Source: a virus. Taken from it: a DNA stretch of 53,656 bases. The translations under genes were made by a program, and so were the position numbers. The notes beneath the pieces were generated by a model. That model did not search any database. It was not told the DNA's origin and saw only the letters and a program-made list of their open reading frames with translations. The stretch lies in the IMG/VR virus record IMGVR_UViG_3300023181_000009, positions 1 through 53,656 of that record. One strand, written 5' to 3'. Shown here one piece after another: positions 1-53,656 of the stretch (the stretch's first letter is position 1; each line of letters starts with the position of its first letter).

Positions 1-127
1 CACAGGTAAAGGAGGCATAAATTATATACCTAACCATAAAGTTGAACACTGGTTTTTGTTTTCATTTAGAAACCACAACGACTACAGTATAAAAGACATT
101 AAAGTTTTTAAACATTGCTTAAACTAA
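1..127. repeat. Terminal direct repeat, left copy
   Basis: The first 127 bases are identical to bases 53530-53656. Within it an open frame ending at TAA 125-127 is the 3' end of the gene that starts at 53405, so no separate gene should be called here. An exact 127-base overlap is what a de Bruijn assembler using k=127 leaves at the ends of a circular contig, so I infer circular closure rather than a biological terminal repeat. The physical virion ends cannot be read from this. Confidence 0.95.
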
Positions 128-132
128 AAATC

Positions 133-297
133 ATGAACAAACAAGGAAACACATTACAGCACTATATTGATGTCTTAAAATGGGCTAAAACAGGTTTAAA
201 TGAAGCAGGATTATTATCTATTGCATCATTATGTTATGCGGATAACTTATACACATCGGAATGTATCGATAGGTGCAAAAAAATGTTTGTAGCTTAA
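133..297 (+). CDS. Small hypothetical protein (54 aa)
   Basis: Unrecognised. The ATG at 133 follows the stop of the gene crossing the join by five bases; an upstream TTG at 115 is in frame but would overlap that gene. The product is soluble and mildly helical with three cysteines, two of them in a C-x(3)-C pair near the C terminus. It is the second or third gene of the rightward early operon driven from about 53030. Confidence 0.6.
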   Translation: MNKQGNTLQHYIDVLKWAKTGLNEAGLLSIASLCYADNLYTSECIDRCKKMFVA

Positions 298-325
298 AAT
301 AAAAACAACACTTAAAAACAATAAA

Positions 326-667
326 ATGGGAAACACAAAATTTACAAAAGAATACTTTATAAAAAAGTTTGAAGCAATCGATAGAAGTAAATTCACAACA
401 GGTAGTCTTGGCGTGGGCAAAGAGTGTAAATGTGCATTAGGTCATTGTGGTGTTACTGATTTAAATGAATTAGCTAAAACAGAAGAAGCTTATGCGTTAT
501 CCGTGATTCTTAAGCCTATTCATAATTCAATATTTGCATGGAAAGGGGATTGGATGCATCATGTTTACGATATAAACGATAATGCGGATAGTTTAGGCAC
601 GCACCCTAAAGAAAGAATACTAAAGGCATTAAGTATGGTTGAATATACTAAAAAAGCAACCGAATGA
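326..667 (+). CDS. Hypothetical phage protein with CALGHCG motif (113 aa)
   Basis: Function unknown. The N-terminal half has a pattern, F-x-x-I-x-x-x-x-(F/W)-T-T-G followed by C-A-L-G-H-C-G at about residues 36-42, that I associate with short phage proteins of the DUF6197 kind; that assignment is from memory and uncertain. No membrane segment or signal peptide. Its TGA stop overlaps the ATG of the next gene (ATGA), indicating translational coupling. Confidence 0.7.
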   Translation: MGNTKFTKEYFIKKFEAIDRSKFTTGSLGVGKECKCALGHCGVTDLNELAKTEEAYALSVILKPIHNSIFAWKGDWMHHVYDINDNADSLGTHPKERILKALSMVEYTKKATE

Positions 668-945
668 GAACACTAAACGAACTTTACCTTTTGCTTTGGG
701 AGTATATAAAAGATATGGAAAGTTTAGATGATGGAATTTGCAACTTTATATTATGGATGCATGTACATTCACATAAAAACTTTAGGATTTCAGAAGAAGA
801 ATACAAGTTGCTTATACATCATTTAAAACAAAACAAACCTCCCCAAAAAGAATATCGTGCATGGTGGTTCCCTGATGGAGAAAAAGGCACTAAGCAAAGA
901 AAGGAATTTGTACTAAGTATGATTGAAAAAACAAAACAACAATAA
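664..945 (+). CDS. Hypothetical protein (93 aa)
   Basis: Not recognised. The product is mostly helical, with an acidic N-terminal half and a Trp-rich stretch (A-W-W-F-P) near residue 68. The start overlaps the previous stop by four bases and the stop is followed one base later by the next ATG, so it sits in a tightly packed early operon. Confidence 0.65.
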   Translation: MRTLNELYLLLWEYIKDMESLDDGICNFILWMHVHSHKNFRISEEEYKLLIHHLKQNKPPQKEYRAWWFPDGEKGTKQRKEFVLSMIEKTKQQ

Positions 946-946
946 T

Positions 947-1279
947 ATGGAAAATAATAGTATTGGTAAAGTAACTGTAGGTTATGGAACACCCGAACAA
1001 AGAGAAATAGAAATAAAAGCGTTTTTACAAGCCAACTTTATAGATAATAGGCTAATCTCGGTTTCAGAAACAGAAAACGACGAGGGCTTTATATTATTAG
1101 TAGAGAATCCTAAATCAAGTGGGCGGCAAGGAGAAAATAAAATGTGGCTATCAAGAGATAGCTTTATAGGTTTATTGACTGTAATTAATCTATACACATT
1201 GAAGTACAATATCGATCCTGCAAAGGAATTAGAAGAAAAATATGGAAAAGATATTAACTTTAAATTTGCAAGCAGGTAA
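947..1279 (+). CDS. Hypothetical protein (110 aa)
   Basis: Not recognised. I place the start at ATG 947, just after the previous stop; an in-frame start at 923 would overlap the upstream gene. The first residues (MENNSI) match those of the protein at 53070, and MENN also begins the protein at 1731, which may reflect a shared leader rather than homology. No transmembrane segment. Confidence 0.65.
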   Translation: MENNSIGKVTVGYGTPEQREIEIKAFLQANFIDNRLISVSETENDEGFILLVENPKSSGRQGENKMWLSRDSFIGLLTVINLYTLKYNIDPAKELEEKYGKDINFKFASR

Positions 1280-1281
1280 TC

Positions 1282-1728
1282 ATGGCATATCTTAACAACA
1301 CAAAGCCAGTATCACAATTAGATGACAACGGCAAAGTAATAAAAAAATACGACTGTATAAACCAGGCAGCTTTAGAACATAAAGTATCTGCTACATCAAT
1401 AGCTAATTGCATTGCCGGCCGCATAGGCAAATCAGCAGGTTTTAAATGGAAGCTACAACAAAAAAAGGTTGATGAAATTAAAAAGGCTTTAAGAAGCAAG
1501 GCAAAGACTGTAAGCAGGGATAACAGTATAGGTAATGTAGAGAATCTTAAAAACAAAATACAGGCTATTGATGCTTTACCTACTGCTAAACAAATGGAGC
1601 AAAACCGAAGCTTACAAGGTTGGGTTTACATGACAAAAGAAAAAACATCAAAACAGGTGCATCCTTCTAAAATTGAAAGTTTAATTAATGAGGGTTGGAA
1701 ACAAAGCAAAACTATTAAAGCAAATTAA
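1282..1728 (+). CDS. NUMOD1-like DNA-binding protein without a nuclease domain (148 aa)
   Basis: Residues about 5-56 follow the NUMOD1 plan: a short beta hairpin containing L-D-D-N-G-K-V-I, then an A-A-L-E-H-K-V-S-A-T-S-I helix-turn-helix-like core, ending in G-F-K-W. NUMOD modules normally supply DNA contacts to GIY-YIG and HNH homing endonucleases. Here no nuclease motif follows; the rest is a basic linker and a C-terminal half with a W-V-Y-M pattern. It may be a small DNA-binding regulator or a relic of a homing gene. A two-module relative lies at 52191-52571 on the other strand. Confidence 0.65.
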   Translation: MAYLNNTKPVSQLDDNGKVIKKYDCINQAALEHKVSATSIANCIAGRIGKSAGFKWKLQQKKVDEIKKALRSKAKTVSRDNSIGNVENLKNKIQAIDALPTAKQMEQNRSLQGWVYMTKEKTSKQVHPSKIESLINEGWKQSKTIKAN

Positions 1729-1730
1729 TT

Positions 1731-2117
1731 ATGGAAAATAATATTGATAATAAAATTCGGTTCATGGGTCTATATTTAGGAACCGTAACCGTTAGACACC
1801 AAGCTTGGGAGACAAGAAAAACAGAAAAGTTAACATCTATAAGATTGCAGGATGAATATTATCTTGAACTAAAACCTCTTTCATCAATTACGGATGAAGA
1901 TGCTATTGAGGTGGCTAAAATACTTGGGTATGATTATTCAGATGAAGGTGATTATTTTACAACTGCAAGCAATTATTTAGAAAGATATTATTACAATCCT
2001 AAAGATACAAGTATAGGGGTGGTTGATTATCTGAGGTCACGTGGATATGCTTATTATTACATGGGTTTAGATGTTGATGAACAAATTGAATACGGGTGGA
2101 TTAAATTAGTAGAATAA
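1731..2117 (+). CDS. Hypothetical acidic, Tyr-rich protein (128 aa)
   Basis: Function unknown. The sequence is unusually rich in tyrosine (about 15) and acidic residues, with no membrane segment. The stop TAA shares a base with the ATG of the next gene (TAATG), a coupling used repeatedly in this block. Confidence 0.65.
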   Translation: MENNIDNKIRFMGLYLGTVTVRHQAWETRKTEKLTSIRLQDEYYLELKPLSSITDEDAIEVAKILGYDYSDEGDYFTTASNYLERYYYNPKDTSIGVVDYLRSRGYAYYYMGLDVDEQIEYGWIKLVE

Positions 2118-2266
2118 TGGTCTACACAGTAAAAAACAAAAACGAGGTTTACATATACATGAATGGAAACCTAATACATAAAACAAGGGTTAATAGTCCT
2201 CAATCGGGCGTAACATTTGATGTTATGGCTTATCGTAAAAATGATTCACTTAAAAGTATAAAATAA
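2117..2266 (+). CDS. Small hypothetical protein (49 aa)
   Basis: A short gene fitted exactly between two TAATG junctions (start overlaps the stop at 2115-2117, stop overlaps the ATG at 2266). The product begins with a VYIY strand pattern and probably folds as a small beta sheet. The perfect packing is the main evidence; no homology is recognised. Confidence 0.6.
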   Translation: MVYTVKNKNEVYIYMNGNLIHKTRVNSPQSGVTFDVMAYRKNDSLKSIK

Positions 2267-2502
2267 TGGCAAAAGGTAAAAAAAGCCAAACTGATATAAA
2301 AGTGCAAGCTGAAAGAATGGATTACGCTATTAATAAGCTTATAGAGCATGATATAGAGTTTACAGCACTTGATGCCGCCACCATAGAAATAGATAACCAT
2401 AACGGCTTTAAAATACATTTTTTTCCATACACAGGGTGGCACACAGGAAAAGGCATAAAAGATGGGAGGGGATTACAAAACTTACTTAAACAATTGAAAT
2501 AA
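2266..2502 (+). CDS. Hypothetical protein (78 aa)
   Basis: Basic N terminus (AKGKK), then a helix and a beta region with I-E-I-D and I-H-F-F-P-Y-T-G-W-H. The composition and the F-P-Y-T-G-W-H-T-G-K motif are typical of short phage proteins of unknown role that I have seen described for Bacteroidota phages; I cannot name the family. Coupled to both neighbours by TAATG overlaps. Confidence 0.65.
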   Translation: MAKGKKSQTDIKVQAERMDYAINKLIEHDIEFTALDAATIEIDNHNGFKIHFFPYTGWHTGKGIKDGRGLQNLLKQLK

Positions 2503-2840
2503 TGGACTACAACGAAAAGATAAAACAATTAGAGGCTGAAATCAAAGAGTTAAAAGATTTACAGGCTAAAGAGAATTTAAAGGGTGCTCCCGATGTTGTG
2601 GGTAAGTTCTTTAAGCCATTTGGTAATTGCGCTGTTAAAGTTATTTTTTTAAGGTCATGGGATAAAGATCATAATGACGTGAGTATAGATTGTGAATCTG
2701 TAAACATTAGTAAAGATTCAATAAGCATTGATTTAGATACTTTTTATAATGATATAAATTTAGGCGATGAAATAACAAAAGAGGAATATTACAAATGGTA
2801 TGATAAAGCCATTGAATTTATAAACAAATTAAAAATATAA
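2502..2840 (+). CDS. Hypothetical protein with N-terminal coiled coil (112 aa)
   Basis: Residues 4-25 form a clear heptad-pattern coiled coil (KIKQLEAEIKELKDL), followed by a beta-rich domain. This is a common architecture in short phage proteins where the coil drives oligomerisation. No catalytic motif. Confidence 0.65.
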   Translation: MDYNEKIKQLEAEIKELKDLQAKENLKGAPDVVGKFFKPFGNCAVKVIFLRSWDKDHNDVSIDCESVNISKDSISIDLDTFYNDINLGDEITKEEYYKWYDKAIEFINKLKI

Positions 2841-2841
2841 T

Positions 2842-3168
2842 ATGTTAACAGGAAAAGCGAAAGAGGCATTTATATCATGGATGCATACAAAACCAAATTA
2901 CCCTTATTCAACTATATTTAATTTACCTATTGTAATTCAAACAGCTTTTATTATTGAATGGTTAGATACAGTTGGTTATTTAATACAAATAACTTTAGAT
3001 TATGATAAAATGTTTGAATACAATAGAGGTTTTGACTGGGAGTTAAGAATAGATAAAGGTGGTAAATATAATAATAATCGTGATTGTTTTGAAGATAGAG
3101 AAGAAGGATTAATAAATGCTATAAATAAGTCTAACGAAATATACAACCTAAACCATGAACCTATTTGA
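2842..3168 (+). CDS. Hypothetical protein (108 aa)
   Basis: Not recognised. N-terminal helix rich in aromatic residues, with F-I-I-E-W-L-D at about residues 36-42, a pattern I associate with short proteins of Bacteroidota phages. The C terminus overlaps the start of the HNH gene by 14 bases. Confidence 0.65.
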   Translation: MLTGKAKEAFISWMHTKPNYPYSTIFNLPIVIQTAFIIEWLDTVGYLIQITLDYDKMFEYNRGFDWELRIDKGGKYNNNRDCFEDREEGLINAINKSNEIYNLNHEPI

Positions 3169-3868
3169 TATCTCAATACCATTTATAGGATTTATAGCTT
3201 TAATATTCGCTTTAGTTCACAAGAATAAAAACAAGCGTTGGTTAGTTATGGAAGACCCGACAATTGAAAAATACGACCCTGTTTTAGATGGTTATATAAA
3301 AATAACTAAAGAGCATGCGGAACTATGTAATAAATTGCGTTTAAACCCCGAATTAGAGCCTGTATTGAGTTTAAAAATAAAAAGGCTAAGTGGCATAATA
3401 AGGGAGTACGACAATGCTTTAAAAAGGCAGAAAAAATATAATAAGAATACTTTTAATATGGCTGTATCAAAAAAACAAAGACAAATAATACATGATAAGT
3501 TTGGTGGTAAGTGCGCTTATTGCGGATGTGAATTAGTAAAGGGATGGCATGTAGATGAAATATTACCTATACGTAGGAATATCATTTATGATTATAATAA
3601 ACGAAAGTTTGTGCCTGATGGAACTTGTATGCATCCTGAAAGATTACACATAGACAATCAATATCCTGCATGCGCATCATGCAATATTAATAAACACTCT
3701 ATGTCTTTAGAAGATTTTAGAAATAGTATTACAGGCTTCATGAAACATTTAAATGAGTCATCTACACAATATAAAATAGCTAAACGCTATGGGTTGATAT
3801 ACGAAACAATTAAACCTATAATATTTTACTTCGAAGAATATGAAAAAACTATTAATACTAACATTTAG
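3155..3868 (+). CDS. HNH endonuclease (237 aa)
   Basis: The C-terminal half is an HNH nuclease: a zinc-type pair C120-x2-C123, the H132-x-D134 strand, N168 and a second pair C173-x2-C176 followed by N-K-H. The N terminus (residues 5-21) is hydrophobic enough to be a membrane anchor, which is odd for a nuclease; an internal ATG at 3458 would give a soluble protein starting MAVSKKQ. It may be a free-standing homing nuclease or a DNA-processing enzyme; it is not next to the terminase, so a packaging role is less likely. It overlaps the following lipoprotein gene by 29 bases. Confidence 0.85.
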   Translation: MNLFDISIPFIGFIALIFALVHKNKNKRWLVMEDPTIEKYDPVLDGYIKITKEHAELCNKLRLNPELEPVLSLKIKRLSGIIREYDNALKRQKKYNKNTFNMAVSKKQRQIIHDKFGGKCAYCGCELVKGWHVDEILPIRRNIIYDYNKRKFVPDGTCMHPERLHIDNQYPACASCNINKHSMSLEDFRNSITGFMKHLNESSTQYKIAKRYGLIYETIKPIIFYFEEYEKTINTNI

Positions 3869-4028
3869 CTTAATTGTATTCACATCATGCACCAGGGACT
3901 GCGAACAAGAAGCAAAAGACCTCGATAAAACCTATTTAGAGGCTATACAACACACTAACGGCAATACGTATGCACTAAGAGATATAAAAAGACAATACGA
4001 AGCTGCAAAGGCTAATTTAGATTGTTAA
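3840..4028 (+). CDS. Small lipoprotein (62 aa)
   Basis: The N terminus is a type II signal peptide (K-K, hydrophobic core, lipobox F-T-S-C with the modified Cys at 17). The mature part of about 45 residues is helical and contains two further cysteines, D-C early and D-C at the end, which could close a disulfide across a helical hairpin. A paralogue with the same plan lies at 8454-8660. Phage-encoded lipoproteins often act in superinfection exclusion by blocking receptors; that is inference here. Confidence 0.75.
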   Translation: MKKLLILTFSLIVFTSCTRDCEQEAKDLDKTYLEAIQHTNGNTYALRDIKRQYEAAKANLDC

Positions 4029-4047
4029 ACCTTAAAACAAAAAAAAC

Positions 4048-4536
4048 ATGACATTACAATTAGAACACATACAGGGGTATTTAGCGCATGGGTTAAAAGT
4101 TATTAGCGGTAACGGAAAATCATTAATTCGTGATGTTGTATTTGAACATCAAAAAAACTTAACTACAATAACTGTAAATAATTTGGTAAGTGGTATAGGT
4201 CACAAGCCCATCCTACGCAAATTAGACCTAACAAAAATCATTACAGTTAATGGCGTTGAAATTATACCCTTATTAGAATTGGCTGAAATTCACGATCCAA
4301 ATTCAGAATGGAATCTAAACGATATGTACCCTTTTGTATACTCGATGAGTTATGAATTTCAGTTTATAGAAGGTAACTTTTATATGAACGATAATTCAGA
4401 CGAAAGCCGTGGAATTAATAATCAACTACAACTATTTAAATGGCTATACGCTAATAAATTTGACGTTGAAGGTCTTGTTGATGCAGGACTGGCAATAGAT
4501 GCCCATACACTTGAAACAAACCCTTATAACAGCTAA
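4048..4536 (+). CDS. Bacteroidota phage protein of the 'EHL..YLPYGLK' family (162 aa)
   Basis: The N terminus (LQLEHIQGYLAHGLK) and C terminus (FDVEGLVDAGLAID) match a family found repeatedly in phages and prophages of Bacteroidota, function unknown. A shorter relative is encoded on the opposite strand at 51588-51995. No enzyme motif or membrane segment. Confidence 0.8.
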   Translation: MTLQLEHIQGYLAHGLKVISGNGKSLIRDVVFEHQKNLTTITVNNLVSGIGHKPILRKLDLTKIITVNGVEIIPLLELAEIHDPNSEWNLNDMYPFVYSMSYEFQFIEGNFYMNDNSDESRGINNQLQLFKWLYANKFDVEGLVDAGLAIDAHTLETNPYNS

Positions 4537-4540
4537 AGAG

Positions 4541-4921
4541 ATGATTTACTACAACAGCCCCGACCACAAAGAACAACGTGTTAACGTTAAGCCGCTTTCA
4601 TTAAATAGGATGAAGCTATTAATTACCAAATTAAATAAATATATACCAATAGAGGCAGATATAACAAGACCTTTATTGCAACGCCTTATTTGGGACTGGG
4701 AAAACCTATCACACATGAGGGAAACACAGCCTAAATGGATTGACGCGGATGTTAATTTACCTGAAATAGGTACAGTAGTTTTACTTTCATCTAATTTCAA
4801 AAGATATATGACAGGTTATTATGATGGATTTAATTTTATAAGTATGGATTACAGATATGATGAGCCTGCAATATGCGAGTTAATAACACATTGGATTCCT
4901 ATTAATAACCCAATAAAATAA
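4541..4921 (+). CDS. DUF551-like protein (126 aa)
   Basis: The C-terminal 60 residues follow the DUF551 pattern: W-x-D-A-x-x-x-L-P, V-V-L-L, a T-G-Y-Y-D-G turn and T-H-W-I-P at the end. DUF551 proteins are common in phage early regions and their role is unknown. I take ATG 4541 as the start because the in-frame ATG at 4499 lies inside the previous gene. It is the last gene before a terminator. Confidence 0.75.
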   Translation: MIYYNSPDHKEQRVNVKPLSLNRMKLLITKLNKYIPIEADITRPLLQRLIWDWENLSHMRETQPKWIDADVNLPEIGTVVLLSSNFKRYMTGYYDGFNFISMDYRYDEPAICELITHWIPINNPIK

Positions 4922-4929
4922 CCCTACAG

Positions 4930-4963
4930 CCCCCTACCTATAAAAAGGATAGAGGGGTTTTTT
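4930..4963 (+). terminator. Intrinsic terminator ending the first rightward early operon
   Basis: CCCCT at 4931-4935 pairs with AGGGG around 4953-4957, with further imperfect pairing inside, followed by seven T. It lies just after the stop of the DUF551 gene. Confidence 0.75.
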
Positions 4964-4970
4964 AATTTAA

Positions 4971-5031
4971 TTACACTTTTGTGTAAAATAAATACAATAA
5001 AGCTTGTTTTGTATTTATACTTTTGTGTATA
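4971..5031. promoter_or_regulatory. Tandem 16-bp operator-like palindromes
   Basis: TTACACTTTTGTGTAA (4971-4986) and TATACTTTTGTGTATA (5016-5031) are two related palindromes sharing the core ACTTTTGTGTA, with centres 45 bp apart. The second covers the -7 element of the promoter at 5028. The arrangement suggests a dimeric repressor bound at two sites; the XRE protein at 5804 is a candidate. Confidence 0.55.
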
Positions 5032-5060
5032 TTTGCTACAGATAAAAACAACAACATTAA
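5004..5060 (+). promoter_or_regulatory. Early promoter with conserved leader
   Basis: The -7 element TATATTTG (5028-5035) matches the Bacteroidota TANNTTTG consensus; TTG at 5004-5006 lies 21 bp upstream. The transcript would begin near 5040 and its leader CAGATAAAAACAACAACA is shared with promoters at 53028 (+) and 42509 (-). Confidence 0.7.
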
Positions 5061-5072
5061 AAAAAAATTATC

Positions 5073-5315
5073 ATGACACTTCAAGAGTTTAAAAACATAC
5101 CCGCAACACGTAAAGGTTTAGATATATTGAATAAGGAATTTAACACTACAGGGGATAAATTTTACAACGAAGTGTCTAGAGAATTAAGAACAAACTTACA
5201 GCTTCCTACCTCAGTTAAAAAGATAATTGGCAAGTTTGATTTTGAGGCTTATTACAATAAAATAATATCAATACAAAAATTAGGTTATGGAAAAACAACA
5301 ATTCTCCCTTTTTGA
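5073..5315 (+). CDS. Hypothetical protein (80 aa)
   Basis: First gene after the promoter at 5028. The product is basic and helical, with no recognised domain. Its 3' end overlaps the next gene by 29 bases in another frame. Confidence 0.6.
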   Translation: MTLQEFKNIPATRKGLDILNKEFNTTGDKFYNEVSRELRTNLQLPTSVKKIIGKFDFEAYYNKIISIQKLGYGKTTILPF

Positions 5316-5517
5316 TAATCCAAATTTACCCGAACTTAAAAGAAAGTTAGCGGGTAAATTATTTAATGAATATGTTTATAAAGAAAATTATACTAAGGAT
5401 AAGGCTTTAAAAGCGATTAGTAATTGTGTAGGCTCACATATTTTTGAAGTTATAATTAATGAATACGAGCCAGAAATAATTAAATTATTAAGAAGCGAAA
5501 TAGAACAAACTTATTAA
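5287..5517 (+). CDS. Hypothetical protein with QFSLF motif (76 aa)
   Basis: Not recognised as a family. Residues 5-9 read Q-F-S-L-F, which fits the QLxLF peptide used by many proteins to bind the DNA polymerase sliding clamp. The remainder is helical. A role in redirecting or tapping the host replisome is possible but is inference from five residues. Confidence 0.6.
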   Translation: MEKQQFSLFDNPNLPELKRKLAGKLFNEYVYKENYTKDKALKAISNCVGSHIFEVIINEYEPEIIKLLRSEIEQTY

Positions 5518-5527
5518 AAAAATCATT

Positions 5528-5767
5528 ATGGCATCTGAAAATAAAGATAAACTTATTGATATAAGTCACGAAAAAATTATTAATTCTGCTTTAAATAAAA
5601 TAAAAAAATCATGTAATGAAATCACCAATATGGGTTATATTATTTATGTTGCTGAGCATGGTTCTTTTAATGTTATAAATAACTTAAGCAATAAATCAAG
5701 TGATTTAAATCAAAGTGATGTTGTGGCTAATATTCAGTTAGATAAAATAGATAGCGGAGCTTGGTAA
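5528..5767 (+). CDS. Hypothetical protein (79 aa)
   Basis: Not recognised. Acidic, no membrane segment; a central Y-I-I-Y-V strand and Ser/Asn-rich region. It precedes the XRE regulator by 36 bases. Confidence 0.55.
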   Translation: MASENKDKLIDISHEKIINSALNKIKKSCNEITNMGYIIYVAEHGSFNVINNLSNKSSDLNQSDVVANIQLDKIDSGAW

Positions 5768-5803
5768 TCAACATAGGAAAACTAAAAATTAATTAATACT
5801 TGC

Positions 5804-6154
5804 ATGAAAGATATACTTATTGAAATAATACGGCTATCTGGTTTAATAGATTTTGATTTTGCCGCTAAGGCAGGAATTGAACAATCAAGGATTTCAGAGT
5901 GGAAAAATGGCAAAAAAAATATAAAGTTTAATACTCTGCAAGAAATAGCAAACAAGGTAGGATACAGTATAGAATTAAGCATTGTAAAGCACGAAACAAT
6001 CTCACACAATGAAAGTGATATTAAAGAATTAAAAGCCAATATTAAGCCTTTAAATGAAGTTAAACATGGATGCAAATGTGAGATTAGAAACAAAATATTT
6101 TTCCGCGATAAAGCTTGCAAAAAAAGAAAAGAAGATCATAAACACTTAAGATAA
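5804..6154 (+). CDS. XRE-family helix-turn-helix regulator (116 aa)
   Basis: Residues about 18-60 form a Cro/CI-type helix-turn-helix: F-A-A-K-A-G-I-E-Q-S-R-I-S-E-W-K-N-G-K, with the recognition helix at Q-S-R-I-S. The remaining 55 residues are basic with C-x-C near residue 90 and a Lys/Arg-rich tail. It may bind the tandem palindromes at 4971-5031 upstream of its own operon (inference). No peptidase domain, so it is not a LexA/CI type that self-cleaves. Confidence 0.75.
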   Translation: MKDILIEIIRLSGLIDFDFAAKAGIEQSRISEWKNGKKNIKFNTLQEIANKVGYSIELSIVKHETISHNESDIKELKANIKPLNEVKHGCKCEIRNKIFFRDKACKKRKEDHKHLR

Positions 6155-6161
6155 AAAAAAC

Positions 6162-6281
6162 ATGAAAACAGAAACAATTACACCACTACAAACCAGGGGA
6201 CAGGCAATAAAAGAATACCTTAAAAACCCTACTACAGTAAATAGGCAAAAAGTTTTGAATGCTAATAAATGTTTAAACTAA
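6162..6281 (+). CDS. Small hypothetical protein (39 aa)
   Basis: An ORF in a gap of the operon preceded by an A-rich stretch (AAAAAAAAC-ATG) of the kind that precedes other genes here. Hydrophilic helical product (GQAIKEYLKNP). Evidence is position, start context and composition only. Confidence 0.5.
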   Translation: MKTETITPLQTRGQAIKEYLKNPTTVNRQKVLNANKCLN

Positions 6282-6287
6282 TAACAC

Positions 6288-6557
6288 ATGAGAACAGAAA
6301 TAAAATATTTAGGCTACGCTATTATTATCTTTTTATTTGCACTGTATTGTAAGTGCGTATTTATGAGTAGCAAAGATAGAATAGAGCAAGAAACTTTTGT
6401 GAATGTAGATTCTGATTATTTATCTACATCTGTATATAAAAATGGTAATATGGTAAAAATATGGAGTGATAAATTGCCCGCATCTGCTGATTCAATAAGT
6501 GCGCTTATTAATAATAGAAAAAAAGATGGCGAATTGATATTGAGAAAAATTAAATAA
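6288..6557 (+). CDS. Membrane-anchored hypothetical protein (89 aa)
   Basis: Residues 7-27 are a single transmembrane helix preceded by K-Y, then a polar domain of about 60 residues, presumably periplasmic. No lipobox. Unknown role. Confidence 0.6.
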   Translation: MRTEIKYLGYAIIIFLFALYCKCVFMSSKDRIEQETFVNVDSDYLSTSVYKNGNMVKIWSDKLPASADSISALINNRKKDGELILRKIK

Positions 6558-6565
6558 ATAAAACT

Positions 6566-6763
6566 ATGGATTGGAGTATAAAACAAACAGTAGTATCAGA
6601 TAACCATACCGTAATAATATTTACAGATGGTAAATGTACAGAAAGAACGTTTAGCGGAACTGTTATTAAAAATACTAAAGCTCCTGAATCAGTAGGAAGA
6701 TATATTGACTCTATATTTAAATGGGCTTACAAATCATGTATTATTAACGCAGAAATAATTTAA
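6566..6763 (+). CDS. Hypothetical protein (65 aa)
   Basis: Unrecognised small soluble protein with alternating beta-strand patterns (TVIIFTDGK) and a helical C terminus. Packed eight bases after its neighbour. Confidence 0.55.
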   Translation: MDWSIKQTVVSDNHTVIIFTDGKCTERTFSGTVIKNTKAPESVGRYIDSIFKWAYKSCIINAEII

Positions 6764-6767
6764 AATT

Positions 6768-6974
6768 ATGAGCACAACTGACAACTTAATTAAATTAAAA
6801 AAACATCCAGTAGTTAAAGCCGTACCTGAATTAAAAACGCTTGTTTTAGAGCTTGAAAAAACAATAATGAAAGATGCTAAAATAACAGGTAAGTATTCTG
6901 ACGCAAGATCCTTAATGACGGATGGTTTAGATTATGCGCAAGCTATGATTGAAGTAGGATTAATAAAACCATAA
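6768..6974 (+). CDS. Small helical protein (68 aa)
   Basis: Fully helical, beginning MSTTDNLIKLKKHP and containing a central L-E-L-E-K-T helix. Unknown function; no motif beyond the helical pattern. Confidence 0.55.
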   Translation: MSTTDNLIKLKKHPVVKAVPELKTLVLELEKTIMKDAKITGKYSDARSLMTDGLDYAQAMIEVGLIKP

Positions 6975-6978
6975 ACAA

Positions 6979-7326
6979 ATGCAAAACACAACAGAGAGTA
7001 ATAAGATAATATCGGAGTTCATGGGATTCACAGAATATAATCACGGATCTTACAAAACCTTTTCTAAAGACAATAAAGATCATTTCTATGACAGCCAACT
7101 CCAATATGACAGGCTGTGGGAAAGATTAATGCCTGTAATAGACAAAATAGAATCATTGGGGTATAGTACAGAGTTGTATTCTTCTCAAAGAGATGGGTAC
7201 TTTTTTACTATAGGCAAATATGGGTCTACAACTGCTTTACATGATAGCCAAAGCGAATCAAGAATCGAATGTGTCTACAATGCAGTAGTAGAATTTATAA
7301 CAGAATACAATAAAACAAAAAAGTAA
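6979..7326 (+). CDS. Conserved Bacteroidota phage protein (115 aa)
   Basis: The pattern I-x-E-F-M-G-F near the N terminus, L-W-E-R-L-M-P-V-I-D-K-I-E-S-L-G-Y in the middle and a C-terminal V-Y-N-A-V-V-E-F-I helix identify a family common in flavobacterial and Bacteroides phages and prophages. Function is not known. Confidence 0.8.
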   Translation: MQNTTESNKIISEFMGFTEYNHGSYKTFSKDNKDHFYDSQLQYDRLWERLMPVIDKIESLGYSTELYSSQRDGYFFTIGKYGSTTALHDSQSESRIECVYNAVVEFITEYNKTKK

Positions 7327-7327
7327 A

Positions 7328-7498
7328 ATGGATAGATATAGCAAACATTATTTGATAAAAATAATAGCAGCGATGCACGACACTATACAAGAATGGGATA
7401 ATGGATATGGATTGCCTGAACAAGAATATAATGCTTTAATTGAAGTTGGTGAGGCAGCATGTGATTATTGTAAAGATTTAAACGATTGGGATATATGA
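7328..7498 (+). CDS. Small hypothetical protein (56 aa)
   Basis: Starts one base after the previous stop and ends with an ATGA overlap into the next gene. Contains C-D-Y-C near the C terminus and an acidic centre. The tight coupling on both sides supports it as a real gene. Confidence 0.6.
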   Translation: MDRYSKHYLIKIIAAMHDTIQEWDNGYGLPEQEYNALIEVGEAACDYCKDLNDWDI

Positions 7499-7638
7499 AT
7501 AAAAAAGCAATAGAGGAACTAACCAATTTGTATAAAAGAAACTTAATTAATAAATATACAGCTTTAAAAAGCTTCTGCCTTAAATGCGATATACTAACAA
7601 TCGAAGACTTTAGGGAAATTGAAAAAAATGTAAAATAA
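7495..7638 (+). CDS. Small hypothetical protein (47 aa)
   Basis: ATG 7495 overlaps the stop of the upstream gene. Helical and basic, with C-L-K-C. No family recognised. Confidence 0.55.
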   Translation: MNKKAIEELTNLYKRNLINKYTALKSFCLKCDILTIEDFREIEKNVK

Positions 7639-7657
7639 AAAAACAAAACACAACATC

Positions 7658-7936
7658 ATGGAAATAGAAAGATATATAAACGAATCAGGAGAAAAAAACG
7701 TTAAAATATGGAATACATCAGGCACAACAAATGAACTTGTCGCTGAAGTGTACCAAACAACTGCATGGGGATTTAAGACAGGTAAACAAGACCTGTATGC
7801 ACAAATATTTATTGATGCAATAGACATATTTAATAAATTCAACAAAGAGCCACTTGAAATGCTTAATGAGGTTAATATACTTAAAAGCAAAGTACATGAC
7901 TTAGAAGATGAAATTAACGCATTAAAAGAACAATAA
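7658..7936 (+). CDS. Hypothetical protein with C-terminal coiled coil (92 aa)
   Basis: A beta-rich N-terminal half (residues 1-40) and a C-terminal coiled coil (about 62-91, VNILKSKVHDLEDEINALK). Likely a dimer. Role unknown. Confidence 0.6.
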   Translation: MEIERYINESGEKNVKIWNTSGTTNELVAEVYQTTAWGFKTGKQDLYAQIFIDAIDIFNKFNKEPLEMLNEVNILKSKVHDLEDEINALKEQ

Positions 7937-7937
7937 A

Positions 7938-8156
7938 ATGATTGATATAACAAAATTAAATATTGTCTCTCCAATAAAAGCATTAGAGGACATTGTATCC
8001 CACGGAATTAAAAAAGGGGATATACTAATTGTAAAACAAAAAGGTTTTAGTGGTTGGGATAATTGCCATTATATTGAATGCAAAACCCCTTTAGGATATA
8101 CATTTGAAATATATAATGGACGTAACTTAGACAACATTAAGAAGTTTAGTCTATGA
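7938..8156 (+). CDS. Hypothetical protein (72 aa)
   Basis: Small beta-rich protein; K-K-G-D-I-L-I-V-K-Q and Y-T-F-E-I-Y suggest an SH3-like or OB-like barrel, which is only a composition-based guess. Its stop overlaps the next start (ATGA). Confidence 0.55.
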   Translation: MIDITKLNIVSPIKALEDIVSHGIKKGDILIVKQKGFSGWDNCHYIECKTPLGYTFEIYNGRNLDNIKKFSL

Positions 8157-8452
8157 TATTCCCTTTTATACCGTATTACATGCTAATGAAACAGGTAATA
8201 TACAGGAAGCATAGCAATGAATTAATAAGTTTTAACTTGACTAAAAAAGAAAAAATAATAATCCTTTCAATAGTTGGGATATGGTTTATATCTATTTTCA
8301 TATTATTACATAAACCGTTTAATCATGATTACAGGAATAAACAGAAGTATTACCAACTTAGTAGGGAAGCCTATATAAACAAAGACTTTATTAAGCAACA
8401 ACAATATAACGATAGCTTTTATAAATACCAGGAAATTGTAAAAAAACAATAA
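8153..8452 (+). CDS. Single-pass membrane protein (99 aa)
   Basis: One strong transmembrane helix at about residues 34-54 (IIILSIVGIWFISIFILL), flanked by a basic N-terminal part and a Gln/Tyr-rich polar C-terminal region. It is immediately upstream of a lipoprotein gene. Role unknown. Confidence 0.6.
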   Translation: MIFPFIPYYMLMKQVIYRKHSNELISFNLTKKEKIIILSIVGIWFISIFILLHKPFNHDYRNKQKYYQLSREAYINKDFIKQQQYNDSFYKYQEIVKKQ

Positions 8453-8453
8453 T

Positions 8454-8660
8454 ATGAAACGAATAACCCTATTTATAGCCATTCTAACGCTGTTATCATG
8501 CAGCAATGAAGAAACAGACTGTACAGCCGCTAAAAACGAAATAACGGCACGCTTTGAAACTCAATTGGAAGATGAAAGAAAACATCATCCAGTAGACTAC
8601 GATAAAATATCCTTGCTAATCCAGGAACGTGATAACCTAATCGATAACGCTTGTAATTAA
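8454..8660 (+). CDS. Small lipoprotein, paralogue of the one at 3840 (68 aa)
   Basis: Type II signal peptide with lipobox L-L-S-C (Cys 16). The mature part of about 52 residues is helical, with a D-C soon after the lipidation site and A-C at the C terminus, the same spacing plan as the protein encoded at 3840-4028. Two copies of a small envelope lipoprotein in one early region point to a role at the cell surface, such as exclusion of other phages; not proven by sequence. Confidence 0.7.
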   Translation: MKRITLFIAILTLLSCSNEETDCTAAKNEITARFETQLEDERKHHPVDYDKISLLIQERDNLIDNACN

Positions 8661-8825
8661 ATGAAATGTTCAGAAATACAACCAGACAGGATAATGTATG
8701 TTCCTACGTACAACTATATAATGTGTGAAAGCATACGTAAATATAAAATAAAAAAATACTTAATTGAAAACGGTGTAAGTAAAGAGAATGCTGTTAAGAT
8801 AGTTAATGTTAAATTTGGATTATAA
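8661..8825 (+). CDS. Small hypothetical protein (54 aa)
   Basis: Starts directly after the lipoprotein stop. Basic and Tyr-rich; the C-terminal half (K-K-Y-L-I-E-N-G-V-S-K-E-N-A-V) looks like a helix-turn-helix-sized bundle, but no motif is convincing. Confidence 0.55.
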   Translation: MKCSEIQPDRIMYVPTYNYIMCESIRKYKIKKYLIENGVSKENAVKIVNVKFGL

Positions 8826-8826
8826 A

Positions 8827-9225
8827 ATGGAAGAAAATTTAATCTCATTTCAAACCGCAAAGCTTGCTAAGGAAAAAGGGTTTAACATATCAACAGCATA
8901 TTGTTTTGATACTTCAATAGTAGATTACAAACTCGGCGCTATTGCAAACCCAGAATTTAATTGGAACACAGATACTCATGATGAAGATGGGGAATTATTT
9001 AGCTGTCCTACTCAAAGCCTACTACAAAAGTGGATAAGAAGTAAAGGAATAGCAGTAGACGTATATAGCGAACTATACTGCCAAAGATTTCAATTTAAAG
9101 TTGATATGATAGCTTTATTTGAATTAACACCCGACAACTATTCTTTGCATTTGCCGGATGCTTATACAACCTATGAGTTTGCACTCGAAGCAGGACTTAT
9201 TGAAGCACTTAAATTAATACCATAA
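8827..9225 (+). CDS. Conserved Bacteroidota phage protein (132 aa)
   Basis: The patterns S-F-Q-T-A-K-L-A-K-E-K-G-F, C-P-T-Q-S-L-L-Q-K-W-I-R and Y-E-F-A-L-E-A-G-L-I-E-A-L-K-L-I are the hallmark of a family seen across Bacteroidota phages and prophages. Function unknown. I choose ATG 8827 over the in-frame TTG-type start at 8806, which overlaps the previous gene. Confidence 0.8.
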   Translation: MEENLISFQTAKLAKEKGFNISTAYCFDTSIVDYKLGAIANPEFNWNTDTHDEDGELFSCPTQSLLQKWIRSKGIAVDVYSELYCQRFQFKVDMIALFELTPDNYSLHLPDAYTTYEFALEAGLIEALKLIP

Positions 9226-9232
9226 TATTTAC

Positions 9233-9240
9233 TACATTTG
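9233..9240 (+). promoter_or_regulatory. Putative late promoter before terminase (TACATTTG)
   Basis: TACATTTG matches TANNTTTG and lies 33 bp upstream of the terminase small-subunit start. No TTG is found at the usual 17-23 bp spacing, so it may need an activator. Confidence 0.5.
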
Positions 9241-9272
9241 CTTAAGATGAAAATAAGGATTAAAAATACTTA

Positions 9273-9710
9273 ATGATGGCAGCATATACAGAAGAACAAA
9301 TAAACGATAAGTTTGAAGCCGTTATAAACGATATAGAAGAAGGAAACTCATTGCGTAAAGCTTTGGGTTTTTATAATATAAGTTCAGCAACATTTTATCA
9401 ATGGTTAGATGGAAACGATGAAAGAAAAAAACGGTACGCGCGCGCATGCGAGGACAGAGCTGATAAACTTTTTGAGGAAATACTGGAAATAGCAGACAAG
9501 CAAGATAAAGATGTTTACGAAGTTGATGGGGTTGTTTATACAGACCATAATGTAATAAATCGATCAAGGTTGCAAGTTGATGCTCGTAAATGGATGGCTG
9601 CTAAAATGAATCCTAAAAAATTCGGAGACAAAGTAGACATGACCACTAATGGTAAAGACCTGCCGCCGGCTACAATTATTAAATGGGGCGATAAAGAAAT
9701 ACGAATATAA
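9273..9710 (+). CDS. terS: Terminase small subunit
   Basis: Recognises phage DNA for packaging. The N-terminal part is a helix-turn-helix (S-L-R-K-A-L-G-F-Y-N-I-S-S-A-T-F-Y-Q-W-L, about residues 26-45). The C-terminal signature S-R-L-Q-V-D-A-R-K-W-M-A-A-K-M-x-P-K-K-F-G-D-K-V is typical of Sf6-type small terminases. A second ATG at 9276 is equally possible as start. The large-subunit ATG follows with no gap. Confidence 0.9.
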   Translation: MMAAYTEEQINDKFEAVINDIEEGNSLRKALGFYNISSATFYQWLDGNDERKKRYARACEDRADKLFEEILEIADKQDKDVYEVDGVVYTDHNVINRSRLQVDARKWMAAKMNPKKFGDKVDMTTNGKDLPPATIIKWGDKEIRI

Positions 9711-11087
9711 ATGGTATTAACAAACAAACAAACAGAAGCGATGGTAGCCCTGCAAAGTGAGAAGTATAACTTCATCCTTTACGGGGGTGCCATCCGATGA
9801 CGGGGAGGTAAAAGCGTTTGGGGATTATCTGCTTTATTAATAATGTGCCAGGTGTTCCCTAATTCAAGATGGTGTGTAATTCGTGAGAACATGGAAAAAA
9901 TACGTACCACTACTATACCATCATTTTTAAAAATAAACCCATCAGGAAAGCTAAGACAAAGCCCTTACGAATATACACACCCCAACGGCTCAATAATATT
10001 ATTCAAGTCCGAGAACTACGTATCTGATAAAGAATTGGATTGGATGAAAGGATTAGAGGTAAATGGCTTCTTATTTGAAGAAATAAACGAATGTCAGGAA
10101 AAAACATTTTATAAAGCATTCGAGCGTTCAGGATCTTGGATAATACCTAATTCAAAATATCAACCTAAGCCAGTAATATTAGCCACATGCAACCCTACTC
10201 AAAATTGGGTTAAAGAAAAAGTATTCAATCCGTGGAAGGAAAACACATTAAACCCTAATTGGCTTTATATTCCATCTAAGATAAGCGATAACGTAGATGA
10301 GAATGGGGAGTCTAACTTACCACAAGAATATCTTGATAACTTAAACAACATGCCTCCTTATGAGTATGAAGTATTTGTTAACGGTAATTGGGATTTCTTA
10401 GTTAAAACAGGAGGGGAATTTTATAAACAATTTGAATACGATAAACAAAGGGGTAAAGCTGTTTACGATCCTGCATTGCCTTTGCACATAAGTTGGGATG
10501 ATAACGTTAACCCATACTTGCCTTGCGGTATATTTCAAATAGAAGGTTTGCATATTAAAATGATTGATGAAATTGCAGGAGAAACACCAAATAATACCGT
10601 TAAGTCCGTATGTAATGAAATAATACGTAAATACCCTGCTCACAATAGCGGAATGTTCGTATATGGGGATGCAACAGCGAACAAACAAGACACAAAACTG
10701 GAAAAAGGGCATAACTTTTATACACTTATACTTGAATATCTTAAACAATATAGACCCGTTAACCGTGTAACACGCTCAAATCCATCTGTAGTAATGCGTG
10801 GTAACTGGATAAATACTATCTTTGAAACTGGATTAGGAGGTATTGTAGTGACTATTGACGAAAAATGCACTAAAGCTATAAGCGATTTTATATTGCTTAA
10901 AGAAGCACCGGATGGGACTAAGCTAAAAGAAACTGCTAAGGATCCTAAGACAGGGGCTAAATTTCAGAAGTATGGACACTTTAGTGATTTATTCGATTAC
11001 ATTATGGTATCGGCCTTCAATAGCCAATACCAACTATATTTAAGTAATAAAAAGTCTAATAATTCATGGGCTTCTGCATTTAGGTAA
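9711..11087 (+). CDS. terL: Terminase large subunit with in-frame TGA in the Walker A motif
   Basis: The packaging motor ATPase and nuclease. From ATG 9711 the frame is open to 11087 except for TGA at 9798-9800 (codon 30). Flanking residues read Y-G-G-A-I-R, stop, R-G-G-K-S. Leaving out the TGA and the following CGG codon restores an exact Walker A, G-A-I-R-G-G-K-S. Downstream all expected parts are present: Walker B F-L-F-E-E (about 120-124), coupling motif A-T-C-N-P (about 158-162), nuclease aspartates in S-W-D-D (about 263) and Y-G-D-A-T (about 320), and a C-terminal D-L-F-D-Y. An internal ATG at 9843 would give a 414-residue protein lacking the P-loop and so unable to drive packaging. Recoding, a sequence error, or true inactivation are all possible. 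Confidence 0.9.
9798..9800 (+). other. In-frame TGA within terL P-loop (candidate recoding site)
   Basis: The context is CGA-TGA-CGG followed by GGGAGGT. The codons on either side of the stop are both Arg codons of the CGN box, which would allow a peptidyl-tRNA to slip from CGA to CGG and skip the stop. TGA serves as a normal stop in other genes of the window (for example 665-667, 7496-7498, 8154-8156), so the code as a whole is not reassigned. Confidence 0.6.
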
Positions 11088-11095
11088 TTTATTGT

Positions 11096-11103
11096 TACAT
11101 TTG
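11096..11103 (+). promoter_or_regulatory. Putative promoter before portal (TACATTTG)
   Basis: TACATTTG lies 15 bp before the portal start codon in the short gap after terL. It matches the -7 consensus; no clear -33 element is seen. Confidence 0.45.
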
Positions 11104-11118
11104 TTAAAAATATTCACT

Positions 11119-12519
11119 ATGCAAATAGAATTCTTTATAAAAAATAAAAATAATCCAGGTATAATAGTTCCTGCTATTTTAAATGAGCATAACACATGCT
11201 TTGACTTAAAACTGTATAAAGAATACAATGCAGATGAACATAAAATAAACAGTAAGATATTCAGGCCTCAAAAGGTAATCACTAAAACATTAGATAGTTC
11301 TATTTTAGATATTAATGGAGAGAAAATAACCCATACTGTTTTAGTCGATGTTGCTCGTATATCATTAGCTATACAAAAGCTTATAGTAAGCCGTAAAACA
11401 GCTTTTACAACCGGAGGTAATGTTACCCTTAAATCAAAACCCTCAAATGATCAGGAAGCGGAAATAGCGGAACTTGTTAATGAAACGTGGAGAAAAAATA
11501 AATTACAGTATAGAAACGCAGATATATTTAGGGCTTTGGCTTCTGAAACAGAAGTTGCTGAAATATGGTATAGCAAAGTTAACTTAGATAAAACCATATC
11601 GCTAAAAACTAAAATATATACTCCAAGCGATGGTTATGAACTTGTTCCTATATTTGATGCACATAAAGATTTAATTGCTTTTGGATTACAATATGCAACT
11701 ACATTAAACAACGAGGTAATTAACCATTTAGATATTTATGATGAACTTGAAATAGTTAGATATACACAGCGTTCAGGTTATACATGGGTTATAGAAGAAG
11801 TTATACAGCATAACTATGGGAAAATACCTGTTATATACTATAGTATAAAACAGTCAGTTTGGCACGATGTACAAAACATGATTGAAAGGTTGGAAGTCTT
11901 AATGTCAAACTTTGCAGATACAAACGACTACAACGGATCACCTATACTATTTTCTAACGGAATGATAGAGGGATGGTCTGATAAAGGCGAGCAGGGTAAA
12001 TTAATTGAAGGAAAAGGAGAAGGGGCAAAGCTTGAATATGTTAGTTGGGATAGCGCACCGGAATCAATTAAATTAGAGATTGAAAAACTTACAGAGTTTA
12101 TTTATACAATAACTCAAACACCAAATATATCATTTAGCGAAATGAAGGGCTTAGGGGATGTTTCAGGTGTTGCTTTTGATAGGATTATGATTGATGCACA
12201 TTTAAACGCTACAGACCATCATAATGGTTCTTACGGAGAGGGAATACAAAGGAGAATTAACTTTTTACTTAGTGCGTTAGGTAATATTTACCCTAATCTA
12301 AAAATAGCTTCTGAAATAGAAATAACACCTATATTTAGTTTATTCAGTATTGATGATGAAAGCGACCGTATAGACAACGCAATGAAGGCAAACGGAGGTT
12401 TACCAGTTACATCGCATTTAGATTCAATTAAGCAGGCAGGATTAAGCGATGATGCAGAATTTACACTACAACAAATAAATAATCAACAACCTGTAACGGC
12501 AACTAATAAAAATATTTAA
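11119..12519 (+). CDS. Portal protein
   Basis: A 466-residue protein in the portal position between terminase and scaffold, with the length and the long acidic/helical body of SPP1 gp6-like portals. It has the pattern V-D-V-A-R-I-S-L-A-I-Q-K near residue 78 and a stem region E-K-L-T-E-F-I-Y-T-I-T-Q-T-P-N-I around 325-340, seen in this portal group. It forms the dodecameric ring through which DNA enters the capsid. I use ATG 11119; the longer frame from TTG 11092 would contain the promoter element. Confidence 0.85.
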   Translation: MQIEFFIKNKNNPGIIVPAILNEHNTCFDLKLYKEYNADEHKINSKIFRPQKVITKTLDSSILDINGEKITHTVLVDVARISLAIQKLIVSRKTAFTTGGNVTLKSKPSNDQEAEIAELVNETWRKNKLQYRNADIFRALASETEVAEIWYSKVNLDKTISLKTKIYTPSDGYELVPIFDAHKDLIAFGLQYATTLNNEVINHLDIYDELEIVRYTQRSGYTWVIEEVIQHNYGKIPVIYYSIKQSVWHDVQNMIERLEVLMSNFADTNDYNGSPILFSNGMIEGWSDKGEQGKLIEGKGEGAKLEYVSWDSAPESIKLEIEKLTEFIYTITQTPNISFSEMKGLGDVSGVAFDRIMIDAHLNATDHHNGSYGEGIQRRINFLLSALGNIYPNLKIASEIEITPIFSLFSIDDESDRIDNAMKANGGLPVTSHLDSIKQAGLSDDAEFTLQQINNQQPVTATNKNI

Positions 12520-12548
12520 CAAAAATGTTATTATGAATTAAATTTAGT

Positions 12549-12556
12549 TACATTTG
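12549..12556 (+). promoter_or_regulatory. Putative promoter before scaffold leader RNA (TACATTTG)
   Basis: TACATTTG in the 164-bp gap between portal and scaffold genes. Transcription from it would begin near 12562, just ahead of a structured leader ending in a terminator. Confidence 0.5.
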
Positions 12557-12561
12557 CTGTA

Positions 12562-12653
12562 AACAAACTATGTGAAGATGCATAGCACTCAAAAAAATAC
12601 GTAAATACCTTATAGCCATCTTATGCATTCAATTGCGTGAGGTGGCTTTTTTT
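12562..12653 (+). ncRNA. Candidate pseudoknot-terminator leader or small RNA
   Basis: An intrinsic terminator, AGCCATC (12614-12620) with GGTGGCT (12641-12647), a 2x2 internal loop, then ATGCA/TGCGT and a six-base loop, followed by seven T. The 5' segment GATGCATA (12577-12584) is complementary, with one G-U pair, to 12622-12629 inside the terminator hairpin. The two pairings compete or form an H-type pseudoknot, 37 bases apart. Either a roughly 90-base RNA is made or the element sets read-through into the scaffold and capsid genes. Confidence 0.55.
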
Positions 12654-12683
12654 GTTGTGAACATAAACTAAAATAATTTTATT

Positions 12684-13280
12684 ATGGCTGTAGACAAGGA
12701 TAAAGTATTAGCTGCAATTGAACTTAAGTTTAAGGGCAAATCTATTACAAAGACTTACAAAGAAAGCATAGCGATCAAATGGGCGGCTAAAATCGACAAT
12801 GATGCTGAAATTGATGCTTATATCAATGACAGAGAAGATGACGTTTTAGAAGCAGCATCGGAAGCAGACCGTAGAGCAACGGAAGCAAGTAAAAAAGCTA
12901 ATCCTGAAACTCCTAAAAAAGAAGAGCCTAAAGAAGAAGTTAAGACTGTAGCAGATGATGCTCCTGAATGGTTTAAAACCTATGTGAAAGCACAGGATGA
13001 AAAACTTGATGGAATAGTTGGTAAAGTTGCAGGCTTTGAACAAAAAACAATTGCTGAACGTTTTAAATCAGATCCAAGAGTTAAAGGTCTACCTGATGCA
13101 GTATTTAAAGGACGTATACCTTCTAAAGAAGAGGACTTTGAAACAGCTATTACAGAGTTAGCATCCGATTATTCTTCATTTAAATTTGGTAATGATAAAC
13201 CGGGCGGCACAGGTGCTAAAGGCGATTCTAAAAAAGAGGCGACAAAAGAAGAAATTGATGCCGTAATGGCTAAAATCTAA
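12684..13280 (+). CDS. Capsid scaffolding protein
   Basis: A 198-residue, highly charged, helical protein immediately before the capsid genes. It has a central Lys/Glu/Pro-rich linker (residues about 72-92), a coiled region and a basic C-terminal helix (KKEATKEEIDAVMAKI), the usual features of scaffolds that guide capsid assembly and then leave. No protease motif is present. Confidence 0.75.
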   Translation: MAVDKDKVLAAIELKFKGKSITKTYKESIAIKWAAKIDNDAEIDAYINDREDDVLEAASEADRRATEASKKANPETPKKEEPKEEVKTVADDAPEWFKTYVKAQDEKLDGIVGKVAGFEQKTIAERFKSDPRVKGLPDAVFKGRIPSKEEDFETAITELASDYSSFKFGNDKPGGTGAKGDSKKEATKEEIDAVMAKI

Positions 13281-13291
13281 AACTAAAAAAA

Positions 13292-13690
13292 ATGGCAGTA
13301 GCTAATCTAAACAATGAGCCTGTACAGTATGATGATGGTAAGGATTCTATAGTAATCGTAGATAACTTTCAGTCTATACGTGGAGGCAGGACTTTAGATG
13401 TTACCGGTTTTACACCTGAACTTATTAAATCAGGACACGTAATAATCGTACAAACATCAAATCAACAATACAAGCCTATGCCTGTAAATGGTGGTGCAAC
13501 AGCTTACGCTACACTACCTACAGGACATACATACGCGGGAGTATTGATAAACACAATACGTACATCAAAACCTTTCGCAGGAATTATGGTACGTGGAACT
13601 ATTAACCCGGTTGCAGCCCCTTATGACTTTGCTACTATTGCAGCAGCAGTTAAAACGGCTTTACCACTAATTGACCAAAGAGCAGACTAA
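13292..13690 (+). CDS. Capsid decoration / head fibre-type protein (132 aa)
   Basis: Small beta-rich protein directly before the major capsid gene. The segment T-G-H-T-Y-A-G-V-L-I-N-T-I and K-P-F-A-G-I-M-V-R-G-T-I-N-P is typical of phage decoration proteins that sit on the capsid surface in Bacteroidota phages. Its last base pair overlaps the capsid start. Confidence 0.7.
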   Translation: MAVANLNNEPVQYDDGKDSIVIVDNFQSIRGGRTLDVTGFTPELIKSGHVIIVQTSNQQYKPMPVNGGATAYATLPTGHTYAGVLINTIRTSKPFAGIMVRGTINPVAAPYDFATIAAAVKTALPLIDQRAD

Positions 13691-14769
13691 TGGACGAATC
13701 AAACTTTGCCGAATGGCTCGAATTATACTTCCCAGGCATTACGCTTAGGGTAGTAGAAACATTTAATGGGGAAAACTTAGTACCTACTTATTTGTACAGG
13801 AGATTCTTATCACAGCGTTTTAGCTTAGATGGTAAATGGAATAGCTTAAGTGTAAATAACAGGCTTATTGCTGCTGATGTTATTGCAATGGATTCTTCAT
13901 TGCCACTTAAAACACGACCAACAATAGCTTCTGCTACAGGAGAAATACCTAAAATGGGTATTGAACTTACAATACGTGAACAAAAGCTAACTGAACTACA
14001 AACTTTAGTTGCTTTAGGTCGAATTAGCGATGCACTTGCTTTGTTCTTTAGTGATACAAGACTTGTTATAGGCGCACAATATGAGCGTATAGAAGCTATA
14101 TTCTTAGAAGGATTAAGTTCAGGTGTATGTGTTATTGATGACACAGAAACTGTTGGTACAGGTGTAAGGTTAGATTTTAACTACCCTACATCACACCTAC
14201 TGCAATCAGATACAATGTGGAGTAACATAAATGCTACGCCAATAACAGATATACAGACCGTACTTGATGCTGCTGATTTAGAAAGCCAAACACCTACCAC
14301 TATGATGATGGATAGGACTACTTTCAACAACTTCATTAAAACGCAAGAGGTGAAAGATATTTATGCTGCATCATTTGGAATATTTGGGGCTAACGTTCCA
14401 ACTCCAACGTTTGACCAAGTAAATACAGCTTTAGGATCTCGTTACGGACTTAATATTGAAATTGTAAACAGGTCAGTTACATTACAACGTAATGGCGTTA
14501 ATACAGTAGTTAAACCGTGGAAAGCAGGTTCTGTTGTATTCGTTAGCGGTACTGATTTAGGTGCGCTTGTATATGCTACATTAGCAGAAGAGAATGCACC
14601 GGTTGCAGGTGTTGCTTACCAAAAAGTAGACAACTTTATGCTTGTATCTAAATACAGACTAAATAGGCCTTCACTAATGGAAGTTACTGCATCACAATCT
14701 CGTGTTGTGCCGGTAATTGACAATGTAAACTCTATATTCTTACTTGATACAACTATAACACAAGCATAA
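13690..14769 (+). CDS. Major capsid protein (lambda gpE-like, HK97 fold)
   Basis: 359 residues, consistent with the Phage_cap_E family (usual length 330-360). Recognisable parts are an N-terminal arm, a central region with M-M-M-D-R-T-T-F-N-N-F (about 202-212), a G-A-N-V-P-T loop and a beta-rich C-terminal part with R-L-N-R-P-S. There is no N-terminal delta domain needing cleavage, in line with the separate scaffold gene. Confidence 0.85.
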   Translation: MDESNFAEWLELYFPGITLRVVETFNGENLVPTYLYRRFLSQRFSLDGKWNSLSVNNRLIAADVIAMDSSLPLKTRPTIASATGEIPKMGIELTIREQKLTELQTLVALGRISDALALFFSDTRLVIGAQYERIEAIFLEGLSSGVCVIDDTETVGTGVRLDFNYPTSHLLQSDTMWSNINATPITDIQTVLDAADLESQTPTTMMMDRTTFNNFIKTQEVKDIYAASFGIFGANVPTPTFDQVNTALGSRYGLNIEIVNRSVTLQRNGVNTVVKPWKAGSVVFVSGTDLGALVYATLAEENAPVAGVAYQKVDNFMLVSKYRLNRPSLMEVTASQSRVVPVIDNVNSIFLLDTTITQA

Positions 14770-14771
14770 TA

Positions 14772-14963
14772 ATGGCGGGTAGACCTAAAAAAGAAGTTGA
14801 GGGAAAGTATATAGTAGTAAATCCATTTCAGGATAGGGCTGTATATGGTTCTGATAAGTACGAAGTAGGCGACGATGTTTCACACTTTGATGCTGACAGG
14901 TTAGAATCGGCTATTTCGCGTAAACTTGTAGAGTTAAACGTAACGCCTAAAACAGAAGAGTAG
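14772..14963 (+). CDS. Small head-region protein (63 aa)
   Basis: Starts MAGRPKK, a basic tail typical of short proteins that follow the capsid gene, then an F-Q-D segment and a helix (A-D-R-L-E-S-A-I-S-R-K-L-V). Probably a minor head or connector component by position. The TAG stop overlaps the GTG start of the next gene. Confidence 0.6.
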   Translation: MAGRPKKEVEGKYIVVNPFQDRAVYGSDKYEVGDDVSHFDADRLESAISRKLVELNVTPKTEE

Positions 14964-15622
14964 TGTATAACATTAGTTCCATAGACACACTTAAAAACAG
15001 AGTTGGTTGGTTTGCACCTGTGCAGCCAACTAACCTTGTTATTACACCTGAAAACGAAGCAACAGATAGCGGTTTGTTCGTGAATAGTTTTCATGCATTG
15101 GCAACGGTTGAAAAAGTGTTTAAGTCTATAGAAAATGTTGATGTTACACAAGATACTTTAAACGTAATCTTAGCTAAGATAAAAGTAGATGCGGCTGTTG
15201 ATGTATTGCATAAAGTGTACGACGTTAATATGAGGGCAAGATATAGGTTTAATAACCTTATTGAAAGCCTAAACTATTTAACTGATTACACAGATAGCAT
15301 TACAGTTAATGCAAGTTCGTTTACAGATGTTATAGGTTTGAGTATGGCTATTAAGACTATAGAGCAATTACGTTTAACCGTAAGAAGCAATAAAGACACT
15401 AACAGCTACAAACTGACTGATGCTGATTTATACCAGGCATTGCATGGAGTGTATACACCCGAAGGTAAAAACGTAACTATTGGCTTATATGGTCAATACA
15501 GGGAAGCATTAGCATTACTTATTGATGTTTTGTTTCCTACTAAAATACCTGATGGAGCAACGCTAAACCCTGATGGAACTGTTAAATTAGCACCTACGTT
15601 AAAAGCTTTAAGGATATGGTAA
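14963..15622 (+). CDS. Head-tail connector-region protein (219 aa)
   Basis: Starts with GTG overlapping the previous stop by one base. A mostly helical protein of the size and position of head completion (adaptor) proteins between capsid and tail genes. No motif confirms the exact role. Confidence 0.6.
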   Translation: MYNISSIDTLKNRVGWFAPVQPTNLVITPENEATDSGLFVNSFHALATVEKVFKSIENVDVTQDTLNVILAKIKVDAAVDVLHKVYDVNMRARYRFNNLIESLNYLTDYTDSITVNASSFTDVIGLSMAIKTIEQLRLTVRSNKDTNSYKLTDADLYQALHGVYTPEGKNVTIGLYGQYREALALLIDVLFPTKIPDGATLNPDGTVKLAPTLKALRIW

Positions 15623-16143
15623 TAGCTAAAGATAATCCTATAGGTATAGATAGCTTGGTTAATAAAATGCAGAATGTTATTAATGAACGTTTAGCATGGG
15701 CGAATCAACTTGAAATATATCCACGCTGTTATATACAGTTTAGGGATAATCAAACAACCATTGAGCATTATCTTAAAAATGGAGATTATGAAACAGTAAA
15801 TAACGCAGAAGCAAATAAATGCTTCTTTGTATTGTTTGGTAATCAACAAAAAGAGAATGATGGTCTTTATAGTACACAGTTAGACCTTTACTTTACTTTA
15901 AATCTTACTGAAATTAAACCCGATGTGTTACACAGGTGTGATGAAGAGGTAAGAATGGATGTTTTAAAGGTAATAGAGCGTTTTAGTTTAGGTATTAATA
16001 CTGTTACCATAAATCAAGTAATCACAGGTATAGATAATGTTTACAGAGGTTTATTCTTTAACCGTGACGACGACAACCAACCATACCATTGCTTTAAGGT
16101 TAGGTTAGATATAAAATATGATAAAGATGGCTACAATTGTTAG
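15616..16143 (+). CDS. Probable tail completion / neck protein (175 aa)
   Basis: Overlaps the upstream gene by seven bases and precedes the tail tube gene, the usual place for a tail terminator. A mixed alpha/beta protein with a C-terminal strand pattern C-F-K-V-R-L-D-I-K-Y. Assignment is by position. Confidence 0.55.
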   Translation: MVIAKDNPIGIDSLVNKMQNVINERLAWANQLEIYPRCYIQFRDNQTTIEHYLKNGDYETVNNAEANKCFFVLFGNQQKENDGLYSTQLDLYFTLNLTEIKPDVLHRCDEEVRMDVLKVIERFSLGINTVTINQVITGIDNVYRGLFFNRDDDNQPYHCFKVRLDIKYDKDGYNC

Positions 16144-16172
16144 CTTATTAACTATTAAAAAAATAAAACATT

Positions 16173-17042
16173 ATGAGCGTAATAAACGAACTATGCGGAA
16201 TTGATGTAGCACAACCAAGAAATACAGGATCAAACAATGAATGTATTGAGGGTGTATTAAAACTGCAATTTGCAGCCCGTACAGGTTTTGCTTTCCCAAC
16301 ATTAACCGCTTTTAAAACAAAACAGGCATGGCTTGATGCTATAGAGGCTAAGGATATTATACCGCTATATACAGCACGTGTAGTAACTAACGCAAATACT
16401 GATCCTGTATTTTATACTACAGGAGATTACAGGTTTCAAACCGCGCCACCTGTTGAGGGCTTAACTTACGAATGCTACTTAGGACTTTGTTCTCATGCAG
16501 CGTTAGACTCTATACAAAACACTGAATATAACCAATTGTTTGACCTGAATAATGACGATTCATTCTTAGGCGTTATGAATGAGGATGGAAGCGTTAGAGG
16601 TCGTAAAGCAACAATTAACGTAGGTATACGCCAACGTCCGGTACTTGATAAGCCAGCGACTACTTTAGTAACTGTTACTTATGCAGATTACAAAGACATC
16701 GTAAATAACGGTGTATTGGTTAAAACTACTTTCGGCTCAGACCTTAGAGGTATATTTGATATTGTGCTTAACCAGGTTTCAGCAACTACAACTACAATAC
16801 GCTTTACAGCTATTACTGATTGCGGTAACAGGCCATTAACTACTTTAACGGGTACTGATGTGATTGTACGTAATGCAGCCGGTGTTATTCAAACTGTAAC
16901 ATTTGTTCCTGCTGATGCTAACGGTGTTTATCAGATTACAGCAACGGCTGTAGCTGATGGATGGACTGTAGAAGTAGATGGCGTTATTGTTATAGTAGAT
17001 ACGATGTATGAAGCAGACGGTGTACTAACTGTAAACATATAA
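16173..17042 (+). CDS. Major tail tube protein with C-terminal Ig-like domain
   Basis: 289 residues, Thr/Val-rich and beta-structured. The first ~170 residues are compatible with a tail tube subunit; from about 210 to the end a repeated T-x-T-x-x-x-V-x-V pattern resembles an added Ig-like or fibronectin-like domain, common on tail tube proteins. A siphovirus tail is implied by this gene and the long tape measure. Confidence 0.65.
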   Translation: MSVINELCGIDVAQPRNTGSNNECIEGVLKLQFAARTGFAFPTLTAFKTKQAWLDAIEAKDIIPLYTARVVTNANTDPVFYTTGDYRFQTAPPVEGLTYECYLGLCSHAALDSIQNTEYNQLFDLNNDDSFLGVMNEDGSVRGRKATINVGIRQRPVLDKPATTLVTVTYADYKDIVNNGVLVKTTFGSDLRGIFDIVLNQVSATTTTIRFTAITDCGNRPLTTLTGTDVIVRNAAGVIQTVTFVPADANGVYQITATAVADGWTVEVDGVIVIVDTMYEADGVLTVNI

Positions 17043-17045
17043 GCC

Positions 17046-17282
17046 ATGAGTAAAAAATCAGAAAAAGCAGCTTTGTTAAAAAACAGAAATGTTTATAAAG
17101 GTATTTTGTTTGCAGAAGGTTATAATGCAACTTACAAAGAGTTTAAAGACACTTTCGAGGAAATACACATCTTTGCTAACCTGCAACCAGAAGCACGTGA
17201 AATAGCCTTAAAAGAGGCTTATAAAGCAGCAACAAATGGCAACACTAAACCAAGCGTTACAGAAAGCAAGGGCGATAAGTAA
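17046..17282 (+). CDS. Small tail-region protein (78 aa)
   Basis: Basic N terminus, then a helical body. It directly follows the tail tube gene, where tail assembly chaperones are often encoded. Its last 47 bases overlap the next gene in a different frame. Confidence 0.55.
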   Translation: MSKKSEKAALLKNRNVYKGILFAEGYNATYKEFKDTFEEIHIFANLQPEAREIALKEAYKAATNGNTKPSVTESKGDK

Positions 17283-17697
17283 AGATGCTCTTATTTCCCA
17301 GTTTTTTGATGTTATACGTAGTTGCGAAAAAGAGTTTATAGATAAGAATAAAGACCAGTTACTAAATGAAAAGATAGATATATACGGTAGTCCAATAGGT
17401 TATTATTCACGTGCTACAGAAGCTATAAACCCAAATAAACGTGCAGGAACACCTTTTACTTTATATGATACAGGCGACTTCTTTAGCGGTTTTTACATGG
17501 AAATACAGAATCAAAGCGTTAAGCTTTATTCAAGGGATAGTAAAACCAAAGACTTAGTAGGCGCACATCTTAGTAGATATAGTACATTCTTGTCAGGAGA
17601 TATTTTCGGCTTAACAGATAAAAATTTAAGGGAGGTAATTGAGCAATCAATCCTCCCTTTGTTCATTCAGGATATAAGAACCAAATTAAGTATATGA
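17236..17697 (+). CDS. Tail-region minor structural protein (153 aa)
   Basis: Contains a pattern L-Y-D-T-G-D-F-F-S-G-F-Y typical of small neck or tail-completion proteins in Bacteroidota phages. The start lies within the previous gene and the stop overlaps the next start by four bases. Role by position only. Confidence 0.6.
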   Translation: MATLNQALQKARAISKDALISQFFDVIRSCEKEFIDKNKDQLLNEKIDIYGSPIGYYSRATEAINPNKRAGTPFTLYDTGDFFSGFYMEIQNQSVKLYSRDSKTKDLVGAHLSRYSTFLSGDIFGLTDKNLREVIEQSILPLFIQDIRTKLSI

Positions 17698-18260
17698 TTT
17701 ACAAAACCCTTGATATTATTCCTTACAAGCTTTTTATTAAAATAAGTCAGAATCATGATTACACATTACTATGTACTGAAAATGAGTTTTTAGAATTAAA
17801 CGAATTAAATGATATTTGGGATAGCATACATTCAGAATATTTATCTTTAAACCCATCAAGTGACGACAAGCGTATACTAAAGATTCATGCAGAAATATAT
17901 CACTTTCAGGCTAAATACAACTGGGTTATAATAGCATGCCGGATATTATCATGGGATTATGATAAAGAGACTATAGACCAATTAATTGAATACGGTTACT
18001 CTATAACTCATGAATCATTTTTAGGAGATTTAGAGCGTATTCAAAAAGAAGCGGAAGGTTTATTGGTTAAAGCAGATGCAATGGCAGAGGAACTCCCTAA
18101 ACAAGATGAAAACGATGCTAAATATAGCGTTGATGATATGCTTGCCAGTTATAGCGTGTTTTTAGGTATAGATTTAGACTTTAATACAATACCCGCAACT
18201 AAAGTGTTATCTTTGGGTAAGCAAATAGACCTTAAGATAAAAGCAAACCACAAACAGTAA
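17694..18260 (+). CDS. Probable tail assembly chaperone (188 aa)
   Basis: A helical, acidic protein between tail tube and tape measure, the place of the tail chaperone in siphoviruses. I see no convincing slippery heptamer at its end that would make a G/GT-type fusion with the next gene, so if it is the chaperone the frameshift may be absent. Confidence 0.5.
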   Translation: MIYKTLDIIPYKLFIKISQNHDYTLLCTENEFLELNELNDIWDSIHSEYLSLNPSSDDKRILKIHAEIYHFQAKYNWVIIACRILSWDYDKETIDQLIEYGYSITHESFLGDLERIQKEAEGLLVKADAMAEELPKQDENDAKYSVDDMLASYSVFLGIDLDFNTIPATKVLSLGKQIDLKIKANHKQ

Positions 18261-18264
18261 AGAG

Positions 18265-18471
18265 ATGAAAAAATCATATTCATATAAAGAACTTTCTGAT
18301 GCATTAAATATGTCCTTTAAAATGTCAAATCTTATAGCTTATATTCTTAACCTTTTGAAATCAATAGATTTAGACCAATCAGAATATTACATAAAACTAA
18401 ATGCTAAGTATATTATAATTATTGGCTTAATCATGGATTTAAACAACAAACTAAGGCTTATTGAAGCTTAA
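18265..18471 (+). CDS. Small protein before tape measure (68 aa)
   Basis: Helical, with two hydrophobic helices (residues about 20-33 and 47-60) that are weak membrane candidates. It sits where the second tail chaperone (T) would be. Confidence 0.5.
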   Translation: MKKSYSYKELSDALNMSFKMSNLIAYILNLLKSIDLDQSEYYIKLNAKYIIIIGLIMDLNNKLRLIEA

Positions 18472-18485
18472 ATAATAATAAATCT

Positions 18486-21400
18486 ATGGCACAAGACGGA
18501 ATAATTACCAGGCAGGAGTTAATTACAGATGCCGCGCTGTATTGGGGGGATGACTACGAGAAAAACATACAGAAAGCTATACAAGCTAATAACGACTTAA
18601 AGGCATCGGCTAAAGAGCTAAATGCCGTTGTTGCCGCATACCGTACAGATACATCAACAAATCAAAATCTAATAGAGAATAAGCGTAAAGAAAAGGCTGC
18701 TACAGATAGTATAATAGCCTCTTTACGTGAGCAAGATACAGTTATTGCAGGGCTTAAATCACAAATTGCAAGCCTAACAGCCGAACAAAGAATAAATAAT
18801 GAGGTTTCAAGGGAAAAGGCAAGGATAGCCAATGAAGCAAGACAAGCCATTGAAGCCGAAAAACTATCGCATTTAAGCAATACTAATGCGCTTAAAGAAG
18901 AAACTAACGCTGTAATATCTTCGGAAAAGGTTAAGCAGGAAAAAATTAAGACAGAAAAACTTGAAGCACAGCAAGCAGCACAAGTTGAACGTGCGACAAG
19001 ATCGCAAAAAGATGCTTATGGGGAAATGTCTGCTGAACTTAATAAATCGTTCAGGGCTACTGCAAGTGTTGCCGTTGAATTGTACCGGTTGAAAGAAGCC
19101 GGGAAAGCTAATACACCTGAATTTACAGACCTAACAAAACGCTTCGCTGAATTGAGAGGCGAAACACTTAAACTTGACACAGAATTAAAAAAAATAGATG
19201 CATCACTTGGAAGGAATCAGCGTAATGTTGGTAATTATAAATTTGATGCGTTAGGAAACTCAATACAACAGATATTAAGAGAAGCACCATCTGCGGCTGT
19301 ATCGCTTAACACATTCTTTCTTGCTATATCAAATAACTTACCCGCATTCTTTGATAGTTTAACCACTATAAAAAGTGAATTGTCTGAAATTAAAAAGGTA
19401 GCAGAAGAATATACAGCATCTGTTGCAACACAGACAGAAGCACAACAAGCAGCCGTACAAATATCAAATGATTTAGAAGAAAGTTTAGCTACACAAGTAG
19501 AATCTGTGATAGCAAGCATTGGCGCATCAAGAGAACAGGCAGCAGCAATACGTGAAGAAGTATTAGCCCATTTAGAAGAAATAGAAACAACTGGAATAGC
19601 TACAACTGAAACAGTAGCTAATACAGAAGCTACGTTATTAAATGCCGGTGCAACGGTAGAACAAGTTGCATCGATTCAAGGAGAAATAGCAGCCACAGGG
19701 CGTGCCAATATATCACGTGCTGCCGCAACCGCATCATTAACAGCAGAAACATTAGCAGCTACAGAAGCAAATGCCGCATTAGCTGCACAACCAAGCATAT
19801 TGGCACGTGTTGGATCTTCTTTGTTATCTGTAAACACATTCCTTACATTAGGTGTTGTAGGATTAACATTCTTTGGAGGTCAAATAATAGAATTACTTGG
19901 AACGTTAGGAGATTTTGACGAAGCTTTAACTGCCGTTGGAAGGGCGCAACAAAAACTATTAAATACATCTAATGATTCACAAAAAGACTTCCAAAAACAG
20001 GCAGACAGCTTAAAACAACTACAAGGCATAGCCAAAAACGATGCTCTAAGCACTGATGCACGTATGGAAGCTGTTAAAAAACTAAGGCAGCAGTATTTTT
20101 ACTATTATAAAGACTTATCCGATGCACAAATACTAAACAAGTCTTATAGTAAAAGTGAACAGGAATTGCTTAAAGCTATAGATGCACGTACAAAAGCATT
20201 ATCTAAGCAAAAAGAAGTTGACAATATAAAAGATAGGATAGTTGATATAAACGATGAAATAAAAGCACGTGAAGGCTTTGCCGCACCTTTAACTAAGCTA
20301 CGTACTGAATTATCTGAATTACAAAAAATTGATGGTGCTAACTTAAACCTTACTAAGGCGCAAGTTGATGCTAATATAGCTCGTAGAAAAGAAATAGGTT
20401 TAGAGATAAAAGAAATACTACGTCAACAAGGACAAAGGCAGCTATATAACGAAGAATTAGCCGATACAGATAAGAAGCAAAAGGCTATAAACGAAAGCTC
20501 TTTAAAACAGCTTAAAGACGAAGCTAATGGCTTGCAAAAATTAGTTAAGCCGGCACAAGAAGAGGTTAACCAATTACAGGCAGAATCTATATTACTTGAT
20601 GCTAAAGAAGTAAAAAGCAAAAAGGATAAATATAAAACCCTAAAAGACGAAGAAAACGCATTATCTGACTTAATTATATTCAGGTTAAATTTAGTGAGGG
20701 AGCAAAACGATGCTATTACTAACGATGAAAATAAAACTGATGAAGAACGTAATGATGCTGTATTAAGGTCTTCAAGGCTTCAATTATCTATAGCCGAAGA
20801 AGAAACAGTAAAAAAACTTCGTAATATTAGCCAGTATAATGATAAAGTAAGGGACTTGACCGATGAAGAAATAAGTATTTTATCAAAAGGAGGACAAATT
20901 AAAAGGGCGTTAAATAATCAGGAGTTGCTTGCTGTAGAGGAACTACAAAAAAAACGTGATGATATAAATAAAGACACCGAAAACAGATTAGATAACTTAT
21001 TAATCTCACAGTTTGAAAAACGCATACAAAGGCAGGATGAAGCAAACACAAAATTGCTTAATGCCGACCTTATGCGTGAAAATGAACGTTTCGCTAATGA
21101 AGAAGTAGGTTTTAAAGACCGTGAAGCAGCAGTAGAAGCACATGAGCGTAATATATTCGATATTAAGAAAGGTTATGCAATACGAGCATTAGAAACACAG
21201 GTAGCATCATTTAAAGAACTATTAGCGCGTACTGATCTGACCGACCAGGAGCGTTTAGATTATGCCGCTAAACTTTCTAATGCTGAAATAGCTTTATCTG
21301 ATGCTAAAACAAGTACTGATTTAAAAAACCTTGTTACTGTAAAAGATGCTAATGTAGCAGCAGCACAATTTATACTTGAAACCTCAAAAAACCTATCAGA

Positions 21401-22178
21401 TGAATTAGGTAACTTAGCAAACACTTTATTTGAAAGGCGTATTAGTAAAATAGACGAAGAATTATCTGATTTACAAGATTATTACAGCAGACAAACGGAG
21501 TTAGCGGGGGATGATGAAGAAAAAAAGAAACTAATAGAAGAAGAAAGTGCAAAAAGAACAGCAGCCCTTGAAAGGAAAAAACGTGAAGAACAACGCAAGC
21601 AAGCTATATTCAACAAAGCCTTTAACGTTGCGCAAGTTTTACAACAAACGGCATTGGCTGTAATATCTACATTAGCACAAGTGCCTAAATTTGACTTTGC
21701 CATTAGTGCTACAACGTTAGCAGCCATTGCGGCCGGTGTTGGTGCTGTTCAATTAGCTAACGTATTAGCTACTCCTATACCTAAATATAAACATGGTAGG
21801 AGAGGCGGTATTGAAGAAATGGCTATAGTAGGGGATGGTGGTGTACAGGAAATTATAGAAGGTAAAGACGGTAAAATACGTGTCACTCCTAATGTACCTA
21901 CACTTACTTTATTGAAACAAGGGGATAGTGTACACAGCAGTAAGCAGGCATATCGTGACTATATGACCAAAAACATGTTCTATAATCTTAAAAACGATAA
22001 TAGGCGCATTCAAGGTTATAATGAAAGTCAACAACCAGTTAATAATGACCAGTTAAAAAGGGATATTAAAAATTCAATTGAAACAGGATTCAAAAAAGCA
22101 CGAATTATTAATCAAATCAAAACCAAAAACATTGATATAAATCACGAACTTTGGAAAATGAATAATAAACATTGGTAA
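18486..22178 (+). CDS. Tape measure protein (1230 aa)
   Basis: The longest gene in the window, encoding an almost wholly helical, Ala/Gln/Glu/Lys-rich protein with long coiled coils (about 30-250, 500-760 and 850-1010) and a hydrophobic segment at about 453-471 (FLTLGVVGLTFFGGQI). Another hydrophobic, Ala-rich region is near 1040-1080. It sets tail length and is ejected during infection; at about 1.5 angstrom per residue it predicts a tail near 185 nm. Confidence 0.9.
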   Translation: MAQDGIITRQELITDAALYWGDDYEKNIQKAIQANNDLKASAKELNAVVAAYRTDTSTNQNLIENKRKEKAATDSIIASLREQDTVIAGLKSQIASLTAEQRINNEVSREKARIANEARQAIEAEKLSHLSNTNALKEETNAVISSEKVKQEKIKTEKLEAQQAAQVERATRSQKDAYGEMSAELNKSFRATASVAVELYRLKEAGKANTPEFTDLTKRFAELRGETLKLDTELKKIDASLGRNQRNVGNYKFDALGNSIQQILREAPSAAVSLNTFFLAISNNLPAFFDSLTTIKSELSEIKKVAEEYTASVATQTEAQQAAVQISNDLEESLATQVESVIASIGASREQAAAIREEVLAHLEEIETTGIATTETVANTEATLLNAGATVEQVASIQGEIAATGRANISRAAATASLTAETLAATEANAALAAQPSILARVGSSLLSVNTFLTLGVVGLTFFGGQIIELLGTLGDFDEALTAVGRAQQKLLNTSNDSQKDFQKQADSLKQLQGIAKNDALSTDARMEAVKKLRQQYFYYYKDLSDAQILNKSYSKSEQELLKAIDARTKALSKQKEVDNIKDRIVDINDEIKAREGFAAPLTKLRTELSELQKIDGANLNLTKAQVDANIARRKEIGLEIKEILRQQGQRQLYNEELADTDKKQKAINESSLKQLKDEANGLQKLVKPAQEEVNQLQAESILLDAKEVKSKKDKYKTLKDEENALSDLIIFRLNLVREQNDAITNDENKTDEERNDAVLRSSRLQLSIAEEETVKKLRNISQYNDKVRDLTDEEISILSKGGQIKRALNNQELLAVEELQKKRDDINKDTENRLDNLLISQFEKRIQRQDEANTKLLNADLMRENERFANEEVGFKDREAAVEAHERNIFDIKKGYAIRALETQVASFKELLARTDLTDQERLDYAAKLSNAEIALSDAKTSTDLKNLVTVKDANVAAAQFILETSKNLSDELGNLANTLFERRISKIDEELSDLQDYYSRQTELAGDDEEKKKLIEEESAKRTAALERKKREEQRKQAIFNKAFNVAQVLQQTALAVISTLAQVPKFDFAISATTLAAIAAGVGAVQLANVLATPIPKYKHGRRGGIEEMAIVGDGGVQEIIEGKDGKIRVTPNVPTLTLLKQGDSVHSSKQAYRDYMTKNMFYNLKNDNRRIQGYNESQQPVNNDQLKRDIKNSIETGFKKARIINQIKTKNIDINHELWKMNNKHW

Positions 22179-24458
22179 ATGAGTGCTAACCCTGCATTTA
22201 AAGATAGAGTACGCTATACCCTTTTTAATGAACAAATGGGGTCTATAGTTGTACAAGAACCAGAAGGATGGGAAACAGACGATAAAGAGCTTACAAGACA
22301 TGAACAATATCATGGCATATTTCCTAAATTCTCTAATGCTTTGAAGTTTCATGATGACGGTGCTGATTATATTAAATTAGTTTATGATGTTCAGGGTATA
22401 GAAGCAGATATTAGATTGACAAAACAAACTGCCAATCCTCAAACTGATATAATGGAGTTAGCGTACTATGGTAACTTAGATTTAACTACGTATGAAATAG
22501 ATAAAAAAGTGGTTTCAGTCAAATTTAACAATGCCGGATTTGAAACTATATTAAAAGCAAGGGAAAGTGAAAAAGTAGAAGTTACAAGGTTAACAACTAT
22601 GGATGGTGCTGCTATTGATCCATTAAGAATAGATACAGTACAGTTAAACGGTCGTAATATACTTTTAGATTCAAGATGGAAAACTGATTCAGGTAGGTTT
22701 GGTAATACAGTAGCTGCACAAGTTTATATTGCTGCGGGTTCAAGTTCAGGAGGTACAGATAGAGAACAAGTAGTTGGTGTCCCTATAAAGTTAGTAGTAG
22801 AAAGCCATGAAAACGCACAATCTATAAGTGACCAAACAGTAACGGGACCTAATCAAGGAACTACAGGAATAATGTTTTTTGCTAATAGCGATAGGGATAG
22901 ACGGTTTAAACTAAAACTTGACATGTCTTTCCTTACTAATGTTTATCAAAAAGACGATACAGAAAACGAATACTATATATTATACATCACAAAGTACAGT
23001 AACGGTACAGATTATAATGTTGCACAAAGATATAATCTATTTGATACTACTAATCTTGGAGGTATAGGTGTACTTGGTGGTACAGCATTAGGAACACCAC
23101 CAGGGGTTTGGAACGTAAATTATGAAAACGACTTTGAGTTGCTTCAAGGTCAAAGCTTATCATTACAGTTTTTTGTTCATGCTAACTTAGGTGGTACTTT
23201 GAGCGACGGTAGTTTAGGGATTAATGCTTTTGGGATAAATGCTAATATGAGTATTGTTGAAGATAGTTATGCTGAACCTTCACAGTCTAAATTTATCCTT
23301 GCTTTTGAGTTAGCCAATAGGCTTGTGCAAATAATGACAGGTCGTAACAGGTCTTTTAAATCAAGTATATTCGGAAGAACTGATATAGGATACACCGAGG
23401 ATGGCAGGGCTTCATTAAATGGTTATAGTCATGGTTTTTGGATTAGGAATTTTGATTCATTACCTATATCAACTGCAAATGAAATAAACCCTTTTAAGCC
23501 ACTTACAACGTCTTTTAAGGAATTCATTTCAAGTAATGAAGCTATTTGGAATATAGGTTTAGGAATAGAGCAAAATGGGTACAGTGAAACAATAGTTATA
23601 GAAGATAAAAGATACTTTTATGATAACAATGTTAGGATAAGATTGCCTAATCAGGTAAGCGACGTAAAACGTTCTGTTGCGCCTAACTATTATTATAGCG
23701 GCGTGGATATAGGATATGCTAAAGGAGGCGATTACGAAGAAGCTATGGGGCTTGACGAATACAATGCACGTTCTACATTTACAACGTTCATTAAAAGGCT
23801 TAAAAACACGTATAGCGAGATTTCAGATTACCGTGCTGACAGTTACGGTAAAGAGTTTGCTAGGCGTAAACCCTATAATTTATTCCCAACAGAAGATTCA
23901 AGCTATGATAACGATATATTTATACAGGATTTAAAAAGAAATGAGTTTGATAATGGGACAAATACCGAACCCCAATATATATTTGAGGAGAGGAAATGGC
24001 AAGATGACTTTGAACAATCCCCTATAGGCGTTTATAGCCCTGAAACAGCCACAAATTTAAGGTTTTCCCCTTTTAATATGTTGTTAAGGCATGGCTGGGT
24101 TATCGGTTCAGGTCTTAAAAAATACGCAAATGAGTTTTTAAGATACGCAAGCAGTACGGCAAATAGCGGATTGATAACTAAATTAATAGGTGGCGTTGAA
24201 AGGGCGGAAAATGGTAATATACAAAACAGTGAATTAGAAAGATCACGGTATTTACCTGAGACAATAGAGTTTATACATCCAATAACACCTGAATTAATGA
24301 GGCAAATAGAAGGTTATACAATAGTTGATAATAAGCGAAAGCCTAATATTTATGGACTTATTGAATTTATAGACGAAAACAACGATATACAAAAGGGTTA
24401 TTTACTAAATTTGAAGCCAAATGATGGTAAGTTTAAATTGCTTATAGCTAACAGGTAA
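22179..24458 (+). CDS. Large tail-tip structural protein (759 aa)
   Basis: Follows the tape measure without a gap, so by position a distal tail or baseplate hub component. Beta-rich, no enzymatic motif; a family I have seen as 'structural protein' in flavobacterial and Cellulophaga phages. The start ATG overlaps nothing and follows the stop directly. Confidence 0.7.
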   Translation: MSANPAFKDRVRYTLFNEQMGSIVVQEPEGWETDDKELTRHEQYHGIFPKFSNALKFHDDGADYIKLVYDVQGIEADIRLTKQTANPQTDIMELAYYGNLDLTTYEIDKKVVSVKFNNAGFETILKARESEKVEVTRLTTMDGAAIDPLRIDTVQLNGRNILLDSRWKTDSGRFGNTVAAQVYIAAGSSSGGTDREQVVGVPIKLVVESHENAQSISDQTVTGPNQGTTGIMFFANSDRDRRFKLKLDMSFLTNVYQKDDTENEYYILYITKYSNGTDYNVAQRYNLFDTTNLGGIGVLGGTALGTPPGVWNVNYENDFELLQGQSLSLQFFVHANLGGTLSDGSLGINAFGINANMSIVEDSYAEPSQSKFILAFELANRLVQIMTGRNRSFKSSIFGRTDIGYTEDGRASLNGYSHGFWIRNFDSLPISTANEINPFKPLTTSFKEFISSNEAIWNIGLGIEQNGYSETIVIEDKRYFYDNNVRIRLPNQVSDVKRSVAPNYYYSGVDIGYAKGGDYEEAMGLDEYNARSTFTTFIKRLKNTYSEISDYRADSYGKEFARRKPYNLFPTEDSSYDNDIFIQDLKRNEFDNGTNTEPQYIFEERKWQDDFEQSPIGVYSPETATNLRFSPFNMLLRHGWVIGSGLKKYANEFLRYASSTANSGLITKLIGGVERAENGNIQNSELERSRYLPETIEFIHPITPELMRQIEGYTIVDNKRKPNIYGLIEFIDENNDIQKGYLLNLKPNDGKFKLLIANR

Positions 24459-24462
24459 TCAC

Positions 24463-26478
24463 ATGATAAATCAAGTAGTAATAACATTCAATGAAGATGT
24501 ACCTGTAAATGGCTCTATACGTGTTTTAATAGGCGATAACGGTACATTCTTTCATTTAGGCAGAGTAGTTAGGGATGGCAGGAATACATTTACTGCAACA
24601 AGCCCTATTAGCACAGGACAAAATACTGCACGTAACTATGCTACAGCATTCCAGTTAGATTTATCAAATGCTGATGGATATAGAGTAACATTTGAAGATA
24701 ATAGCGTAACCATAACGACTCTTTATGATTTTATAGAATTTACAGGAGTCCAATGTTTAAAATTAGAGGGAAATCCTAATGTATTAACTGATTATGATGT
24801 TCAGTTTAATACTATAGTATTTACACCGCCTTTTGCATTTACAAGTCTAACATATACTATTCAAAACGAAAACCCTTGTGATTACGTCAGATTTAATATA
24901 GTTACTAATCAGAATATGTCGCAAATAAGTTCCCCTATATCTATAGGAGGACTCAATACACCTACTTACAATATAGACTTACTTAGGGGTACAACTGGGC
25001 TTGTTAGGGTAACAAATAGAGAAGTACCCTCAGTAACTATAAGTCAAAGCTACAGAACGCCTGATTTATTAAACCCTGCTAATTTCAATGTACAGGTTAA
25101 TAATAGTCCTAATGGCGCAACCTTGATAGTAAATTATCAAGAACCTTATGGATTAACATTACAGTTTAGTTTAAATGGAATAAATTATCAATCTGAAAAT
25201 ACTTTTGTTGGTATTGCGCCAGGTAGCTACACATTATATATAAAAGATCAATTCGGCTGTGTAAAAACATTAACATTTACAGTTGATGAAATACAAAGCA
25301 GTAGATTGCCTTTTTTTTATATATCTAAAAGTAACAGCATAAGGTTCGCTAACAGGATAAACTTTAGTGATGCAGGTAATTATCGTAATGATGAAAATAC
25401 TTTAAGCTGTGAAGTAAACGTTAGGTTACCTTATAAAGAAATACAACAGTTTCAAACGGCTGATATAATTACAACACAATTCAAGTCAAACTATAATGAA
25501 AACCTTGCGTATGTTATTTTAAGCGATGGTACTGAAATACAAATACCTGTATTCCTAAAATCAAATAACATAGGAGTAACAGACAGCAGGGATGCAATTA
25601 AGGTTAACTTAGGCGATAATAAGACTGGAATATACTTTCAGTCTGGAAATATTTATGATTACGGCACAGGTGCTGTAATTGAGCCTTACTCCCTTAACGG
25701 TACATTACCCCAATGGGCATCTTTTGGAAACTACTTTCAAGTAGATGGCGCTTGGTATTTAATAGATAACATTATTTATGACGAGACTTTTCAAGCCGAT
25801 GTAATAGTAATTAATTCACAATACACAGGCGCGCCTATGAATGTTATTGCCGGTGCTGTTTATGACTTATTTAATTATGAAGTTTACGAGTTTACTATAG
25901 ATATGGTAAACTACCAAAACCAAAACATAACAGTCAGGATTAACAATAATGATACAACATTTGGAAACTTAACCCATATAAGCGAGAGAATAAACGTTCA
26001 GGTTAGGCAATTGGGGACTGTTGAGATAAGGTATTCAAACCCTGATAACACAGATATATTTTACAGCACAGGCATTACTAATATAATAAGATTACCTATA
26101 GATAGGGTTTCTGCTGTTTCTAATCAGGATATAGAAACCTATAATACAGATACATCAGTAGTTTTGCTTAACTCTGATGTTTACGAAATGGATAAGTTTA
26201 CTTTTTTGCCCGTAACAAAAGAGATAATGCGTAAATTAGTACAGGCCTTAAGCCATAAAACATTGCAAATTGATGGAGTTTATTATGTTAGTAATGCACC
26301 CGCTGATTTTGATGTTGCATTAGGCGAAACAAACCTTTATGTAGTGAGTGCTAATCTTGTTAAAACAGGCGGTGTGTTCTCTTCTAATTCAGGAAGTATA
26401 AATGATATAACAGATAGTACAAACGTTGAGATACCAGGTCTGCTTGACATAGGTAATGGAGGTTTTGTAGAATATTAA
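24463..26478 (+). CDS. Tail protein with SprB-type repeat (671 aa)
   Basis: Beta-rich tail protein. Residues about 225-275 match the SprB repeat: L-Q-F-S-L-N-G-x-N-Y-Q, a variable middle, G-I-A-P-G-S-Y-T-L and D-Q-F-G-C. SprB is the gliding-motility surface adhesin of Flavobacterium, so the phage may have taken a host adhesin module for surface contact. Other parts have no recognised domain. Confidence 0.7.
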   Translation: MINQVVITFNEDVPVNGSIRVLIGDNGTFFHLGRVVRDGRNTFTATSPISTGQNTARNYATAFQLDLSNADGYRVTFEDNSVTITTLYDFIEFTGVQCLKLEGNPNVLTDYDVQFNTIVFTPPFAFTSLTYTIQNENPCDYVRFNIVTNQNMSQISSPISIGGLNTPTYNIDLLRGTTGLVRVTNREVPSVTISQSYRTPDLLNPANFNVQVNNSPNGATLIVNYQEPYGLTLQFSLNGINYQSENTFVGIAPGSYTLYIKDQFGCVKTLTFTVDEIQSSRLPFFYISKSNSIRFANRINFSDAGNYRNDENTLSCEVNVRLPYKEIQQFQTADIITTQFKSNYNENLAYVILSDGTEIQIPVFLKSNNIGVTDSRDAIKVNLGDNKTGIYFQSGNIYDYGTGAVIEPYSLNGTLPQWASFGNYFQVDGAWYLIDNIIYDETFQADVIVINSQYTGAPMNVIAGAVYDLFNYEVYEFTIDMVNYQNQNITVRINNNDTTFGNLTHISERINVQVRQLGTVEIRYSNPDNTDIFYSTGITNIIRLPIDRVSAVSNQDIETYNTDTSVVLLNSDVYEMDKFTFLPVTKEIMRKLVQALSHKTLQIDGVYYVSNAPADFDVALGETNLYVVSANLVKTGGVFSSNSGSINDITDSTNVEIPGLLDIGNGGFVEY

Positions 26479-26493
26479 TAAACAAGTTAAATA

Positions 26494-29400
26494 ATGAGCC
26501 AATACACACAAATATTGCAGTTCTTAAATAGGTTAAATACAGCTTTTAACCTTATAGTTTCAAATAGTAAAAGAATAGATGAACTTCCTGCGTATGTTTC
26601 AGGAACTAAATTAGCAGCTATATGGAATCCAAACACGCAAAGAACAGAACGAGTTGAGTTAAATGACAATGATGGCATTCCCTACTCTCCTATGGGTACT
26701 ACAAGAAGCTTTTATGTAGAAAGTGATGTAAATGTAACAGAAACAACAGTAAGAAGTTTACTAAATGCAGGAACACCTACAGGAAATTATCCTATATCTA
26801 TTTCTTCATCTGAAACACCTGTTTATATTGTTATAAATAAGACTACCGAAACCAATACTTTAAGATATGTTTTTGGATTTTCGAGGGGTGCAGGTTCATG
26901 GGGTTTTGGTGGAACAACGATACCATTATTCTCATTTACGCAATTAAGCGCGCCTTATTACTTAACTATTGACGATATAACTAACGACCCTAACACTCAA
27001 ACAATAGATTTAGGTTCATTACCAACGGGAGATTATGTAACGGCTGCTAATAGCGAGTCTCGTGATTTATCAAACGAGGACTTAGTTTACTATTTTAGTT
27101 ACACACAAGATGGTGTTTTGTATTTAGTTCAATTCATCGGAGACAACGGCATTTACGGAAGTTCAGGCACGCAATTAGTATTAGGAGATTTTGCGGCTGC
27201 TACAAACAGTAATGTAACACCTGAACAGGACTTACAAGATGTAACTACTGTAGGTAATACCACAAATAAGGATATAATACATACCGATGAGTCAGGTACG
27301 ACTTATAAAAATGGTGCTGGGGATAAGCAGGCTTTTTTTAGATATGTTGACGAATTTAATTTAGAAATTTCAGACCCTACATTTAAAGTTATTAATGGTT
27401 CTGATTCAAGATATGTGCCTCTTAACATAGGAGGTGTTGAAGCTGACGAAAACGGGTTTGTTGATATTTCAGAAGGATTAAGTGGTCAGTTTATACCTTT
27501 GCCGGGAACTACAGAGGGTAATCCTGTTGCAGGGGATATAGAAGTTGCAGACGGTATTAAAATATTCACTACCGATGGTGTTTTTAGGATAGGAGGAGAA
27601 ACACAGGGATTGCAATTTTCAAGTGATGGCGTTAATAATTCTGCAATATTATCTTACCCCCCTACTTCAAAAGGTTTTACTGGAGCATCAGAATTTACAA
27701 ACGATGGCTCGGATAGAAAACAATTTCCTCAAAATGGTTGGGTTTTAGATAATATTGCAGGACGTGAAGAAATAACAAACGATTTGTTTATATCATGCAT
27801 GTTATACAAATACATAGAGTCTCCAAGCACCTATGATGGTAGAAGTATGTACTACATATACAAAGGAGAAGAAAAGTATTTTGATATTACACCTTATGTT
27901 CCTGATAGGTCAGTGTTTCCGAGATTGCTTTGTCATGCTGTTTTTATAGATGGTAACAACATTATAATACAAGGTTCTACTGGCTATAATTCAGCAGACC
28001 ATAATGATATGTTTATTCTTGTTTTTGAAGATTGCTATACTTTAAACGGAGAATTAAAATCAAGTAGTTATAAGTATAAAACATTTGTTGATTTTCTTAA
28101 TAGAGATTCATCGGGACTAATGTATGATGTACATGGTATTACATTATTTGATGGTTATCTTTACGGAAATACAAGAATACAGCAAGCAGGTATAACAGCC
28201 GGAGCAAGAACACAGGTATTTAAAATAAATCCTTATGATTTAGAAGATGCCACCGTAATAACATTAAATGATTATCAAGGTAGCGCAGGAGAAATACAAG
28301 TCACAAAAGATGGTGTTTTTTCAGTAGTTGTAAGAAGCGCAACTCTTGGAGGCTATATAATAAGAACTGATTTAAATTTAAATAATGTCACTAATTTAGC
28401 CGATATAGGCACTACAATAACCAAAAGAGTTTTAAGGAGTGTTCCTTTTGTAATAAGTAAAGGAGAGTTATATTTACCTACATACGACAATACATCTTCA
28501 TCTACATATCCAAGATTTCTAAAGGTTTCCGTATATAATACATTATCAGGGAAATTAGTTAGAGAATCTGAAACCTTAACAATATCTCCAGGTACTGAAA
28601 TAAACGATTTGTATTGGCATTGGGCTAATATATATCAGGGAAAACTAATAATGCATGCTTGTATCGGTAATAATGAAAATAGGTATATAGTTAGAATAGA
28701 TACAGCTACACTAACACTTGAAGAAAGTAGACCTGTATCGTTCTTTTCAGGGTCAAACAGTACCATATTTACGAACGATAACAGTATAATGCCGGATGGT
28801 TACATCTATTTTAATGAAGAATTGAATGCTGTTACAGGTAAATTATATAGAGTTAAATATAACGATTTTTCTGATTTTACAGCCATAACCCCTATCGGTA
28901 ACGGGGGTTATTATTATTCAGGAGGTTCTACAGACACAAGGTTTGGAAAAGATTATCAAAGCAAATCATTACAAAAGGTATTAGAATCTACTACACCCAA
29001 TTTAACCGCGCCTACATCTACAGGAACTTTAACTACAGGGGTAAGGGTTAATAGCGTTACATATACTACAGGTACAGATGGCATTGCTGATTTAGGCACT
29101 ATTGGTGGTACATCTACGGTTTACCCTAAAATACTTATATGTGATGTTACACCCGCAACCGTTCAGGGTTCAGTATCGGGAAGTACCGAAACTATATTTA
29201 GATTAGAACCGATACCAGCAAATACACTTAGCGCGGGGGTTTTATCCGTAAACTTTACTTTTAGTAATGTAGGTGTTGCAGGAACTAAACCTATTAAATG
29301 CTATTTAAGCAACTCTTCATCAATGGTTTCTTCTAATGTATACGCTATTTTAACACCAAGTGCAACTGGGAGATTTAATAGGATTACAAGAGATTTAATT

Positions 29401-29604
29401 ATATCTTCATCGGGCTTAGTTACGGGCGCAGCAAACGGAGCAAGTTTGCCGACTGACCAAATAATAAATGGAGGGGCTAAAAGAGCTGCTACAACACTTG
29501 ATTTTACACAAACTATATATGTTTACGCTACAGTAGCACTAACAAGTACTGCCGACGATATGACACAGGAAGCCGTAGAAGTATTATTTATAAAAGCTCA
29601 ATAA
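26494..29604 (+). CDS. Tail fibre / receptor-binding protein (1036 aa)
   Basis: Long Thr/Ser/Gly-rich beta protein after the tail-tip genes. The N terminus (residues 1-60) is helical with a K-R-I-D-E-L-P pattern that is common in attachment domains of Bacteroidota phage fibres; the middle contains a repeating W-x-N-I and beta-propeller-like region (about 430-760); the last 200 residues are a separate beta domain. Host-range determinant by position and composition. Confidence 0.7.
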   Translation: MSQYTQILQFLNRLNTAFNLIVSNSKRIDELPAYVSGTKLAAIWNPNTQRTERVELNDNDGIPYSPMGTTRSFYVESDVNVTETTVRSLLNAGTPTGNYPISISSSETPVYIVINKTTETNTLRYVFGFSRGAGSWGFGGTTIPLFSFTQLSAPYYLTIDDITNDPNTQTIDLGSLPTGDYVTAANSESRDLSNEDLVYYFSYTQDGVLYLVQFIGDNGIYGSSGTQLVLGDFAAATNSNVTPEQDLQDVTTVGNTTNKDIIHTDESGTTYKNGAGDKQAFFRYVDEFNLEISDPTFKVINGSDSRYVPLNIGGVEADENGFVDISEGLSGQFIPLPGTTEGNPVAGDIEVADGIKIFTTDGVFRIGGETQGLQFSSDGVNNSAILSYPPTSKGFTGASEFTNDGSDRKQFPQNGWVLDNIAGREEITNDLFISCMLYKYIESPSTYDGRSMYYIYKGEEKYFDITPYVPDRSVFPRLLCHAVFIDGNNIIIQGSTGYNSADHNDMFILVFEDCYTLNGELKSSSYKYKTFVDFLNRDSSGLMYDVHGITLFDGYLYGNTRIQQAGITAGARTQVFKINPYDLEDATVITLNDYQGSAGEIQVTKDGVFSVVVRSATLGGYIIRTDLNLNNVTNLADIGTTITKRVLRSVPFVISKGELYLPTYDNTSSSTYPRFLKVSVYNTLSGKLVRESETLTISPGTEINDLYWHWANIYQGKLIMHACIGNNENRYIVRIDTATLTLEESRPVSFFSGSNSTIFTNDNSIMPDGYIYFNEELNAVTGKLYRVKYNDFSDFTAITPIGNGGYYYSGGSTDTRFGKDYQSKSLQKVLESTTPNLTAPTSTGTLTTGVRVNSVTYTTGTDGIADLGTIGGTSTVYPKILICDVTPATVQGSVSGSTETIFRLEPIPANTLSAGVLSVNFTFSNVGVAGTKPIKCYLSNSSSMVSSNVYAILTPSATGRFNRITRDLIISSSGLVTGAANGASLPTDQIINGGAKRAATTLDFTQTIYVYATVALTSTADDMTQEAVEVLFIKAQ

Positions 29605-29606
29605 TT

Positions 29607-30071
29607 ATGAAAAAAATCGCCTTACTCGTATTTTTATTAACAGCCTCTATGCAGGCTCAACAATTCAACATTTACGATTGTACAACATTCGTTTATGTCG
29701 GATATTCAACTATTCAGCCCACATCGGGATGCTACACAACAGTTATTCCTCAGATGTTATACTGTTACCCTAAATTTAACATTACTACACAACAATGGTA
29801 TGAATCGGGGAACACATTACAGCTTGAAGATTGCTACACTTTAAGAGATTTGGCATCTATGGTATATAATGCGGAATCATTGGTTAACAATCAATTTACT
29901 GTATTGAAAACAGATTCACAATTGAATTATTATTACGGGGATATACAGCCTCCTTTTCAGTTGTTTTGTCCAAATACTCCTTGGCCAGGACAGCCTACAT
30001 GGTCAGTAACATACATAAAAATGTCACCTACTAAATGGAGACGTTCATTTTCAACCGATAATCAACCATAA
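29607..30071 (+). CDS. Secreted protein of the tail region (154 aa)
   Basis: Begins with a type I signal peptide (M-K-K-I-A-L-L-V-F-L-L, cleavage after M-Q-A). The mature part is Tyr/Cys/Pro-rich with seven cysteines, suitable for disulfides in the periplasm. It lies between fibre genes, where a signal peptide is unusual for a virion protein. Confidence 0.65.
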   Translation: MKKIALLVFLLTASMQAQQFNIYDCTTFVYVGYSTIQPTSGCYTTVIPQMLYCYPKFNITTQQWYESGNTLQLEDCYTLRDLASMVYNAESLVNNQFTVLKTDSQLNYYYGDIQPPFQLFCPNTPWPGQPTWSVTYIKMSPTKWRRSFSTDNQP

Positions 30072-30073
30072 TC

Positions 30074-30895
30074 ATGAAACAGATATTTAAAAATATTATT
30101 GGAGTAGCGTGTTCTATTGCAGTACTTGGTGTTGTAGTAATATTCATGTTTGCAGCAGGAAATAAGCCATTTGATTTATTTACTACAGTACCAGGGGATA
30201 ACGTTCCAGTTTATAATTCAACAACTATGCTATGGACTGGTTTCGCTCTTGATGCTTTAGCGAAAGTCAGCGATATACCTACAAATAATAATCAGTTAAC
30301 TAATGGAGCAGGATATATTACAAGTGTACCGGCTCAAACATGGTCAAGCATTACAGGAAAACCTACTTTGTTTTCGGGTAGCTATGCAGATTTAACCAAT
30401 AAGCCTACAATAGACAATTATACCGACACACGTGCCCGTGCATCAATTAGTTTAACCACAACAGGCAATACAGGTGCATCTACTTATAATGCTGCTACAG
30501 GGGTTTTAAATGTGCCTAACTACTCGTTTACACCAATAGCACCAACTTACAGTAACACACCTGCAAGAACATTAAACGCTACAGGTTCTATACTATCTGC
30601 AACAAAACCTACATGGGTATCATATAGCATAACACATACAGTAGCTTTAACTTTAGTAACATTAAATGGCGCAAGTAATGTATATTTAGAAATAAGCCCT
30701 AATAATACAACGTGGACTACAATTAGCCAAGCAGGATTTAGCGATGGTGTTGCGGTTGCAGTAGCGATTACTAAAAACCAAACTAATAATATACAGGGCT
30801 ATATACCCGCTAATTATTATTATCGTATAAGGAGTGTTGTAACAGGCGGTGGAAGTGCTACATTTGCAAACGGACAAGAAGTAACAATAAATTAA
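30074..30895 (+). CDS. Fibre-like protein with N-terminal membrane anchor (273 aa)
   Basis: Residues 8-28 form a transmembrane helix. The central part has tail-fibre repeats (NNQLTNGAGYIT, WSSITGKPTLF, YADLTNKPTI, TGVLNVPNY), followed by a C-terminal beta domain with N-T-T-W. A fibre-type sequence behind a membrane helix suggests a cell-surface or envelope-exposed form, or a mis-sorted fibre; tail fibres normally lack such an anchor. Confidence 0.65.
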   Translation: MKQIFKNIIGVACSIAVLGVVVIFMFAAGNKPFDLFTTVPGDNVPVYNSTTMLWTGFALDALAKVSDIPTNNNQLTNGAGYITSVPAQTWSSITGKPTLFSGSYADLTNKPTIDNYTDTRARASISLTTTGNTGASTYNAATGVLNVPNYSFTPIAPTYSNTPARTLNATGSILSATKPTWVSYSITHTVALTLVTLNGASNVYLEISPNNTTWTTISQAGFSDGVAVAVAITKNQTNNIQGYIPANYYYRIRSVVTGGGSATFANGQEVTIN

Positions 30896-30902
30896 ACATA
30901 TT

Positions 30903-31325
30903 ATGACAACAAAATTTAGAACGGATTTAGTAAATTATGGAGTAGGTATATCAGTAGCAGTCGCTGTAATTGGCGGTTCGAACTATATTGGAATAGGCGG
31001 AAAATTTGGAGATAAAGTCGTTGCATGGATTGTTATATGCGCTATGGCTATAGGCTTAGGATGGGCGGCTGCATGGATTATTAACTGGTTACAAGGCCAA
31101 AGCCACCAAAAAGCATTAGATGCAAACGAAGAGGAAAAAAGAAGTGCTAAAGGAGCTGCATGGGCTACTATTATTATTGCACCTATTTTAATTATTATAT
31201 CCTCATTTGTTAAAATAAATCCTAATGTATATGGTGTTATATCTTTATGTGGAATAGGGGTATTTTTAATTGCTTTTGCTTATTGGGGCGTTCCTGCTTT
31301 ACTCAAAAGGTTGTCTAAAAAATAG
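30903..31325 (+). CDS. Membrane protein, four helices (140 aa)
   Basis: Hydrophobic helices at about 12-30, 37-60, 82-103 and 109-130 with a charged hydrophilic loop (residues 64-80). By position at the start of the membrane-protein run it may belong to the lysis module. No holin signature confirms this. Confidence 0.6.
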   Translation: MTTKFRTDLVNYGVGISVAVAVIGGSNYIGIGGKFGDKVVAWIVICAMAIGLGWAAAWIINWLQGQSHQKALDANEEEKRSAKGAAWATIIIAPILIIISSFVKINPNVYGVISLCGIGVFLIAFAYWGVPALLKRLSKK

Positions 31326-31346
31326 CCTTAAAAACAAATTATACTT

Positions 31347-31374
31347 AACCAACTCTTAACGGGTTGGTTTTTTT
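31347..31374 (+). terminator. Intrinsic terminator after tail module
   Basis: AACCAAC (31347-31353) pairs with GTTGGTT (31363-31369), loop of nine, followed by a run of T. Confidence 0.8.
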
Positions 31375-31376
31375 AT

Positions 31377-31384
31377 TATATTTG
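31377..31384 (+). promoter_or_regulatory. Promoter for lysis/membrane module (TATATTTG)
   Basis: TATATTTG fits TANNTTTG and lies just downstream of the terminator and 16 bp before the next start codon. Confidence 0.55.
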
Positions 31385-31400
31385 CTTTAACATAAAAATA

Positions 31401-31619
31401 ATGGTTATGAAGTTTTTATCAGATAATATAAAGCCTGTACTTGGATTGATAATAATATCAGCAGGTATAGTTTATTTTTTTATATGCCTGGATATAAATA
31501 GAGAACCTAATGGAGCTATGATAGGCCTTGTGAGTATGGCAGCAGGTTATTACTTTGGATCATCTACAGGAACGGCTAAAAAAGACGAAACAATATCTGA
31601 TTTAGCTAAAAAACAATGA
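31401..31619 (+). CDS. Holin-like small membrane protein (72 aa)
   Basis: Two transmembrane helices (about 12-31 and 39-53) and a polar, charged C terminus with Y-Y-F-G-S-S-T-G-T-A-K-K, a pattern common to putative holins of Bacteroidota phages. Size and topology are right for a class II holin. A second ATG at 31407 is possible. Ends ATGA into the next gene. Confidence 0.65.
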   Translation: MVMKFLSDNIKPVLGLIIISAGIVYFFICLDINREPNGAMIGLVSMAAGYYFGSSTGTAKKDETISDLAKKQ

Positions 31620-31825
31620 GAAAAACACTGATAATTATTTGGAGTGGGCTAAAGAGATTAGCTTTATTATTGGGCATATTATCTGTAATTATAACTATGA
31701 ACTATGCATTTTGCGATGGGCAAAAACTTAATAAAAACACTAAAGATACTAAAAGAAAAACTGATAGCATTAAGGCGGGAAAACGTTTTAAGCGAGTTGA
31801 CAAGGGAAATGGGTTACAGCCGTAA
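31616..31825 (+). CDS. Small membrane protein overlapping the next gene (69 aa)
   Basis: One hydrophobic helix near residues 13-32 and a very basic tail (K-D-T-K-R-K-T-D-S-I-K-A-G-K-R). The start is coupled to the upstream stop (ATGA). The last 110 bases also encode residues of the protein starting at 31716 in another frame. Possible antiholin or spanin partner by position. Confidence 0.55.
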   Translation: MRKTLIIIWSGLKRLALLLGILSVIITMNYAFCDGQKLNKNTKDTKRKTDSIKAGKRFKRVDKGNGLQP

Positions 31826-31904
31826 TTATTATAGGGCATGGCTTATATTTATGGCTTTATTTACTTTTTACATTATTTACACAATTTATAATTTTACACA
31901 CTAA
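31716..31904 (+). CDS. Small membrane protein, overlapping gene (62 aa)
   Basis: A basic, helical N-terminal half followed by one transmembrane helix (about 43-59, AWLIFMALFTFYIIYTI). Another ATG at 31704 is in frame. The stop overlaps the next start (TAATG). Nested with the 31616 gene like overlapping lysis genes of other phages. Confidence 0.55.
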   Translation: MGKNLIKTLKILKEKLIALRRENVLSELTREMGYSRNYYRAWLIFMALFTFYIIYTIYNFTH

Positions 31905-32155
31905 TGAGTTACAACGTATTAAAAATCACAAAAAAGGCAGCACAAACACTTGCTAATTCAGGACAGGAAACAGCTTTTTTTTTAGATGAACAACCTACAG
32001 AAGTTTATTTAACTTATAATGACGTAGCTGTTACAGGAAGCAAAGAGCCTTTTGTCTTGCAGGATGCAGATGTACAAAAAACAGGTCTTGTTACTTATAA
32101 TGCACTTGATGGCGGTTATCCAATAAGGAAAGATAAAAAAATGTTTCCTCGTTAA
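31904..32155 (+). CDS. Hypothetical protein (83 aa)
   Basis: Soluble, with a V-Y-L-T-Y-N-D-V-A-V-T-G beta pattern. It is the only non-membrane product in this run. Its stop overlaps the next start (TAATG). Confidence 0.6.
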   Translation: MSYNVLKITKKAAQTLANSGQETAFFLDEQPTEVYLTYNDVAVTGSKEPFVLQDADVQKTGLVTYNALDGGYPIRKDKKMFPR

Positions 32156-32550
32156 TGTTTAGCGAAAAATATAATCTAAGGGATATGTTTAGTAAGTATG
32201 CTATTCATATCCCTTTTTTAGCTATGATAGGCAACCTTATCGGTTTTATCATATTCTTTTCTTACTATATGAATGGAAAGAAAGAAAGTGAATTAATGTG
32301 TACTTTAGACAACCTATTAAAGCACATAACAGAAACGCCTTTGTTATTTATACTATTAATTTACGCATTTATAGAAAAGCCAACATATATATCTAAATTA
32401 AGCTTAAGATGCATTATTGTATTATGGTTTATTAACCTACCCTATATAATATTTTCATTTGATGTTGATATTTACTTCTTTATAAGCGTTATTTGTGTTT
32501 ATATAGTATTCCTTGTGCTTTCTTTGGCAAAAATTACTAAAAGAATTTAA
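32155..32550 (+). CDS. Membrane protein, three to four helices (131 aa)
   Basis: Hydrophobic segments near residues 18-36, 58-70, 82-100 and 105-126. Unknown role; grouped with the lysis module by position. Confidence 0.6.
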   Translation: MFSEKYNLRDMFSKYAIHIPFLAMIGNLIGFIIFFSYYMNGKKESELMCTLDNLLKHITETPLLFILLIYAFIEKPTYISKLSLRCIIVLWFINLPYIIFSFDVDIYFFISVICVYIVFLVLSLAKITKRI

Positions 32551-32578
32551 TTACCTTTACATCTGTAATAGAAAGCCA

Positions 32579-32971
32579 ATGTATAACTCAACATTCCTGC
32601 TATTAACTACGGTAATAGTTTCTGAAACATCGCAGGAAGCACCTATGCTTTCTTTATCTATATTCCTTGCTGCCTTATCAGGTTACGCTATACGTTTAGG
32701 AATGGATATTCAAAATAAACAACTTTCCTGGTCACGAACCATTATACAAGTATTGTACATTATAGGTCTTTCTTGGTTTGGATTAAACATGTGGCCTTTA
32801 CTTGAAACTAAATGGCCTGTAACAACTTATGTTTTCTTTGTGAGTGTATTTGGTATTTTTATAGTAGGTTTGGCTAATAGTATTGTAAAGCAAGGTTTAA
32901 CCGCTTACTTTAAAGGAATGCTTAAAAAGTTATTGGCTGATGAAGAAATAAAAGAAGAAAACCATGATTAA
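32579..32971 (+). CDS. Membrane protein, possible holin (130 aa)
   Basis: Three hydrophobic helices (about 21-41, 55-75, 80-102) and a charged C terminus. I start at ATG 32579; the frame extends upstream to 32513 inside the previous gene. Resembles multi-helix proteins often called phage holin family members; uncertain. Confidence 0.6.
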   Translation: MYNSTFLLLTTVIVSETSQEAPMLSLSIFLAALSGYAIRLGMDIQNKQLSWSRTIIQVLYIIGLSWFGLNMWPLLETKWPVTTYVFFVSVFGIFIVGLANSIVKQGLTAYFKGMLKKLLADEEIKEENHD

Positions 32972-33326
32972 CATAGCCAACATAATAATAATAGTTTTAA
33001 TGATGTGCTATATAGTGTACATGAGTTACATTGTTTCCGGCATGAAGTATAGCTACTGGTACATATTTATGAGGTATTTAAGACATAAAGATTATAAACC
33101 TTTAGAATGGCTTATATCTAATAAATATCTATTCACAGTACCTCCATTAATGATTAGTGTATTCATAATCATATTAGCATATTTAAAGCAGTTGAAAGAT
33201 GGCTTAATTCTTGTACGTCCTGAAATAGCGGTATTTTCAGCCGTTGTATTTTGGTTTTGTCTTATATACTATAATAAGAACAGGGACGATAAGTTACGTA
33301 AATACGAAAAAGATAATAAAATGTAG
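32964..33326 (+). CDS. Membrane protein, three helices (120 aa)
   Basis: Hydrophobic segments at about 4-26, 55-75 and 84-103, with a Lys/Asp-rich C-terminal tail. Overlaps the upstream gene by eight bases. Unknown role. Confidence 0.6.
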   Translation: MINIANIIIIVLMMCYIVYMSYIVSGMKYSYWYIFMRYLRHKDYKPLEWLISNKYLFTVPPLMISVFIIILAYLKQLKDGLILVRPEIAVFSAVVFWFCLIYYNKNRDDKLRKYEKDNKM

Positions 33327-33331
33327 TTACC

Positions 33332-33472
33332 ATGAAAACAAAGGCAAGTAAAAAGACAATCGATAAAGCAAATAAGCTTTTGGAAGAAAATAAAAACATC
33401 AGCCTTTATTTGAATGGTAAAATAACAGTTGAGGAATTAAATAAAAGAGGCGTTAAGTTTGACTGGACTTAA
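33332..33472 (+). CDS. Small hypothetical protein (46 aa)
   Basis: Short basic helical protein five bases after the previous stop, ending V-K-F-D-W-T, where a V-E-E-L-x-x-R-G-V pattern suggests a small regulatory or antitoxin-like fold. Supported by operon position only. Confidence 0.5.
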   Translation: MKTKASKKTIDKANKLLEENKNISLYLNGKITVEELNKRGVKFDWT

Positions 33473-33482
33473 AATAATGTTG

Positions 33483-33490
33483 TACATTTG
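33483..33490 (+). promoter_or_regulatory. Putative promoter before a short structured RNA (TACATTTG)
   Basis: TACATTTG, followed within 70 bases by a strong terminator and with no gene in between. Confidence 0.5.
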
Positions 33491-33494
33491 CTAC

Positions 33495-33554
33495 ATGTGA
33501 TGGGTCACATAATTGTTAGCCTCTTAAATACTGAGAATATTTAAGGGGTTTTTT
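33495..33554 (+). ncRNA. Candidate short structured RNA with terminator
   Basis: A hairpin ATGTGA-TGGG-TCACAT (33495-33510) is followed by an 11-bp terminator stem, 33520-33530 with 33538-33548, and six T. With the promoter at 33483 this defines an RNA of about 60 bases upstream of the endolysin promoter. It could equally be the terminator of the membrane-protein operon. Confidence 0.5.
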
Positions 33555-33556
33555 AT

Positions 33557-33564
33557 TACCTTTG
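33557..33564 (+). promoter_or_regulatory. Endolysin promoter (TACCTTTG)
   Basis: TACCTTTG directly after the terminator, 22 bp before ATG 33587. The same octamer is used by the spanin gene at 36029, suggesting joint late control of lysis. Confidence 0.55.
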
Positions 33565-33586
33565 ATATTCACTTTAAATGTATTTT

Positions 33587-34240
33587 ATGAACTACATTAT
33601 TGAATTTCAGGAAAAATATAAAATACCTCTTACCGGCACACTCGATAGGAAAACATTACTTAAAATGAAATCTGTTTGGGGTATAAGTAATAATCAATTA
33701 GCACATGTACTTGCAAATGTAGATAATGAGACAGGTAATTTTACGTTAGCTTATGAGAACCTGAATTATTCAGCTAAACGTCTTATTGAAATATTTAAGT
33801 ATCGACTTGACCGTAATAAAGACGGATGGTTAGATGCATCAGAAAAAGCTAAAATAAAAGAAATAGCAGGCAACCCTCAAAAGATTGCTAATTTTGTTTA
33901 TGCTGATCGTTATGGAAATGGTAATGAAGCATCCGGGGATGGATGGCGTTACAGAGGTCGCGGCGGCATTCAGGTTACTTTTAAATCTAACTACCAGGCT
34001 TTTTCTAATTTCACTAAGGATAAATCTATTATTGCTAATCCTGATTTAGTAGCTTCAAAATACTTTTGGGAAAGTGCTATTTGGTTCTTTACATACGCTA
34101 AGTTATGGAGCAAGATGTTATATAGTGACGAGGCAAGCGTAAAAGCTGTTAGAAAAGCTGTAAATGGCGGTGCAATAGGCTTGGATCATGTTCAAACAAA
34201 ATTTAAATACTACATTAAGCTTTTGAATGAAATAAATTAA
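33587..34240 (+). CDS. GH19 lysozyme-type endolysin with embedded EF-hand
   Basis: Cuts the host peptidoglycan at lysis. The GH19 fold is shown by A-H-V-L-A-N-V-D-N-E-T-G-N-F (catalytic Glu about 48), N-Y-S-A-K-R-L, Y-x-D-R-Y-G-N-G and G-D-G-W-R-Y-R-G-R-G. At residues 75-86 a perfect EF-hand calcium loop occurs, with D1, N3, D5, G6, L8, D9 and E12 all present. No signal peptide or export helix, so release depends on a holin. An ATG at 33578 is also in frame, but it leaves only about seven bases after the promoter's start site. Confidence 0.9.
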   Translation: MNYIIEFQEKYKIPLTGTLDRKTLLKMKSVWGISNNQLAHVLANVDNETGNFTLAYENLNYSAKRLIEIFKYRLDRNKDGWLDASEKAKIKEIAGNPQKIANFVYADRYGNGNEASGDGWRYRGRGGIQVTFKSNYQAFSNFTKDKSIIANPDLVASKYFWESAIWFFTYAKLWSKMLYSDEASVKAVRKAVNGGAIGLDHVQTKFKYYIKLLNEIN

Positions 34241-34245
34241 AAAGT

Positions 34246-34275
34246 AAAGCCCCCGTAATGGAGGCTTTTTTATTT
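34246..34275. terminator. Bidirectional terminator between converging genes
   Basis: AAGCCCCC and GGAGGCTT (one mismatch) with a five-base loop, T-run on the right and A-run on the left, serving the endolysin from the left and the operon at 34283 from the right. Confidence 0.75.
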
Positions 34276-34282
34276 TAAGTAG

Positions 34283-34639
34283 TTAGTTAACTTCTAATAT
34301 GTTTCTATAATCAAACAGTAAGCTTTTGCCTCTACCTGAAACCTTAAAATTGTAAATGCTATCCTTTTTTAAATGAAAGAATAAATCGCTATTATTATAC
34401 TTTACATTAACTAAAGAAGATTCACATACAAATGTTTCTCTATCAGTTATAACTAAGTATCTTATTTCAGTTGATACGCTTTTGCCTGTACCATGTATTA
34501 ATTGTTGCTGCTGCAATTCAATTATTTTTGCTCCATTAACCTTGCTTATGTTTAAACTATTGTCTATATTCAGTCCTATTATTATAATAAATGGTATTAA
34601 AACAATAGCAGTAACTATCCAAGTCCTTCTTTTTATCAT
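34283..34639 (-). CDS. Single-pass membrane protein (118 aa)
   Basis: A transmembrane helix at residues 6-24 preceded by K-R-R, then about 90 residues that are probably periplasmic, beta-rich and Ser/Asn-containing. Last gene of the antirepressor operon. Unknown role. Confidence 0.6.
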   Translation of the reverse strand: MIKRRTWIVTAIVLIPFIIIIGLNIDNSLNISKVNGAKIIELQQQQLIHGTGKSVSTEIRYLVITDRETFVCESSLVNVKYNNSDLFFHLKKDSIYNFKVSGRGKSLLFDYRNILEVN

Positions 34640-34645
34640 GATTAA

Positions 34646-35032
34646 TTAGTCTATTTGATTACTATATAGTACTTCAGCTTTTTCTTTTATCTTTTGAAAA
34701 ACATCGTTATCTAATTCTTTTTGTGCTACACCTATAAAGAAACTTCCAAAATGCCTAACAGCCACTTTAGGATTATCCTTATTTAATCCTGAAATTCTAT
34801 TTTTTATTGTTGAATGTAATATCCCCAAAAGTGTTTTAAACCTTATGTTTTTAGAATATGTTTCATAAGGTACTGGTGTACCTTTCTCTTTTAAATCCTT
34901 AAAGTTATCAATTGCGGCCTTCATATGAGACATAAGCTTTAACAACTCAATTTCATAATTTAAAAGTATAGATATATCTTGACAATCTATTATATCCTGT
35001 TCTGTAAAACTAAGTGTTTTAATTTCTATCAT
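34646..35032 (-). CDS. Hypothetical protein (128 aa)
   Basis: Helical soluble protein, six bases after the antirepressor gene, not recognised. Operon membership suggests a part in the same regulatory decision. Confidence 0.6.
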   Translation of the reverse strand: MIEIKTLSFTEQDIIDCQDISILLNYEIELLKLMSHMKAAIDNFKDLKEKGTPVPYETYSKNIRFKTLLGILHSTIKNRISGLNKDNPKVAVRHFGSFFIGVAQKELDNDVFQKIKEKAEVLYSNQID

Positions 35033-35037
35033 AATTA

Positions 35038-35751
35038 TTATTTGTTTTTTTGGTTATATTTTTTAATTATAAAATCAATGCCTTTTTGATACACTACAGT
35101 TTTAAGGCTGATATTCACGCTGCCATCGGGTTTATTATATTTGCTTTCTATAACCCTGAAATAACCCGCGTCGATATATGTTTGATAAGGGGTGTTATTT
35201 TCGCGTAGTATTGATATATCCCTTAAGAACTCAAACAGTTTATTCCTACCTACACCTAAATTACAAACTTTAGCAACGTCCACCATATCAAATGCATCTT
35301 TACTGCCTGTTACCTGTTCGTAAAACTCAACCTTTGGTTTATTATCTTCTAATAACTTTTGTTGAGCCTCGATTTGTTCAGCTTGTTTAGCCGCCAACAT
35401 TAAAGCTTCTGAAAATGTTTGTGGTAAAGTGTGATTTTTAGACTTTAATTCTTTTTCGCATTGAATAAAGTATTGCCTTGCTATCTTACCTTTTTCAGTC
35501 CTGTGTATCATAGATATTTCTTTTGCCATATCTAAGTTAAAGGCATAATCTATAATATCAATTCTGCCGCCTTTTAAGTTGTCGTCTTTTTTGGAAACAA
35601 CCTCAATGTAGTCTTTACCCTCAGTAAACCCATACTCAAACATTCTTTTACACCATTTTGTAAATTCTGTTTTAATTTCTAAAAATTTGTGCAATTCTCT
35701 TGCTGAAATAACACCACCACTTTCGTTGTGCTTAATATTTATTAGTTCCAT
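35038..35751 (-). CDS. AntA/KilAC antirepressor (237 aa)
   Basis: Residues about 15-95 are the AntA/AntB domain (I-S-A-R-E-L-H-K-F-L, F-x-x-W-C-K-R, D-Y-I-E-V, L-D-M-A-K-E-I-S-M-I), and residues about 125-232 are the KilAC domain (F-Y-E-Q-V-T-G-S, V-A-K-V-C-N, F-E-F-L-R-D, P-Y-Q-T-Y-I-D-A-G-Y-F). Such proteins bind and neutralise phage repressors. Its mRNA leader ends in a pseudoknotted terminator just 12 bases before the ATG, so expression is likely set by attenuation, comparable in outline to RNA control of ant genes in P1 and P22. Confidence 0.85.
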   Translation of the reverse strand: MELINIKHNESGGVISARELHKFLEIKTEFTKWCKRMFEYGFTEGKDYIEVVSKKDDNLKGGRIDIIDYAFNLDMAKEISMIHRTEKGKIARQYFIQCEKELKSKNHTLPQTFSEALMLAAKQAEQIEAQQKLLEDNKPKVEFYEQVTGSKDAFDMVDVAKVCNLGVGRNKLFEFLRDISILRENNTPYQTYIDAGYFRVIESKYNKPDGSVNISLKTVVYQKGIDFIIKKYNQKNK

Positions 35752-35763
35752 AAAATATAAAAA

Positions 35764-35838
35764 CCCTTGAAATCCGAGGTCGTAGGCTCTTCATTCAAGG
35801 GAATTTTAATAATGTTTTTATTTGTAGCTACGACTCTA
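35764..35838 (-). ncRNA. Pseudoknot-terminator leader of the antirepressor gene
   Basis: On the minus strand the RNA starts near 35838 with the element GTCGTAG (35834-35828), followed by CTAC and an A-rich spacer. Then comes a terminator stem of eight perfect pairs (35794-35801 with 35764-35771) and a T-rich tail up to the ATG. The loop holds CTACGAC (35785-35779), perfectly complementary to the 5' element. A homologous element lies at 40974-41038. Confidence 0.7.
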
Positions 35839-35844
35839 CGAATA

Positions 35845-35877
35845 CAAATATATAAAAAGATTCATTACTTTAGCAAA
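35845..35877 (-). promoter_or_regulatory. Promoter of the antirepressor operon
   Basis: On the minus strand TTTG (35877-35874) is followed after 21 bp by TATATTTG (35852-35845), a close match to the Bacteroidota consensus. The 35864-35882 palindrome covers the -33 element. Confidence 0.65.
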
Positions 35878-35882
35878 GTAAT
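35864..35882. promoter_or_regulatory. Operator-like palindrome over the antirepressor promoter
   Basis: ATTACTTTAGCAAAGTAAT is a perfect 8-3-8 inverted repeat. It overlaps the -33 region of the leftward promoter and could block it when a dimer binds. Confidence 0.55.
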
Positions 35883-35907
35883 TTTCATGTAATAAGTTTT
35901 AAGGGGT

Positions 35908-35937
35908 AAAAACCGTGTAGCAATGCACGGTTTTTTT
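35908..35937. terminator. Strong bidirectional terminator
   Basis: AAAAACCGTG pairs with CACGGTTTTT around an eight-base loop, with seven T rightward and five T leftward. No rightward gene precedes it after 34240, so it ends either a short rightward RNA starting near 35875 or leftward transcripts coming from 36651. Confidence 0.75.
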
Positions 35938-35956
35938 GTTTGTATACGATATCATC

Positions 35957-35993
35957 CTAAAAATAGTATGGTTTCGTGCTAAAAATAGTATGG
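35957..35993. repeat. Tandem direct repeat upstream of the spanin promoter
   Basis: CTAAAAATAGTATGG occurs at 35957-35971 and 35979-35993, period 22 bp (two helical turns), about 40-70 bp upstream of the -7 element at 36029. Suggests two copies of a protein-binding site, possibly for a late activator. Confidence 0.6.
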
Positions 35994-36028
35994 CTTAATG
36001 GTAATATTATTTTGTTTAAGTATTTGAC

Positions 36029-36036
36029 TACCTTTG
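36029..36036 (+). promoter_or_regulatory. Spanin promoter (TACCTTTG)
   Basis: TACCTTTG, the same octamer as the endolysin promoter; TTTG at 36011-36014 lies 14 bp upstream, shorter than the usual spacing. Confidence 0.55.
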
Positions 36037-36057
36037 TTTAAACTAAAAAACAATATT

Positions 36058-36552
36058 ATGAAACGATTATTACTAACCATTTTGTTGACGATAACAATAT
36101 GGTCGTTAACATCCTGCGATATACAAAAGCAAGCATCAAAGACTAAAACCGATACGGACTTTAAAGAGCAAATAGAAACTACTGAAAAACGTGATGGTGG
36201 TATTGCTACATATATTCCACCGGCAAACATAGTTTATAGAGATACGACAATTTACGTACAAGGAACTAACGGCACGCAGCTTAAGGTAATATACGATAAA
36301 CAAGGAATAATTCAACAGGCAGACTGTAATGCAGCTTTAATCGAAGTTATTACAAAGTACAATAGCCAATTATTACAAACTACTAAGGAAAAAGAGAAAA
36401 CTAAGACAGAGGAATTTAATACAACATGGGTATTATACCTAATTGGGGGCGTTGTGTTGATGTTTTCTATAGTAATATTCCTTATGTACCGTACTATAAA
36501 TAAAAATTCCGATAACGTTGCGGAATTGATTAATGCTATTAAAAATAAATAA
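36058..36552 (+). CDS. Probable unimolecular spanin (164 aa)
   Basis: N-terminal lipoprotein signal with lipobox L-T-S-C (Cys 20), a mature region of about 100 residues rich in charged helix (E-K-E-K-T-K-T-E-E), and a single C-terminal transmembrane helix (about 123-143) followed by 20 polar residues. Outer-membrane lipid anchor plus inner-membrane helix in one chain is the defining topology of u-spanins such as T1 gp11, which fuse the two membranes after peptidoglycan is degraded. It stands alone on the plus strand, with its own promoter and terminator. I take ATG 36058; a TTG at 36034 lies within the promoter. Confidence 0.75.
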   Translation: MKRLLLTILLTITIWSLTSCDIQKQASKTKTDTDFKEQIETTEKRDGGIATYIPPANIVYRDTTIYVQGTNGTQLKVIYDKQGIIQQADCNAALIEVITKYNSQLLQTTKEKEKTKTEEFNTTWVLYLIGGVVLMFSIVIFLMYRTINKNSDNVAELINAIKNK

Positions 36553-36617
36553 GTATATTTACACCCTATTGTTTTTTTGTTATTTTCTATTCAAACTATT
36601 TATTGTTTTTTGTCTTT

Positions 36618-36654
36618 AGTCCCGAAGTACTCCCATGCTTCGGGACTTTTTTAT
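36618..36654 (+). terminator. Terminator after spanin gene
   Basis: AGTCCCGAAG pairs with CTTCGGGACT (stem 36618-36627 with 36638-36647), followed by six T. No T-run on the minus strand, so it is directional. Confidence 0.85.
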
Positions 36655-36848
36655 TTCCTCTTTTTCTTTTTAGGTTTTAAATGTGTCATTTTATTTCTAA
36701 TCTTACCACTACCTTTAGTTTCTATAGCTTTTAAAGATTCAATAATTGCATTAGAAGTTTCAATTATACTTTCTACAATTCGGCTTTCTTTAGCATACCT
36801 ATCTATTTCGCATAAATAAGGGTTCTCATAATTTCCTTTACTACTCAT
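36651..36848 (-). CDS. Small hypothetical protein with basic tail (65 aa)
   Basis: A helical body (about residues 15-45) with an end made almost entirely of Lys/Arg (K-P-K-K-K-K-R-K). The tail could bind nucleic acid. The stop lies at the foot of the spanin terminator. Confidence 0.6.
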   Translation of the reverse strand: MSSKGNYENPYLCEIDRYAKESRIVESIIETSNAIIESLKAIETKGSGKIRNKMTHLKPKKKKRK

Positions 36849-36866
36849 AATTAAATGGTTTTTATT

Positions 36867-36968
36867 TTATATTTTATGTGCAGCTATAATTAAAGCTATT
36901 CCTAAAAATAATGCAAATATTATTAACGCGCAGCCGGAAGCATCTGGACCTATTTTATTTTTACTCAT
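36867..36968 (-). CDS. Very small membrane protein (33 aa)
   Basis: One transmembrane helix at about residues 12-29 (CALIIFALFLGIALIIAA). The ATG overlaps the stop of the upstream gene (ATGA), which supports real translation. Confidence 0.55.
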   Translation of the reverse strand: MSKNKIGPDASGCALIIFALFLGIALIIAAHKI

Positions 36969-37153
36969 GACATTTTATCTTTATTGATTAATTTAAGGTT
37001 TTCGGCATCGTAATCGCGTTTCATGGCATCTTTATAATCTGATATTTTAACGGTTATATACCAGTATATATTTAGCAATATAAATCCCCATGCTATAATT
37101 CCGCTAATTATTAAGAAACGCCAGTACCATGATAGGTTTGTTAGTTCATCCAT
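36965..37153 (-). CDS. Small membrane protein (62 aa)
   Basis: Transmembrane helix at about residues 11-35, then a charged helix (KISDYKDAMKRDYDAENLKL). Start overlaps the upstream gene by eight bases. Unknown role. Confidence 0.6.
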   Translation of the reverse strand: MDELTNLSWYWRFLIISGIIAWGFILLNIYWYITVKISDYKDAMKRDYDAENLKLINKDKMS

Positions 37154-37535
37154 GTTTGTATAATTTAAGTAGTTGTGTGACCTTTAAAAGCTTTCTTGAT
37201 AGTTCTTCATGTTCTCTTTCCAATGTTTTAATGAATAGCTCATTATTATCAATTTCCTGTAAAGCTTTTAAACTGCTTATACCGCCATCATCTATTACTT
37301 CAATAAATTCTTTACTTGCTTTTATGGGTTTTAATTCTTCTTTATAGCCAATATGTAGATTGTGAAATGAAGCAAACTTTTCTAACTGGGTATAAACTTC
37401 GTTATCGTCTACATGGTTTTTATAAACACCCGATTCCTTCGCTTTGCCTATTAAAAACTTTCGGTCTTTAGTTCCGTATCGCTCAATAATAGACTTTAGC
37501 AATTCTCTTTTTATAGCTGTTGATTTATCTTCCAT
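37146..37535 (-). CDS. Hypothetical protein with C-terminal coiled coil (129 aa)
   Basis: N-terminal part basic with a R-Y-G-T-K-D-R-K-F pattern; residues about 97-127 form a coiled coil (LEREHEELSRKLLKVTQLL). Overlaps the AP2-like gene by 11 bases. Confidence 0.6.
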   Translation of the reverse strand: MEDKSTAIKRELLKSIIERYGTKDRKFLIGKAKESGVYKNHVDDNEVYTQLEKFASFHNLHIGYKEELKPIKASKEFIEVIDDGGISSLKALQEIDNNELFIKTLEREHEELSRKLLKVTQLLKLYKHG

Positions 37536-37968
37536 TCATTTTACTTTCTAATGTTATTTCGCTAAATTCAAAGTAAGGCTTTTTAGGCTTTTTATGTATT
37601 GGGTATATAGGGTTTAAATTTATCTTGTCAATTACAGATCTTTTATAATAAAGGTTATAATTATATCTGTAAGGTTTTAGCTTTATTTGAAAAACTATGT
37701 GTTTGGCCTGTGAAACATTTACTCCTAAAACCTTTGATACTTTGTGTATAGAATAGTCATCAGTAAGTAATTTAAAATTAACCGCTTCTAATCCTATATC
37801 AACTCTTCTAACATCATAAGATTTGGCTGCTTTTATTTCTGTATCGCAAAACCTTGAAACCCATCTTACCCCTGTAAATACATGCATTGCGTACCATCTT
37901 TCTTTAATTACGCCTCTATATTTAATAATCTTAAAATATACACCTCTATAAATTAATGATTTTGGCAT
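37525..37968 (-). CDS. AP2-like DNA-binding domain protein (147 aa)
   Basis: Residues about 8-68 follow the AP2/ERF plan: Y-R-G-V at the start, W-Y-A-M-H on a strand, a D-T-E-I-K-A-A-K-S-Y-D helix, and ending in A-V-N-F. AP2 domains occur in phage homing endonucleases, next to HNH modules, but here no nuclease motif is visible; the second half is basic and contains a helix-turn-helix-like segment (K-V-L-G-V-N-V-S-Q-A-K-H-I-V). A DNA-binding regulator or nuclease remnant. Confidence 0.65.
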   Translation of the reverse strand: MPKSLIYRGVYFKIIKYRGVIKERWYAMHVFTGVRWVSRFCDTEIKAAKSYDVRRVDIGLEAVNFKLLTDDYSIHKVSKVLGVNVSQAKHIVFQIKLKPYRYNYNLYYKRSVIDKINLNPIYPIHKKPKKPYFEFSEITLESKMNGR

Positions 37969-37970
37969 AC

Positions 37971-38156
37971 TTAATAAACTATTAAACTTAAAAGCAATAA
38001 TAAAGCCGATACAGCCGTAAACACAAATGAGAAGCGCATATCTTCAAGTGTTGCGCCTTTTGTCCTGTATGCTCCTATAAATAAGCCTAAGCCTATTATA
38101 AAAGCAACCACTAATGCTAACTTAAGCATTAGTGGACTGTTTACTATAAGTTCCAT
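37971..38156 (-). CDS. Small membrane protein (61 aa)
   Basis: Two transmembrane helices (about 9-29 and 42-60) with a short charged loop. Its ATG overlaps the upstream stop (TAATG). Confidence 0.6.
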   Translation of the reverse strand: MELIVNSPLMLKLALVVAFIIGLGLFIGAYRTKGATLEDMRFSFVFTAVSALLLLLSLIVY

Positions 38157-38296
38157 TATGGATTAAGTGTTTTTAATGTGGATATAGCAATATTCATAGC
38201 TTCTGTTAAATCTCGTGGATGTGTCATAGGTATTTCAGCACCCATACGCCAATTTTGATGCTTTTCTAAAATCCTAATTTCTTGTTTTAAGTCCAT
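38156..38296 (-). CDS. Small hypothetical protein (46 aa)
   Basis: Helical soluble protein, too short for routine calling but joined by a TAATG overlap to the next gene. Contains M-T-H-P-R-D-L-T-E-A-M. Confidence 0.55.
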   Translation of the reverse strand: MDLKQEIRILEKHQNWRMGAEIPMTHPRDLTEAMNIAISTLKTLNP

Positions 38297-38299
38297 AAT

Positions 38300-38557
38300 T
38301 TAGTTAGTTAAATATACCGATAGGTTTTCTACAAATGGAACTGTTTTAATACCGCATTCTCTTTGGTATTCAGCACAACCAACACTGCCTGTAGAAAAGT
38401 CACTATTTTTTTTTGCTTTCAATACTACAGCAGTTTCACGAGTTAGCATATTATCATGCCACCCAATATATAATACTTCTTTAGTTAAAAAGTTTTGTAC
38501 CTTTTTATATTCTGCTTCGTTTGTAACTATTACAGAAATCCCTTTTTGTTTACTCAT
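38300..38557 (-). CDS. Hypothetical protein (85 aa)
   Basis: Small alpha/beta protein with a V-I-V-T-N strand start and two cysteines separated by six residues (C-A-E-Y-Q-R-E-C). Not recognised. Confidence 0.6.
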   Translation of the reverse strand: MSKQKGISVIVTNEAEYKKVQNFLTKEVLYIGWHDNMLTRETAVVLKAKKNSDFSTGSVGCAEYQRECGIKTVPFVENLSVYLTN

Positions 38558-38565
38558 GATTAATT

Positions 38566-38880
38566 CTATTTACAAGGTAATTTATTAATTTGTCTAACCT
38601 GTACGTATTTATCCCAACCCTTTGTTTCAAAGTTATAATTGTAATGTGTAGCAATTTCATAATGCTTACCATCGCTTGCTGTGCCTGAAATTACCGTGTC
38701 CATTCCATACTCTTCTCTGCAATGAACACCTATTTTAATAGTTCCTGTAGTTGTTGTAACAGTAAGCGTGTTATTAATTGTAGGCTGTGTGCCGGGACTT
38801 AAATTATTATCAAATCCAGTTTGTTGCGCGGTCATGTTTAATGCTGTAAATAGCATTGCTGTAATAAAAAGTGTTTTCAT
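38566..38880 (-). CDS. Secreted hypothetical protein (104 aa)
   Basis: Type I signal peptide (residues 1-18, cleavage after M-T-A). The mature part is Thr-rich and beta-structured with two cysteines. An exported protein in the leftward early operon is unusual and suggests action in the host periplasm. Confidence 0.65.
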   Translation of the reverse strand: MKTLFITAMLFTALNMTAQQTGFDNNLSPGTQPTINNTLTVTTTTGTIKIGVHCREEYGMDTVISGTASDGKHYEIATHYNYNFETKGWDKYVQVRQINKLPCK

Positions 38881-38882
38881 TA

Positions 38883-39011
38883 TTAATCGTTTTTAAATTG
38901 TTGATGTTGAAAGTAAAAAGCAAGAACCGCACTAATGAAAAGTAAAAAGGCTAAAAAGGCACATATAAAAATACATATTTCCTTTGCGTTTTTATATTCT
39001 AAGTTTGTCAT
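38883..39011 (-). CDS. Very small membrane protein (42 aa)
   Basis: A single long hydrophobic helix (about 11-33), preceded by a short polar N terminus and a polar Q/N-rich tail. Located between two genes with no other reading frame in that gap. Confidence 0.55.
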   Translation of the reverse strand: MTNLEYKNAKEICIFICAFLAFLLFISAVLAFYFQHQQFKND

Positions 39012-39013
39012 AA

Positions 39014-39826
39014 TTAATCGTTTTTCAGCGTTATTGGTTCGCCTTTGTATAGTTTAAAATCTGATTTATCAAAAGAATCATATTCTCCGTGTCTTAAATT
39101 AGTGTAATCAGGAGATGTATAAATCATAGTTCCAAGAAACTTATCATAGTATTGATTTCCGATTGGATTACTCAAAACTAAATACGGTTTTCCATGACCC
39201 TTATGTTCAAGTATATTTGATTTAGACCAATCTATACTTTCAGGTTCTTTGGCGTGTTCATTTTCCTTAAGCACTAAGCGTTTAAAGTCTTCGGTGGATA
39301 GTAAAATATAATCTTCTTTTTTGCGGAAAGTAGTTTCTAAACCGCTTGTTACGTAAATAATAGGATGTTTTTCGGATCTATCTATATAATCGTAAATATT
39401 GGTGTTTACCCACTCTATAATTTCATAGTTATCAGCTTTAACACACCACTTTTCAGGCAATTCAGTAAGTTCTTTATTTACCGGCGCATCGTTACAATTA
39501 GCTACTTCATCAGTATTAACTTCAATGTTGTTTATTTCCTGCATAAAATCAGATCCTTTTTCCAATATATTAATCTTACGTTCAAGTGCCTTTACACGCT
39601 TGTTTAATGAGGGTTTAAGAAACTTTGAAGCAGAAAATATACAATATGTGTTTGGTATAGAAACAACAAGAGTAAAATTATATTCAGCGTGTTTAATAGC
39701 GTAAAAACCATGCTTAAACTTTGGATTATATCCGTATGTGTCTTTAAATAATTTATTTATACCCTTAGCCTCTTTTTTAGTTTTGATGTGTATAACATCA
39801 TTTGGTTTTAAATCTGTAATTTTCAT
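39014..39826 (-). CDS. Hypothetical protein (270 aa)
   Basis: The longest unrecognised protein of the leftward block. It has an alpha/beta N-terminal domain, a short coiled coil (about 82-96), a middle domain with a W-C-V-K strand and a C-terminal domain. It looks modular but I can assign none of it. Confidence 0.65.
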   Translation of the reverse strand: MKITDLKPNDVIHIKTKKEAKGINKLFKDTYGYNPKFKHGFYAIKHAEYNFTLVVSIPNTYCIFSASKFLKPSLNKRVKALERKINILEKGSDFMQEINNIEVNTDEVANCNDAPVNKELTELPEKWCVKADNYEIIEWVNTNIYDYIDRSEKHPIIYVTSGLETTFRKKEDYILLSTEDFKRLVLKENEHAKEPESIDWSKSNILEHKGHGKPYLVLSNPIGNQYYDKFLGTMIYTSPDYTNLRHGEYDSFDKSDFKLYKGEPITLKND

Positions 39827-39836
39827 TGTTTTTGTT

Positions 39837-40034
39837 TTAAGTGTTTTTATAACTGTGAAATCCTTTTTGAAAGCTGCTGTAAGTCCATCCTTTAATTTGT
39901 TTCATATATATAAATGCTTTAAATGTCATTTGCCTAACCATTATTATATCGTCTTTAAAAGCTACTACATCAACTATAGTTTCAGCAGGTGTTTTTAAAA
40001 ATAGATGGTCTTTGTTAGCTTTTGGTAGTGCCAT
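39837..40034 (-). CDS. Small hypothetical protein (65 aa)
   Basis: Basic small protein with V-V-A-F-K-D-D-I-I-M-V-R-Q strands. Overlaps the upstream gene by 20 bases. Not recognised. Confidence 0.6.
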   Translation of the reverse strand: MALPKANKDHLFLKTPAETIVDVVAFKDDIIMVRQMTFKAFIYMKQIKGWTYSSFQKGFHSYKNT

Positions 40035-40311
40035 TACATCTGTTTATTTCATGTTTAATGTGATTTATAGACCTCCAACATGCATTAAATCCATTAGGTG
40101 TTTTACCTTTGTCATCTAATATATTAAACACAGCATCCTTATTTTTGTTTTGTGCCATTAAAACCCATAACCCTTTATATTTAAAATGAATATTACCATA
40201 GTATAAATCCTTTTTAGGTAGCCCATCATTAAGCATATCAATAAGGATATTTGCATTCTCAATAACAATAGATTCATCAAACGCATCTAAAAGGTTTAAC
40301 TGGGAACTCAT
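40015..40311 (-). CDS. Hypothetical protein (98 aa)
   Basis: Starts M-S-S-Q-L-N-L-L-D-A-F, helical, ending in a basic Cys-containing helix. Coupled to both neighbours by short overlaps. Function unknown. Confidence 0.6.
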   Translation of the reverse strand: MSSQLNLLDAFDESIVIENANILIDMLNDGLPKKDLYYGNIHFKYKGLWVLMAQNKNKDAVFNILDDKGKTPNGFNACWRSINHIKHEINRCNGTTKS

Positions 40312-40622
40312 CTTTTAATTGTTCCGTTTAAATATTCCGTTATTTCTTCTTTGGTAAAAGTTACATCCGAATCAAATCCATCTTTTAATACGAATATGTC
40401 GGTAATTGTTATAGTTTCTATTTCTGAAATGTCGTAATCTAAAAAATCATCATAAATTTCATATACAGTATTAACTTTAACTTCAACATCAATGTAAACA
40501 CATAACTCATATTCGTTATATATTCCAGTTAAAGATAAACTTTGCTTTTCCAAGTTATTGTTATCGAAAACCTCGTTTATATCTTCAAGGTTCTTAAGTA
40601 GGTTTTGTTTTATAGTTTGCAT
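40308..40622 (-). CDS. Hypothetical protein (104 aa)
   Basis: Acidic alpha/beta protein. I place the start at ATG 40622, directly after the stop of the yopX-like gene; the longer frame would overlap that gene. Not recognised. Confidence 0.6.
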   Translation of the reverse strand: MQTIKQNLLKNLEDINEVFDNNNLEKQSLSLTGIYNEYELCVYIDVEVKVNTVYEIYDDFLDYDISEIETITITDIFVLKDGFDSDVTFTKEEITEYLNGTIKR

Positions 40623-40626
40623 AACC

Positions 40627-40962
40627 TTAATTTTTATCGTGAATAGTACCAACCACTTCTAACCATTTTTCGCAGTCCTTCAATTCCTGAACTTCAACGC
40701 ATGGGAATCTAATTACAAATTGGCAAGTGTCCTGATACCATTCTATAACACCACCATCTTTGCTTTTATCTCCTACATAAACATCTTTGCCGTTAATGTC
40801 TTTTTTGCCTGTGAATTGCATTAATTCAAGTTGATAGTAATCTCCATCAGTATCAAATTTACCTGCATGAAATCCATTATCCTTCTCGTACTTTATTTTA
40901 AACTGACCAACGTAAAGCATTTTATTATTTAGCTTATCAAACGCCCTAAACTTAATGTCCAT
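40627..40962 (-). CDS. yopX: YopX family protein (111 aa)
   Basis: The N terminus K-F-R-A-F-D, the central Q-F-T-G-K-K-D-I-N-G-K-D-V-Y-V-G-D and the C-terminal E-V-V-G-T-I-H-D are the YopX signature. YopX proteins are common in phage early regions; their role is unknown. The gene is preceded by a pseudoknot-terminator leader homologous to that of the antirepressor gene. Confidence 0.85.
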   Translation of the reverse strand: MDIKFRAFDKLNNKMLYVGQFKIKYEKDNGFHAGKFDTDGDYYQLELMQFTGKKDINGKDVYVGDKSKDGGVIEWYQDTCQFVIRFPCVEVQELKDCEKWLEVVGTIHDKN

Positions 40963-40973
40963 AAAAATAAAAA

Positions 40974-41038
40974 CCCCAAAAGCAACGGTGGTAGTCGAAT
41001 ACTTAAGGGGAATTTGTTATACTGTTAGTAGCTACCAC
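40974..41038 (-). ncRNA. Pseudoknot-terminator leader of the yopX gene
   Basis: On the minus strand GTGGTAG (41038-41032) is followed by CTAC, an A-rich spacer and AATTCCCC, then a terminator stem (41007-41010 with 40974-40977, plus three pairs after a 2x2 internal loop) and a T-rich tail. The loop contains CTACCAC (40994-40988), complementary to the 5' element, 37 bases away. The upstream gene ends at 41061, and no clear promoter lies between. Confidence 0.7.
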
Positions 41039-41060
41039 ACTACATTTATAACTTTTAAAA

Positions 41061-41522
41061 CTATATTTTATATTTATCTTTTACATCTTTAAGGCTAACC
41101 TTTATCAACTTATTTTCTTCTGCACTTCTCAATTTATTAAGGTTTTCTATTTGCTTTGTTAAATTTTCTATTACGTTTTTTATAGGCTCATTTTCATCAT
41201 TTGGCAGAAAATAACTTTGCTCATCATATTCAGATAATTGCCCCTTCATACCTTCCATGTCTTCCGCAATAAACCTGTTGTCTTTACGCAAGCCAACTAT
41301 TCTTAAAGTTTTTGCCTCGTTAAATACTGACCCATGTTTTTCTACAAAGAAAGGTGTAAACTCTGTATTGTACTTTATGTAATCATCTATAGACTTTTTA
41401 GCCGAAGCATAAGACTTTTTAGTTTCCTGTCTATCATATTTATCTGATACAGAATAAAAATTCTCGTTATCCGTATCAAAAAATATTTCAAATCCTCTGT
41501 AATTTTCTATTAGTGTTTTCAT
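41061..41522 (-). CDS. Hypothetical protein (153 aa)
   Basis: Charged alpha/beta protein with a C-terminal coiled coil (about 108-145). Unrecognised. Located at the 5' end of a leftward cluster upstream of the yopX leader. Confidence 0.6.
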   Translation of the reverse strand: MKTLIENYRGFEIFFDTDNENFYSVSDKYDRQETKKSYASAKKSIDDYIKYNTEFTPFFVEKHGSVFNEAKTLRIVGLRKDNRFIAEDMEGMKGQLSEYDEQSYFLPNDENEPIKNVIENLTKQIENLNKLRSAEENKLIKVSLKDVKDKYKI

Positions 41523-41524
41523 AT

Positions 41525-41782
41525 CTATTGTTTTAGTGAGTTTATAATATTCTCAACTTCTGTAATCCTGTTTAAGCAGTCTTCAACTCCTGTAGATGGC
41601 TTAATTGACTTATTTAAAAAGCCTCTAAGTGCAGTTTTAATAGTAGGGTAATAAAAGTTGTCAGTAAATTCGTAAGGCTCTTTAGAACCATCCTTTTTAT
41701 TTTCCTTTTCCCTTGTTTCAAAAAATTGAAGTATAACATTGTTTTCGTCTGTTATAATCCTGTAATTTTCGTTTAGTTCCAT
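41525..41782 (-). CDS. Hypothetical protein (85 aa)
   Basis: Contains an N-terminal Y-R-I-I-T-D-E-N-N-V-I-L-Q-F strand pair, D-N-F-Y-Y-P-T-I-K-T-A-L-R-G-F and a C-terminal helix. The aromatic 'tyrosine-pair then helix' pattern occurs in small phage proteins of unknown function. Confidence 0.65.
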   Translation of the reverse strand: MELNENYRIITDENNVILQFFETREKENKKDGSKEPYEFTDNFYYPTIKTALRGFLNKSIKPSTGVEDCLNRITEVENIINSLKQ

Positions 41783-41787
41783 TTTAT

Positions 41788-41940
41788 CTATTGTTTTTGT
41801 TTTTTGTAACCATCAAGTATTTTATAAACCTTTTCCTTTATTTCAGATTTGTGGATTGTAGGAACTAAAAATTGTATTGATTCTACTTTACCTTCAAACT
41901 TTCTTTTCCTTCCCGCGTTACGTTCGTTTTGTTTTGGCAT
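41788..41940 (-). CDS. Small conserved phage protein, 'NERNAGRK' type (50 aa)
   Basis: Begins M-P-K-Q-N-E-R-N-A-G-R-K, a start shared by many short proteins of Bacteroidota phages, followed by a strand (S-I-Q-F-L-V-P) and a helix. The shape suggests a ribbon-helix-helix DNA-binding protein. It sits directly downstream of a palindromic operator at 41958-41985, so self-regulation is plausible. Confidence 0.65.
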   Translation of the reverse strand: MPKQNERNAGRKRKFEGKVESIQFLVPTIHKSEIKEKVYKILDGYKKQKQ

Positions 41941-41957
41941 ATAATAAATAATAAATA

Positions 41958-41985
41958 GTTGATAAATTTATCAACATTGTTGATA
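41958..41985. promoter_or_regulatory. Palindromic operator with adjacent half-site
   Basis: GTTGATAAATTTATCAAC (41958-41975) is a perfect 18-bp palindrome, and GTTGATA recurs as a half-site at 41979-41985. It lies upstream of the small protein gene at 41788-41940 (minus strand), in a gap with no other gene. Confidence 0.6.
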
Positions 41986-42053
41986 TTTTATTTGACTTGA
42001 ATTCGTAATTAATAAGCAAAGTACTTATATACAGTTAGTTGGTTATTGACTGG

Positions 42054-42320
42054 TTATATTTTATATTCTAAGTTTTTACTATATTTAAAACTTATATACA
42101 CACCTCTAAATAATCCGTTTACCCATATTGGAGAACGCATCGTTTGAATTAATCCCAATTCAGATAGTAATTTGCAAATATCAAAATCAGGATTATACAT
42201 ATTTGAAGGCTCAAACCAAGTGTTTTCATTAAAAGTGAATAATCTTTCAATATGGAAATCAACATCTAAATAAGGCATTGAGTTTCTTTGTAAAGACTGG
42301 TATATTAAAGTATTTTGCAT
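42054..42320 (-). CDS. Hypothetical protein (88 aa)
   Basis: Small soluble protein with an acidic aromatic centre (N-P-D-F-D-I-C-K-L-L) and W-V-N-G-L-F-R-G-V-Y. The gap 41986-42053 upstream of the operator holds nothing else I can support. Confidence 0.6.
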   Translation of the reverse strand: MQNTLIYQSLQRNSMPYLDVDFHIERLFTFNENTWFEPSNMYNPDFDICKLLSELGLIQTMRSPIWVNGLFRGVYISFKYSKNLEYKI

Positions 42321-42478
42321 TATTTACGAATTAAAAAATTGTGTTTGTAAATTCTAACCATTGCATCGGCAGTGTTTTCGTTGCCACCATTTAATTTTAA
42401 TTGCTTAGACCTAAATTTACACAATGCTTTTTCATCATATAAACCAGTTGATACCATTTCTTTAATTATTGCTGACAT
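42320..42478 (-). CDS. Small hypothetical protein (52 aa)
   Basis: Basic helical protein (ALCKFRSKQLKL). I use ATG 42478: the longer frame to 42520 would contain the promoter's -7 element. Its TAA is next to the following ATG. Confidence 0.6.
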   Translation of the reverse strand: MSAIIKEMVSTGLYDEKALCKFRSKQLKLNGGNENTADAMVRIYKHNFLIRK

Positions 42479-42479
42479 A

Positions 42480-42516
42480 ATATTATATTTTGTTGTTTTT
42501 ATCTGATACAAATATA
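42480..42516 (-). promoter_or_regulatory. Early promoter with conserved leader
   Basis: On the minus strand TATATTTG (42516-42509) is followed by TATCAGATAAAAACAACA, nearly the same leader found at 5036-5060 and 53036-53060 on the plus strand. Confidence 0.65.
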
Positions 42517-42567
42517 ACACATTAAATTAAATAAACACACATTTAATTAAAGTATTTAAATTTATTT

Positions 42568-43251
42568 TTATCCTGTGTAAATACCCAATTCCGCGTTAAA
42601 CCTTTGCCTTAATTCAATACGTTCTTCTTTAGTAAATTGACGTTCCTGTAATTTTAGCCATTTAACTATTCCGCGTGCAATGCTTATCTTTTCTTTTATA
42701 GTATCAATGCTTAGTTTAATAGGAGGTGTTGATTTAAGGCTGTTTAAGCGTTCTAAATACTCTTTACCGTATAAGCTTACTATTCCATCCTGATAACGCA
42801 ATGTATCGCCTGATTTCCACATATTAGAATGTTCTGATTGGTTCCAAATGTTTTCTAAATGAAATCTAATCGTAGGATGCGCGCCCCGTGAATGCATATG
42901 TCCTGCGTTCCTCTTACCCTTAAGACTATTAGTTGCTATACATGGCCATCCTGCATCTATATACTTTATTATGGCGTTTATTTCACGTTGCAACATATCT
43001 TCATAATATCTTTTCGGGTTAAGCTCCTCACGTGTTTTTTTATTCTTAGCCTTTTGTTCTGACTTAACTATTGATTTTGCTTTAATTATTGACTTTGCTA
43101 ATTTAATCTTGCCTGGTTCCGAATGCAGCAAAAAGTTACTGTAACAGCACATTTTACCAAGACCGTTAATCCTATGCATAGTTAATTTTCCGCAACCGTA
43201 ACCCTTTGCAATGCCTAAGCCTTTGCATACTTTCTCTTTGGGTTTTATCAT
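42568..43251 (-). CDS. ninG: NinG-like recombination protein (227 aa)
   Basis: Residues about 115-170 show the NinG pattern: A-G-H-M-H-S-R-G-A-H-P, R-F-H-x-E-N-I, N-Q-S-E, Y-x-x-G-I and L-Y-G-K-E-Y-L-E. The N-terminal zinc cluster is present in altered form (cysteines near residues 9, 20, 35-36). Lambda NinG (Rap) resolves recombination intermediates. It lies between helicase-associated genes, fitting DNA replication and recombination. Confidence 0.85.
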   Translation of the reverse strand: MIKPKEKVCKGLGIAKGYGCGKLTMHRINGLGKMCCYSNFLLHSEPGKIKLAKSIIKAKSIVKSEQKAKNKKTREELNPKRYYEDMLQREINAIIKYIDAGWPCIATNSLKGKRNAGHMHSRGAHPTIRFHLENIWNQSEHSNMWKSGDTLRYQDGIVSLYGKEYLERLNSLKSTPPIKLSIDTIKEKISIARGIVKWLKLQERQFTKEERIELRQRFNAELGIYTG

Positions 43252-43255
43252 AAAT

Positions 43256-43642
43256 TTATTTTTTTAATTCCAGTTCTTTACCTGTATTCGCGTGTATTAG
43301 GTTCTGTATTTGGTGGATGTATTTTAAATCAATGTATCTGTCATAATACCTAAAACCTTGCATTCCATTAGTAATACCATCCTTATCAAAGTCAAATCCA
43401 AATACAGGGTCAATGTAATCATATTTAGTCCTAAATTGGCTTTTATAGGTTTGCTCAAATCCGAAACGCAAAAGCCATTCGTCGGTTATTGGTATTCCCT
43501 CTGCGTTTAGCAAATGATTATAATTTTCATTTTCTTTAAAATATAACTCATCAGGATTTGAAAATATATCTGAAACAGTCCATATATTGCCTGCAACATA
43601 TAAAAAATTACCAATCCGTAATTCTTGTGCTTTAATAATCAT
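43256..43642 (-). CDS. Conserved Bacteroidota phage protein (128 aa)
   Basis: Signature E-L-R-I-G-N near the start, D-E-W-L-L-R-F-G-F in the middle and K-Y-I-H-Q-I-Q-N-L at the end. This family is widespread in phages and prophages of Bacteroidota; its function is unknown. Confidence 0.8.
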   Translation of the reverse strand: MIIKAQELRIGNFLYVAGNIWTVSDIFSNPDELYFKENENYNHLLNAEGIPITDEWLLRFGFEQTYKSQFRTKYDYIDPVFGFDFDKDGITNGMQGFRYYDRYIDLKYIHQIQNLIHANTGKELELKK

Positions 43643-43673
43643 TGTTTTTATTTATAAAGGTTATTGTTTTATG

Positions 43674-43934
43674 TTACTGGTTATTTGCTATCATATTTAG
43701 TTTAAACATTAAACCTTCTATAGTATCAGAATACTCATAGTTTAAATTATTGTCTTCGCACCACTTTTCTAAACTCAATCCTTTTCTACCTTTAAGTTGG
43801 GTAGGATTAAAATATCCACCTGTAAACTTGTAAGTACCGCCTAAATTTTTATTTCCATGTCCCTGACCACCCTCTATCAGTAAGTAGTAAACTACTGAAA
43901 ATCCTGTCTCATGTTTATATATTATATTTCTCAT
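43674..43934 (-). CDS. Hypothetical protein (86 aa)
   Basis: Small soluble protein with a Gly-rich start (I-E-G-G-Q-G-H-G-N-K-N-L-G-G-T-Y) and a C-terminal helical region. No known family. Confidence 0.6.
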   Translation of the reverse strand: MRNIIYKHETGFSVVYYLLIEGGQGHGNKNLGGTYKFTGGYFNPTQLKGRKGLSLEKWCEDNNLNYEYSDTIEGLMFKLNMIANNQ

Positions 43935-43939
43935 ATTTT

Positions 43940-44251
43940 CTATTTATAAGGATTGTTATTATCGGTTACTGTAAACCTCCATTTATTTTTAAGATATAAA
44001 GCTTTTACAACAGCTCTTTTTAGGATGGTGTCAAAATCCTTTGTTCTTGATTTAGAGGTTACATTATCCATTATAACTTCATTTTTATAGGGATTAGTAA
44101 TAGCATAATCATATAGCCCCTCCCAATTTTGAATATCTACAGGGAAGCAGTTAATATTTAACCATCTGTATACAATTAAATATTTGTATTGTTCAGGTAT
44201 AAAAAACCAATAATTAGGCTTTTTAAATTCTTTAGGTAGGTTATTTAGCAT
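43940..44251 (-). CDS. Hypothetical protein (103 aa)
   Basis: Aromatic-rich protein (Y-W-F-F, Y-R-W-L-N) that overlaps the upstream gene by 11 bases. Unrecognised. Confidence 0.6.
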   Translation of the reverse strand: MLNNLPKEFKKPNYWFFIPEQYKYLIVYRWLNINCFPVDIQNWEGLYDYAITNPYKNEVIMDNVTSKSRTKDFDTILKRAVVKALYLKNKWRFTVTDNNNPYK

Positions 44252-44669
44252 AGGTATTATTTTGTTCTGTTACTGGTATCCATGAGCCTTCGGGTAAACC
44301 TATTGCAAAATTTAGATTTAGCAAATATTGTTCTTCCCAATTGTTCAAAACGTTAACTCCATCTTCATAATCTGCTAAAAGCATATCTTTATAAATGTAA
44401 TATGCTGTAACTCTAAGTGATTTATTTTGCATGTATTCCAATGGAACTACTCCATTAATAACGTTTGTAATCATTTCAAATGGTCGTGCTAATATGTGGT
44501 ATTCGGTGCCTATTTTGTCAAAAGGAATATATTTATCATCACTTACCTTTGAGCCATATATACCGATTACACCTTCTAAAACTCCGTGTATACCGTACAC
44601 TTTTCCCTCTTTATCCTGCAACATATATGAGTTACCATAAAGGGTTGCTGCTATTTGTTTTGTTATCAT
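44241..44669 (-). CDS. Hypothetical protein (142 aa)
   Basis: Alpha/beta protein with a Y-G-I-H-G-V-L-E-G-V-I-G-I-Y-G strand-turn pattern. It begins with an ATGA overlap. Unrecognised. Confidence 0.6.
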   Translation of the reverse strand: MITKQIAATLYGNSYMLQDKEGKVYGIHGVLEGVIGIYGSKVSDDKYIPFDKIGTEYHILARPFEMITNVINGVVPLEYMQNKSLRVTAYYIYKDMLLADYEDGVNVLNNWEEQYLLNLNFAIGLPEGSWIPVTEQNNTYAK

Positions 44670-44788
44670 AATTTTATTTTTAAATAGTTAAAGTTGTTTA
44701 AGTTTAAAAATTTTCCCACTGAAAATAAAGGATATGTATTAATTCCTTTTTTCCACATATAATCCAATGTAACATCCATGTATATCAT
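44666..44788 (-). CDS. Small hypothetical protein (40 aa)
   Basis: Short ORF fitted upstream with its TGA overlapping the next ATG. Aromatic and basic. Supported by coupling only. Confidence 0.4.
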   Translation of the reverse strand: MIYMDVTLDYMWKKGINTYPLFSVGKFLNLNNFNYLKIKL

Positions 44789-44833
44789 TGTTTTTCATTT
44801 TAAAATCCTACATCTGGTTTTGTAGTTTCATGG

Positions 44834-45745
44834 TTACTTGTGTTTAGTAAATTCATCTAACGTAGTTACTTTACGTTTAGTTAGCATGTTTTCAAGTACC
44901 GGTTCATAGTTTGGTATTGAAAAAGGTAATCTATCATTGTTAACACTTATTCCAAGTGTAGGGAATTTTTTACCTCTTGCACGTTGACAAATTAACTCTG
45001 AATAATCGCCCATATCCTTAACTATAACTACTGTTTCGCACTTCTGTTGCAATATTGTACCTAAATGCCCTCTTGCCTTTTCAGTTCCTGGATTTAAGTG
45101 CAATACTCCTGTTATGTGACAATTTGCAAGTGTACTGTATTTCATAAGCTTTTGTGTAAATTCCACGCACTCTGTAAGCGAATTAAAATCTGCTATGAAG
45201 TCAACGTAACCATCTAATGAAACTATACCTAATTTGTCTTTATAAGGACTTTTAGTAAATAGCCAATCGAGATAAGCTAATCTTTCAAAAGTACTATATT
45301 CCCTTAATTTAATTGGTATATAGTATTCATGTATTCCACCTACCGCCCTTTTAATCCTATCTGCTGTATTCCAAGAGTCGAAAGAGTCCTGCTCTGTATC
45401 AATATCAATTATATATTTGCCTTTTAAATCATATCCTACAATATCCGAACAAAGGTTATTTGCCATTCCACCAATTGCACAAGCTATAATTAAACTTTTT
45501 GCCCATGTCTTACGGCTTTTTTCTTCACCCTTAAGCATCGATATATTACCAAAAGTACCAAATCTTAAAGGGTAATGTGTGCCGTTGTAGGCTATATCAT
45601 CCACACCGATAGAAATTGCAATTGGCGGTCTTGGTGGTTTTATATTTAAATCAATAGTTGCCTTTTTGTGTACCTCTGAATAATCTAATTCTTTAGGGTT
45701 GTCATTAGGCAGCATTATCACTGGGGATATTTTCTGTATTGCCAT
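44834..45745 (-). CDS. RecA-fold helicase/ATPase of phage replication (303 aa)
   Basis: A RecA-like ATPase with G-E-E-K-S-R-K-T (about 74-81) in place of the usual GxxxxGKT loop, a Walker B-like strand G-I-V-S-L-D-G (about 175-181) and an H-L-N-P-G sensor region. Families with this altered P-loop and a K-x-R-K-T act as DnaB- or RepA-like helicases in Bacteroidota phages and mobile elements. It lies next to the replication initiator and the methyltransferase. Confidence 0.7.
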   Translation of the reverse strand: MAIQKISPVIMLPNDNPKELDYSEVHKKATIDLNIKPPRPPIAISIGVDDIAYNGTHYPLRFGTFGNISMLKGEEKSRKTWAKSLIIACAIGGMANNLCSDIVGYDLKGKYIIDIDTEQDSFDSWNTADRIKRAVGGIHEYYIPIKLREYSTFERLAYLDWLFTKSPYKDKLGIVSLDGYVDFIADFNSLTECVEFTQKLMKYSTLANCHITGVLHLNPGTEKARGHLGTILQQKCETVVIVKDMGDYSELICQRARGKKFPTLGISVNNDRLPFSIPNYEPVLENMLTKRKVTTLDEFTKHK

Positions 45746-45747
45746 AA

Positions 45748-46416
45748 TTAAAACATAGTTAGTTGTTGTTGATGACTTTTAAGTCGTTTACAAGCGGCAT
45801 CGAAATAATCCTTATCCAATTCACAAGCCGTTAAATTAAAGCCTAAATTATGGCATGCTATCGCTATTGATCCACTTCCTAAATGGGTGTCTAAAACTAA
45901 CTGATTAGGCTTAGAATAATTCATTAACAACCATTCATAAAGCTTTACAGGTTTTTGTGTTGGGTGTATTCTAACCTCTTTATTTTTCATATCATGCTGT
46001 ATCATTCCGTGCCATGCAATAGAGACAGATTTTATACTATTTAATAATGAGCAATAAGCTAACTCCCCATCAGAGTAAGTAGGCATAGTAACGCACTTAT
46101 CCCAATAAATTCTACCACCCGATAAAAAATCGTAAGGGTAATAATTTACGCCCCATATTATTTGATTTTTTGAGACTCTAAACAACTCTTGGAAGTAATT
46201 TTCGTTAGGAACATTTAAATCCCATTTCTTATTATCATATGATTTTATTTTAGCTAATGATTTCTTTTCATGACTATCGCTATTTTTACCATTGTTTTTT
46301 TTGTCAGCACCTATCCCATAAGGCGGATCCACTATAGCAAGATCAAAGTATTTATCAGGATAACGAGCCATTAAAGCAATGTTATCTTCGTTTGTAATAT
46401 TTATTTTATCTACCAT
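45748..46416 (-). CDS. Beta-class DNA methyltransferase (about 222-226 aa)
   Basis: Catalytic motif D-P-P-Y (about residue 34) precedes the SAM-binding motif D-T-H-L-G-S-G-S (about 190), the beta-class order. H-P-T-Q-K-P is also present. N6-adenine methylation is likely; the target cannot be read. No restriction endonuclease lies nearby, so it is a solitary enzyme, probably protecting the phage. The C terminus Q-Q-Q-L-T-M-F resembles a clamp-binding peptide. ATG 46428 overlaps the upstream gene; ATG 46416 is cleaner, and I use it. Confidence 0.85.
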   Translation of the reverse strand: MVDKINITNEDNIALMARYPDKYFDLAIVDPPYGIGADKKNNGKNSDSHEKKSLAKIKSYDNKKWDLNVPNENYFQELFRVSKNQIIWGVNYYPYDFLSGGRIYWDKCVTMPTYSDGELAYCSLLNSIKSVSIAWHGMIQHDMKNKEVRIHPTQKPVKLYEWLLMNYSKPNQLVLDTHLGSGSIAIACHNLGFNLTACELDKDYFDAACKRLKSHQQQLTMF

Positions 46417-46417
46417 T

Positions 46418-47014
46418 TTAAATTTCATTATCTGTTAATGTTTTACATCCTTTATCCTCGTAATCTGCATAATGTTCACAGCAATGCAAATCATGTTCTT
46501 TGTTTTCATACCTGACTAATAATTCAGATAAAAAGTTATTAAGCTTTTCAGTTATGGCTTCATTGCTAAACATATGTTCTTTCATGAATTTAGCAAAGCT
46601 GTCACTAATTACAGGGTCTTTTGCTTTATCGCTATTTTCTTTGTAAACCTCCCTAAGTGTTTCTATACTTTGGGGCTTAACGGTATCTTTAAATTCATAG
46701 TGATTAAAAAAATCGTTCAGCCTAAACATATCCATATTTAATTTAAAACGCTCGTAATGCCCTTTTAAAGGCTCTTTAAGAATATTTTGTATTTCCTTTT
46801 CTGCTGTAATGTTTGAGCCTTCATAATGCAATAAAAGCTGATTATAAACATACATAGTCATTTTACAAAAATGGTGGTTACGTGCTAATCTTTCTTCTTT
46901 AACAAAATTTATCCAATCTACAACTTCGTTAAAAGCATTAGCATCAGTTTGGTTGGGCTTATTACCTTTTGCTATTGTATAAGCAAGTCTGTTCATTGAT
47001 TTATCTATTTGCAT
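46418..47014 (-). CDS. Conserved phage replication-region protein (198 aa)
   Basis: Starts M-Q-I-D-K-S-M-N-R-L-A-Y-T-I-A-K-G-N-K and has a helical body with a H-C-C-E-H C-terminal cysteine cluster. A family I know from Bacteroidota phages next to replication genes, without a function. Directly upstream of the methyltransferase. Confidence 0.7.
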   Translation of the reverse strand: MQIDKSMNRLAYTIAKGNKPNQTDANAFNEVVDWINFVKEERLARNHHFCKMTMYVYNQLLLHYEGSNITAEKEIQNILKEPLKGHYERFKLNMDMFRLNDFFNHYEFKDTVKPQSIETLREVYKENSDKAKDPVISDSFAKFMKEHMFSNEAITEKLNNFLSELLVRYENKEHDLHCCEHYADYEDKGCKTLTDNEI

Positions 47015-47052
47015 AGCCTATTAATTAATTTAATCCGTTTTAAGGCATTATT

Positions 47053-47835
47053 TTATGTTTTTGATATCAATACCTTGCTTATGTTTTTTCTAAGCGTTGA
47101 TGCGCTTAAAATAGTATTCTTCCAAAATAGTTCGTCGTCGCTGTTTAGGTAGTTATAAGCATCTAAAAGATTTTGCATTGTAACACCGTCATTTTCTAAC
47201 ATCAAACGTATTTCACTTACATACGCCTTATACGTTGCTTTTTCTTGGTGTGTAGTTGGCGATCCTTTTGCTTTAAGATTTTTAATAAATACCTGTCTAA
47301 ATTTTTCGGCTATTGTAAAATGCTTTAGTGATATTTCTGTTTGAGGTATTTGAAAACCTTTTGCAATTAAAAACTTATTATCGTCTGAAATTTTAATTTC
47401 GGACAATAGAGTTTTATCTATCTCTTTTCTATTCTTATCTACTCTTCTCTTCTCTGCATCATTTTGCATTGCAAAGTTTATATCTTGCAATGCACTTGCA
47501 TCCGTTTGCAATGCACTTGCATCAACTTTAGCCCATCTTTTATTAGCTGCTTCACGCCTTTTTTCTGAATTATCTAATACGTTAACAAACTGTTCGTCAA
47601 GGAATTGTATTTTTATAAAACCTAAATCTGCTTTAACAATCTTTCGGGTTAATAAAATATCTAAATGTTCTTTGTCAATTTCAATTTCAGCATCCTCAAC
47701 ACTCAAATCACATTCTTTATTCCAGTATAAACAACATAAACGTATAAATCTAAGTTGCGTAATTTCGGGTGCTCTTTGTATCTTTCCCATATTCCAATCG
47801 AGAATTGAGAACTTAAACCATTGTAGCTTATCCAT
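47053..47835 (-). CDS. Replication initiation-like protein (260 aa)
   Basis: The N-terminal domain (K-L-Q-W-F-K-F-S, W-N-M-G-K-I-Q, L-C-C-L-Y-W) resembles the DnaD/DUF1376-type winged-helix initiators of phages. A low-complexity region at about 103-125 holds two D-A-S-A-L-Q repeats because the gene carries DNA iterons there. The C-terminal half (about 165-250) is helical like a DnaD domain. It probably loads the helicase encoded downstream. Confidence 0.75.
   Translation of the reverse strand: MDKLQWFKFSILDWNMGKIQRAPEITQLRFIRLCCLYWNKECDLSVEDAEIEIDKEHLDILLTRKIVKADLGFIKIQFLDEQFVNVLDNSEKRREAANKRWAKVDASALQTDASALQDINFAMQNDAEKRRVDKNRKEIDKTLLSEIKISDDNKFLIAKGFQIPQTEISLKHFTIAEKFRQVFIKNLKAKGSPTTHQEKATYKAYVSEIRLMLENDGVTMQNLLDAYNYLNSDDELFWKNTILSASTLRKNISKVLISKT
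47463..47523. other. Candidate phage replication origin (iterons inside the initiator gene)
   Basis: TTGCAATGCACTTGCATC occurs twice without mismatch (47485-47502 and 47506-47523), spaced 21 bp, next to the palindrome TTTGCATTGCAAA (47463-47475). The region is dense in TGCA. Initiator-gene-embedded iterons are the arrangement of lambda ori within gene O. Confidence 0.6.
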
Positions 47836-47840
47836 AATAG

Positions 47841-48443
47841 TTAATCTAATCCAAAATACAAATCCATGCTCAAATATTCTGTATTAGCTTGCTTTAAAGC
47901 ATCTATTAACTTCCCTTTAGATTCTTTACATAAACCATATCCATAACCACGATAACGATAAGATCGCTCAAATGTAGATATAGGAAATATTAACACATCA
48001 TCTATAACAAGCTTTTTATTAGTAAGGTCTTCAAAAAAAGTATTTACAAATATGTTATAATATGTAATTCCTTCTTTTTCTGAACGTTTAGCATAGGCGT
48101 ATTTAGTTATAGAAAAATCAAACTTGGATATTATTTCAACAGGAGTTCCATAAGTATGCCTTATAAGTTCAACTCTAATATTGGTAGTTTTATTTTTGTA
48201 GCACTTTACATTTTTATTTTCATAAGAAAAAATATAATTATCATCTTTTTCAAAAACATCAACTGCTTCTATTAAATCTTTTTCAGATTGAAAAAAAACA
48301 TCAATATCCTTTATCTTTTGATTATTAAAAATGTTTTTAAAGCAACCACCTGCTATAAATCCCTTGTGTCCTTCCATGTAGTAATCTAGGAATCTAACTT
48401 TGTTAAATGATTCTTTTGCACGTTCTATAAATTTACTTTCCAT
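47841..48443 (-). CDS. Nucleotidyltransferase-fold protein (200 aa)
   Basis: Pol-beta-type nucleotidyltransferase core: A-G-G-C-F (about 31-35) then K-D-I-D-V-F (about 45-50), and F-D-F-S-I-T-K-Y-A-Y. P-I-S-T-F-E-R-S-Y-R-Y and Y-G-Y-G-L-C-K-E complete a phage family often annotated as nucleotidyltransferase without a known substrate. It might add nucleotides to RNA or inactivate a host factor. Confidence 0.7.
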   Translation of the reverse strand: MESKFIERAKESFNKVRFLDYYMEGHKGFIAGGCFKNIFNNQKIKDIDVFFQSEKDLIEAVDVFEKDDNYIFSYENKNVKCYKNKTTNIRVELIRHTYGTPVEIISKFDFSITKYAYAKRSEKEGITYYNIFVNTFFEDLTNKKLVIDDVLIFPISTFERSYRYRGYGYGLCKESKGKLIDALKQANTEYLSMDLYFGLD

Positions 48444-48488
48444 TATATTATAATTGTTTAATTTTACACATTTTTAAAGCCAAAAAAA

Positions 48489-48647
48489 TCATTTACATAA
48501 TGATATAACCATTTGTATTTCTGTTTTTTTCCAGTTATTTTTAATTAGCCTGGTGTCTAATGTAGTCCTTGTAATGCCAAGTTTTAATGCAAGCCAAGAC
48601 TTTGATTCATTATTTATTAAATTATATGCTTTTGTTGTTATGTTCAT
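48489..48647 (-). CDS. Small helix-turn-helix protein (52 aa)
   Basis: A single helix-turn-helix: S-W-L-A-L-K-L-G-I-T-R-T-T-L-D-T-R-L, typical of Cro-sized regulators. Too short for routine calling, but in a 290-base gap with its own promoter. Confidence 0.6.
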   Translation of the reverse strand: MNITTKAYNLINNESKSWLALKLGITRTTLDTRLIKNNWKKTEIQMVISLCK

Positions 48648-48671
48648 TTTTGTACACGTTAAGTTTTAATA

Positions 48672-48713
48672 AAACCCCAATAATAAAACTGGGGTTTGTT
48701 ACTGCAAATATAA
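48672..48713 (-). promoter_or_regulatory. Promoter with immediate leader hairpin
   Basis: On the minus strand TATATTTG (48712-48705) is followed almost at once by a hairpin of eight perfect pairs (48690-48697 with 48672-48679, loop of ten) and a T-rich stretch. The hairpin could be an attenuator or a 5' stabiliser. The 19-base string 48695-48713 is identical to 52936-52954. Confidence 0.6.
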
Positions 48714-48729
48714 GGATAATATTTAGATA

Positions 48730-49101
48730 TTAAAATTGTTTACCATTTTCTTTTATCCTATTTTCAATTTTATGATCTTCACGGTTAGCGTTGTATTCTA
48801 ACTTTTCAGCAATAGCCCCGCCAATATCATAACCCCAACGACCGCAATAATCCATAATACGGATTACAGTATCAGCCATTTCTACTTCTACCATTGGTCT
48901 GTGAGGCAAATGGTCATCCATTAAGTTTTTACGCTCTCCTTCCATAGCCTCAGATAGTTCAGAATGCATAAGGCAAATCATCTCGGCTTTATTTCGTTCT
49001 TTTAATGCTCCTGTTTCTAAATCAGTATGCCATCCTGCTTTTAATGATTCATTGAAGCATATGTCTCTTAAAATGTTAATTGGTTCTTTAATGCTTGTCA
49101 T
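48730..49101 (-). CDS. MazG-like nucleotide pyrophosphohydrolase (123 aa)
   Basis: The MazG/dUTPase-like all-alpha core is clear: H-S-E-L-S-E-A-M-E-G (metal-binding E-x-x-E) and V-E-V-E-M-A-D-T-V-I-R-I-M-D-Y (E-x-x-D). Such enzymes hydrolyse (d)NTPs to (d)NMP and PPi, adjusting nucleotide pools or lowering ppGpp during infection. Confidence 0.85.
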   Translation of the reverse strand: MTSIKEPINILRDICFNESLKAGWHTDLETGALKERNKAEMICLMHSELSEAMEGERKNLMDDHLPHRPMVEVEMADTVIRIMDYCGRWGYDIGGAIAEKLEYNANREDHKIENRIKENGKQF

Positions 49102-49203
49102 AATTTATTTTTAAATAATAAGTTTTAATGTTTCTTTATTTTACGTTAAATGATTTTTTGTAAATTACGATACTACCGGTGTTTTATAAATGTTACATTA
49201 TAT

Positions 49204-49944
49204 TTAAGTATTTAGTATTTCTTCTGCTTTAATAACCTTTTCAATTAAAAGGCTTTTATCTTCATCTGTTGGTTTAAAATTATGTATAACCTTTGAAGGC
49301 CATTTGCTGTGAGTTGGAATATAAGCAAGTTCACTAATATGTTTTTCTGTAATAAATCTACCTTGCCATGGTTCTATTCCAATACGTTCCAAAAAGTTTG
49401 TGTCTTCAATTTCTTCACGTATAGCCATTAACTGAAGTTCCGAAGGAGTAAAAGCCATTATCTCGCAAAATTCTACATTAAGTAATATAGAATTAGAAAC
49501 TACCTGCCAATAAATATCAGGGAATAAGACTTTAAATTCATCAACTGATATTATGCCCTCGTTTAACTCTAATAACGCTTTAGAAAGGCTATAATACTTC
49601 TTAGGTTGATAGCATTTCATTTCTCCTGCTGTATTAAGTTTAGTGAAGTCAGGCGACCCACTCCAAAAAGCATATTTAGGATGCGTTAAAGTCGTTTTTG
49701 AACATAACGAATATTCTATACCCATATCGTTTTCAAAAGCCCATGTCTCCATTACTTTGCCCCAGCACATATCTTGTGAGTAAGCTCCTGTATCTAAAGA
49801 ACGCCCCAAACATCTTTCGGCTCTTTTCTCTTCAATATAAGTCAAAGCAGGTGCACCAAAATTTTTACCTGATTTGTCTTTAGTCATTAACTTGAATATT
49901 TCGCTTGAAGTAAAACGACCTATTCTTTGCTCTATACTAATCAT
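49204..49944 (-). CDS. YqaJ-family exonuclease (246 aa)
   Basis: Lambda-exonuclease fold: Glu 66 in W-G-K-V-M-E-T, Asp 99 in S-G-S-P-D-F and the E108-M-K110 motif. Resects DNA ends for recombination. It overlaps the upstream gene by eight bases, the usual partner arrangement for a two-gene recombination module. Confidence 0.85.
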   Translation of the reverse strand: MISIEQRIGRFTSSEIFKLMTKDKSGKNFGAPALTYIEEKRAERCLGRSLDTGAYSQDMCWGKVMETWAFENDMGIEYSLCSKTTLTHPKYAFWSGSPDFTKLNTAGEMKCYQPKKYYSLSKALLELNEGIISVDEFKVLFPDIYWQVVSNSILLNVEFCEIMAFTPSELQLMAIREEIEDTNFLERIGIEPWQGRFITEKHISELAYIPTHSKWPSKVIHNFKPTDEDKSLLIEKVIKAEEILNT

Positions 49945-50440
49945 TATTTTTAATCTTTGAGTTTAGAAAGTTAGTTACCTTGTTATAGGAGTTATGTTCT
50001 TGATTATTTATAACCCTTTCAACTCCTGATAATTCTTCTTGACTTAATTCGCCTTTAACTTGGTCTAATAGAGTTTTAATATTTCCTAAATAATCCATAC
50101 CACCTTTTAAAACCCGAAGTATAGCAAGCCCGTTAGCTTCTCCTATTCTGCCTTTATTAGCTACTACACCAATCTCTACTTCAAGGTTAATCCATCCTGT
50201 AGTTTCTTTTGTTCCGGTAAATGAATTTAATTGCTTACAGTTAGTAGCGTTTAATATCATAGGCTTTACAATTTCGCCATTTGGATAAGTTTTCTCAACA
50301 AAGTAAGCTACATTCTTTAATTCCTTTTTTTGTAATTGCACATCCTTTTGCTCTACCCTTTGTATTGTAAGGATAACATTAGAATCTATATCCCATGCTG
50401 CCATGAAATCAGATTTAAAAGCGTTTCTCCAATTTGCCAT
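49937..50440 (-). CDS. Conserved partner of YqaJ exonuclease, possibly ssDNA-binding (167 aa)
   Basis: M-A-N-W-R-N-A-F-K-S-D-F at the start, then alternating strands (V-I-L-T-I-Q-R-V-E, K-P-M-I-L-N-A-T-N) compatible with an OB-like barrel. Bacteroidota phages commonly place this protein just upstream of YqaJ; an ssDNA-binding or annealing role is inference. Confidence 0.65.
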   Translation of the reverse strand: MANWRNAFKSDFMAAWDIDSNVILTIQRVEQKDVQLQKKELKNVAYFVEKTYPNGEIVKPMILNATNCKQLNSFTGTKETTGWINLEVEIGVVANKGRIGEANGLAILRVLKGGMDYLGNIKTLLDQVKGELSQEELSGVERVINNQEHNSYNKVTNFLNSKIKNND

Positions 50441-50461
50441 ATTATTGTTTTTTGTTTTTAA

Positions 50462-50908
50462 TTAATATATTGGTGGTTTAGGTTTAATTATTTCTTGGTA
50501 ATGACTAAATATAGGTTCTCTTGTTTCGTGGTTTATAGCGTTAGATAATCTACCTGTAAAAATATCTATACGATAACCGATACCCCAATCTACTTTTGAA
50601 TAAACAAAATAAGAACCTTCTTTTATAGGCAAATCATTTTCACTTTCTATTTTTACCCAATTATTATTGCCGTGTATTCCTTTAAGTAGTGTTGGCTGCC
50701 AGTAATACCATCCATCTCCATATTCAGAATCACATTTAAAATTACCTTCTCTATATGGTATTTCATAATCTATTAATGTTTGTTCTGCATCTTCTTGTCC
50801 ATTGGTGCAATAACCACAATTAAACCATCCTTCTGCATCAATATTTTCTTTATTTGAATCCCAATGTTTTCCATAAGCTTCTTTAATCGCTAATTCCTTT
50901 GCTGTCAT
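50462..50908 (-). CDS. DUF551-like protein (148 aa)
   Basis: C-terminal part follows the DUF551 plan (W-V-K-I, D-L-P, S-Y-F-V-Y, S-H-Y-Q-E-I-x-x-P-x-P-P), similar to the protein at 4541. The N terminal 60 residues contain C-G-Y-C and a conserved Trp/Tyr-rich region. Function unknown. Confidence 0.65.
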   Translation of the reverse strand: MTAKELAIKEAYGKHWDSNKENIDAEGWFNCGYCTNGQEDAEQTLIDYEIPYREGNFKCDSEYGDGWYYWQPTLLKGIHGNNNWVKIESENDLPIKEGSYFVYSKVDWGIGYRIDIFTGRLSNAINHETREPIFSHYQEIIKPKPPIY

Positions 50909-51090
50909 AACTTATCTATTTCTTGTTTAACTTCTTCCCAGTAATCTCCATTTAAAACACGTACAGTAACATTTGTATTAGCTTCTATAATTTCATTAAC
51001 GCATATAATAGCGGCTTTTTTTGAAAATGTTTTAAGTTTAAAGCTACCAAACATTACATATAATTGTTCCGCTTTTTGTTTTGGATTCAT
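50905..51090 (-). CDS. Small conserved phage protein (61 aa)
   Basis: K-x-K-A-E-Q-L-Y at the start, a helix A-A-I-I-C-V-N-E-I-I and Y-W-E-E-V-K-Q-E-I at the end form a pattern common in Bacteroidota phages. Function unknown. Coupled by ATGA overlap to the gene at 50462. Confidence 0.7.
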   Translation of the reverse strand: MNPKQKAEQLYVMFGSFKLKTFSKKAAIICVNEIIEANTNVTVRVLNGDYWEEVKQEIDKL

Positions 51091-51092
51091 AA

Positions 51093-51335
51093 CTATTTAT
51101 TTTCAAATTTAACAAGTTCATCAAATGTTAATCCTGTTTTATCCATAAGATATTTAACAACTGATAAAGAGTTTGAATTAAAACCTTTATTATAGGTTAC
51201 TAATGTTTTTGGTGTAAGTCCTGTATCTTCTGAAATTGACTTTTGATTTATTTCAGTTCCTGGATTTTCAATTCTTATTTTCTGAATTGCGGTATCTATT
51301 AAAATAGTAACGTTCTGTTTGTTCTTTTTATTCAT
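51093..51335 (-). CDS. XRE/Cro-like helix-turn-helix protein (80 aa)
   Basis: A helix-turn-helix around residues 28-58: N-Q-K-S-I-S-E-D-T-G-L-T-P-K-T-L-V-T-Y-N-K-G, followed by V-K-Y-L-M-D-K-T-G-L-T. A single-domain DNA-binding protein in the first leftward operon, so it could be a Cro-type repressor of the divergent promoters. Confidence 0.7.
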   Translation of the reverse strand: MNKKNKQNVTILIDTAIQKIRIENPGTEINQKSISEDTGLTPKTLVTYNKGFNSNSLSVVKYLMDKTGLTFDELVKFENK

Positions 51336-51344
51336 AGTGTTTAA

Positions 51345-51587
51345 TTATTTGTTGTCGGTTGCTAATGGAGTGTCGAGAACATTTTTGTCATTATTGTAAT
51401 CAACGTAACATAATTGTTTTTGCTTTATACACATTTGTTTGGCGTGTTCTTGCATACATTCATTTAAAATATATTCAACGGTATTTCCTGATAGTTTATC
51501 TAAATCAATATCTGTTATTACCTGTTCAAAGTTTTCATATCCATGTTTAATAGCTACTTCATACTTAATTTGTTCTAATGTTTTCAT
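51345..51587 (-). CDS. Hypothetical protein (80 aa)
   Basis: Helical protein with a Cys-rich middle (C-M-Q-E-H-A-K-Q-M-C-I-K-Q-K-Q-L-C). Unrecognised. Ten bases from the next gene. Confidence 0.6.
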   Translation of the reverse strand: MKTLEQIKYEVAIKHGYENFEQVITDIDLDKLSGNTVEYILNECMQEHAKQMCIKQKQLCYVDYNNDKNVLDTPLATDNK

Positions 51588-51995
51588 TTATATAGTTTCA
51601 AAATAGTTAATAGCTAAACCTGCAGGAATTAAATTAAACATATCAATATGTTCTTTTGCCATAAATATTATAGTTCTAAATTCAAGATGTGATATATTTA
51701 TATTTTTGTTTGCTAAAGCGCATATATCTTGTTTTTGGCTTGTAGAAATACCAACTGTTTTTATTAAAGCTTCTGTATAATAGCTTAGAGGCTTTAGTAT
51801 GGGTTTAAACAGCATAACATCATATCTTTTAATTGATTCAGTTAGTGAAATTAAATTAATTCCATCTATTGATTGTAAACCATCTATTTGCAATAACCTG
51901 TCTGATTTAAATATCTTAGTTATATTGCATTTAACTTTCAACCCATAAGGCAAATACACCGATAAGTGTTCAAGTGTTAGTTTAGTTGTTTCCAT
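51588..51995 (-). CDS. 'EHL..YLPYGLK' family protein (135 aa)
   Basis: Relative of the protein at 4048-4536: K-L-T-L-E-H-L-S-V-Y-L-P-Y-G-L-K at the start and L-I-P-A-G-L-A-I-N near the end. Starts at ATG 51995; an upstream TTG lies within the previous gene. Function unknown. Confidence 0.75.
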   Translation of the reverse strand: METTKLTLEHLSVYLPYGLKVKCNITKIFKSDRLLQIDGLQSIDGINLISLTESIKRYDVMLFKPILKPLSYYTEALIKTVGISTSQKQDICALANKNINISHLEFRTIIFMAKEHIDMFNLIPAGLAINYFETI

Positions 51996-51996
51996 T

Positions 51997-52188
51997 TTAT
52001 AATTCAATTATTATTTGTTCAATTAGTTTTGTTTTTTCGTCACGTTGTTTCATTAAAGCGTAAAAGTCAGTATCTGTAACATCGTTATCACAACGCCCCC
52101 AACTTTCACTAACCATTAAATCACATCTTTTTTCAATTTCCCGCTTATCATTTACAAGCTGCTTTAGTTGTTGTATTTTGTCTTGCAT
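51997..52188 (-). CDS. Small coiled-coil protein (63 aa)
   Basis: Helical throughout (KIQQLKQLVNDKREIEK at the start), with C-D-L and S-W-G-R-C in the middle. Unrecognised. Confidence 0.6.
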   Translation of the reverse strand: MQDKIQQLKQLVNDKREIEKRCDLMVSESWGRCDNDVTDTDFYALMKQRDEKTKLIEQIIIEL

Positions 52189-52190
52189 GG

Positions 52191-52571
52191 TTAAATGAAT
52201 TTGAAATTAAAAATACCTGCTCTGCATTTATCTGTGCAGCTTTGGTGTATACTTCCTACATCAATTTTGGTTTTACTTTCAGCTTCACGAATGGAGTTGT
52301 ACACGCAAATTAATTTATCTTCAAAATATTTAGCTACTGGTCTTTGATCCATGCCTTTAACTATAGATAATACATTTCCTATTTTTCTTATAGGTTCTTT
52401 CTCAAATCGTCTAAATTGGAAATCATTGCCTTTTGTGTTTTTACCATTAACTATACAAGATATCAAATTTCTATCTGCACCCGTTAAATTAGAAGCTTCC
52501 TCAATACCGAAAGTAGAAGTTATAAAATTACCTTCTAAATCATATATAGCTACATTATATTTATTGCTCAT
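52191..52571 (-). CDS. Two-module NUMOD1-like DNA-binding protein (126 aa)
   Basis: Two consecutive NUMOD1-type units: V-A-I-Y-D-L-E-G-N-F-I followed by E-A-S-N-L-T-G and ending F-Q-F, then V-A-K-Y-F-E-D-K-L-I followed by E-A-E-S-K-T and ending F-N-F. No endonuclease domain. Sits just left of the control region and may regulate it; otherwise a remnant of homing nucleases. Confidence 0.65.
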   Translation of the reverse strand: MSNKYNVAIYDLEGNFITSTFGIEEASNLTGADRNLISCIVNGKNTKGNDFQFRRFEKEPIRKIGNVLSIVKGMDQRPVAKYFEDKLICVYNSIREAESKTKIDVGSIHQSCTDKCRAGIFNFKFI

Positions 52572-52684
52572 AATTCAATTATTTTTTCATAGTTAGGATT
52601 TACCCCGTAATCTTTATAAAGGTTACTTAAAGGCTCGTTGTAGTTTGGATCGGGGTGTGTTTCGGTTATTTCAATTGTTATCAT
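52568..52684 (-). CDS. Small hypothetical protein (38 aa)
   Basis: Short acidic protein whose TGA overlaps the ATG of the NUMOD-type gene. Supported by coupling and by filling an otherwise empty gap. Confidence 0.5.
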   Translation of the reverse strand: MITIEITETHPDPNYNEPLSNLYKDYGVNPNYEKIIEL

Positions 52685-52694
52685 TGTTAAATCT

Positions 52695-52931
52695 TTAAAT
52701 ATATAATTTACATTTTTTTAGAATATCTATAGCGTAATTAACTGCGCCTCTTTTAGTATGAAAAACCCTTCTATCTAAATACACATACCTTTTATTTCCA
52801 TCCTTATCATTAGTCAGGTTTATTTCAAGATACCAGTCAAACTTAGTTTTAATGCCTTTAGTAACTAAATAAGAACCATTATTAAATTCATATTTATAAG
52901 AAGATTGTTTTATTGCAGCCATAATATTCAT
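52695..52931 (-). CDS. First leftward early gene, hypothetical (78 aa)
   Basis: Basic beta-rich small protein (Y-L-V-T-K-G, W-Y-L-E-I-N-L) with a short C-terminal helix containing A-V-N-Y-A-I-D-I-L-K. It is directly behind the leftward promoter of the control region, so it is probably among the first products made. An in-frame ATG at 52922 is an alternative start. Confidence 0.65.
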   Translation of the reverse strand: MNIMAAIKQSSYKYEFNNGSYLVTKGIKTKFDWYLEINLTNDKDGNKRYVYLDRRVFHTKRGAVNYAIDILKKCKLYI

Positions 52932-52945
52932 CGTTTTTGTTACTG

Positions 52946-52975
52946 CAAATATAAAACAAATAAGTTAATTACAAA
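52946..52975 (-). promoter_or_regulatory. Leftward early promoter
   Basis: On the minus strand TTTG (52975-52972) is followed after 18 bp by TATATTTG (52953-52946), a textbook Bacteroidota spacing, 15 bp before the first leftward start codon. Confidence 0.75.
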
Positions 52976-52982
52976 ACAAAAA

Positions 52983-53031
52983 AGTAAATTTATTTACTAA
53001 AATGTTTGTTTATGTAAATATATTGTTTACA
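52983..53031. promoter_or_regulatory. Two palindromes of the GTAAA/TTTAC type between divergent promoters
   Basis: AGTAAATTTATTTACT (52983-52998) and TGTAAATATATTGTTTACA (53013-53031) share the half-site GTAAA...TTTAC with spacers of 4 and 7 bases. The second overlaps the -7 element of the rightward promoter. This looks like an operator for a regulator that switches between the divergent early operons. Confidence 0.6.
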
Positions 53032-53060
53032 TTTGTACTCAGATAACAACAACATTAAAC
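53005..53060 (+). promoter_or_regulatory. Rightward early promoter with conserved leader
   Basis: TTTG (53005-53008), 19 bp, TACATTTG (53028-53035), then a leader CAGATAACAACAACA close to those at 5036 and 42509. Drives 53070 and, across the circular join, the genes up to 4921. Confidence 0.8.
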
Positions 53061-53069
53061 AATAATATT

Positions 53070-53396
53070 ATGGAAAACAATTCAATTACATCGGAAGAAA
53101 AAAACTGCGGATTTCAATATTCGGTAGAAACAGGGTCTTATTTTAAGGAAATAGAAATTAGGGTAGATAAAACAGAACTTACATTATCGGAAGCTAAAGC
53201 ATTATGGAATGAAAATTATTCTGATGCTTACATTAATGTTAAGCAAGGCAATAAAGTAGAAATGGTTATTTGGGTTAATATGCCTAATAGTTATAGTTTC
53301 GGAGAAAAGTTGCATTATATTGATTATAGTGCGGAAATTGATGGAAGTTATATTATAGAAAGAACCGTTAAGTACTTTCCTAAACATATTAAATAA
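53070..53396 (+). CDS. First rightward early gene, hypothetical (108 aa)
   Basis: Acidic beta-rich protein with K-E-I-E-I-R-V and V-E-M-V-I-W-V strands, no recognised domain. By position right behind the strong rightward promoter, it is expected to be among the earliest proteins, a place where phages encode host-takeover or anti-defence factors (inference). Confidence 0.65.
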   Translation: MENNSITSEEKNCGFQYSVETGSYFKEIEIRVDKTELTLSEAKALWNENYSDAYINVKQGNKVEMVIWVNMPNSYSFGEKLHYIDYSAEIDGSYIIERTVKYFPKHIK

Positions 53397-53404
53397 CCTT
53401 AGAC

Positions 53405-53656
53405 ATGCAAAATACCACCCCTTTAAACTGGAAGACTGTAAATTATTACGAAATACAAAATACAGATTTATGTTTAGCTTTATACCCTTATGAAGTTTAT
53501 TGGGGTAGTAAAATGCAAATGCTAAATTACACAGGTAAAGGAGGCATAAATTATATACCTAACCATAAAGTTGAACACTGGTTTTTGTTTTCATTTAGAA
53601 ACCACAACGACTACAGTATAAAAGACATTAAAGTTTTTAAACATTGCTTAAACTAA
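53405..53656 (+). CDS. Hypothetical protein crossing the circular join (83 aa)
   Basis: Aromatic-rich small protein (Y-P-Y-E-V-Y-W, W-F-L-F-S-F). Its last 127 bases are repeated at the left end of the window, so in the circular genome it is intact and directly precedes the gene at 133. Function unknown. Confidence 0.65.
   Translation: MQNTTPLNWKTVNYYEIQNTDLCLALYPYEVYWGSKMQMLNYTGKGGINYIPNHKVEHWFLFSFRNHNDYSIKDIKVFKHCLN
53530..53656. repeat. Terminal direct repeat, right copy
   Basis: Identical to 1-127. Removing one copy gives a circle of 53,529 bp with the gene at 53405 leading without interruption into the gene at 133. Confidence 0.95.

Follow-up and report, generated by a model that had tools for sequence, protein, structure and literature searches.

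The window analysed here, 53,656 nt of a viral genome (IMG/VR record IMGVR_UViG_3300023181_000009, positions 1 to 53,656), carries two similar leaders in front of an antirepressor gene and a YopX gene. The question raised by this locus is which RNA fold the leaders adopt and what this fold does to the genes behind them. An earlier note had read both as an H-type pseudoknot overlapping an intrinsic terminator, in which a 5' heptamer is complementary to a heptamer in the terminator loop. Its minus-strand places are correct, but the elements begin 1-5 nt further 5', at 35839 and 41043, where a conserved GTAG pairs with CTAC to close a 5' hairpin. Both heptamer pairs are indeed exactly complementary, and their third position is changed on both sides between the copies. 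The two gene assignments are confirmed by Pfam, with AntA and KilAC domains (E 3.5e-24, 1.3e-26) in the gene behind leader 1 and YopX behind leader 2.

Architecture of the two leaders

By sequence comparison, both window leaders are members of a large 5' leader RNA family of Flavobacteriaceae-type phages, with the order HP1, A-rich linker, HP2, U tract and start codon from 5' to 3' (Table 1). HP1 has 4 bp, and its loop, like that of HP2, is usually an A followed by 7 nt. The 7-nt stretches of the two loops are exact complements, so that kissing in cis is possible; its energy, calculated as for a free duplex, is about -9 kcal/mol. HP2 of leader 1 consists of an outer stem CCCTTGAA / TTCAAGGG, an internal loop TGAA/GGAT, an inner stem GAG/CTC and the loop C[CTACGAC], and HP2 of leader 2 of an outer stem CCCC/GGGG, weaker inner pairs, CG/CG and the loop A[CTACCAC]. 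Conservation is seen at some loop positions, namely heptamer positions 1, 2, 4 and 7 and the unpaired A, and in GA/GA internal loops.

Table 1. Features of the two leaders and their genes in the window (kissing heptamers in square brackets within HP1).
Feature	Positions	Strand	Remark	Basis
Leader 1, -7 promoter box TATATTTG (TAnnTTTG)	35845..35852	-	ends 5 nt before HP1	sequence
Leader 1, HP1 GTAG-A[GTCGTAG]-CTAC	35824..35839	-		sequence, covariation
Leader 1, S1 kissing heptamer GTCGTAG	35834-35828	-	in HP1 loop	sequence
Leader 1, A-rich linker	35802..35823	-		sequence
Leader 1, HP2	35764..35801	-		sequence, fold, covariation
Leader 1, S1' CTACGAC	35785-35779	-	in HP2 loop; then TTCAAGGG-TTTTTAT	
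Leader 1, U tract TTTTTATATTTT	35752..35763	-	reaches ATG; family-wide T tract adjoins HP2	sequence
AntA/KilAC antirepressor gene, 237 aa	35038..35751	-	behind leader 1; ATG at 35751	Pfam, PHROGs
Leader 2, HP1 GTAG-T[GTGGTAG]-CTAC	41028..41043	-		sequence, covariation
Leader 2, S1 kissing heptamer GTGGTAG	41038-41032	-	in HP1 loop	sequence
Leader 2, linker	41011..41027	-		sequence
Leader 2, HP2	40974..41010	-		sequence, fold, covariation
Leader 2, S1' CTACCAC	40994-40988	-	in HP2 loop; then GGGG-TTTTTATTTTT	
Leader 2, U tract TTTTTATTTTT	40963..40973	-	reaches ATG	sequence
YopX protein gene, 111 aa	40627..40962	-	behind leader 2; ATG at 40962	Pfam, E 4.4e-13

A TAnnTTTG box, the consensus described for positions -12 to -5 (PMC9723704), lies 4-5 nt upstream of HP1 in 64 of 112 leaders, and from this promoter position HP1 is predicted to start at about +1 or +2. 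No clear box of this kind is found upstream of leader 2, which seems to lie within an operon without a clear promoter of its own. At the other end of the element, the 8 nt after HP2 contain on average 6.0 T (112 leaders). The ATG mostly follows 7-24 nt after HP2, and where the two lie apart the T tract keeps its place beside HP2 and does not move with the ATG.

Evidence for kissing hairpins

With the HP2 loop left free in the search pattern, an exact upstream complement inside HP1 was found at 82 of 91 IMG/VR sites, and at none in the control. This is the outcome on which the earlier note had staked its claim, as a wide search without further copies of kept pairing would have spoken against it, and the claim passed decisively. 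A shape descriptor gave 192 matches in the fetched loci and 3 in block-shuffled copies, so the elements are no product of chance. Of the 21 pairs in the alignment of 85 sequences, 19 have changed on both sides, and the covariation is 0.578 vs 0.162 +/- 0.008 after shuffling. Alignment A2 was built mostly from matches pre-required to carry the exact heptamer complement, and its kissing columns are therefore no independent proof; the free-loop scans are independent.

The pseudoknot type has to be revised. HP1 is paired at 99.1% in the 85 sequences and shows double changes, so the 5' partner is not single-stranded, as an H-type pseudoknot requires, but belongs to the loop that a covarying 4-bp stem encloses. 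Because HP1 covaries, the fold that the pairing pattern points to is an intramolecular kissing complex, with 7 nt of pairing between the 8-nt loops of HP1 and HP2.

Distribution of the family

The family is large and common in phages of Flavobacteriaceae and relatives and, judged from these searches, apparently undescribed. The earlier statement that no named RNA family fits holds for Rfam 15, Flavo-1 and riboswitches included: covariance models at the gathering threshold gave no matches in the window and 15 further loci, and relaxing the search to E up to 5 yielded nothing that covers a leader. Searches of the accessible literature on kissing-loop attenuators in Flavobacterium phages and on published structured-RNA screens returned nothing that matches. 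When 10 kb of the window served as query against INPHARED, no near-identical sequence was found either.

The leader is phage-specific, as had been supposed. Plasmids yielded nothing at E 0.01. Among about 85,000 genomes, a pattern scan returned 3 matches, one of them real, and in the class of a Bacteroidetes MAG, covered by 295 genomes, the sole convincing match lies in that MAG itself (second match, E 0.006). An origin of the leaders in host genomes is rejected on these two genome scans. Sequenced isolates carry the leader, namely Flavobacterium phage hattifnatt9-1 (on Flavobacterium sp. LMO9) and Polaribacter phages P12002L/S, which makes experiments possible.

Downstream genes and loop diversity

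The genes behind the leaders do not bear out a tie to antirepressors. Most are of HNH, NUMOD4 or GIY-YIG type, about 60% resemble homing endonucleases, and AntA stands behind 1 of 96 leaders; the AntA and YopX pair of the window belongs to a minority. In several contigs promoter, leader and endonuclease are present together as one insertion, a mobile cassette, whose ends fall outside the leader element in the junctions read. The family would thereby link mobile homing endonucleases with RNA control by kissing loops.

Leaders of the same phage never share a heptamer: among 36 pairs from 23 multi-copy phages no identical heptamers are seen, with 4.88 expected (P 0.005), and a flank-matched test gives P 0.0006. 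Co-resident copies thus carry different kissing loops, as plasmid incompatibility RNAs do. Since the loops differ among all copies of a genome, either mispairing among leaders apparently carries a cost, or pairing in trans is itself the control. An action of the leaders in trans, by which they would serve mobile homing-endonuclease cassettes as incompatibility RNAs, seems rather doubtful to us. If they do act so, a resident cassette's short, terminated leader would kiss and silence nascent leaders that carry an equal loop, cassettes with equal loops would be mutually exclusive in one phage or co-infected cell, and loop diversification would create compatible groups as in plasmids. The plasmid-like diversification within genomes makes RNA specificity and orthogonality testable on a natural series of leaders.

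Proposed mechanism and alternatives

With moderate confidence we propose that the leader is a kissing-hairpin transcription attenuator that limits the expression of mobile or accessory genes and whose loops stay orthogonal in the manner of plasmid incompatibility RNAs. HP2 and the U tract would form a weak intrinsic terminator. The kiss would stack on HP2 and aid its formation while RNA polymerase is still close, so that most transcripts end ahead of the gene and protein is made from read-through. The outcome would be a low dose of these genes, mostly homing endonucleases, although most have their own promoter. Read-through would be altered by whatever occupies HP1 or the HP2 loop, be it a protein, another leader RNA or a ribosome that completes translation of the upstream gene. 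The terminator of the earlier note stands insofar as HP2 with its T tract has the hairpin-then-U-tract order of an intrinsic terminator or attenuator, with an interrupted stem; a standard terminator scan, however, does not flag HP2, as the loop region of this hairpin is too long. This miss argues against the attenuator, as do two related leaders (L023, L052) that have no T run after HP2; in a few others the run is displaced. It also weighs against it that a terminator before a gene would hardly be useful without regulation, and the analysis found no regulator.

The leaders without a T run would suit translational control, which has a modest chance of being correct: the kissing complex would shape ribosome access, the U tract would be an unstructured standby site and termination would be minor. 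HP2 covers -11 to -14, a region in which initiation in F. johnsoniae is favoured by A residues (PMC6847099); position -12 is G in 63 of 109 leader genes vs A in 36 of 50 other window genes, and position -3 is T in 57 of the 109. RNA-hairpin control of translation is moreover known for T4-type homing genes (PMC2988022). However, the fold leaves the start codon itself free, and a translational role does not need a T tract that adjoins HP2 even when the ATG is distant. That placement is also left unexplained, together with the diversified loops, if a 5'-terminal HP1 and the kiss shield the mRNA from 5'-dependent decay. The predicted start of HP1 at the transcript end would fit such a stability element, whereas leader 2, seemingly inside an operon, would not, and we consider this explanation unlikely.

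A small-molecule riboswitch or protein-binding leader would account for a terminator ahead of a gene and for the conserved loop positions, unpaired A and GA/GA internal loops. It is very unlikely, as divergent copies retain the pairing and not the sequence, most loop letters included, the downstream genes share no common pathway and the loops vary within a genome. A DNA operator pair is rejected because heptamers differ between copies of one genome while the stems covary. For a DNA-level element with inverted repeats in general, operator or recombination and homing site, it can be said that GTAGCTAC is palindromic and located at the promoter and that cassettes carry the element along. Covariation that is nested over HP1, HP2 and the kiss, with letters differing within a genome, nevertheless fits RNA pairing and not the site of a single protein, and at the junctions read the cassette ends lie beyond the element; we regard this explanation as extremely improbable.

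Comparison with known systems

P1 c4 and P22 sar are phage RNA regulators with complementary stretches that act on antirepressor genes as antisense RNAs. The kinship to them that had been suggested is not seen, also not as an Rfam match of any kind; they are dedicated to the ant gene, whereas the present leaders precede AntA in a single case.

In T4-type phages, RNA structure before homing endonuclease genes likewise limits expression (PMC2988022), and seg43 of Aeromonas phage 25 has a hairpin immediately ahead of the ribosome binding site. In the T4-type system a hairpin masks this site on early transcripts, without kissing loops and without a shared mobile leader family. ColE1 RNAI/RNAII (PMC9458437) has complementary loops and specificity among co-resident copies, but the two are separate RNAs that act on primer formation. 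The IncI-alpha/IncB/IncK repZ leader (ColIb-P9; cited in PMC10724649) has a 5' stem-loop SLI in a pseudoknot before the gene, and its incompatibility is set by kissing specificity. It differs in using an antisense RNAI and in controlling translation of a plasmid replication gene, whereas the phage leaders have a U tract after HP2 and precede phage accessory genes. The pT181 repC-type attenuator (PMC4878617) shares with the phage leaders a 5' sensing hairpin, a downstream intrinsic terminator, hairpins with interior loops and specificity decided by kissing loops. In pT181 the sensing hairpin kisses an antisense RNA that is a molecule of its own, and there is an anti-terminator strand, whereas in the phage leaders the kissing partners would be two hairpins of the same RNA.

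Fold of the window leaders

Both leader RNAs described in the earlier note were found when the window was read, on the minus strand as claimed. In each, a conserved GTAG lies directly 5' of the start reported there, so the motif common to the two is GTAGNGTNGTAGCTAC. This GTAG and a CTAC enclose an 8-nt loop of one base and the heptamer S1, which forms the 5' hairpin HP1. In the terminator-like hairpin HP2, an internal loop separates the outer stem from a short inner stem, which is capped by an 8-nt loop; the final 7 nt of this loop are the heptamer complement S1'. Because the heptamer sits in a closed loop and its complement in the HP2 loop, the H-type pseudoknot of that note is replaced by two hairpins with kissing loops. 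Non-cognate pairs in the window (S1 of one leader, S1' of the other) are computed to be weaker than the cognate ones by 4.0 and 5.9 kcal/mol.

Coordinates of leaders and cassettes
Feature	Position	Strand	Gene
Window leader 1	35764-35839	minus	AntA/KilAC
Window leader 2	40974-41043	minus	YopX
L167, locus with the cassette	G005:C1:11000-13500		NUMOD4/HNH
L023 leader without T run	L023:6654-6746		
L361, new N-terminus of next gene	~717 nt after HP1		

Conservation of the kissing loops

The wide search for kept pairing proposed in the note was run with patterns and a covariance model and returned many paired copies. A strict pattern search found 8 IMG/VR contigs. Searching by motif only gave at least 118 matches; 124 sites were read among the matches listed, with the window leaders counted twice, and 38 of the 124 carry the exact downstream complement, 1 of these 38 by chance. 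The covariance model (25 sequences, HP1 and HP2 included, kissing pairs left out), run on whole phage records, added copies not forced by a pattern. All nine of its matches read with E <= 4e-4 have the exact 7-nt kissing complement, with heptamers GTAGTAG, GTGGTCG, GTAGGAG, ATTGGAG, GTCGGAC, GTAGAGG, GTGGTAG, CTGGTAG and ATGCAAG; among their HP1 stems are TAGG/CCTA, ATAG/CTAT, TTGG/CCAA and ATCG/CGAT.

When patterns specified only the HP2 flanks and left both the 8-nt loop and HP1 unconstrained, 91 distinct sites of one sub-type were obtained. An exact complement of the loop heptamer lies upstream at 82 of them (control 0), with 4/4 HP1 pairs in 75 and 3/4 in 7; of the other nine, eight resemble unrelated DNA and one (L336) is a single G-U pair away. 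In a second sub-type, all 24 sites with the complement have a 4-bp HP1. A descriptor search returned 192 matches versus 3 in block-shuffled DNA.

In an alignment of 85 sequences with 21 pairs, 94.1% of cells are paired and double changes occur at 19 pairs; the covariation score is 0.578 versus 0.162 +/- 0.008 in shuffles and at most 0.096 in slid controls. HP1 is paired at 99.1% and the kissing helix at 100%, a value due largely to how the rows were selected. Heptamer positions 1, 2, 4 and 7 are almost fixed (G, T, G, G), and positions 3, 5 and 6 vary. The first, unpaired loop base is A in HP1 of 94 and HP2 of 89 of 112 leaders. Of the same 112, 77 show GA on each side of the HP2 internal loop and 23 show AGTA/GAAA there, with slight overlap between the two classes. 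A sub-type comprising loci L051, L135, L207, L242 and relatives has an AAGTA/GAAA internal loop resembling the bulged-G, loop E motif; it shares an upstream AAAAAGTTGCTATTTATA where TAnnTTTG would stand, perhaps another promoter class.

No heptamer recurs within any of 26 multi-copy records, which come from pattern scans and include many fragments. With near-duplicates removed, none of 36 pairs in 23 records is identical (permutation mean 4.88, P 0.005); for pairs matched by flank similarity, 6.05 identities are expected, and P(none) is 0.0006 if pairs are independent, which they are not fully. Copies in L207 have 94% identical flanks and loops that differ at 5/7 positions; those in L318 have 92% identical flanks and one compensated loop difference. 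Distinct loops and weaker non-cognate pairing are consistent with a function in trans or with cross-pairing being avoided, whether inside a single mRNA or from one RNA to another.

Transcription signals and mechanism

The TAnnTTTG box ends 4-5 nt upstream of HP1 in 64 of 112 leaders. In Flavobacterium this box lies at -12 to -5 (PMC9723704), and HP1 would therefore start at about +1 or +2. The remaining leaders, window leader 2 among them, have no such box at that place. The 8 nt after HP2 contain on average 6.0 T, and an ATG follows HP2 by 7-24 nt in 94 of 106 leaders. Where at least 14 nt separate the two (n=24), the T run adjoins HP2 and the ATG context is A-rich.

With fold, position, T tract, promoter box and gene types observed, and loop orthogonality established statistically, attenuation of transcription assisted by the kiss is on balance the likelier account. 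Termination would occur at HP2 and the T tract, the kiss would presumably favour it, and leaders may make contact in trans. Translational control by the leader is unlikely, and a 5' stability element is more doubtful still. For a riboswitch or protein leader the probability is very low, and a DNA element is the least credible reading of all.

Leaders in L023 and L052 keep the kissing pairs and lack the T run, possibly a non-terminating variant. The second leader of L358 and those of L292 and L338 have promoter and T tract with no start codon and long frame nearby downstream; they may be orphan leaders or stand-alone small RNAs.

Downstream genes and mobile cassettes

Among 96 downstream proteins, Pfam identifies HNH_3 (41), NUMOD4 (36), GIY-YIG (16), AP2 (12), BT4734-like primases (2) and one each of AntA/KilAC, YopX, DNA methylase, helicase and HTH. 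About 60% are of homing type, an estimate from these counts since domains overlap within proteins. Isolates with the leader include Flavobacterium phages, e.g. hattifnatt9-1, where a PF07463 endonuclease follows, and the Polaribacter phages P12002L/S; in P12002L the gene behind it encodes a replication protein.

For 29 leader copies, several of which are near-duplicates, an automated search identified relatives with an empty site. In the clear cases the insertion begins 26-78 nt upstream of HP1 and stops near the gene end, so that the inserted unit is promoter, leader and gene; boundaries are looser in others.

In L167 and L305, a helicase gene is interrupted within its 5' end, directly upstream of the Walker A motif, by a cassette of promoter, leader and NUMOD4/HNH gene. 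At its 3' end the cassette brings a divergent copy of the initial helicase codons that are missing, and the frame is therefore rebuilt, a natural home-and-rescue arrangement; in L167 these replacement codons start within the last part of the endonuclease gene. A different cassette in L361 gives the next gene the N-terminus MEKSYSEILKGLE..., where the empty-site relative has MTNYLDILNNIE....

Breadth and relation to known systems

When promoter box, HP1, a kiss of 7-9 nt, HP2 and T tract were combined in a flexible descriptor, 140 distinct matches resulted, against 1 in shuffled DNA. As 36 of them do not belong to the common heptamer class (a few being obvious coincidences in coding DNA), the architecture seems to exist in these phages in several forms unrelated in sequence. 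Further leader types (L328, L123, L294, L079, L290, L321, L179, L366, L368) follow the same plan of promoter, HP1, HP2 and T tract with longer stems, 8-14-nt loops and different letters; some have a third hairpin, and some precede BT4734-like primase-type genes.

Rfam gave no match to the family and the searched literature no description, in agreement with the earlier note, which knew no named RNA family that fits. The principle of a kissing leader and attenuator is already known from plasmids; what is new is that a 5' hairpin and a terminator-like hairpin of one and the same RNA kiss, on mobile phage cassettes and with orthogonal loops.
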